A stretch of 64,000 bases of DNA, taken from positions 1 to 64,000 of the forward strand of contig NZ_KQ959965.1 in assembly GCF_001553035.1 (NCBI RefSeq). The letters are read 5' to 3'. The stretch is from Gemella haemolysans. GTDB lineage: Bacteria; Bacillota; Bacilli; Staphylococcales; Gemellaceae. A model generated the notes under the pieces. It was not told the DNA's origin, did no database searches, and saw only the letters and a program-made list of their open reading frames with translations. Position 1 is the first letter of the stretch. The number at the start of each line of letters is the position of its first letter. A program made the position numbers and the translations under genes. Shown one piece after another: positions 1-64,000 of this stretch.

Positions 1-32
1 TTTCTCCATGCCCCGAATTTGACAAAGAGCCT
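1..32. mobile_element. Possible end of an ISL3-type insertion sequence (window edge)
   Basis: The first 32 bases end in TTTGACAAAGAGCC, which resembles, from memory, the terminal inverted repeats of ISL3-family insertion sequences. No transposase is visible because the window starts here. The motif lies about 40 bases beyond the stop of the metal permease gene, where a regulator gene could otherwise follow. This is a weak, recognition-based call that needs the sequence to the left. Confidence 0.35.
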
Positions 33-71
33 ATAAAATGTGATAGCAACAGTGGTTGACTTTATATTTTA

Positions 72-866
72 TTATTTTCTCTTTAGGTTATAGTAGCCTA
101 GACTACAAAAGTAGAATAGTGCTTCTATAGTAGCTATAAAGAAAGTAGTAGGTAGGGAAGTGTAATATGAAAGAGTAATCCCTGCCCATGTACCGATAAG
201 TGCAAACAATATTGATATAGCTATCATTAGTCCTACTTTATTAGTAAGATATCTTGCTGCACTAGCTGGAACTGTTAGAAGGACGAACATTAATAATGCA
301 CCAACTACTGGAACTGTAATACTAGTTGCCACTGATAGTAAAACTAGGAAAAAGATAGAAATAAATTTTCCATTTAATCCTAATGCACGAGCACCAATCG
401 CATCGAAAGAATCGAATTTGATTTTTCTATAAAAAATTGAAAGTAATAGAATAACTGCTACTGCTAGTGTAAAAATTAATTTAACATCGTCTCGAGTTAT
501 TGAAACAACACTACCAAATAGTATATTGTTAACATAACTTGTACTTTTGGGTGTTAGTGATAGGAATAATAATCCTAAACCTAAGAATATTCCTAACATT
601 ACGCTTACTGTAGCTTCACGTCTAAATGCTTTTACACTTAGATGACCTACTAGATAAGACATAGTAATAGTGAATATTAATAGTCCGTAAATTGGGTTAA
701 TACCTAAGAAAACAGCGAAGGCTGCACCAGCGAACCCAACATGTGAAAGGGTGTGTGAGATAAATGACATATTTCTAGCCATTACAAACACACCAATATA
801 GCCTGCCATTATAGCTACAATAGTTCCAGCTATAAAGGCATTCTGCATAAAATCATAATTAAGCAT
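72..866 (-). CDS. Metal (Zn/Mn) ABC transporter permease, ABC-3 family
   Basis: Integral membrane subunit of a zinc/manganese-type importer. The 264-residue protein is almost entirely hydrophobic, with about eight membrane segments, and carries the conserved early loop with SHTLSHVGFAGAAF (about residues 37-50) typical of the ZnuB/MntB/AdcB family. It starts at ATG with an AGGAGAT ribosome site and overlaps the end of the ATPase gene by 8 bases, so the two are translationally coupled. It is the last visible gene of a leftward operon: binding protein, ATPase, permease. The metal cannot be told from the permease alone; the Zur-type operator upstream argues for zinc. Length is normal. Confidence 0.9.
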   Translation of the reverse strand: MLNYDFMQNAFIAGTIVAIMAGYIGVFVMARNMSFISHTLSHVGFAGAAFAVFLGINPIYGLLIFTITMSYLVGHLSVKAFRREATVSVMLGIFLGLGLLFLSLTPKSTSYVNNILFGSVVSITRDDVKLIFTLAVAVILLLSIFYRKIKFDSFDAIGARALGLNGKFISIFFLVLLSVATSITVPVVGALLMFVLLTVPASAARYLTNKVGLMIAISILFALIGTWAGITLSYYTSLPTTFFIATIEALFYFCSLGYYNLKRK

Positions 867-1569
867 AATTGTTATCTCCTACATAATGTTTGCATAGCTT
901 TAGATTATTTTTTTCTATATTGTAATCCTCTATACTAATAAATTTGAAGCAACCTTCTTCTAGATAAAGTATCTTATCAACGTATTTTTCATCGATAAGT
1001 GATAGTTCATGTGTTATACAAAGAGTTATGATATTTTCTTTCTTTGTAATTTCTTTAACAAGAGTCATACATTCAATTTCACTAGTCTTATCTAAATTTG
1101 ATGTAAACTCATCAAGAAGTAGTAGGTTTGGTTTATTTACTAGTGCTTGTGCTAAAAATATACGTTGTTTTTCTCCACCTGATAGAGTACCTATAGATTT
1201 ATTTTGAAGTTTTAGTGAATTTGTTAATTCTAGTGCTTCTTTAATACTTGATTTTTCTTTTTTACTAAGCCATGGTAAAAGCCCTTTTTGAATAGGAAGT
1301 GATACAAAGTCAGCAGCAGATAATGGAAGTTCTTCATCTATCTGTCTGAACTGAGGTACATATCCAAGAGTTGGATTTTCTCCAACAAGTGTTATCTGGC
1401 TAGTTTTATTTAATTTTTCTAGAATATTATTTAATAATGTTGTTTTACCAACACCATTTTTTCCAACAACAGCAATAACATCTCCTGAAGTAACAGAAAA
1501 CGTAATGTTATCTAATATTGTTTTATCTCCTATTGAATAAGTGAGATTTTTTATTTTAAGTTCAGCCAT
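859..1569 (-). CDS. Metal (Zn/Mn) ABC transporter ATP-binding protein
   Basis: Cytoplasmic ATPase that drives the metal permease encoded just downstream. The 236 residues show Walker A (GKNGVGKT, residues 36-43), the LSGGE signature near residue 130, Walker B ending LLLLDEF with the following D-loop, and the switch histidine in a CITHE context. It starts at ATG after TTAGGAGATTTT. A hairpin with a T-run separates it from the upstream binding-protein gene, so its mRNA level is probably lower than that of the binding protein. Family is ZnuC/AdcC/MntB-like. Confidence 0.9.
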   Translation of the reverse strand: MAELKIKNLTYSIGDKTILDNITFSVTSGDVIAVVGKNGVGKTTLLNNILEKLNKTSQITLVGENPTLGYVPQFRQIDEELPLSAADFVSLPIQKGLLPWLSKKEKSSIKEALELTNSLKLQNKSIGTLSGGEKQRIFLAQALVNKPNLLLLDEFTSNLDKTSEIECMTLVKEITKKENIITLCITHELSLIDEKYVDKILYLEEGCFKFISIEDYNIEKNNLKLCKHYVGDNNYA

Positions 1570-1612
1570 AAAATCTCCTAAGTAAATTTAAAATTTTTAT
1601 TTTTAATATAAA

Positions 1613-1644
1613 AAAGAAGAGATACGATTTAGAATCTCTTCTTT
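1613..1644 (-). terminator. Intra-operon terminator-like hairpin
   Basis: An 11-base perfect inverted repeat (AAAGAAGAGAT / ATCTCTTCTTT) with a 10-base loop. Read on the minus strand it is followed by a T-rich stretch. It lies between the binding-protein stop and the ATPase start, so it probably works as a partial terminator or 3' stabilising hairpin that raises binding-protein expression over the membrane subunits. Confidence 0.7.
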
Positions 1645-1695
1645 ATATTATACTACATATTTATAATATGTGAAGACTAATTTTTAATCTTCGTA

Positions 1696-2727
1696 TTAAT
1701 GTTTATGTTCTTTTTCGTGATCGTGATCATGATCATCATGTGAGTGACCTTCATGAGAATGACCTTCGTGACTGTGATCATGTGAATGACCTTCAGAAGC
1801 GCCTTCTACGTGATATGCTTTTTCACCAGAACCACCATTTAGAATTTCTTCTAATTTATTATATTGATCTAACATCCATTCAATGTAAGTTTTTCCGTCT
1901 GGTTGTGTTTCTGTTACATTAAGAACAGGTACTTTATTTTGTTCAGCTAGAGTAATTAAACCTTCGATAGTTTTATTAGTTGTTTGAACGTTGTTGATGA
2001 TTAATGAAATCTGTTTAGATTTGATTTGCTCTTGAATAGTTTTTAAGTCTTGTGGAGCAGGGTCATTTCCTTCTTCAGTTGCTTGAGCTAGTTTTTTAAC
2101 TTGATCTGTTGTTTTTAGTCCAAGAGATTCAACTGCATATTCGAAAACAGGTTCTGTAGTAAGTACTGATTTACCATTTGCTTTATCTTTTAAAGAATTA
2201 ATTTTATCAGTAATTTTTGAAAGTTCTTTTTTGTAGTTATCTCTATTTTTTTCATAGAAATTTTTATTAGCAGAATCTTTTTCAGATAAGACTTTAGTAA
2301 GTTCATCTGCAACTTTACTCATTACTTCTGGGTTGTACCAAATGTGTTCATTATCTCCATCTTTAAGTCCTAGAAGTTTAGCACCGTCAATTTTTTTGAT
2401 GTCTTTACTATTAGCAGTAAGTTTTTCGAACCAAGAATCGTATCCACCACCGTTAAGAATTGCGATGTTAGAATCAGCAACAGTTTTAGCATCTTGAGCA
2501 GTTGGTTCAAAATCATGTGGATCTACTGAAGTAGAAGTTATAATAGACGAAACGTCTGCTTTATCTCCTGCTATACTCTTAGCAACTTCTGCATAAAAGT
2601 TTACAGAAGTAACGATTTTTGTTTTACTTCCAGAGTTTGTAGCTCCAGAATTAGTTTTGCTTGAACATCCGACTAAAAGTAGGGCGAATGCAGCAACTAC
2701 TGAAATTATTTTTAAAAATTTATTCAT
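1696..2727 (-). CDS. Metal ABC transporter substrate-binding lipoprotein with C-terminal His-rich tail
   Basis: Extracellular metal-binding lipoprotein of the cluster A-I (ZnuA/PsaA) family, 343 residues. The N-terminus is a lipoprotein signal with lipobox LLVGC (Cys21). Likely metal ligands are the His of VDPHDFEPT, the His of EHIWYNP, a Glu in TTEPVFEYA where zinc-type proteins often carry His, and an Asp in QPDGKTY. This His-His-Glu-Asp set is closer to manganese-type proteins, although the promoter has a Zur-type site. The last 35 or so residues are a run of His, Asp and Glu ending HEKEHKH; in many zinc-binding relatives the His-rich stretch is an internal loop instead. It is the first gene of the operon, with ribosome site GGAGGAG. 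Confidence 0.88.
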   Translation of the reverse strand: MNKFLKIISVVAAFALLLVGCSSKTNSGATNSGSKTKIVTSVNFYAEVAKSIAGDKADVSSIITSTSVDPHDFEPTAQDAKTVADSNIAILNGGGYDSWFEKLTANSKDIKKIDGAKLLGLKDGDNEHIWYNPEVMSKVADELTKVLSEKDSANKNFYEKNRDNYKKELSKITDKINSLKDKANGKSVLTTEPVFEYAVESLGLKTTDQVKKLAQATEEGNDPAPQDLKTIQEQIKSKQISLIINNVQTTNKTIEGLITLAEQNKVPVLNVTETQPDGKTYIEWMLDQYNKLEEILNGGSGEKAYHVEGASEGHSHDHSHEGHSHEGHSHDDHDHDHEKEHKH

Positions 2728-2748
2728 TTGTAATACTCCTCCGTTATT

Positions 2749-2761
2749 CGTAATTATTACG
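2749..2761 (-). promoter_or_regulatory. Zur-type operator upstream of metal uptake operon
   Basis: Perfect 13-base palindrome CGTAATTATTACG, matching the core of the Bacillus Zur box (CGTAATNATTACG). It lies immediately downstream of the -10 hexamer, at or near the transcription start, so a bound Zn-loaded Zur would block initiation. No AdcR-type site (TTAACNNGTTAA) was seen here. Confidence 0.8.
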
Positions 2762-2770
2762 TTCTAATAA

Positions 2771-2799
2771 ATTATAATACTACTTTATAAAAAAATCAA
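2771..2799 (-). promoter_or_regulatory. Sigma-A promoter of metal uptake operon
   Basis: On the minus strand: TTGATT (2794-2799), a 17-base spacer, then a perfect TATAAT (2771-2776). The Zur-type palindrome begins 9 bases downstream, so promoter and operator form a simple repressible unit. Confidence 0.8.
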
Positions 2800-2939
2800 G
2801 TTCTTAAACGAAATAATTTTGATTAATGTAAAAAAATTACATTTGTTTTCATAATACATAAAAATAAAAAGTAATAAAAAATAAATAAAATAGTTATTAA
2901 TATAGAAGATAATTATTGATGTAAAATTTATTAAAATAC

Positions 2940-2968
2940 TTGATTTTTAGTTGGTAATGCTATATAAT
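2940..2968 (+). promoter_or_regulatory. Sigma-A promoter of rpsB-tsf
   Basis: TTGATT (2940-2945), a 17-base spacer and TATAAT (2963-2968). It would start transcription near 2976 and produce a leader of about 115 nucleotides before rpsB. Confidence 0.8.
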
Positions 2969-3006
2969 TAATAAAGTTGAGTTAAAATCAACAAAAATAT
3001 AACACA

Positions 3007-3063
3007 CGACATTTGAGTAGCTGCTCGGTGCATTTATGTTTGCAGTAAGCTTAGAGAATGTCG
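3007..3063 (+). ncRNA. Ribosomal protein S2 (rpsB) mRNA leader
   Basis: Structured 5' leader directly before rpsB. A 7-base closing stem CGACATT (3007-3013) / AATGTCG (3057-3063) encloses a short branched region. Comparable leaders before rpsB in Firmicutes are known as candidate autoregulatory elements where S2 represses its own operon. The 3' arm runs straight into a purine-rich segment and the ribosome site AAGGAGG. The assignment rests on position and closing stem; a covariance-model search was not possible. Confidence 0.6.
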
Positions 3064-3091
3064 GAGGAAAAAACCAAGGAGGAAAATAACT

Positions 3092-3826
3092 ATGGCAGTT
3101 ATTTCAATGAAACAATTATTAGAAGCTGGTGTACACTTCGGTCACCAAACAAGAAGATGGAACCCTAAAATGGATAAATACATCTTCACAGAAAGAAACG
3201 GTATCTACATTATCGACTTACAAAAAACAGTTAAGAAAGTTGATGAAGCATACGAATTCGTAAAATCAGTTGCTGATCAAGGCGGAAAAATGTTATTCGT
3301 AGGTACTAAAAAACAAGCACAAGATGCTATTAAAGAAGAAGCTGAAAGAAGTGGTCAATACTACATCAATCACCGTTGGTTAGGTGGAACTTTAACTAAC
3401 TACAAAACAATTAAAGGACGTATTGACAGAATCACTGAAATCGAAAAAATGGAAGCTGATGGAGTATTCGAAGTACTACCTAAAAAAGAAGTTATCGAAT
3501 TAAGAAAAGAATACGATAAATTAGTTAAATTCTTAGGTGGAATTCGTGAAATGAAAGGTATGCCAGATGCAATCTTCGTAGTAGATCCTAAGAAAGAGCA
3601 CAACGCAATTGCTGAAGCTAAAAAATTAGGAATTCCTGTAGTAGGTATCGTAGATACAAACTGTGATCCAGATGATGTTGATTACGTAATCCCTGCAAAC
3701 GACGATGCTATTCGTGCAGTTAAATTATTAACAGCTAAAATGGCAGACGCTTTTGTAGCTTACAACGAAGGTAACATCGAAGAAACTGAAGAAGTTTCTG
3801 AAGAAGTAGAAGCAACTGAAGAATAA
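3092..3826 (+). CDS. rpsB: 30S ribosomal protein S2
   Basis: Small-subunit ribosomal protein, 244 residues, normal bacterial length. The N-terminus has the family hallmark [20 protein letters not shown], followed by the [11 protein letters not shown] segment. The acidic C-terminal tail ([15 protein letters not shown]) is common in Firmicute S2. It starts at ATG after AAGGAGGAAAATAACT. It is first in the rpsB-tsf unit, 57 bases ahead of tsf, and preceded by the structured leader that probably regulates it. Confidence 0.98.
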
Positions 3827-3883
3827 TTTTAGATTATAAAACAAATAAAAAAATTAATAATAAAATAACGGAGGCAAATCAAA

Positions 3884-4771
3884 ATGGCACAAATTACAGC
3901 TAGTTTGGTAAAAGAATTAAGAGAACGTACTGGTGCTGGTATGATGGACTGTAAAAAAGCACTAACTCAAACTGATGGAGATATCGATGCAGCAATCGAC
4001 TACCTAAGAGAAAATGGTATCGCTAAAGCAGCTAAAAAAGCTGACAGAATCGCTGCAGAAGGTCTTTCTTACATCGAGGTTAAAGGTAACAAAGCTGTTA
4101 TCTTAGAAATCAACTCAGAAACTGACTTCGTTGCTAAAAACGAAAAATTCGTTGCTTTAGTAAAAAATGTTGCAGAAGCTATCTTAGCAGCTGAACCAGC
4201 AACTTTAGAAGAAGCTCTTCAAGTAGAAGCTCAAGGTGGAACTGTTGAAGCAGTAATTAACGAAGGTATCGCTACAATTGGTGAAAAACTTTCATTAAGA
4301 AGATTTGAAGTTGTAACTAAATCTGACGCTGATGCATTCGGTGCATACTCTCACATGGGAGGAAGAATTGGTGTTCTTACTCTTGTTGAAGGAAGCACTG
4401 ACGAAGAAGCAGCTAAAGATGTTGCAATGCACATCGCTGCTTTAGCTCCTAAATACTTAGACGAAAGCGAAGTACCAGCTGATGTACTTGAGCACGAGAA
4501 AAAAGTATTAACTGAGCAAGCATTAAACGAAGGAAAACCTGCTAACATCGTTGAAAAAATGATCGTTGGTAGAATTAACAAATTCTTAGAAGAAATCACA
4601 GTTGTTAACCAAAAATTCGTTAAAGACGATAGTTTCACTGTTGAAAAATTCTTAGTATCAAAAGGTGGAAAACTTGCTAAATTCGTACGTTACGAAGTTG
4701 GTGAAGGTATCGAGAAAAAAGAAGATAACTTTGCTGAAGAAGTAATGAGCCAAGTTAACGCTAGCAAATAA
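3884..4771 (+). CDS. tsf: Elongation factor Ts
   Basis: Guanine-nucleotide exchange factor for EF-Tu, 295 residues. The N-terminal UBA-like domain ([20 protein letters not shown]) and the following core with the [12 protein letters not shown] motif identify the family. It follows rpsB as in nearly all bacteria and has ribosome site CGGAGG. A strong terminator follows, so rpsB-tsf is a two-gene unit separate from pyrH. Confidence 0.98.
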
Positions 4772-4807
4772 TAATTCTCTATTTAATATATTTTATTAAA
4801 AGAGGTT

Positions 4808-4836
4808 AAGCACACACTTCTTGTGTGTGCTTTTTT
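4808..4836 (+). terminator. Terminator after tsf
   Basis: Perfect 10-base stem AAGCACACAC / GTGTGTGCTT with the 5-base loop TTCTT, followed by TTTT. A textbook intrinsic terminator closing rpsB-tsf. Confidence 0.93.
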
Positions 4837-4890
4837 AAAAAATTAGTATAGTGGAAACAATAATGTCTGTAATTTATTAGGAGGATAGAA

Positions 4891-5604
4891 ATGGCTACTA
4901 AATATAAAAGAGTTTTATATAAGTTAAGTGGTGAAGCACTAGCAGGTGGAAAAGGATTCGGTATTGATTCTGAAGTTGTTACAAAAATAACTTCTCAAAT
5001 CGTAGAGGTAGTAAAACAAGGGGTAGAAGTTGCTATCGTTGTTGGTGGAGGAAATATCTGGCGTGGAAAAACTGGTGAAGAACTAGGAATGGAACGCGCT
5101 ACGGCTGACTCAATGGGTATGTTAGCTACAGTTATGAATTCATTAGCATTACAAGATGCATTAGAACAAAAAGGTGTGGATACACGTGTATTAACATCAG
5201 TTGAAATGAAAGAAATGGCTGAGCCATATATCAGAAGACGTGCAATAAGACACTTAGAAAAAGGTCGTGTTGCTATATTTGCAGCTGGAATTGGGAATCC
5301 ATATTTCTCAACAGATACAACAGCAGCATTACGTGCTAAAGAAATCGGTGCTGAAGCTATTTTAATGGGTAAAAATGGTGTTGATGGAGTTTACTCTGCT
5401 GATCCAAAACTTGACAGCACAGCAACTAAATATGATAAGTTATCATACATGGATATTATGAACAAAGGGTTAACAATAATGGATTCTACAGCAATTACAT
5501 TCTGTATGGATAATCACCTGCCAATTATTGTCTTTTCAATAGATGATGCAGAAAATATTGTTAAAGTTGTTTCTGATTCTAATCTGGGAACAACTATTGA
5601 ATAA
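4891..5604 (+). CDS. pyrH: UMP kinase
   Basis: Amino-acid-kinase family enzyme that phosphorylates UMP to UDP, 237 residues. Seen: the N-terminal [15 protein letters not shown] phosphate-binding segment, the [10 protein letters not shown] motif and the [17 protein letters not shown] nucleotide-binding segment. Start ATG follows TAGGAGGATAGAA. It sits between tsf and frr, the standard bacterial order, and probably forms an operon with frr and the two small genes after it. Confidence 0.98.
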
Positions 5605-5628
5605 AATTTATATTAGGAGTTTACAATT

Positions 5629-6186
5629 ATGCCTGAACAAATAATGAATAATTTAAACGAAAGAATGGAAAAAGCGATTGCTAGTTTACGTCGTGAATTA
5701 GCATCTATCAGAGCTGGTAAGGCTAGTGCAGCTGTTTTAGATAGATTAACAGTTGATTACTATGGTGTACCAACTCCGATTAATCAAGTTGCAGGGGTTT
5801 CTGTACCAGAACCTAAAATGCTTGTAATTTCTCCATACGAAAAAACTTTATTAGGAGATATCGAAAAAGCTATTCAAGCATCAGATTTAGGATTAAACCC
5901 AGCTAATGATGGAACAGTAATTCGTATTGTATTCCCAGCATTAACTGAGGAACGTCGTAAAGAACTTGCTAAATTAGTAGGTAAAGAATCTGAAGGTGCT
6001 AAAGTTGCTGTACGTAATGTTCGTCGTGATGCAATGGATGCTATGAAAAAATTAGAAAAATCTTCTCAAATTACTGAAGACGATTTAAAAGGATATTCTG
6101 ATGATATTCAAAAAGTAACTGATAAATTTGTTGCTGAAATCGACAAAGTTACTAAAGAAAAACAAGAAGAGTTAATGAGTGTATAA
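5629..6186 (+). CDS. frr: Ribosome recycling factor
   Basis: Splits post-termination ribosomes together with EF-G. At 185 residues it has standard length. Family hallmarks are the helical N-terminus with [19 protein letters not shown], the [14 protein letters not shown] segment, and [15 protein letters not shown]. It lies 24 bases after pyrH with a TAGGAG ribosome site. Confidence 0.98.
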
Positions 6187-6190
6187 TAAT

Positions 6191-6400
6191 ATGGAAATGA
6201 ATGAAGTTATTGCTAAAATTAATTCACTTAATGCGACAAAAAGAGAGCGTGAATTAACTACTGAGGAATCAGAAGAATTAGCTAAATATAGACAATTATA
6301 TTTACAAAATTTTAAAGCTAATATGAGAAACATATTAGATAATACTAAAGTAATTAATGAAAATGGAGAAGATATAACTCCTAAGAAGAAAGGAAATTAA
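6191..6400 (+). CDS. DUF896 (YnzC-type) small protein
   Basis: Small soluble protein of about 69 residues. The pattern [18 protein letters not shown]...[14 protein letters not shown]...DITPKK matches the DUF896/UPF0291 family, represented by Bacillus YnzC; its role is poorly defined. I chose the ATG at 6191 rather than the in-frame GTG at 6179, which lies inside frr and gives an atypical N-terminus; ATG 6197 is also possible. It probably shares the pyrH-frr transcript. Confidence 0.85.
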
Positions 6401-6402
6401 CA

Positions 6403-6648
6403 ATGAGTGAAACTGCAGTTACAATTTTAGTTGGAGCAATTTGTTTACTTATCGGTGTTGTTGGAGGTTTCTATCTAGCAAGACGTAATTTCATGAACTA
6501 CATGGAAAAAAATCCTCAAATTAACGAAGATATGGTTATGAGTATGATGAGTCAAATGGGACAAAAACCATCTCGTAAAAAAATCAATCAAGTTATGAGC
6601 AACATGCAAAAAGCGCAAAAACAAGCTCAAAAACAAATGAAAAAATAA
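6403..6648 (+). CDS. YneF family (UPF0154) membrane protein
   Basis: 81-residue protein with one N-terminal membrane span ([20 protein letters not shown], approximate) and a basic, Met- and Gln-rich cytoplasmic tail containing [21 protein letters not shown]. This is the signature of the UPF0154/YneF family; function is unknown. It starts 2 bases after the DUF896 stop, so the pair is tightly coupled, and a terminator follows. Confidence 0.88.
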
Positions 6649-6659
6649 TTTAAGAAAAC

Positions 6660-6690
6660 AGATGTGTAATAATTTTGCACATCTCTTTTT
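6660..6690. terminator. Bidirectional terminator between convergent genes
   Basis: Stem AGATGTG / CACATCT with a loop of about 11 bases, flanked by CTTTTTCTT on the plus strand and by a T-rich tract on the minus strand. It lies between the YneF gene (+) and the pseudouridine synthase gene (-) and can serve both. Confidence 0.8.
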
Positions 6691-6711
6691 CTTATTATTG
6701 TATAAAATTTA

Positions 6712-7560
6712 TTATATAAAATCTTTTTCAATTGACGATTTAATTTCTAAAGTGTTTCCTGTAACAGGGTGTGGGAAATTTACTTTAAGTGCTCCTAAAT
6801 ACATTTTATCGTATTTATAGCCATCTTTTGAATATAATTTATCTCCGATTATTGGAACTCCTATAGAAGCTAAATGTACTCTTATTTGATGAGTTCTACC
6901 TGTTTCAAGTGATACTAGAACTGAAAATTTATTTTGATCTAATTTACTGCACTCAAGTATATTAGTAATAGCATTTTTCCCATTTCTTGTCACTGCCATT
7001 TTGTTTTTTTCTTTACTATCTCTTCCTATATTAGTATTAATAGTTTGTGGTTTAATATTGTTTTTTATTAATGCTGTATAGTAACGTTTAATTGCTCTTT
7101 GTTCAAGCATTTGATCTAGTTTAGCTTTGATTAGAGGAGTTTTTGCTAGAATCACTAAACCACAAGTATCTATATCAAGTCTGTGAATAGGTTCTAGATA
7201 GCTATAGTCAGCTATTAAATAGTTAACTAGCGTATCATTTTCAGCTTCTATATCATTTGGATGAGTTTTTATACTGAATGGTTTTGATACAATAAGTATA
7301 TAATCATCCTCATATTCCTTGTTTATTGTAGTATTTGTGTTTGATAAGTAATTAGATGTAGCTAGAACTATATTTAATTCTAATGAATCATTTGTAGATA
7401 AACTTGATGTTAAATCTGCTTCTTTCTCATTAACTTTAATTGTTTGTTTATCATGATGACTTTGCATTCTAATAGTATGTATATTTTTTTTTGACACTTT
7501 TAAAAATTGACTTAAATAAACCTCTACTGTTGGGAAAGGTTGTAGTATTTTAAATTTCAT
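6712..7560 (-). CDS. RluA-family RNA pseudouridine synthase
   Basis: Converts specific uridines to pseudouridine in rRNA or tRNA. The 282-residue protein has an N-terminal S4-like part (residues 1-85) and a catalytic domain with IHRLDIDTCGLVILAK, where the Asp of HRLD is the nucleophile, and the C-terminal RTHQIRVHLASIGVPIIGD motif. The exact RNA target cannot be assigned. It is transcribed alone and convergent to the pyrH unit. Ribosome site is weak (AAGG). Confidence 0.92.
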   Translation of the reverse strand: MKFKILQPFPTVEVYLSQFLKVSKKNIHTIRMQSHHDKQTIKVNEKEADLTSSLSTNDSLELNIVLATSNYLSNTNTTINKEYEDDYILIVSKPFSIKTHPNDIEAENDTLVNYLIADYSYLEPIHRLDIDTCGLVILAKTPLIKAKLDQMLEQRAIKRYYTALIKNNIKPQTINTNIGRDSKEKNKMAVTRNGKNAITNILECSKLDQNKFSVLVSLETGRTHQIRVHLASIGVPIIGDKLYSKDGYKYDKMYLGALKVNFPHPVTGNTLEIKSSIEKDFI

Positions 7561-7718
7561 TATGGTACCTTGATTTCTTTCTTATATTAATAGTACCATT
7601 ATATACTAAAACGTTAAGATAATAAAGAATAATAAGCTTTATAGATAAAATTATTATTATTAAAAAGTTGAAAAATAAGTCGATTTTAACTTGATTTTAA
7701 CTTAAAAATATAGTATTA

Positions 7719-7799
7719 TATAATTTGTGATTTAATCATACTAAACAAAGAGTTTATTATTAATAAACTTAAATAACGAGAAGTTTACTGATAGTAAAC
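7719..7799 (+). promoter_or_regulatory. Promoter -10 and paired palindromic operators of the pot operon
   Basis: A TATAAT at 7719-7724 is followed by two perfect palindromes, GTTTATTATTAATAAAC (7752-7768) and GTTTACTGATAGTAAAC (7783-7799). They share GTTTA/TAAAC arms and their centres are 31 bases apart, about three helical turns, so both face the same side of the DNA. A looser TTTTGTT/AACAAAA repeat follows (7810-7834). They are probable operators for the XRE-cupin regulator encoded next. The -35 box is unclear. Otherwise 7561-7894 holds no gene. Confidence 0.6.
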
Positions 7800-7894
7800 A
7801 TTATTAACGTTTTGTTAGATAATAATAAACAAAATTAACTAAAAGTTATGTATTGTTAAACAAATTGACTTATTAACTATAGAAAGGAGAAGTT

Positions 7895-8440
7895 ATGTAT
7901 TCTATAGGTGAAAGATTAAAGAGATTACGAATTCAAAAAAACCTCACCCAAGAAGAGTTAGGGGAACGTACAGACCTTAGTAAAGGGTATATATCTCAAG
8001 TTGAGCGTGATTTAGCGTCACCATCAATGGAAACTTTTTTTAATATACTACAAGTTCTTGGATGTGCTCCTAAAGATTTCTTCGATAAGGAGAGTACTAG
8101 TCAGAAAGTATATTATTCATTAGAAGATCAGACTAGTTATGAAGAAACTGATGAAGGATATAAACTTACATGGTTGGTTCCAGAATCAAATGAGAAAGAG
8201 ATGGAATCTCTTATATTAAAACTTGATAAAAATTGTAATTATAAAACATTTGATCCTTCTGAATCAGAAACATTATGTTATGTGCTGAAGGGGAAATGTA
8301 AATTGAGATTAGGTGATGAGGAGTTTATTGCTTCTACTCATGAAAGTTTTTATTTTTTAGCTACGTCAGAACATAGAATATCAAATCCATTTGATGAAGA
8401 ATGTGAAGTGTTAATTGTAGCGACAAATTCGTATTTATAA
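7895..8440 (+). CDS. XRE-family regulator with C-terminal cupin domain
   Basis: DNA-binding protein of 181 residues. Residues 5-60 form a helix-turn-helix of the Cro/CI type ([20 protein letters not shown], then [12 protein letters not shown]). Residues 105-180 form a small cupin barrel that likely senses a ligand. This two-domain layout (PuuR/SinR-cupin type) commonly controls polyamine or amino-acid genes. It lies 10 bases ahead of potA, so it probably senses polyamines and controls the operon, including itself, via the palindromes upstream. Ribosome site AAAGGAGAAG. Confidence 0.9.
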
Positions 8441-8450
8441 GGAGAAAATA

Positions 8451-9539
8451 ATGGCAAATATTGTTGAATTTAAAAATGTATCAATGTCTTTTGGTAATAC
8501 ACATGTATTAAAGAATATTGATTTAGAAATAGAAAAAGGAAAATTCTATACATTACTAGGACCAAGTGGATGTGGTAAAAGTACAATTTTAAAATTAATT
8601 GGTGGATTTTTAAGTCCAACATCAGGTGATGTACTACTTGATGACAAAGTGGTTAATGATCTACCTGCGAATAAGAGACATGTAAATACTGTGTTCCAGG
8701 ATTATGCATTATTCCCACACATGAATGTATTTGAAAATGTTGCTTTTGGATTAAAAATTAAAAATGAAAAGAAAGAAGTAATTAATAAGAAAGTAAAAAA
8801 AGCTCTTAAACAAGTTAATTTAGCTGGTTTTGAAAATCGTGATATAAGCGAGATGAGTGGTGGACAAAAACAACGTGTTGCTATAGCTCGTGCAATTGTT
8901 AATGAACCTGAAATTATCCTGTTAGATGAATCACTATCAGCACTTGATTTAAAACTTCGTCAAGAGATGCAATATGAACTTCGTGAACTGCAACAACAAA
9001 CAGGTATTACGTTTATCTATGTAACTCACGACCAAGAGGAAGCTCTAGCGATGAGTGACTATATCTTCGTAATGAATCATGGGAAAATTGAACAAAGTGG
9101 TACGCCTACTGATATTTATGATGAGCCGGTAAACCGTTTTGTTGCTGATTTCATTGGTGAATCTAATATTGTTAATGCTGTTATGTTAGATGATTATTTA
9201 GTTGAAATCTACGGTAAACAATATGAATGCGTGGATGCTGGTTTAGATAAAAATAAACGAGTAGAAGTAGTTATTCGTCCAGAGGACTTAGAGATTACAA
9301 GTGCTGATAAAGGTAAAATCAGTGTAGTAGTAGATACTCAGCTGTTTAGAGGAGTTCACTATGAAATCTGTTGTTTAGATGATCAATACAATGAATGGAT
9401 TGTTCATTCGACGAAACAAGCAAAACCAGGAGCAGCTGTAAGTTTAAACTTTGATCCTGAAGCAATACATATCATGGTGCCTGGAGAAACTGAAGAAGAA
9501 TTTGATGCTCGTCTTGAATCATATGAAGAGGAGGAATAA
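8451..9539 (+). CDS. potA: Spermidine/putrescine ABC transporter ATPase
   Basis: ATP-binding subunit of the polyamine importer, 362 residues. Seen: Walker [10 protein letters not shown] (about residues 38-46), Q-loop [13 protein letters not shown], signature [14 protein letters not shown], Walker [13 protein letters not shown], and a C-terminal TOBE regulatory domain after about residue 235. The gene order regulator-potA-potB-potC-potD fixes the substrate class. Start ATG follows AAGGAG. Confidence 0.95.
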
Positions 9540-9542
9540 AGA

Positions 9543-10361
9543 ATGTTCAATAAAAAAACACGCTCATTTTTTATGATTCCGTATATAATGTGGATGTTGC
9601 TTTTTGTAGTATTTCCAATATTACTAATAGTTTATTATTCTTTTAGAGATATAGATGGTAATTTTACACTTGAAAATTATAAGATATTTTTTAGTAGTAC
9701 TTATGTATTAATGACACTTTATAGTTTTTGGTATGCATTTTTAATTACACTTATATGTTTAGTGATTAGTTATCCATTAGCATTTGCTATTAATAAAAGT
9801 AAGTATAAAGAACTGTTGCTTCTATTAATTATTTTACCAACATGGATTAATATCTTATTAAAAACTTATGCGTTTTTAGGATTATTTGGTGAATATGGAA
9901 CAATTAATAGTTTCTTAGAGTATATTGGTATAGGTTCTCAAAGTTTACTATTTAATTCATTTAGTTTTATTTTTGTATCAAGTTACATATTCTTACCATT
10001 TATGTTATTACCTATTTATAACTCGGTTTCTGGTATGAATAAAAACTTAATTGAAGCATCATATGATTTAGGTGCTGACTTTAAAACTACGTTCTTAAAA
10101 ATTATTTTACCATTAAGTATTAATGGTGTTAAAACTGGTATTCAGGTAACATTTATTCCAGCTCTATCATTATTCATGATTACACGACTTGTTGCTGGAA
10201 ACAAAATTATCAACTTAGGTACAGCTATTGAAGAGCATTTCTTAGTTACTCAAAACTGGGGAATTGGTTCAACAATCGCAGTATTCTTAATAGTAGTAAT
10301 GGGAATCATAATGGTTCTTACAAATACTAAAGATAAAACTAATTTTGGAGGTAGAAAATAA
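9543..10361 (+). CDS. potB: Spermidine/putrescine ABC transporter permease PotB
   Basis: First membrane subunit of the polyamine importer, 272 residues with six predicted spans. The EAA-type cytoplasmic loop LIEASYDLGADFKTTFLKIILP, where the ATPase docks, lies near residues 170-190. The gene starts 3 bases after potA with ribosome site GAGGAGG, and its stop overlaps the potC start by 1 base. Confidence 0.93.
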   Translation: MFNKKTRSFFMIPYIMWMLLFVVFPILLIVYYSFRDIDGNFTLENYKIFFSSTYVLMTLYSFWYAFLITLICLVISYPLAFAINKSKYKELLLLLIILPTWINILLKTYAFLGLFGEYGTINSFLEYIGIGSQSLLFNSFSFIFVSSYIFLPFMLLPIYNSVSGMNKNLIEASYDLGADFKTTFLKIILPLSINGVKTGIQVTFIPALSLFMITRLVAGNKIINLGTAIEEHFLVTQNWGIGSTIAVFLIVVMGIIMVLTNTKDKTNFGGRK

Positions 10362-11161
10362 TGAAATTAACTTCAAAAATATATTTAGGGGTTATCTTTG
10401 CAATATTATATATACCTCTAATATACTTAGCATACTACTCGTTTAACTCAGGTAAGACAATGATTGATTTCGAAGGTTTTTCTTGGAAACATTATGTAGA
10501 TTTATTTGAAAATACGCGTATGATGGTTATTGTAATTAATACGATAGTAGTTGCACTACTTTGCGGATTATTTTCTGCTATTTTTGGAACACTAGGAGCA
10601 TTAGGAATATATTCTTTAAAATCTAATAAACAAAAGAATTCTTTCTTAGTAGGGAATAATATTCTTATTGTAAGTCCTGACGTTATTATAGGATGTTCAT
10701 TCTTATTAATGTTTACTTTCATTTCTAAGTACACAGGATTAGATACTATTCAAGGTTTTTGGTCTGTATTATTATCACATATTGCATTTAGTATTCCGAT
10801 AGTTGTATTAATGGTATTACCTAAACTATACGAGATGCCAAGAAGTATGGTTGATGCAGCAATAGACTTAGGAGCGACTTATCCTCAAGTATTAAGTAAG
10901 ATTGTAATTCCTTATATTACACCAGGGATTTGGGCAGGATTCTTTATGGGATTAACTTATTCGTTAGATGATTTCGCAGTGACGTTCTTTGTTACAGGTA
11001 ATGGATTCCAAACACTTTCTGTTGAAATTTACTCAATGGCACGACAAGGAATTAACTTACAGATTAATGCTTTATCTACAGTTTTAACTATCTTTGTTGT
11101 TGTAGCGGTATTAATTTATTATGTAATCAATACTAGTAAATTAAAAAGGGAGGTAAGATAA
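10361..11161 (+). CDS. potC: Spermidine/putrescine ABC transporter permease PotC
   Basis: Second membrane subunit, 266 residues, six predicted spans. The EAA loop MVDAAIDLGATYPQVLSKIV and the conserved YSLDDFAVTFFVTG segment after it are typical of PotC. It overlaps potB by 1 base and ends just before potD, so the four transport genes are one translationally coupled unit. Ribosome site GGAGG lies within potB. Confidence 0.93.
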   Translation: MKLTSKIYLGVIFAILYIPLIYLAYYSFNSGKTMIDFEGFSWKHYVDLFENTRMMVIVINTIVVALLCGLFSAIFGTLGALGIYSLKSNKQKNSFLVGNNILIVSPDVIIGCSFLLMFTFISKYTGLDTIQGFWSVLLSHIAFSIPIVVLMVLPKLYEMPRSMVDAAIDLGATYPQVLSKIVIPYITPGIWAGFFMGLTYSLDDFAVTFFVTGNGFQTLSVEIYSMARQGINLQINALSTVLTIFVVVAVLIYYVINTSKLKREVR

Positions 11162-11162
11162 T

Positions 11163-12242
11163 ATGAAAAAATTACTTATTTCAGCAATTTCAATATTAGT
11201 TATCTGTTTAGGATTATTATATAGTCGTAATTTTATAAATAGTTCAAATAGTGGTGATAAACAAACTTTAACAATTTTCAACTGGGGAGAATATATTGAT
11301 CCGGATTTAATTAAAAAGTTTGAAGAAGAAACTGGGATTTCAGTAGTATATGAAACATTTGATTCTAATGAGGCTATGCTTACAAAAATTCAAGCAGGAT
11401 CTACACCTTATGATATAGTAATTCCATCTGATTATATGATTAAAAAGATGAAAAAGCTAAATCTACTAAAAAAATTAGATCACAGTAAAATTGAAGGATT
11501 TGATAATATTGAAGAACAATTTAGAGATAAAAGTTTTGATCCAAAGAATGAATATTCAATTCCTTATTTCTGGGGAACTCTAGGAATACTTTATGATAAA
11601 ACTAAAGTTCCAGAAGACCTTAAATTCGAAAAATGGAATGACCTTTGGGATGCACGTTTAGAAAATAATATTTTATTAATTGATGGTGCACGTGAAATGA
11701 TGGGAATTGCTCTTCAATCAGAAGGGAATTCAGTAAATGATACTAATGAAGTAGATTTAAATTTAGCAGAAAGGAAATTAGAGTTACTTCATCCTAATAT
11801 TAAAGCAATTAATTCTGATGAGAAGAAAATGCTTATGATTAATAATGAAGCATGGGTATCAGTAGTATTCTCAGGGGATGCAAAATCAATTATGGAAGAA
11901 AATGAAAATATGGTTTATGCATTACCTAAAGAAGGAACTAACCTATGGTTTGACAATATAGTAATTCCAAAAACTTCTAAAAATGAAGAGGCTGCATATA
12001 AATTTATTAACTTTATGTTAAAACCAGAAAATGCAGCAAAAAACTCTGAATTTATCGGCTATGCAACTCCTAACGCTAAAGCTAAAGAATTGTTATCAGA
12101 AGAAACTACAAGTGATGAACAATTTTATCCAGATTTGGAAAGTTTTGGAAATAGAGCTGAAGTGTACGAAGATTTAGATCCAAAAATGCTTCAATTCTAT
12201 AACGATCTATTCTTGAAATTCAAAATTAACAATAGAAAATAA
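11163..12242 (+). CDS. potD: Spermidine/putrescine-binding protein PotD
   Basis: Extracellular polyamine receptor, 359 residues. The mature start LTIFNWGEYIDPDLIKKFE is the family hallmark, and WGTLGILYDKTKVP and FINFMLKPENAAKNSEFIGYA also match. Odd point: the N-terminal hydrophobic segment has no good lipobox. Cys16 sits in LVICLG, with Ile rather than Gly, Ala or Ser before it, so it may be anchored by an uncleaved segment instead of lipid. It is the last gene of the operon and is followed by a hairpin. Confidence 0.93.
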   Translation: MKKLLISAISILVICLGLLYSRNFINSSNSGDKQTLTIFNWGEYIDPDLIKKFEEETGISVVYETFDSNEAMLTKIQAGSTPYDIVIPSDYMIKKMKKLNLLKKLDHSKIEGFDNIEEQFRDKSFDPKNEYSIPYFWGTLGILYDKTKVPEDLKFEKWNDLWDARLENNILLIDGAREMMGIALQSEGNSVNDTNEVDLNLAERKLELLHPNIKAINSDEKKMLMINNEAWVSVVFSGDAKSIMEENENMVYALPKEGTNLWFDNIVIPKTSKNEEAAYKFINFMLKPENAAKNSEFIGYATPNAKAKELLSEETTSDEQFYPDLESFGNRAEVYEDLDPKMLQFYNDLFLKFKINNRK

Positions 12243-12244
12243 AA

Positions 12245-12280
12245 TTAAGAGAGATTATCGTTTTTGATAGTCTCTCTTAA
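12245..12280. terminator. Terminator between potD and the convergent FxLYD gene
   Basis: A 15-base near-perfect stem (TTAAGAGAGATTATC / GATAGTCTCTCTTAA) around a GTTTTT loop. The T-rich side is clearer on the minus strand (TTTTATTTT), so it may serve both converging genes. Confidence 0.8.
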
Positions 12281-12305
12281 TAATTTAAAATTTATGTGAA
12301 TACTC

Positions 12306-12752
12306 TTAAAAGCCGCTTACTTTTAATTCTTCAGTTTTGAATGTAACATTTTTTTCTGAACCAATATACATAGCTTTAAATTTCCATGTTGAATTTGGTT
12401 TTAAATCGTTAACATTAGCTAGTGCATCACCAACTTTGTTACCATTAGCATCATACGCAGGAATAGTAATTTGAACATATGATTTCTCTTTATCAGTATT
12501 GTTCTTTAATACTCCTGTAACATAGCTAGAAAATGAATCTTTTTCAATATTAATTTCAGAAACTTCATATTTCGCTTTCTGTGTTTCTTGAGTAGAATTT
12601 TTAACTTCTACATCTTTTTTCTTGTTATCAGTTGTTTGCTGAATAATTAATATAAGTACAATTGCAGCTAAAACTATAAACCAAACTCTTTTATAGATAG
12701 GTTTTTTTTGAATATATACATTTCCATCTTGATCTGTAATTTTTTTTGACAT
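12306..12752 (-). CDS. Membrane-anchored FxLYD-domain protein
   Basis: 148-residue protein: a short cytoplasmic start, one membrane span (VWFIVLAAIVLILIIQQ, about residues 24-42), then an extracellular beta-sandwich with VTGVLKNNTDKEKSYVQITI, DANGNKVGDA and a C-terminal LKVSGF. The pattern matches the FxLYD family, common in small cell-surface proteins of Firmicutes; function is not known. Start ATG after AGGAGGAG. Its promoter spacer consists of TA repeats, suggesting variable expression. Confidence 0.75.
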   Translation of the reverse strand: MSKKITDQDGNVYIQKKPIYKRVWFIVLAAIVLILIIQQTTDNKKKDVEVKNSTQETQKAKYEVSEINIEKDSFSSYVTGVLKNNTDKEKSYVQITIPAYDANGNKVGDALANVNDLKPNSTWKFKAMYIGSEKNVTFKTEELKVSGF

Positions 12753-12783
12753 AATAACTCCTCCTAAAAATTTTTATACTAAT

Positions 12784-12814
12784 ATTATATATATATATAT
12801 ATATATATAGTCAA
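12784..12814 (-). promoter_or_regulatory. Promoter with (TA)12 spacer for the FxLYD gene
   Basis: On the minus strand TTGACT (12809-12814) and TATAAT (12784-12789) are joined by a 19-base spacer made only of TA repeats. The full tract is 12 TA units (12786-12809) and supplies part of both hexamers. Gain or loss of one unit changes spacing by 2. A TATATA hexamer at 17-base spacing also exists, so the promoter may be active now. Confidence 0.65.
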
Positions 12815-12922
12815 GGGGAAATGCAATTATTCAATAATATTATAAGAAATTTATATAGCAGATATAAGATGCTTTTTACTGAATGGAAATTACAGTAAGG
12901 AGAGTTATTTTTTGGATAAGTT

Positions 12923-12952
12923 TTGACCATTGGTGTTTTGTTATTGTATAAT
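12923..12952 (+). promoter_or_regulatory. Promoter of small membrane protein gene
   Basis: TTGACC (12923-12928), 18-base spacer, TATAAT (12947-12952), ahead of the gene at 13003. It is divergent to the TA-repeat promoter. Confidence 0.7.
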
Positions 12953-13002
12953 AAAATTGAAATATAGTATAGCTAAGTGAAGTACAAAAGGGGTGCATTA
13001 CT

Positions 13003-13323
13003 ATGAAAGTAAGTACAGCAATTCTACTGATGTTACCATGTGAAATCTTAATTTTTTCGTCTATCCTTTTGCCTAGTGAATATATAGATTATGCAATAGC
13101 TTTTATGATGTTTTATATGGCGGGGGTATTCTTTATTATAGCCAAGTATATTCTAAGGGGGGATAATGCTCATTTAATTAGTGGTATCAGCATAAGTTAT
13201 GAAGAAGCGAAGTTACCAGAAAATATTAAAAAGTACGCAAAGGATAGTAAAAGAACTGGGAGAATTTTGCAAATAACTGGTGTTGGTTGCCTAGTAGTTG
13301 GATTGTATTTAATTTTATTTTAA
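13003..13323 (+). CDS. Small three-span membrane protein, DUF3784-like
   Basis: 106 residues with predicted spans at about 5-25, 30-50 and 88-106. The central soluble part contains RGDNAHLISGISISYEEAK and a basic KKYAKDSKRTGRIL stretch. This layout resembles the DUF3784 family, whose function is unknown, but I am not certain of the match. It starts at ATG after AAGGGGTGC, has its own promoter, and lies in a short accessory stretch next to a broken gene. Confidence 0.6.
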   Translation: MKVSTAILLMLPCEILIFSSILLPSEYIDYAIAFMMFYMAGVFFIIAKYILRGDNAHLISGISISYEEAKLPENIKKYAKDSKRTGRILQITGVGCLVVGLYLILF

Positions 13324-13394
13324 TTCATATAGATAAAACTAAATAAAGATTAATTAAAATACTATATAATGTTCATAGAAAAGGATTAATATAT

Positions 13395-13627
13395 ATGATA
13401 AATGATTTAAATAATAGTTTTAAAAGACTATTAAATAATTACTCAATTAATAAACTGGTTAGATTTAAGAAATTAAATAATAACGACGAGTTGGATAAAA
13501 AATATTTAATAAATGATGGCATAAGTTTTTAACTGTAGAAAAGTACAAAGGAAGATGGTATTTAACAGAAACCCCAGTTCAATTAAGATATCGATATAAT
13601 AAACTTAAAGATAAGTATGTGAATTAA
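13395..13627 (+). pseudogene. Frameshifted small gene
   Basis: A reading frame starts at ATG 13395 after a TATAAT (13365-13370) and AAGGA, codes 45 residues (starts MINDLNNSFKRLLNNYSI) and stops at 13532 just after a run of five T. Adding one T there would continue into a 31-codon tail (LTVEKYKGRWYLTETPVQL..., stop at 13625-13627), giving a protein of about 76 residues. It looks like a small gene broken by slippage in a homopolymer. Either a real pseudogene or a sequencing error. The family is not recognised. Confidence 0.5.
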
Positions 13628-13703
13628 GTGAGGAACTAGGAGTCATATTTTTATAAATTGTGATTCTATTGTTTCTCTTTTTTACTATAAGATATATCAA
13701 AAA

Positions 13704-13714
13704 TATGGTATAAT
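13704..13714 (+). promoter_or_regulatory. Extended -10 promoter of dnaX
   Basis: TATGGTATAAT: TG, one base, then TATAAT at 13709-13714, with no good -35. The same 11-mer recurs at three other promoters in this window. Confidence 0.7.
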
Positions 13715-13744
13715 TATTAAGTTAAAATAATTTAGGAGGTTTGT

Positions 13745-15454
13745 ATGTTTCAAGCATTATATAGGAAATATCGACCACAAACGTTTAATGATATAGTTGG
13801 TCAAAATCATATAGTTTCTGTGTTGAAAAATGCGATTGACAAAGATCAAATAAGTCACGCCTATTTATTTTATGGATCAAGAGGAACTGGTAAAACTTCT
13901 ATAGCGAAAATATTTGCTAATGAGGTTAATGGAAATGAAATATATCAAAAAGAAAATGTTGACATAATTGAGATAGATGCAGCTAGTAACAATGGTGTTG
14001 ACGAAGTTCGTGATATCAAAGAAGCTATTAAATTTCTACCAACTGAAGGTAAATATAAAGTCTATATCATAGACGAAGTACATATGCTAACAACTGCTGC
14101 GTTTAATGCATTATTAAAAACGCTAGAGGAACCACCAGCACATGTAATCTTTATACTTGCTACAACTGAAATTCATAAAATACCTGCAACAATTTTATCA
14201 AGATGTCAAAGATTTGAGTTTAAAAATTTATCTCAAGAACAGTTAATTGATAGATTAAAATACATTGCAAAAGAAGAAAATTTAGTTATTGAAGAAGCAG
14301 CAATAGAGAAAATTGCTACACTGGCTAAAGGTGGATTAAGAGATGCGATTAGTATTTTAGACCAAGTTTCTAATTATGCTGAAGAGATAACTTTGAATCA
14401 TATATTAGAAGTTACTTCATCTATAAGTGAAGATGATATACTAGAATTTTACAGAGGATTACTGCAAGGTGATGTTACAAAATCACTATTAAAATATAAT
14501 GAATTTGTAGCTCAAGCAAAAGATACTAAGTTACTACTTAATGATTTAATAAATGTAACTAGAGATATTGTAGTATATAAAAATTTAAAAGACACTAAAC
14601 ATACTGTTTATAATGTTGAAAAAATCTCAACAGAAATAGATGGTGTAGGTTTTGATTATTTCTATAAAATAATAGAGTACTTATCTCAAACAGAACAGCA
14701 CATTAGATTCTCAACTGAATATATGAGTTATATGCAAATTTGTATAGTAAAAATATGTTCTAAAGAAGAAGGTACTAATCAAAATAATTTGACTAACGAT
14801 AGTATAAAAGGTTCTGTGTCTAGTACAAGAAATATTGAGTTAGAAAATAGAGTAAAACTATTAGAAGACAAGCTATTTCAATTAAGAACAGAACTGAAAA
14901 ATATTACGGAATTATCTCAAACTAACAGTATCCAAACTAGTACAAATAGTAATATACTTCAAAATACTGGTATAGTTAATACACCAAAAGAAGAAATAAA
15001 AGAAGTAATAATAAAAGATAAAAATAAGATTATCAAACTTATACAGGATTCAAATCCTAATCTTACAAACTATGCATCTAATGTATTTATAAAAATAATT
15101 AATGAGAGTTTAAATACAAATAATCCAGAAGTAACTACAATGAGAGATTTATTTAAGTCGTGTAAACTTATAGCATCTTCTAAAGAAGGTGGTTTACTAG
15201 TTTTTAATGAAATGGATAATATGGTTAAAATGGCTCCGAATTCTAAATATAAAAAGTATTTAGAGAGTTTATTTAAGAGATTCATTGGTGTCGAGTATGA
15301 AATTTACACAATACAAGATCATCAATATGAAATACTAAAAGATGAATTAGACAATCCCGTACAAGAAGTACATGAAGAGAAAGAACAAGTTGAAGAAGAA
15401 AATTTAACAAAGATAGATGAATTATTTGGTGATATTATAATAGAAACTGAATAA
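13745..15454 (+). CDS. dnaX: DNA polymerase III subunit gamma/tau, lacking the zinc module
   Basis: Clamp-loader ATPase subunit of the replicative polymerase, 569 residues. Seen: FQALYRKYRPQTFNDIVGQ start, Walker A GSRGTGKT (44-51), IDEVHML Walker B, the LLKTLEEPPAHVIFILATTE segment and the SRCQRF arginine-finger motif. Odd: between residue 58 and the EIDAASNNGVDEVRD block, where relatives carry a zinc-binding loop with four cysteines, there are only about 15 residues and no cysteine. The C-terminal tau part (after about 360) is poorly conserved. Ribosome site TAGGAGG. The neighbours ybaB and recR are the standard partners. Confidence 0.95.
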   Translation: MFQALYRKYRPQTFNDIVGQNHIVSVLKNAIDKDQISHAYLFYGSRGTGKTSIAKIFANEVNGNEIYQKENVDIIEIDAASNNGVDEVRDIKEAIKFLPTEGKYKVYIIDEVHMLTTAAFNALLKTLEEPPAHVIFILATTEIHKIPATILSRCQRFEFKNLSQEQLIDRLKYIAKEENLVIEEAAIEKIATLAKGGLRDAISILDQVSNYAEEITLNHILEVTSSISEDDILEFYRGLLQGDVTKSLLKYNEFVAQAKDTKLLLNDLINVTRDIVVYKNLKDTKHTVYNVEKISTEIDGVGFDYFYKIIEYLSQTEQHIRFSTEYMSYMQICIVKICSKEEGTNQNNLTNDSIKGSVSSTRNIELENRVKLLEDKLFQLRTELKNITELSQTNSIQTSTNSNILQNTGIVNTPKEEIKEVIIKDKNKIIKLIQDSNPNLTNYASNVFIKIINESLNTNNPEVTTMRDLFKSCKLIASSKEGGLLVFNEMDNMVKMAPNSKYKKYLESLFKRFIGVEYEIYTIQDHQYEILKDELDNPVQEVHEEKEQVEEENLTKIDELFGDIIIETE

Positions 15455-15508
15455 AATGAAAATATTTATGTAATAAAAATGAAATAATTTGAAATGAATT
15501 GCAAATTA

Positions 15509-15537
15509 TTGACAAGTTGTAAAATTTTAAATAGAAT
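15509..15537 (+). promoter_or_regulatory. Promoter between dnaX and ybaB
   Basis: TTGACA (15509-15514), 17-base spacer, TAGAAT (15532-15537). Two further TATAAT hexamers follow at 15538 and 15543, but at poor spacing. It gives ybaB-recR a start independent of dnaX. Confidence 0.6.
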
Positions 15538-15569
15538 TATAATATAATTAGAACTTAGGAGGAAATATT

Positions 15570-15887
15570 ATGCGCGGAATGGGAAATATGCAACAAATGA
15601 TGAGAAAGATGCAAAAAATGCAGAAAGATATGCTAGAAGCCCAAGAAGGATTAAAAGACCAAACTGTTGAAGGAACTGTATCTGGTGGGATGGTTACTGC
15701 TATTGCTAATGGTGATGGTAAAATTTTAGATATTAAAATTAAAGAAGAAGTTGTTGATCCAGAAGATATCGAAATGCTTCAAGATTTAGTGTTAACAGCA
15801 GTAAATGATGCATTAGAAAAATCAACTAAACTAAAAGAAGAAACATTAGGTAAATTTACAAACGGATTAAGTATCCCAGGTCTATAA
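15570..15887 (+). CDS. YbaB/EbfC family nucleoid-associated protein
   Basis: 105-residue DNA-binding protein of the YbaB family. Seen: the Met- and Gln-rich helix [18 protein letters not shown], the [20 protein letters not shown] strand pair, and the helical C-terminal half with [18 protein letters not shown]. It forms dimers that bind DNA and is almost always found between dnaX and recR, as here. The stop is 1 base before the recR start. Ribosome site TTAGGAGG. Confidence 0.95.
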
Positions 15888-15888
15888 G

Positions 15889-16485
15889 ATGCAATATCCA
15901 AAACCAATTTTAGATTTAATAGAAAGTTATTCTCTATTACCAGGAATAGGGAAGAAGACAGCTGTAAGATTGGCTTTTCACACTCTAAAAATGAATGATA
16001 ATGATATCAAAAACTTTGCAGATAGTTTAGTAAGTCTTAAAGAAAAACTAACTAATTGTGAAGTATGTGGAAGACTTAGTGAAGAACACGTATGTGATAT
16101 TTGTTCAGATCCTGGTAGAGATAAGTCGACTATTTGCGTAGTTGCCAATGATAATGACTTAGTTGCTATGGAAAATATGCAACAATATAGGGGAGTGTAT
16201 CATGTGCTTGATGGATTAATTTCTCCGATGGATGGAATTGGCCCTTTAGATATCAACATAAAATCCCTTTTTGAACGAGCACAAGATGAAACAGTAAAAG
16301 AGATTATTCTTGCTACAAATTCATCTCCTGAAGGTGAGGGAACAGCAAGTTTTATTTCGAGATATTTAAAAAATACAGATATAAGAGTTACTAGAATAGC
16401 TCAAGGTATTTCTTTTGGTAGTGATATCGAATACGTGGATGAGGTTACTTTATCAAGAGCTATATCTGGTAGAATAGAATTATAA
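15889..16485 (+). CDS. recR: Recombination mediator RecR
   Basis: Works with RecO/RecF to load RecA at gaps, 198 residues. Seen: N-terminal helix-hairpin-helix (LLPGIGKKTAVRLAFH), the four-cysteine zinc finger (CEVCGRLSEEHVCDIC), and a Toprim domain with YHVLDGLISPMDGIGP and the C-terminal ARGISFG-like block, here AQGISFGSDIEYVDEVTLSRA. The zinc finger is intact, unlike that of DnaX upstream. Confidence 0.97.
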   Translation: MQYPKPILDLIESYSLLPGIGKKTAVRLAFHTLKMNDNDIKNFADSLVSLKEKLTNCEVCGRLSEEHVCDICSDPGRDKSTICVVANDNDLVAMENMQQYRGVYHVLDGLISPMDGIGPLDINIKSLFERAQDETVKEIILATNSSPEGEGTASFISRYLKNTDIRVTRIAQGISFGSDIEYVDEVTLSRAISGRIEL

Positions 16486-16501
16486 TTTAGGAGGACATTT
16501 T

Positions 16502-18478
16502 ATGTCACAAAAATCAGTTAACGCGATAAAAGTTTTAGGTGTTGATGCGATTAATAAAGCAAAATCAGGACACCCTGGAGTAGTAATGGGTGCTGCACCG
16601 ATGGCTTATTCTTTATTTACTAAACATTTAAGAGTAAACCCTAAGAAAACAGATTGGATAAACAGAGATAGATTCGTATTATCAGCAGGACACGGATCAA
16701 TGTTATTATACTCATTATTACACTTATCAGGATTTGAAGATGTATCTTTAGAAGAAGTTAAAAACTTCCGTCAATGGGGTTCTAAAACACCAGGACACCC
16801 TGAGTTTGGACACACTAAAGGTATCGATGCTACAACAGGACCACTTGGTCAAGGTATCTCTACTGCAGTTGGTATGGCTTTAGCAGAAAGATACTTAGCA
16901 GCTAAATATAATAAAGAAGGATATAATCTATTTGACCATTATACGTATGTAATTTGTGGTGATGGGGATATCATGGAAGGTGTTGCTTCTGAAGCATCAA
17001 GTTTTGCTGCAGTTCAAAAATTAAACAAACTTGTAGTATTATACGATTCAAATGATATTTGTTTAGATGGTGAAACTAAAGATGCATTCTCAGAAAATGT
17101 GCGTGCTAGATATGAAGCATACGGATGGAATACAATTCTAGTTGAAGATGGAGCTAGTGTAGAAGCAGTAAACGCAGCAATTGAACAAGCTAAAAAATCT
17201 GATAAACCAACATTAATTGAAGTTAAAACTATTATCGGAGCTGGTTCTCCTAATAGACAAGGAACAAATGGTGTGCATGGAGCTCCTTTAGGTGATGAAG
17301 AAACTGCATTATTCAGAAAAGAAATCGGTTGGGAAAATGAACCATTCGATATTCCTGCTGATGTATATGCTGATTTCAAAGCTAATGTTGCAGATCGTGG
17401 AGAAAGTGAATACGCTAAATGGAAAAAATTATATGCCGATTATAAAGCAGCATACCCTGAGTTAGCAAAAGAGTTAGAAGAAGCTCTTACGCGTGAAGAT
17501 ATTAAACATTTAACAAAAGAAAGTTTTTCATTCAAAAATGTAGGAGAAGCACAAGCAACTCGTAACTCTTCTCAAGATGCTATTAACAGTGTTGCGGCAG
17601 TATTACCAACATTCTTCGGAGGTTCAGCTGACCTTTCTCACTCTAATATGACATTTATTAAAGGTGATAACTTACAAGATGATGCTCACAGAACAGAACG
17701 TAATGTTCAATTCGGTGTACGTGAATTCGCAATGGCAACAGTATTAAATGGATTAATGCTACATGGTGGTGTACGTGTATTTGGTGGTACATTCTTCGTA
17801 TTCTCAGACTATCTAAAAGGAGCGTTAAGATTATCAGCATTACAAAACCTACCGGTAACATATGTATTCACGCATGATAGTATTGCAGTAGGTGAAGATG
17901 GTCCAACTCACGAACCAATCGAACACTTAGCATCATTAAGAACAATACCAAATACTTATGTATTCAGACCAGCTGATGCGACTGAAACACAAGCTGCTTG
18001 GTACTTATCACAAAAAACTAACGATAGACCAACTTCAATTGTTCTAACTCGTCAAAACTTACCAATCTTAGAAAATTCTTCATTCGAAAAAGTTGCTAAA
18101 GGTGCTTATGTAGTTTATGAAACAGCGGCAGACTTCGATACTATTTTAATCGCAACAGGTTCAGAAGTAGCATTAGCAATTGATGTAGCACGCGAACTAG
18201 AAACAGACGGTTCTAAAGTACGTGTAGTAAGTATGCCATCAGTAGAATTATTTGAAGAACAATCTAAAGAATATAAAGAGGAATTACTACCATTAAATAT
18301 CCGTCGTCGTGTATCATTAGAAATGGGTAATAGTGCTCTATGGTACAAATATGTTGGTTTAGATGGATTAGCTATCGGAATTGATAAATTTGGAGCATCT
18401 GCACCTGCGAATAAAGTAATCGAAGAATACGGATTTACAGTTGAAGCAGTTGTAGAGAAAATCAAAAATGAGCTATAG
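16502..18478 (+). CDS. tkt: Transketolase
   Basis: Thiamine-diphosphate enzyme of the pentose phosphate pathway, 658 residues. Seen: INKAKSGHPGVVMGAAPMAY, the GDGDIMEGVASEA diphosphate-binding motif, the central HDSIAVGEDGPTHEP block and C-terminal domain. It starts 16 bases after recR with ribosome site TAGGAGG, so it is read from the upstream unit at least in part. Its last 11 bases overlap the next gene. Codon use is more biased than that of its neighbours, as expected for a highly expressed gene. Confidence 0.97.
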   Translation: MSQKSVNAIKVLGVDAINKAKSGHPGVVMGAAPMAYSLFTKHLRVNPKKTDWINRDRFVLSAGHGSMLLYSLLHLSGFEDVSLEEVKNFRQWGSKTPGHPEFGHTKGIDATTGPLGQGISTAVGMALAERYLAAKYNKEGYNLFDHYTYVICGDGDIMEGVASEASSFAAVQKLNKLVVLYDSNDICLDGETKDAFSENVRARYEAYGWNTILVEDGASVEAVNAAIEQAKKSDKPTLIEVKTIIGAGSPNRQGTNGVHGAPLGDEETALFRKEIGWENEPFDIPADVYADFKANVADRGESEYAKWKKLYADYKAAYPELAKELEEALTREDIKHLTKESFSFKNVGEAQATRNSSQDAINSVAAVLPTFFGGSADLSHSNMTFIKGDNLQDDAHRTERNVQFGVREFAMATVLNGLMLHGGVRVFGGTFFVFSDYLKGALRLSALQNLPVTYVFTHDSIAVGEDGPTHEPIEHLASLRTIPNTYVFRPADATETQAAWYLSQKTNDRPTSIVLTRQNLPILENSSFEKVAKGAYVVYETAADFDTILIATGSEVALAIDVARELETDGSKVRVVSMPSVELFEEQSKEYKEELLPLNIRRRVSLEMGNSALWYKYVGLDGLAIGIDKFGASAPANKVIEEYGFTVEAVVEKIKNEL

Positions 18479-18836
18479 AGAAGTTCGTCCAGGTGATATT
18501 ATAAAGGTCAAAGTAACAGCCGTGAAACCATACGGTGCCTTTATAGAAACACGAGATAAAATGGTAGGATTAATTCATATTTCTGAAATTACTAATTGTT
18601 TTATTTTTGATATAAGTAGTTATATAAAACAAGATGAGATTTTAGAAGTTAAAGTATTATCAATAAAAGATAATAAAATTAATGCAACATTAAACTTTAA
18701 ACAGAAAAAAGATACAGAAAAAAAAGAGATTAATAGTTTAGATACATTGAATTTTGAATATGGTTTTGATACGCTAAAACAAAACATGAAGCTTTGGCAA
18801 AAGAAAGCTATGTTTGAAATGAGAAATTCTAAGTAA
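18468..18836 (+). CDS. S1 RNA-binding domain protein (YabR/GSP13-like)
   Basis: 122-residue protein with one S1 OB-fold (residues 3-75): PGDIIKVKVTAVKPYGAFIE, then GLIHISEIT and a VKVLSIKDNKINATL end, followed by a charged tail. Single-S1 proteins of this kind (YabR, YugI/GSP13) associate with ribosomes or regulate mRNAs in Firmicutes; which role applies is not clear. Its ATG lies inside tkt, 11 bases before the tkt stop, so translation is coupled. Confidence 0.85.
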   Translation: MSYREVRPGDIIKVKVTAVKPYGAFIETRDKMVGLIHISEITNCFIFDISSYIKQDEILEVKVLSIKDNKINATLNFKQKKDTEKKEINSLDTLNFEYGFDTLKQNMKLWQKKAMFEMRNSK

Positions 18837-18842
18837 TATCTA

Positions 18843-18871
18843 TTGACAAACGTAACTTATCTGTTTATAAT
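18843..18871 (+). promoter_or_regulatory. Consensus sigma-A promoter of alaS
   Basis: Perfect TTGACA (18843-18848), 17-base spacer, perfect TATAAT (18866-18871). The start near 18878 opens the T-box leader. Confidence 0.88.
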
Positions 18872-18879
18872 AACATACA

Positions 18880-19105
18880 TATACAATGAAGTTTAGGAAT
18901 TAAAAGTTAAGCATATTATTTAACAGAGAGAATCTAGTGGTGAAAAGGATTCATAATAGAACTTTTATGCTACCTATGTAGTACTTCATCGGCATTTAAG
19001 CCGTTATAAAAACTAATGAGGAGTACAAGATGTGCTCGAATTAGGGTGGTAACACGATTATAGTCGTCCCTTGTGTAATAAATTTTACACAAGGGGCTTT
19101 TTTAT
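18880..19105 (+). ncRNA. T-box riboswitch (alanine) of alaS
   Basis: The leader senses uncharged tRNA-Ala. The diagnostic T-box AGGGTGGTAACACG is at 19043-19056. Stem I is closed by AATGAAGT (from about 18885) pairing with ACTTCAT (about 18983). A GCT codon at 18969-18971, followed by A near the 3' side of stem I, is the likely alanine specifier. The terminator is CCCTTGTGTAA (19068-19078) / TTACACAAGGG (19085-19095) followed by GCTTTTTT. Uncharged tRNA favours the antiterminator and readthrough into alaS. Confidence 0.93.
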
Positions 19106-19135
19106 TTATTTGTTAGCTTGAAAGGAGAAAAATTA

Positions 19136-21757
19136 ATGAAACAACTAACATCAACACAAATTAGAAGAATGTACTTAGATTTCTTCGTAGAAAAAGGGCA
19201 CAAAATTGAACCAAGTGCTTCTTTAGTACCAGTAGATGATCCAACTTTACTATGGATTAACTCAGGAGTAGCTACTCTTAAAAAATATTTTGATGGAAGA
19301 GAAATACCTGAAAATCCAAGAATTACTAACTCACAAAAATCAATTAGAACAAATGATATTGAAAATGTTGGGAAAACTGCACGTCACCACACATTCTTCG
19401 AGATGTTAGGTAACTTCTCAATTGGTGATTACTTCAAAAATGAAGCAGTACCTTGGGCTTGGGAATTCTTAACTTCTGAGAAATGGTTAGGATTAGAAAA
19501 AGAAAAATTATCAGTAACAATTCACCCTGAAGATACAGAAGCATATGATTTATGGCACAATGTTATTGGATTACCTGAAGAAAAAATTATTCGTATTGAA
19601 GGTAACTTCTGGGATATCGGTGAAGGGCCTTCAGGACCAAACACTGAAATCTTCTATGACCGTGGAGAAGATGCTGATACATGGTCTCCAAAAGAAGAAA
19701 TGTATCCAGGTGGAGAAAACGATAGATATCTTGAAGTATGGAACGTAGTATTCAGTCAATATAATCACAATGCTGATGGTACATATACAGAACTTCCTGC
19801 GAAAAACATAGATACAGGGATGGGATTAGAGAGAATAGTATCTGTATTACAAGATGTACCAACAAACTTTGATACTGACTTATTTATCCCTATTATCAGA
19901 GAAATCGAAAAACTTTCAGGAGCAAAATACGGTGTAAATGCTGAACAAGATGTAGCGTTTAAAGTTATCGCTGATCACATCAGAACTGTAGCATTCGCTA
20001 TTGCAGATGGAGCTTTACCATCAAATGAAGGACGTGGATATATCTTAAGAAGATTATTACGTCGTGCGGTAAGATATGCAAAAGTTTTAGGTTTAAACAA
20101 CTCATTCATGTATAAATTAACTGATGTTGTTGCTGAAATTATGGAAGACTACTATCCAAATGTTAAAGAAAGTGCAAACTTTGTTAAAGATGTAATTCTT
20201 AAAGAGGAAGACAGATTCCATGAAACATTAAACGAAGGTGAAGCAATCTTAAATAATATTGCTAAAGAAGTCAAAGATACAACGAAAGTAATTTCTGGTA
20301 AAGATGCATTCAAACTTTATGATACTTTTGGATTCCCAATTGAATTAACTGAAGAATATGCAGAAGAATTAGGATTAACAATTGATATTGATGGGTTTAA
20401 TGAAGAGATGGAAAAACAAAAAGAACGTGCTCGTTCATCTCGTCAAGAAGATTCTTCAATGCAAGTACAATCTGATTTATACAACAGAATAGTAGGAGAC
20501 AGTGAGTTTACTGGATATACTAAACTTACAGATGAAGGTAAATTATTAGCTATAGTTGATAAAGAAGATAATCTATTAGAAAACTATAAAGGTGAAGAGA
20601 ACGTAAAAGTAGTATTCGATAAAACTCCATTCTATGCTGAAAGTGGTGGTCAAGTAGCTGATAGAGGTTTAGTATTAGCAGAAGGATTCAAAGCTGAAGT
20701 AATAGATGTTAAGAAACTTCCTGACAAACGTCACATTCACTTAGTAAAAGTACTAGAAGGGGAATTAGTAGTTGGTAAAGAATACAAACTTGAAGTTAAT
20801 AGACCTTACAGATTAAATATTGAGAAAAACCATACTGCAACTCACTTACTAAATGAAGCACTTCGTCATGAAGTAGGAAGCCACATTAAACAAGCAGGAT
20901 CTTTAGTAACTGATGAAAAATTACGATTTGATATTACTCACTTTGCTCCACTGACAAAAGAAGAAATTGAAAAAGTTGAGCAAGAAGTAAACAAACAAAT
21001 TTGGAATGCGTTAGAAATCAAAACAGAAGAAATGCCTATCGCTGAAGCAAGAAAACTTGGTGCTCAAGCATTATTTGGTGAAAAATACGGAGATGTTGTG
21101 CGTGTTGTTTCTATTGGTGATTACTCTATCGAACTATGTGGAGGAACTCACAATGCTAACAGTGCTGAAGTAGGTATCTTCAAGATTGTATCTGAATCAG
21201 GTGTAGCTGCAGGGGTTCGTAGAATTGAAGCTTTAACAGGAAAAGCTGCGTATGAATACCTAAGAGAACAAGAAGAAACCCTACGCTCTGTTGAAAAATT
21301 AACAAAAGCTAATGCTTCAAATGTAGTAGAAAAAGTTTCTGCATTACAAGCTGATATTAAGAAACTATCTAAAGAAAAAGAAAGTTTACAACAAAAAATT
21401 GCTAATGCTGAATTAAACAACTTAGTAAATAATATTAAAGAAGTTAATGGTGTTAATGTACTTACAAGTGTTGTTGAATCAGAAAATATGAATCACTTAA
21501 AACAACTTGTTGATAACGCTAAGTCTAAATTAGAGAATTATGTTATTGCCTTTGCTTCTGTAAATGAAGATAAAGTAAACTTTGTAGTAGCTGTAGATAA
21601 AGCTATCACTGATAAATATAATGCAGGAAAATTAGTAAACGTTCTAGCTACAGTATGTGATGGACGTGGTGGTGGACGTCCAGATATGGCTCAAGCAGGA
21701 GCTAAGAATAAAGATAATATCGATAAAGCATTCGATGAATTAATAGCTAATATTTAA
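19136..21757 (+). CDS. alaS: Alanyl-tRNA synthetase
   Basis: Charges tRNA-Ala, about 873 residues. Seen: class II core with SQKSIRTNDIENVG and the RHHTFFEMLGNFSIGDYF motif, the editing domain with HTATHLLNEALR, the zinc-site residues of the ELCGGTHNANSAEVG block, and the C-terminal Gly-rich CDGRGGGRPDMAQAG. I chose ATG 19136, which follows AAAGGAGAAAAATTA; an in-frame TTG at 19118 lies too close to the terminator stem and lacks a ribosome site. Confidence 0.97.
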   Translation: MKQLTSTQIRRMYLDFFVEKGHKIEPSASLVPVDDPTLLWINSGVATLKKYFDGREIPENPRITNSQKSIRTNDIENVGKTARHHTFFEMLGNFSIGDYFKNEAVPWAWEFLTSEKWLGLEKEKLSVTIHPEDTEAYDLWHNVIGLPEEKIIRIEGNFWDIGEGPSGPNTEIFYDRGEDADTWSPKEEMYPGGENDRYLEVWNVVFSQYNHNADGTYTELPAKNIDTGMGLERIVSVLQDVPTNFDTDLFIPIIREIEKLSGAKYGVNAEQDVAFKVIADHIRTVAFAIADGALPSNEGRGYILRRLLRRAVRYAKVLGLNNSFMYKLTDVVAEIMEDYYPNVKESANFVKDVILKEEDRFHETLNEGEAILNNIAKEVKDTTKVISGKDAFKLYDTFGFPIELTEEYAEELGLTIDIDGFNEEMEKQKERARSSRQEDSSMQVQSDLYNRIVGDSEFTGYTKLTDEGKLLAIVDKEDNLLENYKGEENVKVVFDKTPFYAESGGQVADRGLVLAEGFKAEVIDVKKLPDKRHIHLVKVLEGELVVGKEYKLEVNRPYRLNIEKNHTATHLLNEALRHEVGSHIKQAGSLVTDEKLRFDITHFAPLTKEEIEKVEQEVNKQIWNALEIKTEEMPIAEARKLGAQALFGEKYGDVVRVVSIGDYSIELCGGTHNANSAEVGIFKIVSESGVAAGVRRIEALTGKAAYEYLREQEETLRSVEKLTKANASNVVEKVSALQADIKKLSKEKESLQQKIANAELNNLVNNIKEVNGVNVLTSVVESENMNHLKQLVDNAKSKLENYVIAFASVNEDKVNFVVAVDKAITDKYNAGKLVNVLATVCDGRGGGRPDMAQAGAKNKDNIDKAFDELIANI

Positions 21758-21780
21758 TTACTGATACATAAATCATAAGG

Positions 21781-21846
21781 AAGGGATTACCTAGATAAAA
21801 TAGTATTTTTAGCAATAACTATTTTGAGGTAATCTCTCCCTTTTTC
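21781..21846 (+). terminator. Terminator after alaS
   Basis: A long imperfect hairpin: AAGGGATTACCT ... AAAATAGT / ACTATTTT ... AGGTAATC ... CTCCC followed by TTTTTC. It closes the alaS transcript just before the yqhY promoter. Confidence 0.85.
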
Positions 21847-21854
21847 TCTGAAAA

Positions 21855-21865
21855 TATGGTATAAT
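21855..21865 (+). promoter_or_regulatory. Extended -10 promoter of yqhY-nusB operon
   Basis: TATGGTATAAT, with TATAAT at 21860-21865 and no recognisable -35. Identical to the 11-mers before dnaX, fmt and the FAH-family gene. Confidence 0.7.
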
Positions 21866-21943
21866 TAATAGGATTATTATGGACAAATAATAATTTAATA
21901 TTAGATTGTTTTAATATTAAATATAATTTTGGAGGATAAGTAA

Positions 21944-22249
21944 ATGGAAACAAAAAAATTAGGAAAAGTAGAAATCAATCCAAGCGCTTTAGAAGTTATT
22001 GCTAATATCGCAACAACTGAGGTAGAGGGTGTTTCTAAATTATTAGGAAAAAAAGTATATTCACGTGGAGTTGAATTAGAATTTGCAGGTTCAGAATTAA
22101 TTATTGATGTATACTGTAATTTAAAAGCTGGGTATTCAGTAACTAAAACAGCAAGAAAAATTCAAGAGAATATTAGAAATTCTATTTTTAATATGACAGA
22201 AATTAGTACTAAAACTGTAAATGTTAATATTATAGGAATTGATTTTTAA
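21944..22249 (+). CDS. Asp23/Gls24 family protein (YqhY-like)
   Basis: 101-residue envelope-stress-related protein of the Asp23/Gls24 family. Seen: EINPSALEVIANIATTEVEG near the start and VNVNIIGI at the end. It lies directly ahead of nusB, the position of yqhY in Bacillus, where it has been linked to acetyl-CoA carboxylase control. The accBC genes found there in Bacillus are absent here. Ribosome site TTGGAGG. Confidence 0.88.
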   Translation: METKKLGKVEINPSALEVIANIATTEVEGVSKLLGKKVYSRGVELEFAGSELIIDVYCNLKAGYSVTKTARKIQENIRNSIFNMTEISTKTVNVNIIGIDF

Positions 22250-22263
22250 TTTAGGAGATATAA

Positions 22264-22659
22264 ATGAAGAGTAGACACGAACTTAGAGAAGCAGTTTTTA
22301 AAATTTTATTCCAAGTAGAAAATACGGAATTAGATTTTATAGAACTTTTAGATTTAGAACAAGAAGAAATCTCAACTAGTATTTATGTTAATAGAACGTT
22401 AACAGAAATACTAGAAAAAAAAGATGAAATTGATGAAATTATTTCTAATAATTTAAAAGATTGGAAATTAGAACGTCTTTCAAAAATGGATAGACAGATT
22501 TTACGTATTTCTGCATATGAAATACTATATAGTGATATTCCTTATAAAGTTTCAATTAACGAAGCTGTTGAACTTTCTAAAAAATATAGTGAAAAAGATG
22601 AAAGTTATAAGTTTATCAATGGAGTATTAAAAGGTATTGTAGAAAACTCAACAAAATAA
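22264..22659 (+). CDS. nusB: Transcription antitermination factor NusB
   Basis: RNA-binding partner of NusE (S10) in rRNA antitermination, 131 residues, all-helical. Seen: the N-terminal RHELREAVFKILFQVE, the LERLSKMDRQILRISAYEIL core and the NEAVELSKKY...FINGVLKGI end. It lies between yqhY and xseA. The folD gene that sits between nusB and xseA in Bacillus is missing. Confidence 0.95.
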   Translation: MKSRHELREAVFKILFQVENTELDFIELLDLEQEEISTSIYVNRTLTEILEKKDEIDEIISNNLKDWKLERLSKMDRQILRISAYEILYSDIPYKVSINEAVELSKKYSEKDESYKFINGVLKGIVENSTK

Positions 22660-22672
22660 GAGGTAAAGTTAG

Positions 22673-23929
22673 ATGGAAGAAAAGACGTATCTAACCGTTA
22701 CAGCATTAAATAAATATATTGAACGTAAGTTTAAATTAGATCCATATTTAGGTGAGGTATATATTAAAGGTGAAATATCAAATTTTAAGCCTCATGGAAA
22801 TAATATTTATTTTTCAATAAAAGATGAAAATTCAGTAATTCGAGCAAACTGGTTTGGAGCTAGATCAAAGGACTTTAAAGATGGTGATACAGTACTAATA
22901 AAAACTAAGGTTGATTTTTACCTGAAGCGTGGAGAAGTAAACCTAGTTGTTCTTGATATGAAAAAAGATAGAATAGGTGAGCTGTATCAGAAGTTTTTAG
23001 AGTTAAAAGAAAAACTTGAGAAAGAAGGATTGTTCTTACCTCAATATAAAAAAAGAATCCCAAGCTTCAGTCAAAATATAGCGGTAGTTACTGCGAAAAC
23101 AGGAGCTGCAGTACAAGATATTACAAGAACCATTCAAAGACGATTTCCTATTGCTAAAATTAATATTTATTCGACTCTAGTACAGGGTGAGAATTCAGTA
23201 CAAGATATAGTTAAAAATATTAAACTAGCTGATGATGGTACTAACGATGTTATCATATTGGGGCGTGGTGGAGGATCAATAGAAGATCTTTGGAGTTTTA
23301 ATACTGAAGAAGTAATTCGAGCAATTTTTAACTGTACAACACCAATTGTCACTGGGATTGGACATGAAACAGATACTACTCTTGCTGATTTTGTTTCAGA
23401 TAGAAGAGCATCAACGCCGACTGCGGCTGCAGAATTAGTAACACCGAATATAGAGGATATAAAAAATAGAATATCGTTTAATTATGATAAACTAACAAAT
23501 ACTATTAATTACATTATACAAACATATAAAACTAGAGTTCTTAACAGTGAAAATAATCCATATTATAAAAATTATTCAAAAGTTTTCATTGATTATAATA
23601 ATAGAGTTGAATTATTAGAAAAAGAGCTAAATAAATCTTTACAAATATTTGTTAAAGATAAACAGCATGAATTGAAAGTATCAACTGAAAAATTTTTAAA
23701 TATTGACCTGTTAGGAAAATTTAAGGAAAACTTTACAAATGAAATAAATAAATTAGAGGCTAATTCACCGTTGAATATAATGAAAAAAGGATATTCTGTG
23801 GCTTTCTTGGGTGATAAAAAAATTACGACAGTAAAAGAAATTAATGCTGGTGATGAGATATCAGTACAACTTGTAGATGGTAGTCTTGAATGTAAAGTAA
23901 ATAATATATCCGATAAAGGAGTTAAGTAA
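22673..23929 (+). CDS. xseA: Exodeoxyribonuclease VII large subunit
   Basis: Catalytic subunit of the single-strand-specific exonuclease VII, 418 residues. Seen: N-terminal OB-fold (residues 5-100), then the nuclease domain with IAVVTAKTGAAVQDI, ILGRGGGSIEDLWSFN and the IGHETDTTLADFVSDRRASTPTAAAE segment. A coiled-coil C-terminus binds the small subunit. Its stop overlaps the xseB start by 1 base. Confidence 0.96.
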   Translation: MEEKTYLTVTALNKYIERKFKLDPYLGEVYIKGEISNFKPHGNNIYFSIKDENSVIRANWFGARSKDFKDGDTVLIKTKVDFYLKRGEVNLVVLDMKKDRIGELYQKFLELKEKLEKEGLFLPQYKKRIPSFSQNIAVVTAKTGAAVQDITRTIQRRFPIAKINIYSTLVQGENSVQDIVKNIKLADDGTNDVIILGRGGGSIEDLWSFNTEEVIRAIFNCTTPIVTGIGHETDTTLADFVSDRRASTPTAAAELVTPNIEDIKNRISFNYDKLTNTINYIIQTYKTRVLNSENNPYYKNYSKVFIDYNNRVELLEKELNKSLQIFVKDKQHELKVSTEKFLNIDLLGKFKENFTNEINKLEANSPLNIMKKGYSVAFLGDKKITTVKEINAGDEISVQLVDGSLECKVNNISDKGVK

Positions 23930-24129
23930 TGAGTAAAGAAAATTTTGAAACAAGTTTAATGAATTTGGAAAAAATTGTTGCTGAATTAGAATCTGGAAAG
24001 TTATCATTAGAAGATTCACTGGAAAGATATAAACAAGGAATAGATTTAATAAAAAACTGTAATGCATTAATTGAGAATGCTGAAAAAGAAGTAGCGAAAT
24101 TAACTAAGGATTTTAAAGACAATGAATAA
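23929..24129 (+). CDS. xseB: Exodeoxyribonuclease VII small subunit
   Basis: 66-residue all-helical partner of XseA. Seen: FETSLMNLEKIVAELESGKL and LEDSLERYKQGIDLIKNCN, which define the family. Overlaps the stop of xseA by 1 base and the start of ispA by 8, so expression is tightly coupled. Confidence 0.95.
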   Translation: MSKENFETSLMNLEKIVAELESGKLSLEDSLERYKQGIDLIKNCNALIENAEKEVAKLTKDFKDNE

Positions 24130-24982
24130 TTTTAAACTTTTCATAGAAACTAATAAAGATAAATTAAATGCTTTTGCAAAAGATTATGTAGAAAAGCTAG
24201 AAATGCCAGATATTTTAAAAGAATCAATAACCTATTCTTTGGTTAACGATGGAAAGAAAATTAGGCCGTTATCTTTTCTATATTTACTAAAGTATTATGG
24301 AATAGATTATAGTAAATATTTTGATATAGCATTAGCTATTGAATTAGTTCATACATATTCGTTAGTTCACGATGATTTACCAGAGATGGATAATGATGAT
24401 TATCGTTGGGGTAAACATACTAATCATAAAGTTTTTGGACAAGATGTTGCAGTACTTACAGGAGACGCAATGTTAACATTAGCATTTGAAGTTCTTAGTG
24501 ATGCAGATGTGACTCCAGAATTGAAGGTAAGATTAATTAAGCAATTTGCCAACTATTCTGGTGCAATGGGAATGATTGCAGGGCAGATTTATGATGTTAA
24601 ACAAAAGAACTATGATGTTGATGCAGACTATTTGAGAAAAATGCATAGTTTAAAAACAGGGCGTTTAATAGAGTTGCCATTAGATTTTGCATGTTTAGTA
24701 GCTAATAAACTAGAAGATTATGATGATGTTAAGGAATTTGGTCAACAATTAGGTATTGCTTATCAGATAAAAGATGATATTCTAGATTATTATGGTGATT
24801 TTGAAAAAATTGGAAAATTACCTAGTGATGAAGATATGATTACATACCTTAGTTTCTATGGAATTGAAGAGTGTGAAGAATTATTAAAACAACATACTTT
24901 TAATGCTATAACTGTAGCAAAACATCTAAATAATAATTTGCTGGAAGATTTCGCTAATTATTTATTAAAACGAGATAAATAA
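24122..24982 (+). CDS. ispA: Polyprenyl synthetase (farnesyl diphosphate synthase)
   Basis: Trans-prenyltransferase that builds farnesyl (or geranyl) diphosphate, 286 residues. Seen: the first aspartate-rich motif DDLPEMDNDD, the chain-length region before it, GQIYDVK, and the second motif DDILD in YQIKDDILDYYG. It is the last gene of the yqhY-nusB-xseAB operon; in Bacillus dxs would follow, but here two terminators do. The exact product length is inferred. Confidence 0.92.
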   Translation: MNNFKLFIETNKDKLNAFAKDYVEKLEMPDILKESITYSLVNDGKKIRPLSFLYLLKYYGIDYSKYFDIALAIELVHTYSLVHDDLPEMDNDDYRWGKHTNHKVFGQDVAVLTGDAMLTLAFEVLSDADVTPELKVRLIKQFANYSGAMGMIAGQIYDVKQKNYDVDADYLRKMHSLKTGRLIELPLDFACLVANKLEDYDDVKEFGQQLGIAYQIKDDILDYYGDFEKIGKLPSDEDMITYLSFYGIEECEELLKQHTFNAITVAKHLNNNLLEDFANYLLKRDK

Positions 24983-24997
24983 AATAGATAATAAAAG

Positions 24998-25041
24998 ATA
25001 TCTTAGAAACAAACACGTTTTCTAGGATATCTCTATTTTTT
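24998..25041 (+). terminator. Terminator after ispA
   Basis: Stem GATATCTTAGAAA / TTTCTAGGATATC (one wobble or mismatch) followed by CTATTTTTTT. Confidence 0.85.
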
Positions 25042-25052
25042 TGATATTAACT

Positions 25053-25092
25053 AAAAACCACGAAAGTTTAGGGGTAAACTTCGTGGTTTTTT
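25053..25092. terminator. Second strong hairpin, terminator in both directions
   Basis: Stem AAAAACCACGAA...GTTTA, loop GGGG, then TAAACTTCGTGGTTTTTT. It carries a T-run on the plus strand and also on the minus strand. Because ispA already has a terminator 15 bases before, this one may serve a minus-strand transcript coming from 25313. Confidence 0.75.
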
Positions 25093-25313
25093 ACAGTAGT
25101 AATATTAGTTTAACATTAGGGTTTAGGATACTCGTAAACTAATATATTTAAAATGTTGGCTGTAGATTACTGGCACAAACATGAGGATTACTTATTAATT
25201 GTAAAACTAAAAGTAGTTTGCTTCTACAGTTGACAAATTAATACTGTATTTTTTGATATAATCAAAAATTGAGTCCTAATTTAAACCCTAAACATAAAGT
25301 AAAAATACTTTAC
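25053..25313 (-). ncRNA. Candidate structured non-coding RNA
   Basis: No gene is seen in the roughly 440 bases between ispA and the glycerate kinase gene. Two distant arms, 25108-25133 and 25271-25293, are complementary (TTAGGGTTTA with TAAACCCTAA, then GGA...CTC with GAG...TCC). Inside, CTGTAG/CTACAG and AAACTA/TAGTTT form further stems. A minus-strand promoter fits: TTTAAA (25343-25348), 17-base spacer, TATAAT (25320-25325), and the transcript would end at the 25053-25092 terminator. The closed rod of about 186 bases recalls 6S-type RNAs in size and shape only; no family match is claimed. Confidence 0.4.
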
Positions 25314-25479
25314 ATAATTATTATACTAAAAAAAATAATAAATTTAAAGTATTTGTGTAAATTTTATCAATGAAAATGTTTTTATATTATTTTTCAAGTT
25401 AAAAACTTTAATTAATATGCTTTTAATGATAAAATTAATTAAATGATTATAAGAATTTTGTAAGTGGAGTTGTAAGTTT

Positions 25480-26628
25480 ATGAAAGTATTAATAGCAGTA
25501 AATGAGTTTAAAGGATCGTTAACATCATTGGAGATTGGAGAAATTATTTCTGATAAATTAACAAGTAATTATGATTATATCTCTTCAATTGTTCAACCAA
25601 TTGCAGACGGTGGTGATGGATTTTTATCAATTTTTCAAGGGTTTAATAAAGAAAAGTTTACAACAATTAATGCAGCCCACGAAGAATGTGATGTCAATTA
25701 TTTAATTAATTTAGAGAAAAAAGAGGCTGTAATTGAAGTTGCAGAGGTAATTGGCATTAAATATTTAACTGAAGAGCAAAAAAATCCGCATATTACGACA
25801 ACTGTTGGATTAGGAAAGTTGATTTCTTTTTTATTAGATAAGGGAATTGAACATTTTATTATTGGTCTTGGTGGCAGTGCAACTAATGATTGTGGAATTG
25901 GGATGTTAAATGAGTTAGGTATTAAATTTAGTGATGAATATGGCGCTACTTGCAAACATGGTATAAATGAGTTGAAGAAGATTTCAAATATTAATACTGA
26001 ACTCGTTAATGATAAATTAAAAAATTCTAGATTTACTATAATTAGCGATGTGAATAATCCACTTATAGGACCAAATGGTTCAACATATGTATTTTCAAAA
26101 CAAAAAGGATTAAAAGAAATAGAATTTCAAAAAGTTGATTCGTACATAGAAAGATTTGCCAATTTAGTTAATATAAAAACAAACTTGAATAATGCTTTAA
26201 AAGAAGGTAGTGGTGCTGCTGGTGGATTAGGTTTTGCATTTATGACATTTTGTAATGCTACTATTCAATCTGGTTCACAATTTATGATTAACTATTTAGG
26301 ATTAGAGGAAATTATACAAAAAATGGACATCATTGTTACTGGTGAGGGAAAATTAGATAGACAAAGTTATATGGGAAAGGCACCAATTGAGATTGCAAAA
26401 ATCGCAAAAAAATTTAATAAGAAAGTAATCTTTCTAGCGGGTAGTATTTTAGATGATGAATTGAAAGATTTATCTCCGGAGGATGAAAACTTAATTGATG
26501 CTTCATTTTCAATTCAAAGAAAATTCACTTCTTTGAATACAGCGATGAACAAAAAAGTTTCAAAAGCAAATATTGAAAATACGATTATACAGATATTTAA
26601 TTTATTGGAGTTTTATAATGAATACTAA
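25480..26628 (+). CDS. Glycerate kinase (GlxK/GarK family)
   Basis: Type I glycerate 2-kinase, phosphorylating D-glycerate toward glycolysis, 382 residues. Seen: NEFKGSLTSLEIGEII at the N-terminus, QPIADGGDGFL, GLGGSATNDCGIGML, and the VTGEGKLDRQSYMGKAP block near the C-terminus. Ribosome site TGGAG. The next gene starts inside its last 11 bases. Confidence 0.92.
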   Translation: MKVLIAVNEFKGSLTSLEIGEIISDKLTSNYDYISSIVQPIADGGDGFLSIFQGFNKEKFTTINAAHEECDVNYLINLEKKEAVIEVAEVIGIKYLTEEQKNPHITTTVGLGKLISFLLDKGIEHFIIGLGGSATNDCGIGMLNELGIKFSDEYGATCKHGINELKKISNINTELVNDKLKNSRFTIISDVNNPLIGPNGSTYVFSKQKGLKEIEFQKVDSYIERFANLVNIKTNLNNALKEGSGAAGGLGFAFMTFCNATIQSGSQFMINYLGLEEIIQKMDIIVTGEGKLDRQSYMGKAPIEIAKIAKKFNKKVIFLAGSILDDELKDLSPEDENLIDASFSIQRKFTSLNTAMNKKVSKANIENTIIQIFNLLEFYNEY

Positions 26629-27481
26629 GAATAATATATTAATGGGAATATTTTGCATAATAATGTCAGGGATAGGATTTTCGTTAATGGCTTTATTTAT
26701 TAAACTTTCTGGTGATCTTCCCTCAATGCAAAAAGGATTTTTTAGAAATATTATAGCTGTTGCAATATCGTCAATACCGTTAATTAAACATTGGAAAAAT
26801 ATTAATTTTCCTGCAAATAAGGTGTCTTGGATAGTACTATTTTCTAGAACTATTTTTGGTACAATAGGATTAGTATTTAACTTTTATGCAATTTCACATA
26901 TTACTCTTGCGGACTCAACAATCATACAAAAACTTTCGCCTTTTGTGATAATAATACTGTCTTATTTCTTTTTTAAAGAGCGTATGACAAAATTTCAGTT
27001 TGTTGCCATAGTAATTGCATTTATTGGTGTAGGATTTATTGTTAAGCCAACTGGAGCGGGTTTAATAAGTATGGGAGCTCTAGCAGCACTTTTAGGAGCA
27101 TTTTGCTCAGGAATTGCGTATACGTGTGTAAGATATCTTGGAACTCATAATGTTTCTGGAGAGTTTATTATATTCTTTTTCTCATCATTATCAACAATAT
27201 TACTCTTACCGTATCTAATTTTTGATTATAGAGTAATGACAATGTATCAACTATCGATGCTAATATTAGCCGGTGCTTCCGCGACAATTGGTCAATATGG
27301 AGTCACATTTGCGTATAAGTATGCAGCGGCAAAAAATATTTCAGTGTTTGATTATTCACAAGTATTATTTTCGGGAATCTTAGGATTTATATTTTTTAAC
27401 GAGTTACCTGACTTGCAAAGTTTAATCGGATATATTATAGTTATCTCTGTAGGAATAATTTTAGTGATAAAAAATAAATAG
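26618..27481 (+). CDS. EamA/DMT-family transporter
   Basis: About 287 residues with ten predicted membrane spans in two EamA repeats. The first repeat ends with VIAFIGVGFIVKP, the second with a matching IIVISVGIILV. Substrate is unknown; the overlap with the glycerate kinase gene hints at a related metabolite, by context only. I chose ATG 26618, which follows TTGGAGTTTTATA, over a longer in-frame start at 26573 inside the kinase gene. Confidence 0.85.
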   Translation: MNTKNNILMGIFCIIMSGIGFSLMALFIKLSGDLPSMQKGFFRNIIAVAISSIPLIKHWKNINFPANKVSWIVLFSRTIFGTIGLVFNFYAISHITLADSTIIQKLSPFVIIILSYFFFKERMTKFQFVAIVIAFIGVGFIVKPTGAGLISMGALAALLGAFCSGIAYTCVRYLGTHNVSGEFIIFFFSSLSTILLLPYLIFDYRVMTMYQLSMLILAGASATIGQYGVTFAYKYAAAKNISVFDYSQVLFSGILGFIFFNELPDLQSLIGYIIVISVGIILVIKNK

Positions 27482-27493
27482 AGAGGTGTAATT

Positions 27494-28390
27494 ATGAAAA
27501 GAAAAAGAATTGAAATAATGACAATAGTGTTTGTTGTCCTATGTACAGTTGTACTTTATGTTATTCAAAATAATAAGATTGCTTGGTTTAATAAAAATTC
27601 AAAAGATGAAAATAACAGTACTAATGTGTTAAAAACAGAAAATGTAGCTAATGCAAGAGATGGTATAAAAGGGGTAACGCAACCTTACCCGTTTATTACC
27701 AATCCAAATGGAGTAGAAAATAATTTACTTCAAAATGCTAATGGTAGTCTTATAGGGCAATTAATTTACTTACAAAGAGAGAATCTTCCAGAAGCAGAAC
27801 AAAAATTATTAGTTAATAATAAGGATGCTACTCAATATGTACTTGGTTATCTTGCTGGTCAAGAAGCAACGCCGTTTGAACAAGGAGAAACAGTTGAAAT
27901 TAACAGGAAGTTTCCTTACTATATTCAATGGGATAAACGTTGGGCTTATGATAAATTAGGTGGAACAAATGTTGCTATAGGTGGTTGTGGGCCAACTTGT
28001 GTAGCAATGGCGCTAAGTGGAATATTAGATGATAAATCAATTACTCCAAAAAATATTGCTGAAAAAGAAGATGCCAGTGGATATTTTACAGATGCAGGTA
28101 CAAAATGGAGTTTCTTCGAATATATTGCTAAAGAATATGGAGTTAAATCAACTGGTGTACCTCTTAATCAAGAGGCAATGAAATCTGTTTTAAGTAAAGG
28201 GAATCCTATTATCGCTTCTGTTCACCCAGGTAAGTTTACAACTGTTGGACATATTATTTTGATAACAGGAGTAGATGATGAAGGTAAATTTATAATTAAT
28301 GATCCAAATAGTTACACAAGAACGTTAAAAAAATGGTCTTATAACGAATTAAAAACTGAAATAGTAGCTATGTGGGAATTTTCAAAATAA
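27494..28390 (+). CDS. Secreted or membrane-anchored C39-like cysteine peptidase
   Basis: 298 residues. An N-terminal hydrophobic segment (IEIMTIVFVVLCTVVLYVI) serves as signal or anchor. The papain-fold domain (about 135-295) has the Gln of YYIQWDKRWAYDKLGG, the catalytic Cys of GGCGPTC, the His of GHIILITGV and the NDPN segment, matching the peptidase C39-like 2 family. Such proteins act outside the cell; the target is unknown. It starts 12 bases after the transporter with ribosome site AGAGGTG. Confidence 0.82.
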   Translation: MKRKRIEIMTIVFVVLCTVVLYVIQNNKIAWFNKNSKDENNSTNVLKTENVANARDGIKGVTQPYPFITNPNGVENNLLQNANGSLIGQLIYLQRENLPEAEQKLLVNNKDATQYVLGYLAGQEATPFEQGETVEINRKFPYYIQWDKRWAYDKLGGTNVAIGGCGPTCVAMALSGILDDKSITPKNIAEKEDASGYFTDAGTKWSFFEYIAKEYGVKSTGVPLNQEAMKSVLSKGNPIIASVHPGKFTTVGHIILITGVDDEGKFIINDPNSYTRTLKKWSYNELKTEIVAMWEFSK

Positions 28391-28400
28391 ATTATATAGA

Positions 28401-28444
28401 TAAATCCTCGAATTTCAAATGAAATTTGAGGATTTATTTTTTTT
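28401..28444 (+). terminator. Terminator after the peptidase gene
   Basis: 16-base stem TAAATCCTCGAATTTC / GAAATTTGAGGATTTA (one mismatch), 4-base loop, then eight T. Confidence 0.93.
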
Positions 28445-28485
28445 ATAAATAGAAGTGTTTATCTAGAGATGTTCGAACCAATAAT

Positions 28486-28514
28486 TTGATAAAACATGTG
28501 AAAACCTTTATAAT
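28486..28514 (+). promoter_or_regulatory. Promoter of suf operon
   Basis: TTGATA (28486-28491), 17-base spacer, TATAAT (28509-28514). No operator is obvious around it. Confidence 0.75.
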
Positions 28515-28590
28515 AATACTTATGTAATTTGCGATAATTAATGTTTTATATGATTTAATCGCAATAAATATAAAAGATGGAGGAAATAAA

Positions 28591-29331
28591 ATGTCAGTTC
28601 TTGATATAAAAAATTTAGAAGTATCAATTAATGAAAAACAAATATTAAAAGGACTAAATTTAGAAATTAAATCTGGTGAGATACATGCCGTAATGGGACC
28701 AAATGGTGCAGGTAAATCTACTTTAGCATCAGCAATTATGGGTCATCCAAAATATGAAGTAGATGGTGGAAGTATTTTATTAGATGGTGAAGAAGTACTA
28801 GAAATGGAAGTTGATGAAAGAGCTCGCGCTGGTCTATTCCTAGCAATGCAATATCCATCTGAAGTACCAGGAGTACCAACTTCAGAATTTATTAAATCTG
28901 CAATTAATGCACAACGTGAAGAGAATATTCCTTTAATGCAATACATTAAAAAATTAGATAAGACTATGGAATTTTTAGAAATGGATCTAAAAATGTCTCA
29001 ACGTTATGTAAATGATGGTTTCTCTGGAGGAGAAAAAAAACGTAATGAAATATTACAAATGATGATGTTAGAACCAAAATTTGCTATTCTAGATGAAATC
29101 GACTCTGGATTAGATATTGATGCACTAAAAATTGTATCAAAAGGTGTTAATAAAATGCGTGGAGAAAACTTCGGTTGCTTAATCATCACTCACTACCAAA
29201 GATTATTAGATTATATTGAGCCGGATTTTGTACACGTACTTATGGATGGAAAAATCGTAAAATCAGGTGGACCTGAGCTAGCACTTCGTTTAGAAAAAGA
29301 AGGTTATGACTGGTTAAAAGAAGAGGTTTAA
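28591..29331 (+). CDS. sufC: Fe-S cluster assembly ATPase SufC
   Basis: ABC-type ATPase of the SufBCD scaffold, 246 residues, cytoplasmic. Seen: Walker [10 protein letters not shown] (about 38-46), the signature [14 protein letters not shown], and [14 protein letters not shown] for Walker B and D-loop. First gene of sufCDSUB, ribosome site TGGAGG; sufD starts 1 base after its stop. Confidence 0.97.
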
Positions 29332-29332
29332 T

Positions 29333-30619
29333 ATGGAGAATAATAAATTAAAACTAAGTATTAAAACTTTACAAAGCATATTTTCTAATACTAATGAGCC
29401 TACTTGGTTTTTAAATACTAGAAAATTAGCTTTGTATAAGAGTTATACGTTACCTTTTCCAAAATTAGAGTCGATGGAGTTAGAAAGATGGAACTTATTT
29501 AATGTTGATTTTTCAACTCTAAGATTAGAAAATGAAGGAAATGTAAATATAGCTGAATATGGTATTAATAGCGATGATTTTGCTGTAGTTCAAAAGAACA
29601 ATACTATTGTACATGTTAATATTCCAGAAAAATATGCTGATAAAGTTGTCATTAAAGATATTTTCACTGCAATGAATGATGATCATGTTAAAGATAGTTT
29701 TATGAGTGTAGTTGACTATGCAGAAAGCAAAGTAACAGCTGTTCACTATACACTATTAAATGCTGGATTATTTATCGATGTTAAAGATAATGCTGTAATT
29801 GAAAAACCGCTTCAATATATCGTAATTTCTGATAAAGAACAAAGTTTATTCAACCATGTAACTATTCAGGTTGGAAATAACGCTAAGTTTAACTTTATTG
29901 AAAACTACGTAAATAATCAAAAAGAGGATGAGGCTCCATTTAGTTTAGTTTCTGAAGTAGTTGCACATGAAGGAGCTCAAATTAACTATAGTTCAATTAC
30001 GAACCAACCAGGTGAAAAACGTGGAACTATTTTACGTCGTGGTTTAACTTATAGAGATTCATTAATTAACTGGAATGTTGCTGCAATGGATGAGGCAGAC
30101 GTATATCACGATAATACAACGAACATTCTAGGAGATGGTTCTGAAGCAAATCTTAAGATTGTTACTTTAGGGGTTAAAGAACAAAAAACTTACTTCAATA
30201 GTGAAGTAGTTAACCAAGGCTTAAGTAGTAAAGGTGATATTTTACAACACGGTGTACTATTAGATAGATCACATATCGTATTTAACGGTGTAGGATTTAT
30301 CGTAAAAGGTGCGACAGGTTCTAACGCTTACCAAAGTTCAAGAATGTTGACACTTTCTTCAGAAGCAAAAGCAGATGCAAACCCAATGCTATTAATCGAT
30401 GAAAATGATGTTATGGCTGGTCACGGAGCATCGCTAGGGCGTATTGATGAAGAGCAACTATACTACTTACAAAGTAGAGGATTAACTAGAAAAGAATCTA
30501 GTAGATTATTAGTTCATGGATTCCTATCTCCAGTAATCTCAGAGTTAACAGTAGATAAAATTAAAGAACTTGTAACAGTGCTTATTGATGAAAAAATTAA
30601 CAATAATGAGAGTGAGTAA
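29333..30619 (+). CDS. sufD: Fe-S cluster assembly protein SufD
   Basis: Beta-helix scaffold subunit, 428 residues. The C-terminal core has GATGSNAYQSSRMLTLSSEA, NPMLLIDENDVMAGHGASLG and LYYLQSRGLTRKES, the block shared by SufB and SufD. The conserved His of AGHGAS is present. It partners SufB and SufC. Confidence 0.95.
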   Translation: MENNKLKLSIKTLQSIFSNTNEPTWFLNTRKLALYKSYTLPFPKLESMELERWNLFNVDFSTLRLENEGNVNIAEYGINSDDFAVVQKNNTIVHVNIPEKYADKVVIKDIFTAMNDDHVKDSFMSVVDYAESKVTAVHYTLLNAGLFIDVKDNAVIEKPLQYIVISDKEQSLFNHVTIQVGNNAKFNFIENYVNNQKEDEAPFSLVSEVVAHEGAQINYSSITNQPGEKRGTILRRGLTYRDSLINWNVAAMDEADVYHDNTTNILGDGSEANLKIVTLGVKEQKTYFNSEVVNQGLSSKGDILQHGVLLDRSHIVFNGVGFIVKGATGSNAYQSSRMLTLSSEAKADANPMLLIDENDVMAGHGASLGRIDEEQLYYLQSRGLTRKESSRLLVHGFLSPVISELTVDKIKELVTVLIDEKINNNESE

Positions 30620-30621
30620 CA

Positions 30622-31851
30622 ATGATAGATTTTAGTAAATATAGAGAAGACTTTCCTATATTAAAAAGAAAAATATCAGGAAATGATTTGATATTTTTTG
30701 ATAATGGAGCTACTACTCAAAAACCTAATCAAGTGATCGATGCAATTACAGATTACTATAAAAATTATAATTCAAATATTCATAGATCTGTTTATACCTT
30801 AGGTAATGAATCAGAGAAAATATACGAAGCATCTAAAGAGTTAGTTAGAGAATTTATAAATGCAAGTAGTTACGAAGAAGTTATCTATACTAGTGGAACT
30901 ACGGAAAGTTTAAATTTCGCAGCAAGAATTTTAGAACAAGATGTAACTGAAGGTGATGAAATTATCCTTACCTACATGGAACATCATGCTAATATTATTC
31001 CTTGGCAGCAACTGGCTAAACGAAAAAATCTTGTTCTTAAATATTTAGAATTAGATGAAGAAGGAAGAATTAGTATTGAACAATTAAAAGAATTTATTAC
31101 AGATAAAACTAAAATTGTATCAATGTGTCATGCTTCTAATGTACTAGGTAATATAAACCCTGTTTATGAAATTGGAGAATTATTAAAAGATAAGGATATT
31201 TATTTTGTAGTAGATGCAGCGCAATCCGTTCCTCATTTAAAGATTGATGTTCAAAAAATGAACTGTGACTTTTTGGCCTTTAGTGCGCATAAAATGTGTG
31301 GACCAACTGGTATTGGAGTGCTATATGGTAAAAAACAGCTACTAGAAAAATTTGATCCAGTTGAATTCGGTGGCGGAATGATTGGTATCGTTGAAGATAA
31401 TTCAGCAACATGGGCAATTCTTCCTGATAAATTTGAAGCCGGAACACCACTGCTTGCTCAAGCTGCAGGGTTAGGAGCGACTATTAAGTATTTAAACAGT
31501 ATTGGATTAGAAAATATTGAAAAGTACACTAAAGAACTCACTGAATATATGTATTCTGAACTTTCTAAAATAGATAATATAGAGATTTATGGAACAAAGA
31601 ATATTGAGGAGAGAGTTTCACTAATTACTTTTAACTTGGTAGGAGTACATCCTCATGATTTAACGAGTTTCTTAGATGAAAAAGGTATTTGCATAAGAGC
31701 AGGGCATCAATGTACTCAACCATTATTAGGAAAGCTAGGAACATACTCAGTAGCTAGAGCGAGTCTATATTTATATAATACAAAAGAAGAAATAGATTTC
31801 TTTATTCAAACATTAAAAGAAACGAAGGAGTTTTTTGAAAATGAGTTTTAG
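30622..31851 (+). CDS. sufS: Cysteine desulfurase SufS
   Basis: PLP enzyme that takes sulfur from cysteine, 409 residues. Seen: FFDNGATTQKPNQVIDAI, the PLP Lys in FSAHKMCGPTGIGVLYG, and the catalytic Cys in RAGHQCTQPLL. Hands sulfur to SufU, encoded next, which overlaps it by 11 bases. Confidence 0.97.
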   Translation: MIDFSKYREDFPILKRKISGNDLIFFDNGATTQKPNQVIDAITDYYKNYNSNIHRSVYTLGNESEKIYEASKELVREFINASSYEEVIYTSGTTESLNFAARILEQDVTEGDEIILTYMEHHANIIPWQQLAKRKNLVLKYLELDEEGRISIEQLKEFITDKTKIVSMCHASNVLGNINPVYEIGELLKDKDIYFVVDAAQSVPHLKIDVQKMNCDFLAFSAHKMCGPTGIGVLYGKKQLLEKFDPVEFGGGMIGIVEDNSATWAILPDKFEAGTPLLAQAAGLGATIKYLNSIGLENIEKYTKELTEYMYSELSKIDNIEIYGTKNIEERVSLITFNLVGVHPHDLTSFLDEKGICIRAGHQCTQPLLGKLGTYSVARASLYLYNTKEEIDFFIQTLKETKEFFENEF

Positions 31852-32269
31852 TGATTTAAAAAGTTTATATAAACAAGTAATCTTAGATCATAGTAAGCAT
31901 CCTAGAAATAATGGGGAAATAGAAAGCGATTATAAGTTGGAGATGTTGAACCCATCTTGTGGGGATAAAATAACAGTTAGTATAAATTTAGTAGATGATA
32001 TTATCGAAGATATAAAATTCGTAGGAACAGGTTGTTCAATTTCACTAGCTTCAGCTTCTATGTTAACTGAGGAATTAAAAGGTTTATCAGTAGAAAAAGC
32101 TAATGCCAAGATTAAAGACTTTTTAAATATGATTATGGGAAATGAATTTAATGAAGAAAACTTAGAAGATAGTATTTCATTACAAAATATTTCTCAACTT
32201 CCAGCTAGGGTTAAATGCGCTACGTTAGCATGGAAAATTACAGAAAAAATTTTAGAAGAAAATAAATAG
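31841..32269 (+). CDS. sufU: Sulfur-transfer protein SufU
   Basis: Zinc-dependent acceptor of sulfur from SufS, about 142 residues. Three conserved cysteines are seen: [19 protein letters not shown] and VKCATLAWK, with the Asp of PSCGD. Presence of SufU rather than SufE is typical of Firmicutes. Start ATG 31841 follows AAGGAG at 10 bases; an in-frame TTG at 31835 is less likely. Confidence 0.95.
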
Positions 32270-32286
32270 AAGAAGGAGTGATTGCA

Positions 32287-33684
32287 TTGAATAAAAATGA
32301 AGAAATGTTTACCGATTATCAGTATGGATTTTCAGATAAAGATGTATCTATATTCAAGACTGATAAAGGATTAACAAAAGAAATCGTTAAAACAATTTCT
32401 GAAAGAAAAGAAGAACCAAAATGGATGTTAGAATACCGTCTAAATGCATTAAAAGAGTTCTACAGAATGCCAATGCCTACATGGGGTGGAGACTTATCTG
32501 AAATAGATTTTGAGGACTTAACATACTATGTAAAACCATCAGAAAAAACAGAACGTTCATGGGACGAAGTACCACAAGAAATTAAAAATACTTTTGAAAA
32601 ACTTGGTATTCCAGAAGCTGAACAAAAATACCTTGCAGGTGTATCTGCACAATATGAATCAGAAGTAGTTTATCACAATATGCATAAACAATTCGAAGAA
32701 AAAGGAATTATCTTCGAAGACACTGATACAGCATTAAAAAATCATGAAGAAATCTTCAAAGAATATTTTTCAAAAGCTGTTGATTTTAACGACAATAAAT
32801 TTGCAGCCTTAAACTCTGCAGTATGGTCAGGTGGATCTTTTATCTACTGTCCAGAGAATGTATCAGTAGAAGCACCGCTTCAAGCATATTTCAGAATTAA
32901 CAGTGAAAAAATGGGGCAGTTTGAGCGTACATTAATTATTATTGAGAAAAACTCTTCTCTACACTATGTAGAAGGATGTACAGCTCCGACTTATTCAGCA
33001 AGTTCATTACACGCTGCTGTTGTAGAAATATTTATCAAAGAAAATGCTCGTTTCAGATATACGACTATTCAAAACTGGTCAACAAACGTTTATAACCTAG
33101 TTACAAAACGTGCAATTGTAGAGAAAAACGGTACTATGGAATGGGTAGATGGAAACTTAGGTTCAAAATTAACTATGAAATACCCAGCATGTATTTTAGT
33201 TGGTGAAGGAGCAAGTGGAAGTACATTATCTATCGCTATGGCTAGTGAAGGACAAGTGCTTGATGCAGGTTCTAAGATGATTCACTTAGCACCTAGAACA
33301 TCGTCTACTGTTGTTTCTAAATCAATGTCTCGTCGTGGTGGTAAAGTTAATTACCGTGGATGGATTCACTTTGGTAAAAACTCTGAAGGTTCTCGTTCGA
33401 ATATTGAATGTGATACATTAATCTTAGATGAATACTCAACTTCAGATACTATTCCTTATAATATCGTTAAAAATTCTAACGTATCATTAGAGCACGAAGC
33501 AAAAGTATCTAAAGTATCAGAAGAGCAACTATTCTACTTAATGAGTAGAGGTCTTGATGAAGGCCAAGCTACAGAAATGATAGTTATGGGATTCATCGAA
33601 CCATTTACAAAAGAACTTCCTATGGAATACGCTGTTGAATTAAACAGATTAATTTCATTTGAAATGGAAGGATCAATAGGATAA
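32287..33684 (+). CDS. sufB: Fe-S cluster assembly protein SufB
   Basis: Main scaffold subunit where clusters are built, about 465 residues. Seen: [38 protein letters not shown] with the Cys often seen in SufB, and [20 protein letters not shown] and [20 protein letters not shown]. The start is probably TTG 32287, 8 bases after AAGGAG; GTG 32278 touches the ribosome site. Last gene of the operon; a terminator follows. Confidence 0.95.
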
Positions 33685-33704
33685 TTTAATAGGCCATATA
33701 TTCT

Positions 33705-33741
33705 GCCCTCAAAGTTCTAATATTGATTTTGAGGGCTTTTT
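33705..33741 (+). terminator. Terminator of suf operon
   Basis: Stem GCCCTCAAA / TTTGAGGGC with a 14-base loop, followed by TTTTT. Confidence 0.93.
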
Positions 33742-34488
33742 GGTATGAATAAAGGTTCTAGGGATAATTCGAAAGATATATGTCTAGAGTTTGCTGAAAG
33801 GGATACTAGGTTTAAGTATATTAAGCAAGAGAATGGAGGACTTTGAGCAGCTAGAAATGCGTGCAAAGGGAGAGTTTATTATTTTCATAGATGGAGATGA
33901 TTTTATTAAACCTAATTATTTGGAAGAATTATATCACGTTTCATTAAAAAATAATTCTGAAGTTGTTATAGGAAGTTATAAACAATTTAATGAAGAAGAT
34001 ACTAAATATTATATTCATATATTTGATTATAGAGAAGAAAATTATATAAATAAAGAATTAATTGAAAAAATATCTTTATTAGAGAGAAAAGGTTTGGAAT
34101 TTCAGCCAACTTGGGAAGTTTATTCCATAGAAGGTTATTTGAAAATGTAATGTTTCCTGTTGGTAAAAATATAGAAGATACTCGAACTAATTATAAATTA
34201 TATCTGGAATCTTATAACTCAACTTATATTCATAAAGATTTTTATGTTTACAGAATAAGAAAAGGTAGCTTGAACGATGAAATGAATGAGAAATTATTAG
34301 TCGACATATTAGAAGCCTTATTGGAGAGAATAGCTGTTTTGAGTTTAATTGGAATAGATATTTCTGAAGAAAAAGTGAACTTAATAGATAGGCTACAAAT
34401 CCGCTGTTTACAGGCTAAGGAAGCAGGTTTAGAAGATACTGAAATTTATCGAAGATGTACAGAGATTCTTTATTTAATTGCAAGATAA
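33742..34488 (+). pseudogene. Decayed family 2 glycosyltransferase
   Basis: Remnant of a GT2 enzyme in at least three pieces. Frame 1 from 33745 reads GSRDNSKDICLEF...IKQENGG, then hits TGA where relatives have Ser (GGLSAARNA). After a frameshift near 33856 it continues as RAKGEFIIFIDGDDFIKPNYLEE..., which has the DxD metal site. A second frameshift near 34112 leads to GSLFHRRLFENVMFPVG...YVYRIRKGSL to 34488. The N-terminal 30 or so residues (the VIIPVYN part) are missing, cut at the suf terminator. Clearly inactive. Confidence 0.85.
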
Positions 34489-34616
34489 TATTATAGAAAC
34501 CTTGTGAGCTTCTAGATTATTTATAGAGTTTATTATATTATATCTATGAATATAGAGTAAGTAAAATTATTTAACTGAAATATTTTTATATTAGCTGAAA
34601 AATAATTTAAACATAC

Positions 34617-34667
34617 AAAACTGATAACTAAAATATAGATAACGTATTCTAGTTATTAGTTTTTTTG
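34617..34667 (+). terminator. Terminator after the glycosyltransferase remnant
   Basis: 14-base stem AAAACTGATAACTA / TAGTTATTAGTTTT with one wobble pair, followed by T's. It probably once closed the transcript of the decayed gene. Confidence 0.82.
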
Positions 34668-34734
34668 TAAATTTATTTATAAAAAATTTTAAATACCTCT
34701 TGTAATTAATTATATTTAATGAGATAATAGTATA

Positions 34735-34740
34735 TATAAT
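34735..34740 (+). promoter_or_regulatory. Probable -10 of ackA
   Basis: TATAAT 30 bases before the ackA ATG. No -35 at good spacing, so strength is uncertain. Confidence 0.45.
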
Positions 34741-34769
34741 GCAAATAGATTAAGAGGAGATTTATACTT

Positions 34770-35954
34770 ATGACAAAGATTTTAGCTATTAACTCAGGAA
34801 GTTCATCTTTAAAATTTCAATTATTTGAAATGCCTGAAGAAAAAGTTATTACAAAAGGACTAGTTGAAAGAATCGGAATTGAAAACAGTGTATTCACAAT
34901 CGAATTCAACGGTGAAAAAAATAAAGAAACATTAGATATTCCTAACCATGACGTGGCTATTGAAATGCTACTTGAAAAATTAACAAAATTAGGTATTGTC
35001 CAAGACGTTAAAGAAATCGAAGGAGTTGGTCACCGTGTTGTTCATGGTGGAGAATTCTATGATTCTTCAGTTTTAGTAACAGATGAAGAATTAGCTAAAG
35101 TTGATTCAATCGAAGATTTAGCACCTTTACACAACCCAGCGAATATTAAAGGTGTTCGTTCATTCCAAAAAGAATTACCAGGAGTTCCAAACGTATTAAC
35201 ATTTGATACAGCATTCCACCAAAGTATGCCTAAATCTACATATATGTATGCAGTACCAAGAGAATTCTATGAAAAATATGGAGTTCGTAAATACGGTGCA
35301 CACGGAACAAGTCACAGATACATTGGAGAAAAAGTTGCTGAAATTTTAGGAAAAGACCCTAAAGAACTAAAAACAATTTCTTGTCACATTGGTAACGGTG
35401 CTTCAATTTGTGCTATTAAAAATGGTAAATCATTCGATACTTCTATGGGATTCACACCGTTATCAGGTTTAGTGATGGGTACAAGAACTGGGGACATTGA
35501 TCCAGCTACTATCCCTTACATCGCACAAAAAACTGGATTATCTCTTGAAGAAATCGTGCGTATTTTCAACTTCGAATCAGGATTAAAAGGTGTATCAGCA
35601 TTATCTTCAGATTTACGTGATATTGAAGATGTTAGGGATACTAATTCACACGCAGCAGAAGCAGTTGAAGTATACATCAACAGAATTAAAGAGTATGTTG
35701 GAGCTTATGCAGCAGCTATGAATGGAGTAGATGCAATTGTCTTCACTGCAGGTGTTGGTGAGAATGCTACTTGGGTTCGTGAAGAAGTATTAGAAGGATT
35801 AACTTTCCTAGGTGTACAAATCGATAAAGAGAAAAACAATGTACGTGGAAAAGTTGCAGAAATCTCAACAGCAGATTCTAAAGTTAAAGCTTTCGTAATT
35901 CCTACAGATGAAGAAGTTATGATTGCTAGAGATACTTATAACTTATCTAAATAA
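34770..35954 (+). CDS. ackA: Acetate kinase
   Basis: Interconverts acetyl phosphate plus ADP with acetate plus ATP, the last step of overflow fermentation; 394 residues. Seen: [59 protein letters not shown] and the [13 protein letters not shown] block. Ribosome site AGAGGAG. Monocistronic, with its own terminator. Codon use is that of a highly expressed gene. Confidence 0.98.
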
Positions 35955-35967
35955 TAAATAAGATTAC

Positions 35968-35997
35968 AAGGGCTGGGGGTTTCTCTCCAGTCCTTTA
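35968..35997 (+). terminator. Weak terminator after ackA
   Basis: Stem AAGGGCTGG / CCAGTCCTT with a GGGTTTCTCT loop and a short T tract. Confidence 0.65.
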
Positions 35998-36015
35998 ATA
36001 ATTTGAAAGGACACT

Positions 36016-37176
36016 ATGGTAAGAAATAACTTCAATAATAAGTTTAAAGGAGCTATTGATATTTTAAAGAGATTTAATCAAAATGGCTATGAGGCATATT
36101 TTGTTGGTGGTTGTGTAAGAGATTATTTGTTAGGTGAAGATTTTTCTGATATTGATATAACTACAAATGCCCTACCTGACGAAGTAAAAAAGGTTTTTCG
36201 TAAGAGTATTGATACAGGAATTCAGCATGGAACAGTAACAATCTTAGTTAATGGTGATAGTTATGAAGTCACTACATTTAGAACTGAAGAGGACTATGCA
36301 AACCATCGTTCTCCTGAAAAGGTAGAGTTTGTAAGTAATTTACGAGAAGATCTTGATAGACGTGATTTTACAATTAATGCTATGGCGTTAGATTATAAGG
36401 GGAAGTTATTCGACTATCATAACGGAGACAATGATTTAAGTTCTAAAATTATTCGCACTGTAAATAATCCTAATGAGAGATTTTATGAGGATGCCTTAAG
36501 AATGTTAAGAGCGTTTCGTTTTTCTTCTAAGTTAGGTTTTGAAATAGAGAATAATACATTAGATGCTATTAAGAAAAATGCAGAACTTATAAAATTTGTA
36601 TCTATAGAACGTATTGTAAACGAATTTAAAAAACTTTTAGCAGGAAAAGGTAATTTAAAGAGTTTAGAATTATTAATAGATAGTAAGCTTAATTCATATA
36701 TTCCATTTTTTGAAGAGGTTAATGAGATTCAAGATTTATCAAGTTATTCATTCTGTCAAAGTTTGTATATTCTATCAATTATTAACGATATTTCATTTGA
36801 AAAATTAAAATTCTTGAAATTGTCTAATAAAGAAATAAAATTAGTAAAACAATTTGATTTAATAAATCAGGAATTTAAAAATAATACTCAAATAGAACTA
36901 ATTTTATATAAATATAATCGTGAAGATATTAAGTTTATATGTGAATATTTTGGTTATGATAAAGAAAAAAATATTGATGAACGTATTCTAACTATTAATT
37001 CATTTAATGATATTGATATTACGTCACAAGAAATCATAAGTACTATTAATAAAAATCCTGGTCCTTGGATAAAAAGTATAACATTAGAATTGGAAAAAGA
37101 AATTTTATTAGGAAGATTAAATAATAATAAAAAAGATATACTAGATTTTTTGTCTAAATTAAGAGATAATATATAA
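36016..37176 (+). CDS. cca: CCA tRNA nucleotidyltransferase
   Basis: Adds or repairs the 3' CCA of tRNAs, 386 residues. Seen: AYFVGGCVRDYLLGEDFSDIDI with the catalytic DxD, RTEEDYANHRSPEKVEFV, RDFTINAMALD and FYEDALRMLRAFRFSSKLGF (class II CCA/poly(A) polymerase motifs). It opens a unit matching the Bacillus order cca-(birA)-dinG-asnS-dnaD-nth, with birA and panBCD absent. Confidence 0.95.
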   Translation: MVRNNFNNKFKGAIDILKRFNQNGYEAYFVGGCVRDYLLGEDFSDIDITTNALPDEVKKVFRKSIDTGIQHGTVTILVNGDSYEVTTFRTEEDYANHRSPEKVEFVSNLREDLDRRDFTINAMALDYKGKLFDYHNGDNDLSSKIIRTVNNPNERFYEDALRMLRAFRFSSKLGFEIENNTLDAIKKNAELIKFVSIERIVNEFKKLLAGKGNLKSLELLIDSKLNSYIPFFEEVNEIQDLSSYSFCQSLYILSIINDISFEKLKFLKLSNKEIKLVKQFDLINQEFKNNTQIELILYKYNREDIKFICEYFGYDKEKNIDERILTINSFNDIDITSQEIISTINKNPGPWIKSITLELEKEILLGRLNNNKKDILDFLSKLRDNI

Positions 37177-37204
37177 ATAATTTGAAAGTGAGGTGAGAGA
37201 ATTT

Positions 37205-39055
37205 ATGGATAGATTATTTTGTATTGTTGATATAGAATTAACTGATGATAAGGAAATAATTCAATTTTCTGCAACAAAGCTTGATAAAAGTTTTAATGAA
37301 GTTTCATCGATAAATTACTATATTCAACCTAAAAAGCCTGTATCTACTTTTGTGACTGAATTAACGGGAATAAGTAATGAGATGCTGGAAGATAAGAAAT
37401 TTTTCGAGGAAGTTGCTGATGATTTATATGATTTTATTAAAGATGATATTCTTGTATGTCATGGTCTTCCTTCAGATTATGTTATTTTAAAGAAAAGATT
37501 TCATGATGTTGGAATTCAATACAAGGCAATACAATCGTTAGATACTGTCGAATTAGCAAGACTATTTTTACCGTCACAAAATAGTTTTAGACTTTCGGAT
37601 TTATCGAATTCTCTTGACCTTTACACCGGTGAAAGATATCATAATGCAGCAGTAGATGTAAAAGTAACAGTTAAATTGTTTATTGAAATAGCAAAGAAAA
37701 TTTCTTTTATTAGTAATAATAATTATAAAAAGATTGAAGATTTATTAGAAAAAATTGATATTAATATGTATATGTTTTCTAAATTCTGTAGAGAAAACAT
37801 AACTAACACAAAAGATAAATTTAATGATTTCTTGTATTTCGAAGGTGTGGATTATAGAAAAGTAAAATTTAAAACTAGACCTACAAATGACAAAGAAAAA
37901 TTTATACTTTTTTCATCAATAGATGAAGAAGAATACGTTAGGAAATTTAATATTTCTGACTTTGTAATTATAAAGAAAAAAAGTTCATATGTACCATTAA
38001 ATATATTCTCACTTTTTCCTAAAAAAGAAGATCCTAATCTAGATAAACTATTAATAAAATTATACGTATGGATATTAGAAACAAAAACTGGTGATTTTTC
38101 AGAACTTAATTTATTATATCTGGAAAAAATGTATATTGAGGGTATTAAAAAAGGTGTTTCTATTAGCTCAAAATCATACTATTTTGATGAAAAGAATAAA
38201 GCTGCTCAGAGTTGTAAGAACATCATAACGAATTATGAATCTATAGAATATTTAATAGAGAGTGATATTTTTAGAAATCATACATTTATTTTTGAACATA
38301 AAAAAATATTAGGTCGAGAATTAGACTCTATAAATACTAAAGACTATTACTATAAAAATGTAATTATAGAGTTAAATGTAGCAGTCTCTAAAAACTTAAA
38401 AAACAAGGATATTAGAGATTTAAGAAATAATATAGATGGATTGGTTAAATTTTTACATGAAATGTATATCTCAGAAAGTTTGTTTTTATATAATGATAGT
38501 TTAAGTTTTATATTACAGGATGTTGATGCTATACTTATTGATTTAAAAAAATATAAAGACGAGGTTCCGATTTCTTATAAATTTATGAAGAAATTGAGAA
38601 GTGTGCTAACAAATTCTAAGAATACATATAAATTTATCATATTAGATCAAGAAAACAGCTTGAAACTTACAGTTGTTAACGATAAAAAGGTTAAATCTTT
38701 AATTAATATAATCCATGCTAGAAAGCATAAGTATTTAAACTTGAAATCAAAAGCAAACTACTTATATTCAAATGGTGAAGATGAGTTAATTAATACAAAG
38801 AGTACTGAGTCAATTTTATATATTTTTGAAGGTAATAAATATAAGGATTTATATTTTAGTAAACGAGAGAAAAAAAGCTATATAAAATTTTATAATTTTT
38901 CTATTAAAGAAAATTTTAACGAATTATATAAAGATGTTAAAAAAAATAATCGTTTGACTTGTAGATGTTATGCAACGAAGGATATATTAGAATATAGATA
39001 CTATTTAAAAGATATTTTTGATTGTATAGTCATAATTCGTGATTTAGAACATTAA
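37205..39055 (+). CDS. DEDDh exonuclease-domain protein in the dinG position, no helicase motifs
   Basis: About 616 residues. The N-terminal 165 residues are a DnaQ/PolC-type 3'-5' exonuclease with all acidic ligands: D9 and E11 (VDIE), D91 (PSDY), and H146 and D151 (HNAAVD). In Bacillus-type DinG this domain is fused to a superfamily-2 helicase. Here residues 170-616 show no Walker A, no DEAH box and no clear helicase motif; the closest trace is DVDAILID. The part is Lys-, Asn- and Tyr-rich and looks degenerate or replaced. Start ATG 37205 follows GAGGTGAG; the in-frame GTG 37193 overlaps that site. Confidence 0.75.
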   Translation: MDRLFCIVDIELTDDKEIIQFSATKLDKSFNEVSSINYYIQPKKPVSTFVTELTGISNEMLEDKKFFEEVADDLYDFIKDDILVCHGLPSDYVILKKRFHDVGIQYKAIQSLDTVELARLFLPSQNSFRLSDLSNSLDLYTGERYHNAAVDVKVTVKLFIEIAKKISFISNNNYKKIEDLLEKIDINMYMFSKFCRENITNTKDKFNDFLYFEGVDYRKVKFKTRPTNDKEKFILFSSIDEEEYVRKFNISDFVIIKKKSSYVPLNIFSLFPKKEDPNLDKLLIKLYVWILETKTGDFSELNLLYLEKMYIEGIKKGVSISSKSYYFDEKNKAAQSCKNIITNYESIEYLIESDIFRNHTFIFEHKKILGRELDSINTKDYYYKNVIIELNVAVSKNLKNKDIRDLRNNIDGLVKFLHEMYISESLFLYNDSLSFILQDVDAILIDLKKYKDEVPISYKFMKKLRSVLTNSKNTYKFIILDQENSLKLTVVNDKKVKSLINIIHARKHKYLNLKSKANYLYSNGEDELINTKSTESILYIFEGNKYKDLYFSKREKKSYIKFYNFSIKENFNELYKDVKKNNRLTCRCYATKDILEYRYYLKDIFDCIVIIRDLEH

Positions 39056-39098
39056 ATTATAAAAATTAAAATACATAATTAAAAAAATATTAAATTTA

Positions 39099-39107
39099 TG
39101 ATATAAT
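39099..39107 (+). promoter_or_regulatory. Extended -10 promoter of asnS
   Basis: TGATATAAT, TATAAT at 39102-39107 with TG one base before. No T-box or other leader element is seen between it and asnS. Confidence 0.6.
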
Positions 39108-39184
39108 ATAAATAGTTTTTATATAACTATGAATATTAAAAATTTTTGAATACAATAATAATTTAAATTAGGAGGGACTTCAAG

Positions 39185-40471
39185 TTGAACATTAATAATT
39201 TAAAAGAACAACTAGGTCAAAAAGTAACTCTTGGTGCATGGATTGCGAACAAGAGAAGTAGTGGTAAAATTGCATTTTTCCAATTAAGATATGGAGCTGG
39301 ATTTATTCAAGCTATTGCTTTAAAAGAGGCATTAGGAGAAGAAAAATACCAACAATTACGTCATTTACCACAAGAAACTTCATTAAAAGTAACTGGATTA
39401 ATTAAAGAAAATGAAAGAGAACTTTCTGGTATTGAATTAGAAATTGAAGACTTTGAAGTTATTTCAGAAGCAATCGATTATCCAATCACTCCAAAAGAAC
39501 ACGGGGTAGAGTTCTTAGCGGATAATCGTCACATTTGGATACGTTCTAAGAAACAACATGCTATCTTAACAATTAGAAATCAAATTATTAAATCTACATA
39601 TGATTTCTTTGAAAAAGAAGGATTCTTAAAAACAGATCCACCGATTTTAACATCATCTGCACCAGAAGGAACTACAGAATTATTTAATACTAAATATTTC
39701 GATGAGGAAGCATACCTTTCTCAATCTGGACAACTTTACTTAGAAGCAACAGCTATGGCATTTGGTAAAGTATTTTCATTCGGTCCTACTTTTAGAGCTG
39801 AAAAATCTAAAACTCGTCGTCACTTAATCGAGTTCTGGATGATTGAAGCTGAGATGGCGTTTTGTAATCATGATGAAAGTTTAGCATTGCAAGAATCATT
39901 TGTTAATCACCTTTTAACAGATGTATTAGAAAAATGTCAAGAACAACTTAAAGTTCTTGGGCGTGATCTAGAAGCCTTAGAAAATGCAAGAGGAGAATTC
40001 CCACGTATTAAATATAAAGATGCTATTCAATTACTAAAAGATAATGGATTTGATGATATTGAATATGGTGATGACTTTGGATCACCTCATGAAACATTTA
40101 TCGCAAACAGCTATAATAAACCAGTATTTATTACTCACTGGCCATTAGATATTAAACCATTCTATATGATCGAAGATCCGAATGAGCCTGGTGTAGTGCT
40201 ATGTGCAGACTTAATAGCTCCAGAAGGATATGGAGAAATCATCGGTGGTTCTCAACGTATTGACGACTATGATAAATTATTAGAAAACATTAAGAAACAT
40301 GATTTAAATCTTGATGCCTATGGTTGGTATTTAGATCTACGTAAATACGGTTCTGTAGAACATGCTGGATTTGGATTAGGGTTAGAACGAACTGTAGCTT
40401 GGATTACAGGTAATGGACACGTTCGTGAAACTGCGCCATTCCCACGTTTATTAAACAGATTAACACCTTAG
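39185..40471 (+). CDS. asnS: Asparaginyl-tRNA synthetase
   Basis: Class IIb synthetase, 428 residues. Seen: the N-terminal OB-fold anticodon domain, then [25 protein letters not shown] (motif 2) and the [14 protein letters not shown] motif 3. Absence of aspartate-specific features and its location before dnaD and nth support AsnRS. Start is TTG 39185, 8 or so bases after TAGGAGGGA; no ATG fits the family N-terminus. Confidence 0.95.
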
Positions 40472-40480
40472 GAGTCGAAA

Positions 40481-41002
40481 ATGATCAATATCAATATAAA
40501 AGGTCTTTTAGTTGATGCTGATTTTTTAATGAATTATAAATCTTATAACTTATCTGGAGAGGAAGCTATGTTTCTTCTTCAGATAAGTTATTTGACAAAT
40601 CAAGGAGATTTACCATTTTCAATAGACTTATTTACAGATCAATCAAATAAATCAGAAAATGAAATTTTTTCTATGCTTGATAATTTAGTTAATAAAGGAT
40701 ACATTGTTATTTCAACTGAAAGCAAGTTAAATTTTATTATTTTTAATAAAAAGGAAGATTATTATACTCTGCGTGAGTTATTAAAATTAACAGAACGTGT
40801 AACTGGAAGAATATTAACTTCTAAAGAGATTGATATTGTAACTTCTTGGTTTGAAAAAAATTATACAAAACAGCAGATAGATGAAGCATTAACTTTGTCT
40901 AAAAATATTAGTTATGTTAATGGTATATTAAATAACAAAGTAAATAAAGATATTCAATCAGAAAGTGGAAGTAGTTTAGGTTATGACTGGTTTAACAAAT
41001 AG
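40481..41002 (+). CDS. dnaD: Short DnaD-type primosome protein
   Basis: 173 residues with an N-terminal winged-helix-like part (LSGEEAMFLLQISYLTNQ) and a C-terminal DDBH2-type domain (LTSKEIDIVTSWFEKNYTKQQIDEAL ... YVNGIL), split here for brevity. DnaD helps load the replicative helicase. It is shorter than Bacillus DnaD (about 230), lacking most of the tail. Position between asnS and nth confirms the identity. Its end overlaps nth by 20 bases. Confidence 0.85.
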   Translation: MININIKGLLVDADFLMNYKSYNLSGEEAMFLLQISYLTNQGDLPFSIDLFTDQSNKSENEIFSMLDNLVNKGYIVISTESKLNFIIFNKKEDYYTLRELLKLTERVTGRILTSKEIDIVTSWFEKNYTKQQIDEALTLSKNISYVNGILNNKVNKDIQSESGSSLGYDWFNK

Positions 41003-41627
41003 ACAAAAAAAGAATAAAGCAAAAAAAATCATGGAATATTTGGACAAAGTATTTCCTGATGTAGAATGCGAACTAGATTTTTCTAATAATTTGGAATTAG
41101 TTATTGCTGTTCTCTTATCGGCACAATGTAAAGATGAATACGTAAATAGAGCAACAGTAGGATTATTTGAAAATTATAAGACAATTGATGATTATGCTGA
41201 TGCAAAGGTAGAGGATATAGAAAAGTATATTCGAACACTAGGGCTATATAAAGCAAAATCAAAAAATATAGTTGGTATGGCAAATATGTTAAGGGATGTT
41301 TATGATTATAAAATTCCACAGACTAGAGAAGAGTTAGAAAAACTACCCGGTGTAGGAAGAAAAACTGCTAATGTAGTTCTTTCAGTTGGATTTAATATCC
41401 CTGCTATTGCTGTTGATACACATGTTGAACGTGTAGCGAAGATGTTTGGTTTGGCTGATTTGACTGATAGTCCGCTTCAGGTAGAAAAGAGTCTTATGAG
41501 CATTTTCCCTATGGAAAGTTGGGGGAAAATACATCATCAACTAATTCATTTAGGGCGTTATAAACTTCCAGCAAGAGGTGAGCGAACTATTGATCCAGAA
41601 TTAGAAAAATTATTAGTATTGAAATAA
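40983..41627 (+). CDS. nth: Endonuclease III without the Fe-S cluster
   Basis: Base-excision DNA glycosylase/lyase for oxidised pyrimidines, 214 residues. Catalytic parts are intact: the helix-hairpin-helix LPGVGRKTANVV with Lys127 and the Asp145 in AVDTHVERV. Odd: after the HHQLIHLGRY block, where relatives have C-x6-C-x2-C-x5-C for a 4Fe-4S cluster, this protein has KLPARGERTIDPELEKLLVLK with no cysteine at all; only Cys29 and Cys49 exist. Fe-S-free relatives of this superfamily are known, so it may still be active. Confidence 0.9.
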   Translation: MTGLTNRQKKNKAKKIMEYLDKVFPDVECELDFSNNLELVIAVLLSAQCKDEYVNRATVGLFENYKTIDDYADAKVEDIEKYIRTLGLYKAKSKNIVGMANMLRDVYDYKIPQTREELEKLPGVGRKTANVVLSVGFNIPAIAVDTHVERVAKMFGLADLTDSPLQVEKSLMSIFPMESWGKIHHQLIHLGRYKLPARGERTIDPELEKLLVLK

Positions 41628-41640
41628 GAGGAGATGGAAT

Positions 41641-42096
41641 ATGTTAATTATATTTATATTAGCGTGTTTTCTAATATTGCTAGATCAACTTAGTAAAAAT
41701 TTTATAGTAAATCATTTCTCATTAGGAGAAAGCAAGGAAGTTATAGTAAATTTCTTCAGTATCTCGTCTCACAGGAATAGAGGAGCTGCATGGGGAATTT
41801 TACAAGATAGTCGTTTATTTTTCTTAATTGTTACGGTTATCTTTATTGCTATTTTAACATACTATCTATTTAAGCAAAAAAATACTTTATCTAGCTTTGA
41901 TAAGGGTACTTTTGCCTTGGTATATGGAGGAGCAATTGGTAATTTTATTGACAGATTAACTAGGCATGAGGTAGTTGATTTTCTTGATTTTAGAATTTTC
42001 GGATATGATTTTCCTATATTTAATTTAGCGGATTGCTTTATTTGTGTAGGAGTATTATTTTTACTATTTAAGATTTATAAAGAAGAAGATAAATAA
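41641..42096 (+). CDS. lspA: Lipoprotein signal peptidase (signal peptidase II)
   Basis: Membrane aspartyl peptidase that cleaves prolipoproteins, 151 residues, four spans. Seen: DQLSKNFIVNHF, HRNRGAAWGILQ, GGAIGNFIDRLTR and the catalytic Asp pair in GNFIDRL and FNLADCFICVG. It serves lipoproteins such as the metal-binding protein at the left of the window. Ribosome site AGAGGAG. Confidence 0.97.
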   Translation: MLIIFILACFLILLDQLSKNFIVNHFSLGESKEVIVNFFSISSHRNRGAAWGILQDSRLFFLIVTVIFIAILTYYLFKQKNTLSSFDKGTFALVYGGAIGNFIDRLTRHEVVDFLDFRIFGYDFPIFNLADCFICVGVLFLLFKIYKEEDK

Positions 42097-42099
42097 TAA

Positions 42100-42166
42100 A
42101 GGGGCTGACTCGACAAAATCGATTTCTTCAAAATCGAGATTTTTGAGTCACTCCCTCTTTTTTTGT
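42100..42166. repeat. Repeated terminator hairpin, copy 1
   Basis: GGGGCTGACTC ... GAGTCACTCCC arms with an inner AAAATCGA/TCGAGATTTT stem, then CTCTTTTTTT. The same unit recurs at 53107. It ends the lspA unit, and its T-run merges with the next promoter. Confidence 0.8.
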
Positions 42167-42172
42167 TATAAT
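42164..42172 (+). promoter_or_regulatory. Extended -10 promoter of ogt
   Basis: TGTTATAAT: TATAAT at 42167-42172 with TG one base before. It begins within the T-run of the preceding terminator. Confidence 0.55.
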
Positions 42173-42207
42173 AAAAGTATATTAGTATAAATTCAAAGGA
42201 GATTTAA

Positions 42208-42711
42208 ATGTATTATTGTACTTATGAAAGCAAAATAGGACTTTTATATTTAATTTCAGACGGTAATAGTCTTACCGGATGTTATCTAGAAGGACAGAAG
42301 TATTTTCCTAATAATATTGATAACTATTATATGAATGAAGAATTAAGTATATTGGTAAAATCTAAAGTCTGGTTAGAAAAATATTTTAATGGTGAAAATC
42401 CAAGTATAGATGAAATCCCTTTAAATTATATTGGGACTGAATTTAGAAAAACAGTATGGGAAGTACTTAAAGAAATATCCTATGGAAAGCTAGTTACATA
42501 TAAACATATAGCAGAGAAAATTGCTAAGGCCAAAGGTATAAAAACTATGTCATCTCAAGCAGTCGGAGGAGCGGTTGGACATAATCCACTGTTAATTTTT
42601 ATTCCATGTCATAGAGTAATAGGGGTAGACGGAAGTTTAACAGGTTATGCTGCCGGACTTAATAATAAGAGATTTCTATTAAATCTAGAATCTGATAATA
42701 ATCATTATTAA
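42208..42711 (+). CDS. ogt: Methylated-DNA-protein cysteine methyltransferase
   Basis: Suicide repair protein for O6-alkylguanine, 167 residues. Seen: the C-terminal domain with FRKTVWEVLKEISYGKLVTY, VGGAVGHNPLLIFIPCHRVIG (Cys acceptor in PCHRV) and GYAAGLNNKRFLL. Ribosome site AAAGGAG. Its own promoter is fused to the lspA terminator. Confidence 0.95.
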   Translation: MYYCTYESKIGLLYLISDGNSLTGCYLEGQKYFPNNIDNYYMNEELSILVKSKVWLEKYFNGENPSIDEIPLNYIGTEFRKTVWEVLKEISYGKLVTYKHIAEKIAKAKGIKTMSSQAVGGAVGHNPLLIFIPCHRVIGVDGSLTGYAAGLNNKRFLLNLESDNNHY

Positions 42712-42755
42712 TTAAAGGATGAAATACTGTCCAACAATAGAAGAATATACTAAAA

Positions 42756-42766
42756 TATGGTATAAT
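42756..42766 (+). promoter_or_regulatory. Extended -10 promoter of fmt-rsmB-rlmN operon
   Basis: TATGGTATAAT (TATAAT 42761-42766), no good -35; one of four identical 11-mers in the window. Confidence 0.7.
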
Positions 42767-42799
42767 TAAATAGATTAAATTCTTTTTTAGGAGAAATAA

Positions 42800-43762
42800 A
42801 TGAACGATAAAAAAATAGTATTTATGGGAACTCCAAAGTTTGCAGTTCCTGTTTTAGAAATGTTAATAGAAAATTACGGAGTGGATTTAGTTATCACTCA
42901 GCCAGATAAAAAAGTTGGTAGAAAGAAAGTACTAACACCTCCTCCAGTAAAAGTTGTAGCTTTAGAAAATAATATTAAAGTATTACAGCCTGAAAAAATA
43001 TCAACAGATGAAGAGACTTATAAAACATTAAAAGAATTGAATCCGGATATTATTATTACCGCAGCATATGGACAACTTGTACCAGAGAAGATTTTAGAGA
43101 TTCCTAAACATAAGTGCATCAATGTTCATGGCTCATTATTACCAAAATTACGTGGAGGAGCACCTATTCAGTATTCAATACTTGAAGATCACGGGAAAAC
43201 TGGGATAACAATTATGTATATGGTTAAAAAACTGGATGCAGGAGATATGTTATCAAAAGTAGAGGTAGATATTCTTGACAGTGATAACTATGAAACTCTA
43301 CATGATAAACTGTCAATTGCAGGGCGTGATCTATTAAATGAAACTCTTCCAAAAATATTTAGTGGTGATATCAGCCCAGAAAAACAAGATGATGCAGAGG
43401 CTACATTTGCTCGCAATATCCTAAGAGAAGACGAGAAGATTGACTGGAACGCTTCAGCTAGAGATGTATTTAACAAAGTTCGCGCATTAGATCCAACACC
43501 TGGAGCATTTACTTATTTAGAAGGTAATGTGCTAAAAATTTGGTCAACTGAAGAAGTTAAGCAAGGCTTTGAATCTAATTTTGACAAAGTTGGAACTATA
43601 ATTAAACAAGATAAGAAAAATATCTATATTCTATGTGGTAATAAAACAGTGTTAAAAGTCAATGAACTTCAAGTTTCTGGTAAAAAACGTATGCCAGTTG
43701 TAAATTTCTTATCAAATAAAAAAGACTATGTAGGAACCGTTTTAGGTGAAGAAAATGAGTAA
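42800..43762 (+). CDS. fmt: Methionyl-tRNA formyltransferase
   Basis: Formylates initiator Met-tRNA, 320 residues. Seen: VFMGTPKFAVPVLEML, QPDKKVGRKKVLTPPPVK, and the active site INVHGSLLPKLRGGAPIQ with the conserved His and SLLP, plus the C-terminal OB-like domain. First of the fmt-rsmB-rlmN-prpC-prkC string. Ribosome site TAGGAGA. Confidence 0.97.
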   Translation: MNDKKIVFMGTPKFAVPVLEMLIENYGVDLVITQPDKKVGRKKVLTPPPVKVVALENNIKVLQPEKISTDEETYKTLKELNPDIIITAAYGQLVPEKILEIPKHKCINVHGSLLPKLRGGAPIQYSILEDHGKTGITIMYMVKKLDAGDMLSKVEVDILDSDNYETLHDKLSIAGRDLLNETLPKIFSGDISPEKQDDAEATFARNILREDEKIDWNASARDVFNKVRALDPTPGAFTYLEGNVLKIWSTEEVKQGFESNFDKVGTIIKQDKKNIYILCGNKTVLKVNELQVSGKKRMPVVNFLSNKKDYVGTVLGEENE

Positions 43763-45092
43763 TATTAATGCTCGACATATTGCTTACGAGGTTTTATATA
43801 CAATTATCCAGGAAAATGGCTATAGTAATATTACTTTAAATAAATATTTTAATCAGCATAAAGTTGAAGAACAAGATAAGAGATTTATCAGTGAAGTAGT
43901 ATATGGTTCTATAAAAAATAAATTGTATTTAGAACACATTCTTAAATCTTATTCTAAAGGTAGAGTAAAACCTAAAGTTAAAGTTATTTTATTAATGAGT
44001 ATTTATCAATTGCTATACATGGATAAGACACCGAGTTTTGCAGTTATTGATGAAGCTGTAAAATTAGGTAAAAAAATTGCAGGAAATATCACAGGAAAAT
44101 TTGTAAATGGTATTTTAAGAAATATTGAGCGAAATGCTAGCAATTTAGATCTTAAATATAAAAATGCTACTGAAAAATTCTGTATAGAAAATAGTTGCCC
44201 TAGTGAATTATATAATATACTTAAAGAACAATACGGAGTTGAAAAAGCTCAAAAAATAGTTGTGTCTTTTAATGAAAAGAGCAAAAATAGTATTAGATAT
44301 AATCCATTAAAAATTACTAAAAAAGAGTTAATAGAAAAATTAGGAGATGCTGTTAGTGAGAGTGAAATCTGTGAAGACAGCCTAGTTTTAAATAAATTAA
44401 ACTTAGATAGTAGTTTATTTACAAAAGGATATTATATTGTACAAGATGAGGCTAGTGCTCTAGTTGCATCGTCAATTGGCTTACCATTAGATAAAAAATA
44501 CAAAATATTAGATACTTGTGCTGCTCCGGGTGGTAAAAGTTTACATATAGCTAGTAAGTATTTTAATTCTAGTTTAATTTCATGTGATAAATATATACAT
44601 AAGCTAAAATTAATTGAAGATAATAAAGAGAAGCTTGGAATTACCAATATTGATGTTAAAGAACAAGATGCTACTCTAAACAATACTTCATTTAATAATA
44701 AGTTTGACATAGTAATCTGTGATGTGCCATGTTCAGGAATAGGGGTTATAAAAAATAAACCTGAAATTAAATATAAGATAACAGATGCATATGTTAAAGA
44801 TATTGCTAAACTTCAATATGATATTTTAGACAATAGCAAACACTATGTAAAACAAGAAGGAATTTTAATGTATTCAACTTGTACGATTGATAAGAGAGAA
44901 AATATAAAAAATATAGAGAAGTTTTTAAAAGAGAATAAAGATTTTAGTTTAGAGAGTATTTCTCTAAATAATAGTATTGTAAAAACGCGAGAAAATGGTG
45001 TATTAGAAATACTACCTGATGAGTATAGTTGCGATGGATTCTTTATCGCTAAACTAAAAAAATGGAGGAAAAATGTTAATTTCAGATTTTAA
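43755..45092 (+). CDS. rsmB: 16S rRNA (cytosine-967-C5) methyltransferase
   Basis: SAM-dependent RNA methyltransferase, about 445 residues. Seen: an N-terminal NusB-like domain (1-130), then [15 protein letters not shown] for [16 protein letters not shown] with one catalytic Cys, and [13 protein letters not shown] with the other. I chose ATG 43755, which follows AGGTGA, over GTG 43746. It overlaps fmt by 8 bases and rlmN by 20. Confidence 0.95.
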
Positions 45093-46206
45093 AGGCTATA
45101 AAAAGTCTAGATGGTTAAAAGATTTCGATAAAATGTCTATATATTCTATAAGACTTGATCAATTAGAAGAATATATTGTAAGTATCGGTGAGAAAAAATT
45201 TAGAGCAAAACAAATCTTTGATTGGTTATATAAAAAGAGAATTACAGATTTTTCAGAAATGAAAAATGTACCTAAGTCTCTACAAGAGAAACTTTCTGAA
45301 GAGTTCGAGATTACAACTCTAAAAACAATTATTAAGCAAGAATCTGCTGATGGAACAATGAAATTCCTATTTGAGCTACAAGATAAGTATACTATTGAGA
45401 GTGTACTTATGAAAAATAAATATGGTAACTCATTGTGTGTAACAACACAAGTAGGTTGTCGAATTGGATGTACTTTCTGTGCATCAACACTTGGTGGTTT
45501 AAAACGTAACTTAGAAGCAGGAGAAATTGTTTCACAAGTACTAAAAGTACAACAAGAATTAGATAAAAAAGGTGAACGTATTTCAAGTATTGTAATTATG
45601 GGTATCGGTGAACCATTTGAAAACTACGATGAGATGATGGACTTTATCAGAATAGTAAATAGTGATGAAAGTTTTAACATTGGTGCTCGTCATATTACCG
45701 TTTCAACTTCTGGTATAGTACCGAAAATTTATGATTTTGCGAATGAAAAAGTTCAAATTAATTTTGCGGTATCATTACACGCACCCACTAATGAATTACG
45801 TAGTAAAATCATGCCAGTAAACAGAGCCTATAATATTGATAAGCTTATGGAAGCATTGAAATATTACCAAGAAACTACGAATCGTCGTATTACATTCGAA
45901 TATGGTTTAATGGGTAAAGTAAATGACCAAAAAGAACATGCAGAAAAATTATCGGAAATAATAAAAGGCTTAAATTGCCACGTTAATTTAATTCCAATTA
46001 ACTATGTACCTGAACGTAATTATGTTAGAACTAGTAAGAGTGATATTTTTGCTTTTGAAAAAATTCTTAAGAAAAATAAAGTTAATGTAACAATTAGAAG
46101 AACACAAGGTGATGATATTGATGCTGCTTGTGGTCAACTTCGTGCTAAAGAACGTAAGGAAGAGGTAAAAGGAGGAATTCCAGATGCCACTAGTATATTC
46201 GTATAA
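45073..46206 (+). CDS. rlmN: 23S rRNA A2503 / tRNA A37 C2-methyltransferase
   Basis: Radical-SAM enzyme, 377 residues. Seen: the cluster motif [10 protein letters not shown] (CxxxCxxC), [41 protein letters not shown], and the C-terminal methyl-carrying Cys in [12 protein letters not shown] 45073 follows GGAGGAAAA. The N-terminus carries some 25 extra residues, or ATG 45133 could be the real start. Confidence 0.96.
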
Positions 46207-46927
46207 TAGTAATAGAGGAAGAAAAGAAAAAAATGATGATGCTGTCAGTGTTTCGAAGAACAAGCAAGGAGCATTAATTGCTATTGTTTGTGATGGTGTA
46301 GGAAGTCATAGTAATGCTGCATATTCTAGTAACTATATAGTCACAACTTTAGAAAAAGAGTGGCAAGATTTAACATTTGCTAATTTTAACAATATGAAAA
46401 ACTGGCTTTGTGATAGAATTGAAAAGTTCAATACTGAATTATTTACCAAATCAAAAGACAAAAATGAGAAAATGGGAACTACAATTGTTTCGGTTGCTAT
46501 TTTTGATGGACAAGTTGTTGTTTATAATATTGGTGATAGCAGTGCTTATGGTCTTACAAAGGATAATGAAATGAATATTGTTACAGTTGAAGATTCATTT
46601 GTTGGGGCCTTAATATCAGCAGGAGCAATTACTGAAGAAGAAGCAAAAAGTCATCCAGAAAGACATGTTCTAACACAAGCATTAGCTACAAGAGAATCGA
46701 TTGATTTACATACTTTTATCGATGATTTAAATAAATATAATTATTTCCTATTATGTTCAGATGGATTAACGAATATGATAGAAAATGATGAAATTCAGAA
46801 TATTGTAAGAAATAATGAATTATCGATTGCTGTTGATGATTTAATTGAAAAATGTGTTAACCGTGGTGGAGTAGATAATATTTCTGTAGCTATAATAAAA
46901 AATCTAGGGGGTGAAAACCATGATTAA
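46184..46927 (+). CDS. prpC: PP2C-type Ser/Thr protein phosphatase
   Basis: Metal-dependent phosphatase, 247 residues, that opposes the kinase encoded next. Seen: the [11 protein letters not shown] motif and [16 protein letters not shown] with metal Asp, [34 protein letters not shown] and the GGVDNISV end. The kinase start lies inside its last 8 bases. Orthologues are named prpC or stp. Confidence 0.95.
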
Positions 46928-48824
46928 TAAAATTATCTGTAATAGATATAAAATTTTGGATCATCTAGGAACTGGTGGTATGGCTACAGTTTGGCTAGGA
47001 TATGACACTATTTTAGATAGACAAGTAGCTATTAAAACTTTTAAAATCGATGCAAATGATGAAGATGCGGTTAAAAGATTTAATAGAGAAGCAAAAGCAG
47101 TAACAAGTTTATCTCATCCAAATATTGTATCAATTTATGATGTAGAAAATGAAGGTGAATTTTACTATTTAATACTGGAATATGTTAAGGGAATGACTTT
47201 AAAAGATTATATGATAAAAAATCCTCGTATTCCTATTGAAACTATAGTTCATATTGCCAAACAAATAGCTTCTGGATTAAGTCATGCTCATCAAAATGGA
47301 ATAATACATAGAGATATTAAACCACAAAATATTCTAATGAATGATAATCTTACATGTAAAATTACTGATTTTGGTATTGCAAGAGCATATGGTGATACGA
47401 CACTTACTCAAACAAATCAAATGTTAGGAACAGTATATTATTTATCACCTGAGCAAGCTCGTGGTAATGTTGCTACAGCTCAAAGTGATATTTATTCATT
47501 AGGAATTTTGATATTTGAAATGATTACAGGTCAAATACCATTTAAAGGAGAATCTGCAGTAGCAATTGCTTTAAAACATTTACAAGAAGAACTTCCGGAT
47601 ATCGATAAATATAGAGAGAATGTACCACAAAGTGTAAAAAATATTGTTTTAAAAGCTACTATGAAAAATCCTAATGAGAGATACATTAGTTCTAAAGAAT
47701 TATTTGAGGATCTAAGTACAGTTCTTAATCCAGAACGTTTATATGAAAATAAATATACTGGATTTAAAATCCCTGCACAACCTGCAAATAATTATAACGA
47801 AACTCAATATATAGATAATAGTAGTAATAACAATCAATATGATTATGCCGATTATAACAATGAAGATGATGAGTATTATTATGATTATAATCAAGATAAT
47901 AGAAATAATAACGGACGTTATCAACAAAATAATAAACCAAAGAATAACTATAATAATGTAAGTAAACGAGATGAAAAAGAAGAGACATCTAAAGCTAAAC
48001 ATATATTCCTTGCAATAGTGGCTATTATTACCATAGTAGTTGGTACATTTTTCATCTATAATTACGTTATTGGATCTAATAGTGTTTCTGCTCCTGATGT
48101 TCGTAATAAAACTTTAGAAGAAGCTAAAGTTGTAATAGTTAAAGCAGGACTTGAGGTAGGGGATGTTACGGAAGTTGCTAGCGACGATGTAAAAGAAAAA
48201 ACTGTAATAGACAGTGATCCTAAAGCTGGTAAAAAAGTGAAAAAAGGTTCGAAGGTTGATCTAAGAGTTTCTTCTGGTAAAAAAACAGTAGATATGCCTA
48301 ATTTTGTTGGTATGGATGAAGAAACGGTTAAGAAAAATGCTTCAAAATTAGGATTCAAAAATATAACTGTTGAGAAAGTAGAAAGTAATTCTTATGATAC
48401 TGGGAAGGTTATTTCTCAAAACATTAGAGCTGGTATGGAAATAATACCAAAAGAAAAAGAATTAATAATTCAAGTATCTACAGGTAAAAAGAAAGTGACT
48501 ATGCCTAATCTTGTTGGTGAAGATAGCACAACTGTAGAAAGTACTGTTGCATCATATGGATTTAAGAATGTTACTTACAGAGAAGAATACTCTGACAAAG
48601 AGGAAGGGATTGTTATCTCGCAAAGTATCAAAACTGGATCAAATATAGTTCCTAGTGATGAATCTCTAGAAATAGTAATCTCAAAAGGAAAAGAAAGAAG
48701 TTCTTCACGAGATGAATCTAGTGATGATTCGAGTGTAGGTTCTAGATCAAATGATGAAAGAACTAATAGAAAAAACTCAACAAGAAATAATTCTAATAAT
48801 AGTAGAAATAACAATAGTAACTAA
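46920..48824 (+). CDS. prkC: PASTA-domain Ser/Thr protein kinase
   Basis: Membrane kinase that senses muropeptides or lipid II, about 634 residues. Seen: kinase domain 1-265 with LGTGGMATVWLGYD, IIHRDIKPQNIL and ITDFGIA; then a tract of about 70 residues rich in Asn, Tyr and Asp (about 288-358); one membrane span near 362-383; three PASTA repeats (388-595, each ending ...VSSGKK, VSTGKK or ISKGKE); and a Ser/Arg/Asn tail. The unusual tract is juxtamembrane. ATG 46920 follows GGGGGTGAAAA; GTG 46911 is less likely. The rsgA gene, next in Bacillus, is not here. Confidence 0.95.
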   Translation: MINKIICNRYKILDHLGTGGMATVWLGYDTILDRQVAIKTFKIDANDEDAVKRFNREAKAVTSLSHPNIVSIYDVENEGEFYYLILEYVKGMTLKDYMIKNPRIPIETIVHIAKQIASGLSHAHQNGIIHRDIKPQNILMNDNLTCKITDFGIARAYGDTTLTQTNQMLGTVYYLSPEQARGNVATAQSDIYSLGILIFEMITGQIPFKGESAVAIALKHLQEELPDIDKYRENVPQSVKNIVLKATMKNPNERYISSKELFEDLSTVLNPERLYENKYTGFKIPAQPANNYNETQYIDNSSNNNQYDYADYNNEDDEYYYDYNQDNRNNNGRYQQNNKPKNNYNNVSKRDEKEETSKAKHIFLAIVAIITIVVGTFFIYNYVIGSNSVSAPDVRNKTLEEAKVVIVKAGLEVGDVTEVASDDVKEKTVIDSDPKAGKKVKKGSKVDLRVSSGKKTVDMPNFVGMDEETVKKNASKLGFKNITVEKVESNSYDTGKVISQNIRAGMEIIPKEKELIIQVSTGKKKVTMPNLVGEDSTTVESTVASYGFKNVTYREEYSDKEEGIVISQSIKTGSNIVPSDESLEIVISKGKERSSSRDESSDDSSVGSRSNDERTNRKNSTRNNSNNSRNNNSN

Positions 48825-48836
48825 TTAGTGATTATA

Positions 48837-48875
48837 AAAGCACAGGGGAGATATTTATTTCAACTGTGCTTTTTC
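48837..48875 (+). terminator. Terminator after prkC
   Basis: Stem AAAGCACAG / CTGTGCTTT with an 18-base loop, followed by TTTC. Confidence 0.88.
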
Positions 48876-48909
48876 ACAAAAGCTATAAATTTATTATATG
48901 GTGATTAAT

Positions 48910-50658
48910 ATGAATTTAACATTACAAAAAAAACTAGAATTACTTCCTGATAATCCAGGGTGTTATTTATATAAGGATAATATTGGAGAAATTATTTATG
49001 TAGGTAAAGCTAAAAATCTTAAAAACAGAGTAAAAAGTTATTTTACAGGTACTCATAATAAAAAAACGCAGACTTTAGTATCAAAAATAGAAGATCTTGA
49101 ATATATAATTGTTAATTCTGAGAAAGAGGCATTATTATTAGAGAATAATTTAATAAAGAAATATCGACCATATTTTAATATTCGTTTAAAAGACGATAAG
49201 AGTTATCCGTACCTAATGATTACAAAAGAAGAACACCCTAGATTGCTGATGACTAGAAAATATAAAAAAAATAATAAAAATATATATTTTGGACCATACG
49301 TTGATATAAAATCAGCTACAGAGGTTAAGAAAATATTAGATAAAATATATCCATTAAGGAAGTGTAATCCAGTAGAAAAAAGACCATGTATGTACTATCA
49401 AATTGGTGAGTGCATAGGTCCTTGTGCTAAAAAAATTACTGCTAATGATTATAAGTCACAGATTTCTAAAATTAAATCTTTCTTAACAGGAAATACAAAA
49501 GAAATATTAGCTGATTTACAAAGTAAAATGCAAGAGCACATTAAAAATTTAGAGTTTGAAGCAGCTGGACAAGTCCATAATTATATTAAATCAATAGAAG
49601 TTTCGGTTCAAAATCAAGTTGTTGCAGATAGTACTAATGTAGATAGAGATTATATTGGCTTTACTTTTAATAATGATTATATATGTATCCAAATATTTTT
49701 ATCTAGATTAGGTAATATTATAGAACGTAAAGTAGAATATTTTAATTTATACGATACGCCTGAAGAGATTTTATATTCTTACTTATTACAATACTACGCT
49801 CTGAACAAACTCCCGAAAGAAATATATATTGATGAACTTGATGGTAATCTCCTTTCTGATGTAGTAGATTGTAAAGTTATAATTCCGAAAAGAGGTAATC
49901 ATAGAAAAATATTAGATACAGTTAAAGAAAATGCAACTTATTACTTAAACAATAATCTTGCTATTGAAGAACTTAAAGAAAGAAAATTACAAGTTACACT
50001 TAATAATATTGCTGAAAAATTAGGGGTAAATTCTATCAATAGCATTGATGCCTTTGACAATTCTAATATAATGGGGGTAGATGCAGTTTCTGTAAAAGTA
50101 AATTTCACTAATGGGAAAAAGAATACTTACAATTATAGAAAATTTAAAATTGATGAATCTATGGGAATTAATGATGTTCAAACTATGAAAGAAGTACTTT
50201 ATAGGAATTATAAAGATAGGAAGACTAATACGGAATTATTAATAGTCGATGGTGGAAAGAACCATCTTAATGTAGCCATTGATGTTGTTCATAATACGCT
50301 TGGTTTAAAACAAATTAAGATTATTGGGTTAGCGAAAAATGACAAACATATTACTGAGTACATTATTACTGATGATTATGAGATTATAGAATTTCCTAAG
50401 ACATCAGCAGAATATTTATTCTTAAAGCAAATACAAGATGAGGTTCATAGGTTTGCCATAACTTATCATAGAGCGACAAAGAATAAAAATATGTATAAAT
50501 CTAGCCTTGATGATATACAAGGCATCGGAAAAGTTAGAAAGAACTTATTATTAAAATCATTTTCTTCATTAGAAGAAATTAAGAATGCACCAGATGAGAA
50601 ACTCTTAAAACTAGGCATTCCTAAAGATGTAATAAAAAATTTAAAGAAAAAATTATAA
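48910..50658 (+). CDS. uvrC: Excinuclease ABC subunit C
   Basis: Dual-incision nuclease of nucleotide excision repair, about 582 residues. Seen: GIY-YIG domain (GCYLYKDNIGEIIYVGKAKN), UvrB-binding UVR motif near 200, RNase H-like C-domain with DAFDNSNIMGVDAVS and LLIVDGGKNHL, and C-terminal helix-hairpin-helix (LDDIQGIGKVRKNLL). Start ATG 48910 follows GGTGATT; ATG 48898 overlaps that site. Its ribosome site is weak. Confidence 0.96.
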   Translation: MNLTLQKKLELLPDNPGCYLYKDNIGEIIYVGKAKNLKNRVKSYFTGTHNKKTQTLVSKIEDLEYIIVNSEKEALLLENNLIKKYRPYFNIRLKDDKSYPYLMITKEEHPRLLMTRKYKKNNKNIYFGPYVDIKSATEVKKILDKIYPLRKCNPVEKRPCMYYQIGECIGPCAKKITANDYKSQISKIKSFLTGNTKEILADLQSKMQEHIKNLEFEAAGQVHNYIKSIEVSVQNQVVADSTNVDRDYIGFTFNNDYICIQIFLSRLGNIIERKVEYFNLYDTPEEILYSYLLQYYALNKLPKEIYIDELDGNLLSDVVDCKVIIPKRGNHRKILDTVKENATYYLNNNLAIEELKERKLQVTLNNIAEKLGVNSINSIDAFDNSNIMGVDAVSVKVNFTNGKKNTYNYRKFKIDESMGINDVQTMKEVLYRNYKDRKTNTELLIVDGGKNHLNVAIDVVHNTLGLKQIKIIGLAKNDKHITEYIITDDYEIIEFPKTSAEYLFLKQIQDEVHRFAITYHRATKNKNMYKSSLDDIQGIGKVRKNLLLKSFSSLEEIKNAPDEKLLKLGIPKDVIKNLKKKL

Positions 50659-50662
50659 TTAA

Positions 50663-50715
50663 TTAAGTTATCCATATTTTAATTAGATAAAATATACGGA
50701 TAACTTAATTTTTTT
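50663..50715 (+). terminator. Terminator after uvrC
   Basis: TTAAGTTATCC ... GGATAACTTAA with an inner ATATTTT/AAAATAT stem, then TTTTTTT. Confidence 0.93.
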
Positions 50716-50744
50716 GAATTATTCTATAGTAATATTCTTAAAAG

Positions 50745-50755
50745 TATGGTATAAT
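50745..50755 (+). promoter_or_regulatory. Extended -10 promoter of FAH-family gene and recA
   Basis: TATGGTATAAT (TATAAT 50750-50755). No LexA/DinR box is seen near it, so SOS control of recA is not evident here. Confidence 0.68.
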
Positions 50756-50790
50756 AACGTAAAGAAATTATAAAAGTCGAGGAGGCAACT

Positions 50791-51708
50791 ATGAAATTTT
50801 TATCATTCAGTTATAACGATAAAGAATTATATGGAGTAAAAGTAAAACGTGAAGAAAGTGCATGGGACTTAATTAAAGTACTTGAAGACTTTGATAATAA
50901 TGAAACTATTCCACAATCGTTAAGAGAAGCAATTGAAATATATGGTGTTTCGTTTATAGAAAAAGTTAGAAAAGTATTAAAATTAGTTGAAGAAAGCAGT
51001 AATGCTGATAACTATAAAGTACCATTTGATAAAATAATTTGGCGTTCACCAATTACAAGAACACCAAAAAATATTCTTTGTGTTGGTCACAACTATGAAG
51101 CTCATGTTAATGAACTTGGTGATGAGTTGGCAAAAACTCCTAAAGATGTTCTTATCTTTACAAAAGCTACAACAGCTTTAGCTGGAAATAATGAAGTAGT
51201 GCCATCTCATAAGGATATTACAGATAGTTTAGATTTTGGAGGGGAACTAGCTGTAGTAATAGCAAAACCAGGGAAAAACATACTAAAACCTCTAGTTTTA
51301 GATTATATTTTCGGATATACAATTTTGAATGATATCACAGCTACAGACTTACAATATAAACACGGTCAATTTTTCTTAGGGAAATCATTGGAAAAATCAG
51401 CACCTGTTGGGCCTTACTTAGTTACAAAAGACGAAGTTAGCTCACCAGAATCTATGAGTATTGTGACAAAAGTTAATGGAGAAATCAAACAAAATGCTAT
51501 GACATCTGAGATGCTATTTAGAATTGATGATGTTCTTGCTGAAATTAGTAAAGTAGTTCCTTTAGAAGCTGGGGATATTATTGCTACTGGAACACCTGCA
51601 GGAGTAGGTTCTGCTCAAAAACCACCTAGATTCTTACAACCAGGGGATGAAATTAAAATTACTGTCGAAGGAATTGGTACATTAACTACTGTTATTGGAG
51701 ACAAGTAG
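50791..51708 (+). CDS. Fumarylacetoacetate hydrolase family protein
   Basis: 305 residues. Seen: ILCVGHNYEAHVNELG, the metal-site ELAVVIAKPGKN block, YTILNDITATDLQ, and a GDIIATGTPAGVGSAQKPPRFLQPGDE end, all typical of the FAH superfamily (hydrolases, decarboxylases and isomerases of oxo-acids). The substrate cannot be told. An N-terminal 80-residue region precedes the catalytic domain. It lies 12 bases ahead of recA and probably shares its transcript. Ribosome site GAGGAGG. Confidence 0.88.
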   Translation: MKFLSFSYNDKELYGVKVKREESAWDLIKVLEDFDNNETIPQSLREAIEIYGVSFIEKVRKVLKLVEESSNADNYKVPFDKIIWRSPITRTPKNILCVGHNYEAHVNELGDELAKTPKDVLIFTKATTALAGNNEVVPSHKDITDSLDFGGELAVVIAKPGKNILKPLVLDYIFGYTILNDITATDLQYKHGQFFLGKSLEKSAPVGPYLVTKDEVSSPESMSIVTKVNGEIKQNAMTSEMLFRIDDVLAEISKVVPLEAGDIIATGTPAGVGSAQKPPRFLQPGDEIKITVEGIGTLTTVIGDK

Positions 51709-51720
51709 AAAGGAAAAACA

Positions 51721-52860
51721 ATGGCAAAGAAATCAAAAGACAAACAAGTTACACATATTGAAAAAGACGATTTAAAAGCACGTCAAGCCGCGATTAATGA
51801 AGCTATTAAAGTTATAGAAAAAGAATACGGTAAGGGTGCTATTATGGATATTTCATCAGAAAATCCAATTAAAGTAGAAGCAGTATCTTCAGGATCATTA
51901 GCAATTGATTCAGCTCTAGGAATAGGCGGATATCCAAAAGGACGTATTGTTGAAGTATATGGTCCAGAGTCATCAGGTAAAACAACAATTGCACTACACG
52001 CGATTGCTGAGGTACAAAAAACTGGAGGAATAGCAGCATTCATAGATGCTGAAAATGCCTTAGACATTGAATATGCTAAAGCATTAGGGGTTGATTTTAC
52101 TCCTGGTAAATTCTTCTTATCACAACCTGACAGTGGTGAACAAGCACTGGATATCGCTGAAAAACTTATTTTATCTGGTGCAATTGATATTATTGTAATT
52201 GACTCAGTAGCTGCATTAGTACCAAAAGCTGAAATTGATGGAGTAATGGGAGCTAACCATATTGGTTTACAGGCTAGACTTATGTCACAAGCTCTTCGTA
52301 AATTAACTGGTCAAATAAATAAAGCTAATACTATTGCACTATTTATTAACCAACTTCGTGAAAAAGTTGGAGTTATGTTTGGTAGTCCTGAAGTTACAAC
52401 AGGTGGACGTGCATTAAAATTCTACTCAACTGTACGTATCGATGTACGTAAAGGTGAAGCAATTAAAGGTGCTGATAGTGAAATTTTAGGTAATAGAACT
52501 AAAATAAAAATTGTAAAAAATAAAGTAGCTCCACCATTCAAAGTTGCTGAAGTAGATATTATGTTCGGTGAAGGAATCTCAAAAATCGGAGAAACTCTTG
52601 ATTTTGCAGTTGACTTAGATATTATTAACAAATCTGGATCATGGTTTTCATATAATGGAGAGCGATTAGGTCAAGGACGTGAAAATGTTAAAAAAGTATT
52701 CGAAGAAAATGAAGAACTATATAATGAAATTTACGGCCTAGTAAGGGATGAAATTATGAGTAAAACTGGGAAAAAGAATAACTCAGTAGACGAAGAAGAA
52801 TCAAATGATAATATTGATGAACTTGATTTAGGGATAGAAACTTTAGGTGAGGTTGAATAG
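51721..52860 (+). CDS. recA: Recombinase RecA
   Basis: Strand-exchange ATPase, 379 residues. Seen: Walker [41 protein letters not shown], and the loop 2 region [23 protein letters not shown] (given in parts). Acidic C-terminus. Ribosome site is weak (AGAAAGGAAAAACA). The terminator expected after it is missing; a small ORF follows. Confidence 0.97.
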
Positions 52861-52866
52861 TAGTAT

Positions 52867-52959
52867 ATGAATAAAAAATTATTTAAAATTGTATTATGGT
52901 TAATGATTTTTATTATATTAGCTAGTGGATTTATTTCAGCTATAGCAATATTCTTATAA
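52867..52959 (+). CDS. 30-residue single-span membrane peptide
   Basis: Sequence starts MNKKLFKIVLWLMIFII and ends in AIAIFL: a short basic N-terminus and one membrane span filling the rest. It lies 6 bases after the recA stop; an AGGTGAGG inside the recA end may be its ribosome site, at a rather long spacing. The shape recalls the DUF4044/Prli42 type of miniprotein of Bacilli, but similarity is only by pattern. Confidence 0.5.
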   Translation: MNKKLFKIVLWLMIFIILASGFISAIAIFL

Positions 52960-52987
52960 TCTAGATACATAGTAAATGAAAATAAAA

Positions 52988-53106
52988 GGGGATGCCCCAA
53001 AAGTCATAAATTTTTAAAAAAGTTTATATGAGAACTCATAGACGCAGTTGTTTATTGATATCTAAACACACTTTGTAAAAGTTTTTTAGATATCGATAAA
53101 CTTTGC
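52988..53106. repeat. Composite palindromic repeat remnant
   Basis: Starts with a GGGGATGCCCC mini-hairpin (52988-52998), followed by a long imperfect hairpin (53044-53106) with arms GTTTATTGATATCTAAA (53050-53066) and TTTAGATATCGATAAAC (53085-53101), one wobble, and short GCA/TGC outer ends. It abuts copy 2 of the repeated terminator. No gene is seen here; the region 52960-53216 is otherwise empty. Confidence 0.55.
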
Positions 53107-53166
53107 GGGGGTGACTCGACAAAATCGATTTCTCTGAAATCACGATTTTTGAGTCACTCCCTTTTA
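53107..53166. repeat. Repeated terminator hairpin, copy 2
   Basis: GGGGGTGACTC ... GAGTCACTCCC arms with an inner AAAATCG/CGATTTT stem; nearly the same sequence as 42100-42166. A TTTTATTTT tract follows. It probably ends the recA transcript. Confidence 0.8.
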
Positions 53167-53177
53167 TTTTGAAAATA

Positions 53178-53186
53178 TGATAAAAT
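53178..53186 (+). promoter_or_regulatory. Extended -10 promoter of pcrA
   Basis: TGATAAAAT: TAAAAT at 53181-53186 with TG one base before. Like copy 1, the repeat hairpin directly precedes a promoter. Confidence 0.5.
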
Positions 53187-53216
53187 ATTATTAGAGAATG
53201 AATAGGAGAAATAATA

Positions 53217-55400
53217 GTGAATTTAGTACAAAATATGAATGATAATCAGCTAAAAGCTATATTAAAAACAGAAGGTGCCGTAATGGTTATAGCTGGAGCA
53301 GGTAGTGGTAAAACTCGTGTTTTAACAAATAGAATAGCTTATTTAATTTCTGAAAAAAATATATTAGAAAATAATATCTTGGCTATTACCTTTACCAATA
53401 AAGCCGCTAAGGAAATGAAAGAAAGAATATATGCTCTAGTTGGTGAGACTTCAAAATATATTTGGATAAATACATTCCACTCTATGTGTGTAAGAATTTT
53501 ACGTCAACATATAGAACTTTTAGGATATAATAAAAACTTTACAATACTTGATACAAGTGAGCAAAAAAGTATTATAAAAAATATTGTTAGGTCTTTAGAT
53601 TTATCAGAAGATGCATATCAACCAGCTAACGTATTAAAAATAATTTCAAATGCAAAGAATAGTTTAATTTCTGTAAAAAAAATGAGAGAACAATCTCGTT
53701 TTGGGTTCATGAAAAATGTAGCAGAAATTTATGCACACTACCAAAGTTATTTAAAGAAAAATAGTGTTTTAGATTTTGATGATTTAATGCTTAAAACAAT
53801 TGTATTATTTAAAAAATTCCCTGAAGTTTTAGCGATTTATCAAAATCAATTTCAATATATTCATGTTGATGAGTATCAAGATACTAACGTTATTCAATAC
53901 AGATTAATTAAGATGTTATCTGCTGTTCATAAAAATGTATGTGTTGTTGGTGATGATGACCAAAGTATTTATAGCTGGCGTGGTGCATGTAGTGATAACA
54001 TAATAAATTTCGAAAAAGATTTTGACGATGTTGAACTAGTGTTCCTTGATCAGAACTACCGTTCTAATTCAACAATTCTTGATGCTGCTAATGCCGTAAT
54101 TAAAAATAATACTGATAGAAAAGAAAAAGCATTGTGGTCTGAAAATAAAGGTGGAGGCAAAATATCTGTTTACGCTGCTTCTAATGATAAAGATGAAACA
54201 GATGATATTGCTAAAAAAATACTTGAATTGAAAAAAGAAGGTATCGATTATAAAGATATTGCAATTTTATATCGAGCTAACTACCTATCACGTCAAATGG
54301 AGAATTCATGTTTATCTTTCGGAATACCATATAAGTTAATTGGTTCTCTAAAATTCTTACAACGCCAAGAGGTGCGTGATTTACTTGCTTATTTAAACGT
54401 TATTGTTAATAGAGCCGATGAGTTTAGTTTAAGAAGAATTATTAATGTACCAAAAAGAGGTGTTGGTGCTAGTTCAATGGATAAAATTGATAAGTATGCA
54501 GAACAATACGGTATTTCTTTATTTGAAGCTTTAAAAAATATCGAAGCAGTAGGAGTCTCTAAAAAAATAGTAACGAACATCCAACTACTAACAAATCTAA
54601 TTGAGAAATATTCAGAAATAGATAAATACTCAATAGATGAATTAATTATTGGTATTTATAAAGATTCTGGATATGAAAATATGCTAAAAGAATCTAATGA
54701 TCCTTATGCAGAAAGTAGAATTGAAAATATTTCTGAGTTAGTATCTTCTGCTAAACAATTCTCTAATATGAATGATAGTCTTATTGATTTTATCTCAGAA
54801 ATGTCACTTACTTCTGATTCTGATGATGAGAATCAAGAAGATGCAGTAGTACTATCTACAGTTCATGCTTCTAAAGGATTAGAGTATAAAGTAGTTTTCA
54901 TAATGGGGTTAGAGGAGAATTTATTCCCATCTATTAGAGATGCTGAGAGTAGCGCTGACGAAAAGAATAAAATGGAAGAAGAACGTCGATTAGCTTATGT
55001 AGCTATTACTCGTGCAAAAGAAAGATTATTTATGTCTTATGCAAACAGAAGAATGCAATTTGGTTCTATCAAGATGAATAAACGTTCTAGGTTCTTAGAT
55101 GAGGTTCCTAACAAATTAATGCATTTTGAATCTTCATTCGGAGGAAGTTTTGAAAGTACTGAGTCAAATGTAGATCAAGCCAATAAGTTTATCAGCAGAC
55201 TTAGTCCAAAAATTAAAATTTCTGAGAAACCTAAGTCTTCAGTTAGTACAAATTATGGTGTAGGTGACACTGTGCTTCATAAGAAATTTGGAGAAGGTAA
55301 AGTCTTAGTCATATCTACAGATAGTGTAAAAGTTGAATTTAGTGAGGTTGGTGTAAAAACTTTATTAATTGAGTATGCTAATCTGACTAGAAAGGATTAA
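53217..55400 (+). CDS. pcrA: ATP-dependent DNA helicase PcrA (UvrD family)
   Basis: Essential 3'-5' helicase in repair and replication, 727 residues. Seen: Q motif and Walker A (NDNQLKAI ... GAGSGKTR), TFTNKAAKEMKER, VDEYQDTN, VGDDDQSIYSWRGA, LDQNYRS, LSTVHASKGLEYKVV and YVAITRAKERLFMS. C-terminal Tudor-like segment binds RNA polymerase in Bacillus PcrA. Start is GTG 53217, 9 bases after AGGAG. Located before ligA, as in Bacillus. Confidence 0.96.
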   Translation: MNLVQNMNDNQLKAILKTEGAVMVIAGAGSGKTRVLTNRIAYLISEKNILENNILAITFTNKAAKEMKERIYALVGETSKYIWINTFHSMCVRILRQHIELLGYNKNFTILDTSEQKSIIKNIVRSLDLSEDAYQPANVLKIISNAKNSLISVKKMREQSRFGFMKNVAEIYAHYQSYLKKNSVLDFDDLMLKTIVLFKKFPEVLAIYQNQFQYIHVDEYQDTNVIQYRLIKMLSAVHKNVCVVGDDDQSIYSWRGACSDNIINFEKDFDDVELVFLDQNYRSNSTILDAANAVIKNNTDRKEKALWSENKGGGKISVYAASNDKDETDDIAKKILELKKEGIDYKDIAILYRANYLSRQMENSCLSFGIPYKLIGSLKFLQRQEVRDLLAYLNVIVNRADEFSLRRIINVPKRGVGASSMDKIDKYAEQYGISLFEALKNIEAVGVSKKIVTNIQLLTNLIEKYSEIDKYSIDELIIGIYKDSGYENMLKESNDPYAESRIENISELVSSAKQFSNMNDSLIDFISEMSLTSDSDDENQEDAVVLSTVHASKGLEYKVVFIMGLEENLFPSIRDAESSADEKNKMEEERRLAYVAITRAKERLFMSYANRRMQFGSIKMNKRSRFLDEVPNKLMHFESSFGGSFESTESNVDQANKFISRLSPKIKISEKPKSSVSTNYGVGDTVLHKKFGEGKVLVISTDSVKVEFSEVGVKTLLIEYANLTRKD

Positions 55401-55403
55401 TAA

Positions 55404-57397
<1,994 letters not shown>

Positions 57398-57398
<1 letters not shown>

Positions 57399-57673
57399 TG
57401 GACAATAAATTACCGTATAAAGTGTTTGGTATTGTTATTGTAATAGTATCTATAATAACTTTTTTCATTATGAACTACAATTCAGTACCGGTATCATTTA
57501 TATTTTTTACAGTTAAATTACCTTTAACAATTTTATTCTTCGTATGTTTTTTTATGGGAATTATAGCAGCCAGTTTTTATTGGTATCAAAAGTATAAAAG
57601 TTTAGCTAAAAAATACGAAAGAACAGAAAAATTATTATTTACAAAAGAAAAAATAGAAGATAAAACTGAATAA
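57398..57673 (+). CDS. LapA-domain (DUF1049) membrane protein
   Basis: 91 residues with two membrane spans (about 7-27 and 41-63) and a basic coiled tail, matching the lipopolysaccharide-assembly-A domain (DUF1049), a name that is misleading in Gram-positives. Function is unknown. It starts on the last base of ligA and lies ahead of recJ. Confidence 0.8.
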
Positions 57674-57704
57674 ATGATAACTTTTTAAGAAAAGAGGTGA
57701 AAAA

Positions 57705-59966
57705 ATGGGCATAAAATATAACTGGATATATCCAAATTATGATGAAAATTTTATCAAAGAATTAGAATCTTATAGTATTTCTACAAATATCGCCAAAATA
57801 TTAAATGCAAGAAATATTACAGATATGAATTCCGTTAAAAAGTATTTCTCTGATGAATATGAAGAAGGTTATGATCCATTTTTAATGCATGATATGCAAA
57901 AAGCTGTAGATAGGATAAATGAAGCTATAGAAAATGAAGAGAAAATTCTTGTCTATGGAGATTATGATGCAGATGGAATTACATCAACAGTGTTATTAGT
58001 AGAAACATTAATATCTATGGGGGCAAATGTATCCTCCTATATTCCAAATCGATTTGAGGAAGGGTATGGCCCAAACAAAGAAGCTTTTACAAAGATTATT
58101 GATTCAGGAATAACTCTAATTATTACTGTCGACAACGGAATTGCAGGTGTAGAAGAAGTTGATTTAGCTAATGAATTAGGTTGTGATGTTATTGTAACAG
58201 ACCACCATAAAATTCAAGATACTATACCTAATGCATATGCAATAATTCATCCTGAACATCCAGAAGGTAACTATCCATTCAAGAAATTAGCTGGAGTAGG
58301 GGTTGCTTTTAAACTAGCCCACGCATTATTGGAAATCTTCCCTGATTTCTTATTGGATTTAGTTGCAATTGGTACAATAGCAGATATGGTCTCAATTACA
58401 GATGAAAATAGAATATTTGTAAAACAGGGACTAGAATTAATAAATGATGACCCTCGAATAGGTCTTAAGATGCTACTTGAATTATCAGGTATAGATACAA
58501 AAATCGATGAGCAAACTGTAGGTTTTTATATAGCACCTAAATTAAATTCTATCGGTAGAATGGATAGCGCTAAATTAGGATTAACTTTTCTTATGGCAGA
58601 GGAGCCTGTAACAGCAAGAGCTTTAGCTGAACAGATTGAACAATATAATATTCAACGAAAACAAGTTACAGAAGATATAGTAAAAGACGTAATAAGTAAA
58701 ATTGAAAATTCAGAAAAAAAACAAAAGAATGTTATTATGGTTTCTGGTGAATACCACGAAGGAGTACTAGGCATTGTAGCATCGAATATTGTTGAAAAAT
58801 ACCAGAAACCAGTTTTTATTATGAACGAAAAAGAAGGGGTACTTAAGGGCTCTGCGAGAAGTATTTTTGATTTTAATATCTACATAGCAATGAACAAAAT
58901 ATCAGATTTATTCTTAGCATTCGGTGGTCATACATTGGCTGCTGGTTTCTCTTTTGAAAAATCTAATTTTGAAAAGATTGAAGAATTTTTAGATAAGGAA
59001 TTTGAAGAATTTAAACAAAATAATGATTTGAAAGCTAATAAGAATATCGATATTGTTACTTCATTAGAAGATATTAGTTATCAATTTCTAAATTCATTAG
59101 ATGCTCTAAAACCATATGGTATGGATTTTGAAAAACCTACTGTATTAATAGAAAATGCAATGGTTCTGAATAAAACACACTTTGGTTCTGAAAAACAATA
59201 TTTAAGATTAACAATAGCAGATGAGGTTGGAAATTTAGACTGTATTACTTTTAAAGACAGTGTAACCTTTGATAAAGTTGAGAAAAACGATATTATTGAC
59301 TTATTGTGTAACATAGATAAAAATAACTTTAATGGTCGTACAAAATTACAGGCTCATATTATAGATATACATATTAAAGAATTTTTATTCGAAGATTTGA
59401 GATTCATAAACTATGATATTGCAAATATTGATACCAATTGTTTAAAACTCTCTAAACACAGAGATGATAAAGATAATAATTTCTATCAATATAAGGATTT
59501 AGATAGCTTAATAGACAAGGAATTTGAATATATTTATTTACTAGATATACCAACTTCTAAAGAATATCTATACAAAATAATAAATCTAAAACCTAAAAAA
59601 GTGTTTTTAATATGTGAAGAGAAACAAGTTTTATCTGACGTATATCTTATTGATAAAAATAGATTAATTAAATTATTTAATCTAATACTTTCAACAAATA
59701 ACAAACAAATAAACGTAGCTCAACAATTAGATCAATTACTAGTGGTATTAAAAACAAATGTAGATAGTTTAAAAATTATGATTCAAATTTTTAAAGAACT
59801 AGAGTTAATTAATTTTGTAAATAACACTATAATACTTAATCCAGATTATAAAACTGTTGATTTGAAAAAATCATCAAGTTTTATAAGAATGGAAAATATA
59901 TTTGAAGTTGAAAAGTTACTTTTAAAAGAGAGTATTACTAATATTAATAAAATACTTGAAGTTTAA
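57705..59966 (+). CDS. recJ: Single-stranded-DNA exonuclease RecJ
   Basis: 5'-3' single-strand exonuclease, 753 residues, in recombination and repair. Seen: DHH motifs (VYGDYDADGITST, ITVDNGIAG, VTDHHK, GTIADMV), DHHA1 motif (FGGHTLAAGFSF), and an OB-fold region near 450-560. A long C-terminal domain, as in Bacillus RecJ, is present. Ribosome site AAGAGGTG. Confidence 0.95.
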   Translation: MGIKYNWIYPNYDENFIKELESYSISTNIAKILNARNITDMNSVKKYFSDEYEEGYDPFLMHDMQKAVDRINEAIENEEKILVYGDYDADGITSTVLLVETLISMGANVSSYIPNRFEEGYGPNKEAFTKIIDSGITLIITVDNGIAGVEEVDLANELGCDVIVTDHHKIQDTIPNAYAIIHPEHPEGNYPFKKLAGVGVAFKLAHALLEIFPDFLLDLVAIGTIADMVSITDENRIFVKQGLELINDDPRIGLKMLLELSGIDTKIDEQTVGFYIAPKLNSIGRMDSAKLGLTFLMAEEPVTARALAEQIEQYNIQRKQVTEDIVKDVISKIENSEKKQKNVIMVSGEYHEGVLGIVASNIVEKYQKPVFIMNEKEGVLKGSARSIFDFNIYIAMNKISDLFLAFGGHTLAAGFSFEKSNFEKIEEFLDKEFEEFKQNNDLKANKNIDIVTSLEDISYQFLNSLDALKPYGMDFEKPTVLIENAMVLNKTHFGSEKQYLRLTIADEVGNLDCITFKDSVTFDKVEKNDIIDLLCNIDKNNFNGRTKLQAHIIDIHIKEFLFEDLRFINYDIANIDTNCLKLSKHRDDKDNNFYQYKDLDSLIDKEFEYIYLLDIPTSKEYLYKIINLKPKKVFLICEEKQVLSDVYLIDKNRLIKLFNLILSTNNKQINVAQQLDQLLVVLKTNVDSLKIMIQIFKELELINFVNNTIILNPDYKTVDLKKSSSFIRMENIFEVEKLLLKESITNINKILEV

Positions 59967-59988
59967 TGTAAATTAGAAGGAGATTTAA

Positions 59989-60615
59989 ATGAAAATTTTA
60001 TACTTTTGGGATGCGTACTGTGGTTGGTGTTATGGATTCGATAAAATATTCACTAAATTTTATGAGAATCATACAGATGTAGAAATTGAAATAATTTCTG
60101 GTGGATTATTCATTGGAGATAATAGTAAAAGAATCAAAGAATATAGATATTTCCAGGAAGGAAATAAAAAAATATCTGAAATGTATAATGTAGAATTTGG
60201 AGAAAAATATAACGAAATACTTGAAGAAGGTGAAATGGTATTAAACTCTGTTCATCCTGCAATTGCTATGGATATGATAAAAGAGCTAATTCCTAATTCA
60301 CAAATCTTACACTTTGCATATGACGTTCAATGCAAATTCTTTATTGAAGGAAAAAGTCTTAGCGATGTTCAAACATATGTAGAATTGTGTGAAAAATATG
60401 GACTAGATAGCTATGATCTTGCTCTAAAATTAACAATTGCGTTTAAAAATTCTAATCCTATTCACCCTGATTTTATAAGAACTTTAAATCTTGGGATCGA
60501 ATCATATCCAACAGCAGTTATGGAAAAAGATGGAGAATACTATGATCTAAGAGGATATGCTACAGTTCCAGAAGATATCGAGACACATTATAATTTAATC
60601 ACTAAAAGATTTTAA
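59989..60615 (+). CDS. DsbA-family thioredoxin-fold protein
   Basis: 208 residues. Active site FWDAYCGWCYGF with CxxC at 11-14, an inserted helical domain in the middle, and the cis-Pro in ESYPTAV. No signal peptide is seen, so it is cytosolic, like FrnE/YjbH-type proteins. The exact role cannot be told. Ribosome site AGAAGGAG. Confidence 0.82.
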   Translation: MKILYFWDAYCGWCYGFDKIFTKFYENHTDVEIEIISGGLFIGDNSKRIKEYRYFQEGNKKISEMYNVEFGEKYNEILEEGEMVLNSVHPAIAMDMIKELIPNSQILHFAYDVQCKFFIEGKSLSDVQTYVELCEKYGLDSYDLALKLTIAFKNSNPIHPDFIRTLNLGIESYPTAVMEKDGEYYDLRGYATVPEDIETHYNLITKRF

Positions 60616-60668
60616 TTATTTATATTAATTATTTTTTCATTGTGGCAAATTTATGAACAAAATTTACT

Positions 60669-60735
60669 AGGGGTAATTCCTATGAATTCAGTATTTTATA
60701 TGCTAAATTCATAGGGATCACCTCTAATTTTTTTT
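60669..60735 (+). terminator. Terminator after DsbA-like gene
   Basis: AGGGGT ... CCTATGAATT / AAATTCATAGG ... ACCTCT long stem, followed by AATTTTTTTTT. Confidence 0.9.
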
Positions 60736-60753
60736 TATTTTTAACGTTTTCAC

Positions 60754-60814
60754 TTGTATATTTTATCCTGTTGTAGTATAATATGATTATCATTAATCGA
60801 TATTGATTATCATT
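60754..60814 (+). promoter_or_regulatory. Fur-type controlled promoter of the heme receptor gene
   Basis: TTGTAT (60754-60759), 17-base spacer, TATAAT (60777-60782). Just downstream, two copies of TGATTATCATT (60784-60794 and 60804-60814) lie 20 bases apart, matching the half-sites of the Fur box (TGATAATNATTATCA). Expression is thus expected under iron shortage. Confidence 0.75.
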
Positions 60815-60833
60815 GTTTTTATGGAGGAACAAC

Positions 60834-63800
60834 ATGAATAAAAAATATAATAATAAATTAATAATTGGATTAGCAGTACCTATCTGTTTAAGTATAGGTT
60901 CAGTTGATTTCAATTATTCTAAACTAAATCTTGATTCTAATGTAGTTTATGCACAAGATCAACAGAGTACAGGTTTTAAAGTCTACGAACCAGAAATTGG
61001 AGCAAGTGGATCACTAGAGATTTCCGTTGAAGGTCAAGATACTTCAGATACTTTATTTAAGAGATACTGGAATAAAATTGATAAATTATTAATAGATGGA
61101 AAAGACTTCGGATTTAATAGTGAGGCATCTTCTTCAAAAAACTATTCTTTATTTGATAATGTTATTTACGTTAATAATAGTGAAATAACTAATCATTATA
61201 ATAAACAAAATAAACATAAAATTGAATTTATTTTTAAAGATGGGTCAAAAGCTGTATATGAAGATAAAGGATATGTAGATCCAACCGCTAAACCAAAATT
61301 AATTAGTGAAGGTCTAAAAATCTTAGAACCACAAATAGATAACGATTCTCTAATCTTCTTCTTGGAAGGTTCTGATCTTTATAAAAACTACTGGTCAAAA
61401 GTAACTAAACTTACAGTAGATGGAAAAGATTTCGGATTCGATAAACAAAATACAAATAGTAAATATTATAAACTTTACGATGGTCAAGTTACTGCTGCAG
61501 ATAAAGCTATTACTGAACATTACAAAAAACAAGATAAGCACAAAATTGAGTTTACATTTGAAGATGGTTCTAAAACAACATATGAGGATACTGGTTATGT
61601 AGAGCCAAGTAATGAAGCTTCAACACCTACAAAAGATGTTTCTACTGATTCTAACAAACCTGTTTCAAATGCTAAATATACAATTTCTAAATTAGATCAA
61701 GGTAAAAACTGGAAAGATGAAAAACACTTAACATTAGAACTATCTGACACTTCAGTTTATGATAATTTTGTTGATGAAATTGCTAGTGTGACTCTAAATG
61801 GTACTACTGTAAATAAAGATGTTTTCAAAGATAAAGTAGAAACTTCAAAATATCTTGGAATTAGAATCTTTAACGAAGACTTAGTTAAGGCTTTAAAAGA
61901 TTCAGGCAATAAACTAGAGGTTAAACTTGTTGATGGAACTATCATTTCTTATCCAGCATCAACTGATAAAAAAGAAGAGGCGAAGCCTACAGAGCCAAAA
62001 CAAGATACGCCAGCTACTAGCGCATCATATGCTCAAAAAGATTTAGTTGCTAAAGTAGAAAAGAACGGGTACGGAGATGAATTAAACATTTCGCTTGTTG
62101 ATGGATTTAAAGCGGAAGATGTTCTTAAAAATACTAAAGAAGTAATTATTAACGGAAAAGCATTTGATAAATCACTATTCAGTAAAAACTGGAAAGATCA
62201 AATAGTTACTTTCGATGATGGTGGAGAAAGTCTTAAAGCATTTAAAGCTTGGAACTTTGATGGAGATAATACAATTGTATTTAAAGCAAATGACGGTAGT
62301 GAAAGTAAAACTTATACTACTGGTAATAAAGTAGTTGAAGAAAAACCAACACCAGAAAAAACTCCTGAAAAACAAGAAGAAAAAACTTATTCACTTACTG
62401 ATAAATTAGAAGATGGTGAATATACTTTAGGATTTAACGCTTTATACGCCGATGGAAGACAAGGTACTTCAATGTTAGAAGGATTCTTTGATAAAAATGT
62501 AAAATTAGTAGTTAAAGATGGAAAAATGAGTATTACAATGTTAAATACATTATTTGCTCATGGTTTATATGATTTTGCCATTCAAAATAAAGGTAAATGG
62601 GAATCAGGTGTGAAAGAAAACTTTGGCGAGAAGAATTCAGCGGGACAATACGACAGAGCGTTATTTACACTTCCGGTTGAAGATCTAGACCAAGTACACT
62701 TAGGTGGTGTTATAGTTTCTTATATGGGATCTTTAGAGAGTGATAAAGGAAACTTTGATAAATATACTACTGTTAAACTTAAATTTAAACCTGAGATTAA
62801 AAAAGGCTGGAATGGATTTGAATTAGTAGAGAAAAATAATGAAGAACGTAAGAAAAGCGATGACTTACTTCAGAAGAAATTAATAGCTAATGGGGTAGAT
62901 ACTAATAACGATGGTAAAGTAACTGAAGATGAATTAAAAAACTTCACTGGTGATATCAACATTGGATCATTAGAGATTGATGGAAAAGTTGATAAAGGTG
63001 CTATTTACAACTTAGATTTACTAAAACACATGGGACCTGGTGTTAAATCATTCTCATCTGATAGTAATAACTTTGGTGAATTACCAGAAGACTTATTCAA
63101 AAATGCAGTTAATATTGAGCGTATTAACTTAGGAGGAAATGGTGTTACTAAACTACCTGAAAACCTATTTGCTAATAACAAAAAATTAAAAACTGTGAAC
63201 TTATCTTCTAACAACTTAGGTAATATACCAGAAGGTTTATTTGCAAATAACTCTGAATTAGAATCTGTTGAGTTCAGTCAATCATGGCTATCAACATTAC
63301 CAGCGAATGTATTTGCTAACAATAAAAAGCTAAAAACAGTAAGTTTATCAAATAATAAGATTGTTTCACTTCCAAATGATTTATTTAAAAATAATACAGG
63401 TTTAACATTCTTATCTGTAACTGACAATGAACTTACTAAACTTCCTGACAGTGTTGCTAATTTAACTTCTTTAACACAGTTATATGCAGCTAACAACAAA
63501 TTAACATCACTTCCAGAAAATGGAGTTAATTTCACTAAATTAAATACTTTAGCTCTAAATAACAACCATATTTCTAGTTTATCTGATGATTTATGGAAAA
63601 CACTAGCAAAAAATAAAGCAACTGTAAGATTAGTAAATAACCAAATTAGTAATATACCACTAGAATTAATTAAAGCAAATGGTAGTCTACATATTCTTGA
63701 TATTGCTAATAACAATTTACCAGCAACATTACCGTATAATGATTCTGATACAAAACTATTAGGAATTTCTCCTGAAGTAACACAAGGTTACTATCCACAA

Positions 63801-64000
63801 AAACAAGCTATTGAATTAAATGTTGTAGCAAAAGATAATAAGATTACAATTCAACCTAAAGATGAAAAATTAACAATTCTTAATCTTCTACACTGGTATA
63901 GAGGTCGTTCTGAATTTTATGGCGGAGAAGGTATCTTACAAGGTTTAGAAAAATATAAAGAATTCCTAAGTAAACAAACAAAACCTATGGCCGAACTACT
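60834..64000 (+). CDS. Shr-like hemoglobin/heme-binding surface protein with NEAT and LRR domains (partial)
   Basis: An open frame from ATG 60834 (ribosome site TGGAGG) past the window end, 1055 residues seen. A signal peptide ends near VVYA-QD (residue 40). Then come four repeats of a beta-rich domain (about 47-146, 155-253, 282-372, 399-493), the first two close copies with DGKDFGF at 88 and 196; these resemble the HID/DUF1533 hemoglobin-interaction domains of Shr. A NEAT-like heme domain (about 526-650, TSMLEGFF) follows, then an EF-hand-like loop DTNNDGKVTEDEL (about 690), and LRRs of about 24 residues (760-975). The order matches streptococcal Shr and IlsA. The C-terminus, perhaps a second NEAT and an anchor, lies outside. 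Confidence 0.85.
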   Translation, partial: MNKKYNNKLIIGLAVPICLSIGSVDFNYSKLNLDSNVVYAQDQQSTGFKVYEPEIGASGSLEISVEGQDTSDTLFKRYWNKIDKLLIDGKDFGFNSEASSSKNYSLFDNVIYVNNSEITNHYNKQNKHKIEFIFKDGSKAVYEDKGYVDPTAKPKLISEGLKILEPQIDNDSLIFFLEGSDLYKNYWSKVTKLTVDGKDFGFDKQNTNSKYYKLYDGQVTAADKAITEHYKKQDKHKIEFTFEDGSKTTYEDTGYVEPSNEASTPTKDVSTDSNKPVSNAKYTISKLDQGKNWKDEKHLTLELSDTSVYDNFVDEIASVTLNGTTVNKDVFKDKVETSKYLGIRIFNEDLVKALKDSGNKLEVKLVDGTIISYPASTDKKEEAKPTEPKQDTPATSASYAQKDLVAKVEKNGYGDELNISLVDGFKAEDVLKNTKEVIINGKAFDKSLFSKNWKDQIVTFDDGGESLKAFKAWNFDGDNTIVFKANDGSESKTYTTGNKVVEEKPTPEKTPEKQEEKTYSLTDKLEDGEYTLGFNALYADGRQGTSMLEGFFDKNVKLVVKDGKMSITMLNTLFAHGLYDFAIQNKGKWESGVKENFGEKNSAGQYDRALFTLPVEDLDQVHLGGVIVSYMGSLESDKGNFDKYTTVKLKFKPEIKKGWNGFELVEKNNEERKKSDDLLQKKLIANGVDTNNDGKVTEDELKNFTGDINIGSLEIDGKVDKGAIYNLDLLKHMGPGVKSFSSDSNNFGELPEDLFKNAVNIERINLGGNGVTKLPENLFANNKKLKTVNLSSNNLGNIPEGLFANNSELESVEFSQSWLSTLPANVFANNKKLKTVSLSNNKIVSLPNDLFKNNTGLTFLSVTDNELTKLPDSVANLTSLTQLYAANNKLTSLPENGVNFTKLNTLALNNNHISSLSDDLWKTLAKNKATVRLVNNQISNIPLELIKANGSLHILDIANNNLPATLPYNDSDTKLLGISPEVTQGYYPQKQAIELNVVAKDNKITIQPKDEKLTILNLLHWYRGRSEFYGGEGILQGLEKYKEFLSKQTKPMAEL

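Follow-up and report, generated by a model that had tools for sequence, protein, structure and literature searches.

The locus described here raises the question of what remains of ExoDinG, in which Bacilli have a DnaQ-type exonuclease fused to a DinG helicase, once its helicase motor is gone. In the window, by which we mean the whole 64,000-nucleotide stretch of Gemella haemolysans DNA analysed (from a genome assembly of 1.89 Mb that is 99.99% complete), the gene order is cca, the gene of interest, asnS, dnaD and nth, just as read by the initial annotation, which had recognized in it a dinG locus; cca and asnS also adjoin the gene in related Gemellaceae loci. The closest contigs in public records come from G. 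haemolysans (73% identity) and G. sanguinis (51%), in keeping with a Gemella genome.

Reading frame, locus and exonuclease domain

The frame is open from either GTG 37193 or ATG 37205 through the TAA stop codon at 39053–39055. ATG 37205 is the better start because a Shine-Dalgarno sequence, AGGTGA, lies about 8 bases 5' of it, overlapping the in-frame GTG, and residues are numbered from this ATG, with GTG 37193 as the longer alternative. The features of the gene are as follows, with the basis of each in brackets:

37205–39055, + strand: motor-less ExoDinG, 616 aa from ATG 37205 (open reading frame, alignment, start-site inspection)
37205–37708, + strand: DEDDh 3'–5' exonuclease with D9, E11, D91, H146 and D151 (Pfam, alignment, PDB match to the S. 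aureus DinG exonuclease domain)
37709–37900, + strand: rapidly evolving segment (dN/dS about 0.2–0.75) made up of a helical bundle and a variable linker (selection analysis, alignment)
37879–37880, + strand: approximate junction that lacks some 60 aligned residues, which in other ExoDinGs contain Walker A (alignment)
37973–37981, + strand: K257–K259, equivalents of the S. aureus DinG DNA-channel residues K336/K338 (profile match, alignment, PMC12345164)
38027–38152, + strand: pseudo-FeS (pFeS) remnant, motif LxxKLxVWxxETxxGDxxELNL (profile match, alignment)
38294–38305, + strand: E-H-K-K in place of the DEAH box (alignment)
38351–38617, + strand: shortened, helical Arch-domain remnant (alignment, AlphaFold2 model)
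38618–39052, + strand: vestigial end of motor domain 1 (MD1) and part of motor domain 2 (MD2) (alignment, structure alignment, PMC12345164)

The end of cca lies 28 bases 5' of the gene (window 36016–39055), and given this gap the two genes may be co-transcribed; asnS is preceded by a gap of its own, some 130 bases long and promoter-like in sequence. Elsewhere in the window, two overlapping open reading frames in different frames follow the suf genes (33791–34488), the first of which matches glycosyltransferase family 2, and the pair may represent a frameshifted or remnant glycosyltransferase.

The initial annotation had considered the DEDDh exonuclease complete, and this is borne out by a match to Pfam RNase_T (PF00929) with an E-value of 1.2e-22 and 81.6 bits, against a curated cut-off of 24, which together with the five catalytic residues places the domain in this family. 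These residues and H86, an additional substrate-contacting histidine with H90 as its counterpart in S. aureus DinG, are invariant in 14 of 14 Gemellaceae proteins (D9, E11, H86, D91, H146 and D151 are alignment positions 13, 15, 90, 95, 150 and 155).

Origin of the C-terminal region

Searched against Pfam, the protein yields the exonuclease only, the one other domain being DUF3560 with an E-value of 0.12, under its cut-off, whereas NCBIfam detects DinG in the N- and C-terminal halves alike. When the last 395 residues are searched by themselves, they match TIGR01407 (5.8e-11), NF005981 (PRK08074, 9.4e-8) and NF005569 (PRK07246, 2.8e-7). The full protein scores 162.8 bits against TIGR01407, below the curated cut-off of 547.7, and has the ExoDinG (TIGR01407) arrangement of an N-terminal DEDDh exonuclease fused to a DinG-type region. 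In the reverse direction, a profile of 14 relatives matches S. aureus DinG twice, once in the exonuclease (1.5e-40) and once in the helicase part (8zef, chain residues 300–618, i-Evalue 1.7e-6).

The predicted structure points the same way. An AlphaFold2 model of the whole protein, built from a 14-sequence alignment (pLDDT 88.5, pTM 0.84), retrieves two S. aureus DinG entries at the top of a Foldseek search (2.8e-31 and 6.5e-30, ahead of 2.5e-10 for the match that follows), and VIA-align superimposes it on 8zef with a Z of 30.8 and an rmsd of 5.5 over 509 residues (model 2–608, chain 1–787). Predicted by itself (pLDDT 86.9), the C-terminal part gives 35 Foldseek matches at E ≤ 0.001, all 35 of which are DinG, CasDinG, XPD or TFIIH/NER complexes with XPD. 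Its match to the DinG/XPD fold is partial (Foldseek 1.2e-12; VIA Z 9.4–11.3, rmsd 6.6–10.8), and we note that a VIA Z of 9–11 is modest, as unrelated rows reach 8.8, such that the family claim rests on the sequence profiles and Foldseek rather than on this score. The modest Z and large rmsd are as expected if the model represents a distorted two-lobe remnant.

Taking the profile matches, alignment and predicted fold together, the C-terminal part is a degenerate, shortened DinG helicase; a new or foreign domain is ruled out by the profiles and the DinG/XPD fold. The initial annotation had thus been right that a large domain is kept in frame, but not that this domain is of non-helicase origin, and the profile and structure comparison with DinG that it had proposed finds DinG while the motor motifs are still missing.

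The P-loop, DE[AC]H/DESH and QxxGRxxR patterns are absent from 14 of 14 Gemellaceae proteins, which upholds the claim that the region lacks Walker A and DEAH motifs and extends it to motif VI. Among six full-length ExoDinGs of other Bacilli used for comparison, the P-loop and QxxGRxxR occur in all six and DEAH/DESH in four. The three defining features of a DinG/XPD SF2 helicase motor are all lacking: Walker A is found in 0/14 Gemellaceae against 6/6 comparison proteins; a DEAH Walker B with its catalytic glutamate has given way to E or D followed by H, N or D; and neither motif VI (QxxGRxxR) nor a complete Helicase_C_2 domain is present. At the DEAH position, the IIDEAH of other ExoDinGs has become IFEHKK or similar, with the first position acidic (E or D) in 14/14 proteins and, throughout the family, H, N or D where the catalytic Glu would be. 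The protein also stops short of motif VI and of the segment with the principal DNA contacts in S. aureus DinG (K801–Y864), and has lost the equivalents of H428/H431.

What is left can still be aligned with the six ExoDinGs. The LIKSKxDY channel motif is present, its first lysine (K257) being kept in 13 of 14 Gemellaceae proteins and its second (K259) being K or R in 12 of 14, as is the pFeS stretch LLIWITETxxGDxxELNL, in a region that aligns without cysteine ligands and hence corresponds to the Bacilli-type pseudo-FeS domain, which has no cysteine cluster. The protein belongs to the ExoDinG lineage by descent but, because none of the three motor features is found, is very unlikely to be a DinG helicase by function.

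Distribution and selection in the Gemellaceae

The motor-less form is present in nine of nine Gemella genomes, where it is 614–623 aa long, and in five of the six genomes of a second Gemellaceae genus (one copy being cut by a contig end); no gene was recovered from the sixth, which is 66% complete. All 14 genes recovered from the two genera are thus of this form, answering the initial annotation's question of whether relatives share it, with C-terminal identities to the window protein of 33–84%. In just one of the nine Gemella genomes there is, in addition, a protein of 503 aa that begins with a DEDDh exonuclease and continues into a C-terminal part of uncharacterised type.

Helicase_C_2 (PF13307) occurs in 0 of 15 Gemellaceae genomes, compared to 142 of 142 other Staphylococcales searched, and DEAD_2 (PF06733) was likewise found in none of the 15. 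The initial annotation had raised as an alternative that an intact dinG lies elsewhere; this, like a YpvA at another site, is rejected, as neither PF13307 nor PF06733 occurs in the nearly complete window genome. Since both genera have the motor-less form while other Staphylococcales have Helicase_C_2, the change arose before the two genera diverged and is, among the members of the order sampled, unique to the Gemellaceae. No second motor-less case was seen among the matches listed for a class-wide sample of about 400 genomes, and the non-Gemellaceae ExoDinG frames of the class among these matches are all at least 819 aa long. Profile searches of 18 Bacilli genomes, all but one without PF13307, gave nothing but frames of PolC length and exonucleases as short as 235–389 aa, such that the checked Bacilli that lack Helicase_C_2 outside the Gemellaceae appear to have lost ExoDinG altogether.

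The remnant is not decaying. By a simple counting method, dN/dS over residues 241–620 is 0.048–0.091 in close pairs; dS is saturated in some of the pairs but not in the close ones. Unsaturated pairs give 0.065 and 0.091 for residues 241–620, compared to exonuclease values of 0.039 and 0.146, while the linker is less constrained (0.2–0.27). The values for cca and asnS, from these pairs and sister pairs, are 0.15–0.21 and 0.015–0.04. Residues invariant in 14/14 remnants include W289, E300, E389, L390 and N391 (ATG numbering). The pseudo-helicase is thus constrained about as strongly as the exonuclease, and because purifying selection on it is as strong, we take it to be functional.

Against its closest relative, the window is about 65–88% identical over a block that starts in the final third of cca and takes in the gene (36690–39140), between flanks of 89–99%, and dS is 1.7 for the gene compared to 0.28–0.35 for cca and asnS. 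This low-identity block between similar flanks, with its raised dS, suggests that recombination has replaced the allele in either the lineage of the window or that of its closest relative.

Function of an ExoDinG without a motor

Our preferred reading, to which we assign a probability of roughly 0.7, is that this is a Gemellaceae-specific ExoDinG with a pseudo-helicase, acting as an ATP-independent exonuclease whose shell serves as a grip for a strand or partner, or as a scaffold. Here, the descent, motif loss, family-wide fixation, purifying selection and predicted fold are the data, from which we infer the activity, substrate and scaffold role. Before the genus split, the Walker A block was deleted, the DEAH catalytic Glu replaced and the protein cut short ahead of motif VI. 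With the P-loop block and catalytic Glu lost, ATP hydrolysis and translocation are, from what is known of these motifs, very unlikely. The exonuclease would then degrade single-stranded DNA or RNA in the 3'–5' direction without ATP. The shell, composed of pFeS, the MD1 remnant with its channel lysines, Arch and partial MD2, would hold this strand, or else a partner, and position the 3' end, much like the degenerate SF2 helicase of XPF. In Listeria DinG, the DEAH mutant E465A retains exonuclease activity (PMC12774634), so that loss of the motor need not disable the nuclease. Residues K336 and K338 of S. aureus DinG lie along the MD1/pFeS channel and are required for unwinding (PMC12345164). Their equivalents are retained here, and the simplest reading is an exonuclease without a motor whose shell would still lead a single strand towards the active site. 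However, the strongest DNA contacts of S. aureus DinG, K801, F804, F823, R858 and Y864 (PMC12345164), fall in the missing part, so the grip on nucleic acid is probably weakened, and selection on the remnant does not tell nucleic-acid binding, protein binding and structural support apart.

Given this selection, it is reasonable to suppose, as the initial annotation did, that the domain may have acquired a new role alongside the nuclease, but a kept substrate-binding role fits the data equally well. In its strongest form, a crosslink-repair nuclease-helicase would have become an ATP-independent RNA quality-control exonuclease with the pseudo-helicase as an RNA- or protein-docking platform, which we regard as possible but unlikely. 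Similarly doubtful is the broader proposal that the pseudo-helicase docks a protein partner or a specific RNA, making the enzyme a dedicated RNA-processing or quality-control exonuclease on, for instance, pre-rRNA or, given the cca neighbour, tRNA precursors. The strong selection on the remnant, a surface that is greatly changed on a kept fold, the action of Listeria DinG on unprocessed rRNA (PMC12774634) and the position of the gene directly 3' of cca in the Gemellaceae loci read all speak for such a role, although the cca neighbourhood belongs to the usual dinG locus and is thus weak evidence, the conserved channel lysines point to the ancestral binding role, and the present data single out no partner or RNA. 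The window genome also encodes RNase R (RNB domain), so the motor-less ExoDinG is not its sole possible 3'–5' exoribonuclease.

DEDDh domains in fusions are often packed against neighbouring domains. A structural relic required for exonuclease folding, with no binding role, would accord with the S. aureus exonuclease being joined to MD1 by a hairpin and helical bundle (PMC12345164); we nevertheless consider this improbable, since DEDDh domains such as DnaQ fold by themselves, and 395 residues at dN/dS 0.05–0.09 with 14/14-invariant positions exceed packing needs. It is more improbable still that ATP is hydrolysed through a divergent nucleotide site, as the acidic first DEAH position in 14/14 proteins is set against outright deletion of the Walker A block, a catalytic Glu turned H, N or D, and a missing motif VI. 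Least probable of all is an assembly error or recent pseudogene, for which the missing motifs and nothing further could be cited, and which is rejected by the same intact frame in 14 genomes of two genera, diverged in their C-terminal parts and under purifying selection.

Returning to the motor-less exonuclease with a selected shell, its nearest known counterparts include the ExoDinG of Bacilli, represented by S. aureus DinG (8zef/9ii8; TIGR01407 dinG_rel), which shares the locus, the DEDDh exonuclease, the order exonuclease-MD1-pFeS-Arch-MD2 and the channel lysines, but has 897 aa to the 616 of Gemella, which lacks the Walker A block, DEAH, motif VI and main MD2 contacts. Crosslink repair and mitomycin resistance in S. 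aureus require both nuclease and ATPase (PMC12345164), and Gemella therefore either lacks this role or performs it otherwise. L. monocytogenes DinG, an exoribonuclease on unprocessed rRNA (PMC12774634), keeps the P-loop and DEAH motifs that the Gemellaceae protein lacks, yet its E465A form, active without ATPase, is the state that the Gemellaceae appear to have fixed. XPF/ERCC1 works in a similar way, joining a nuclease to an SF2 helicase that has lost the motifs for ATP binding and the DEAH box yet remains necessary, its removal lowering cleavage and the domain being required for full cleavage (PMC6320978), although the nuclease is non-homologous (ERCC4 rather than DEDDh) and the helicase comes from a different branch. 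In pExoDinG, as described in a review of DinG subgroups, one half of the fusion is also catalytically dead, but in reverse, with a dead exonuclease and a live helicase (PMC11981726). A text search of that review and its ExoDinG section gave no mention of Gemella, and a literature search for Gemella DinG found nothing relevant.

Reports on ExoDinG disagree on whether it is a helicase, and on whether it serves in DNA repair or in the quality control of rRNA. DinG was reportedly described in an earlier study of S. aureus as a helicase evolved into a nuclease; work from 2025 revised this view of the S. aureus protein, but it fits the Gemellaceae. These bacteria thus offer a natural separation-of-function ExoDinG, in which the exonuclease and a selected-for shell were kept and the motor dropped, and the Gemella protein could show which ExoDinG functions need no motor, as a bacterial parallel to XPF.
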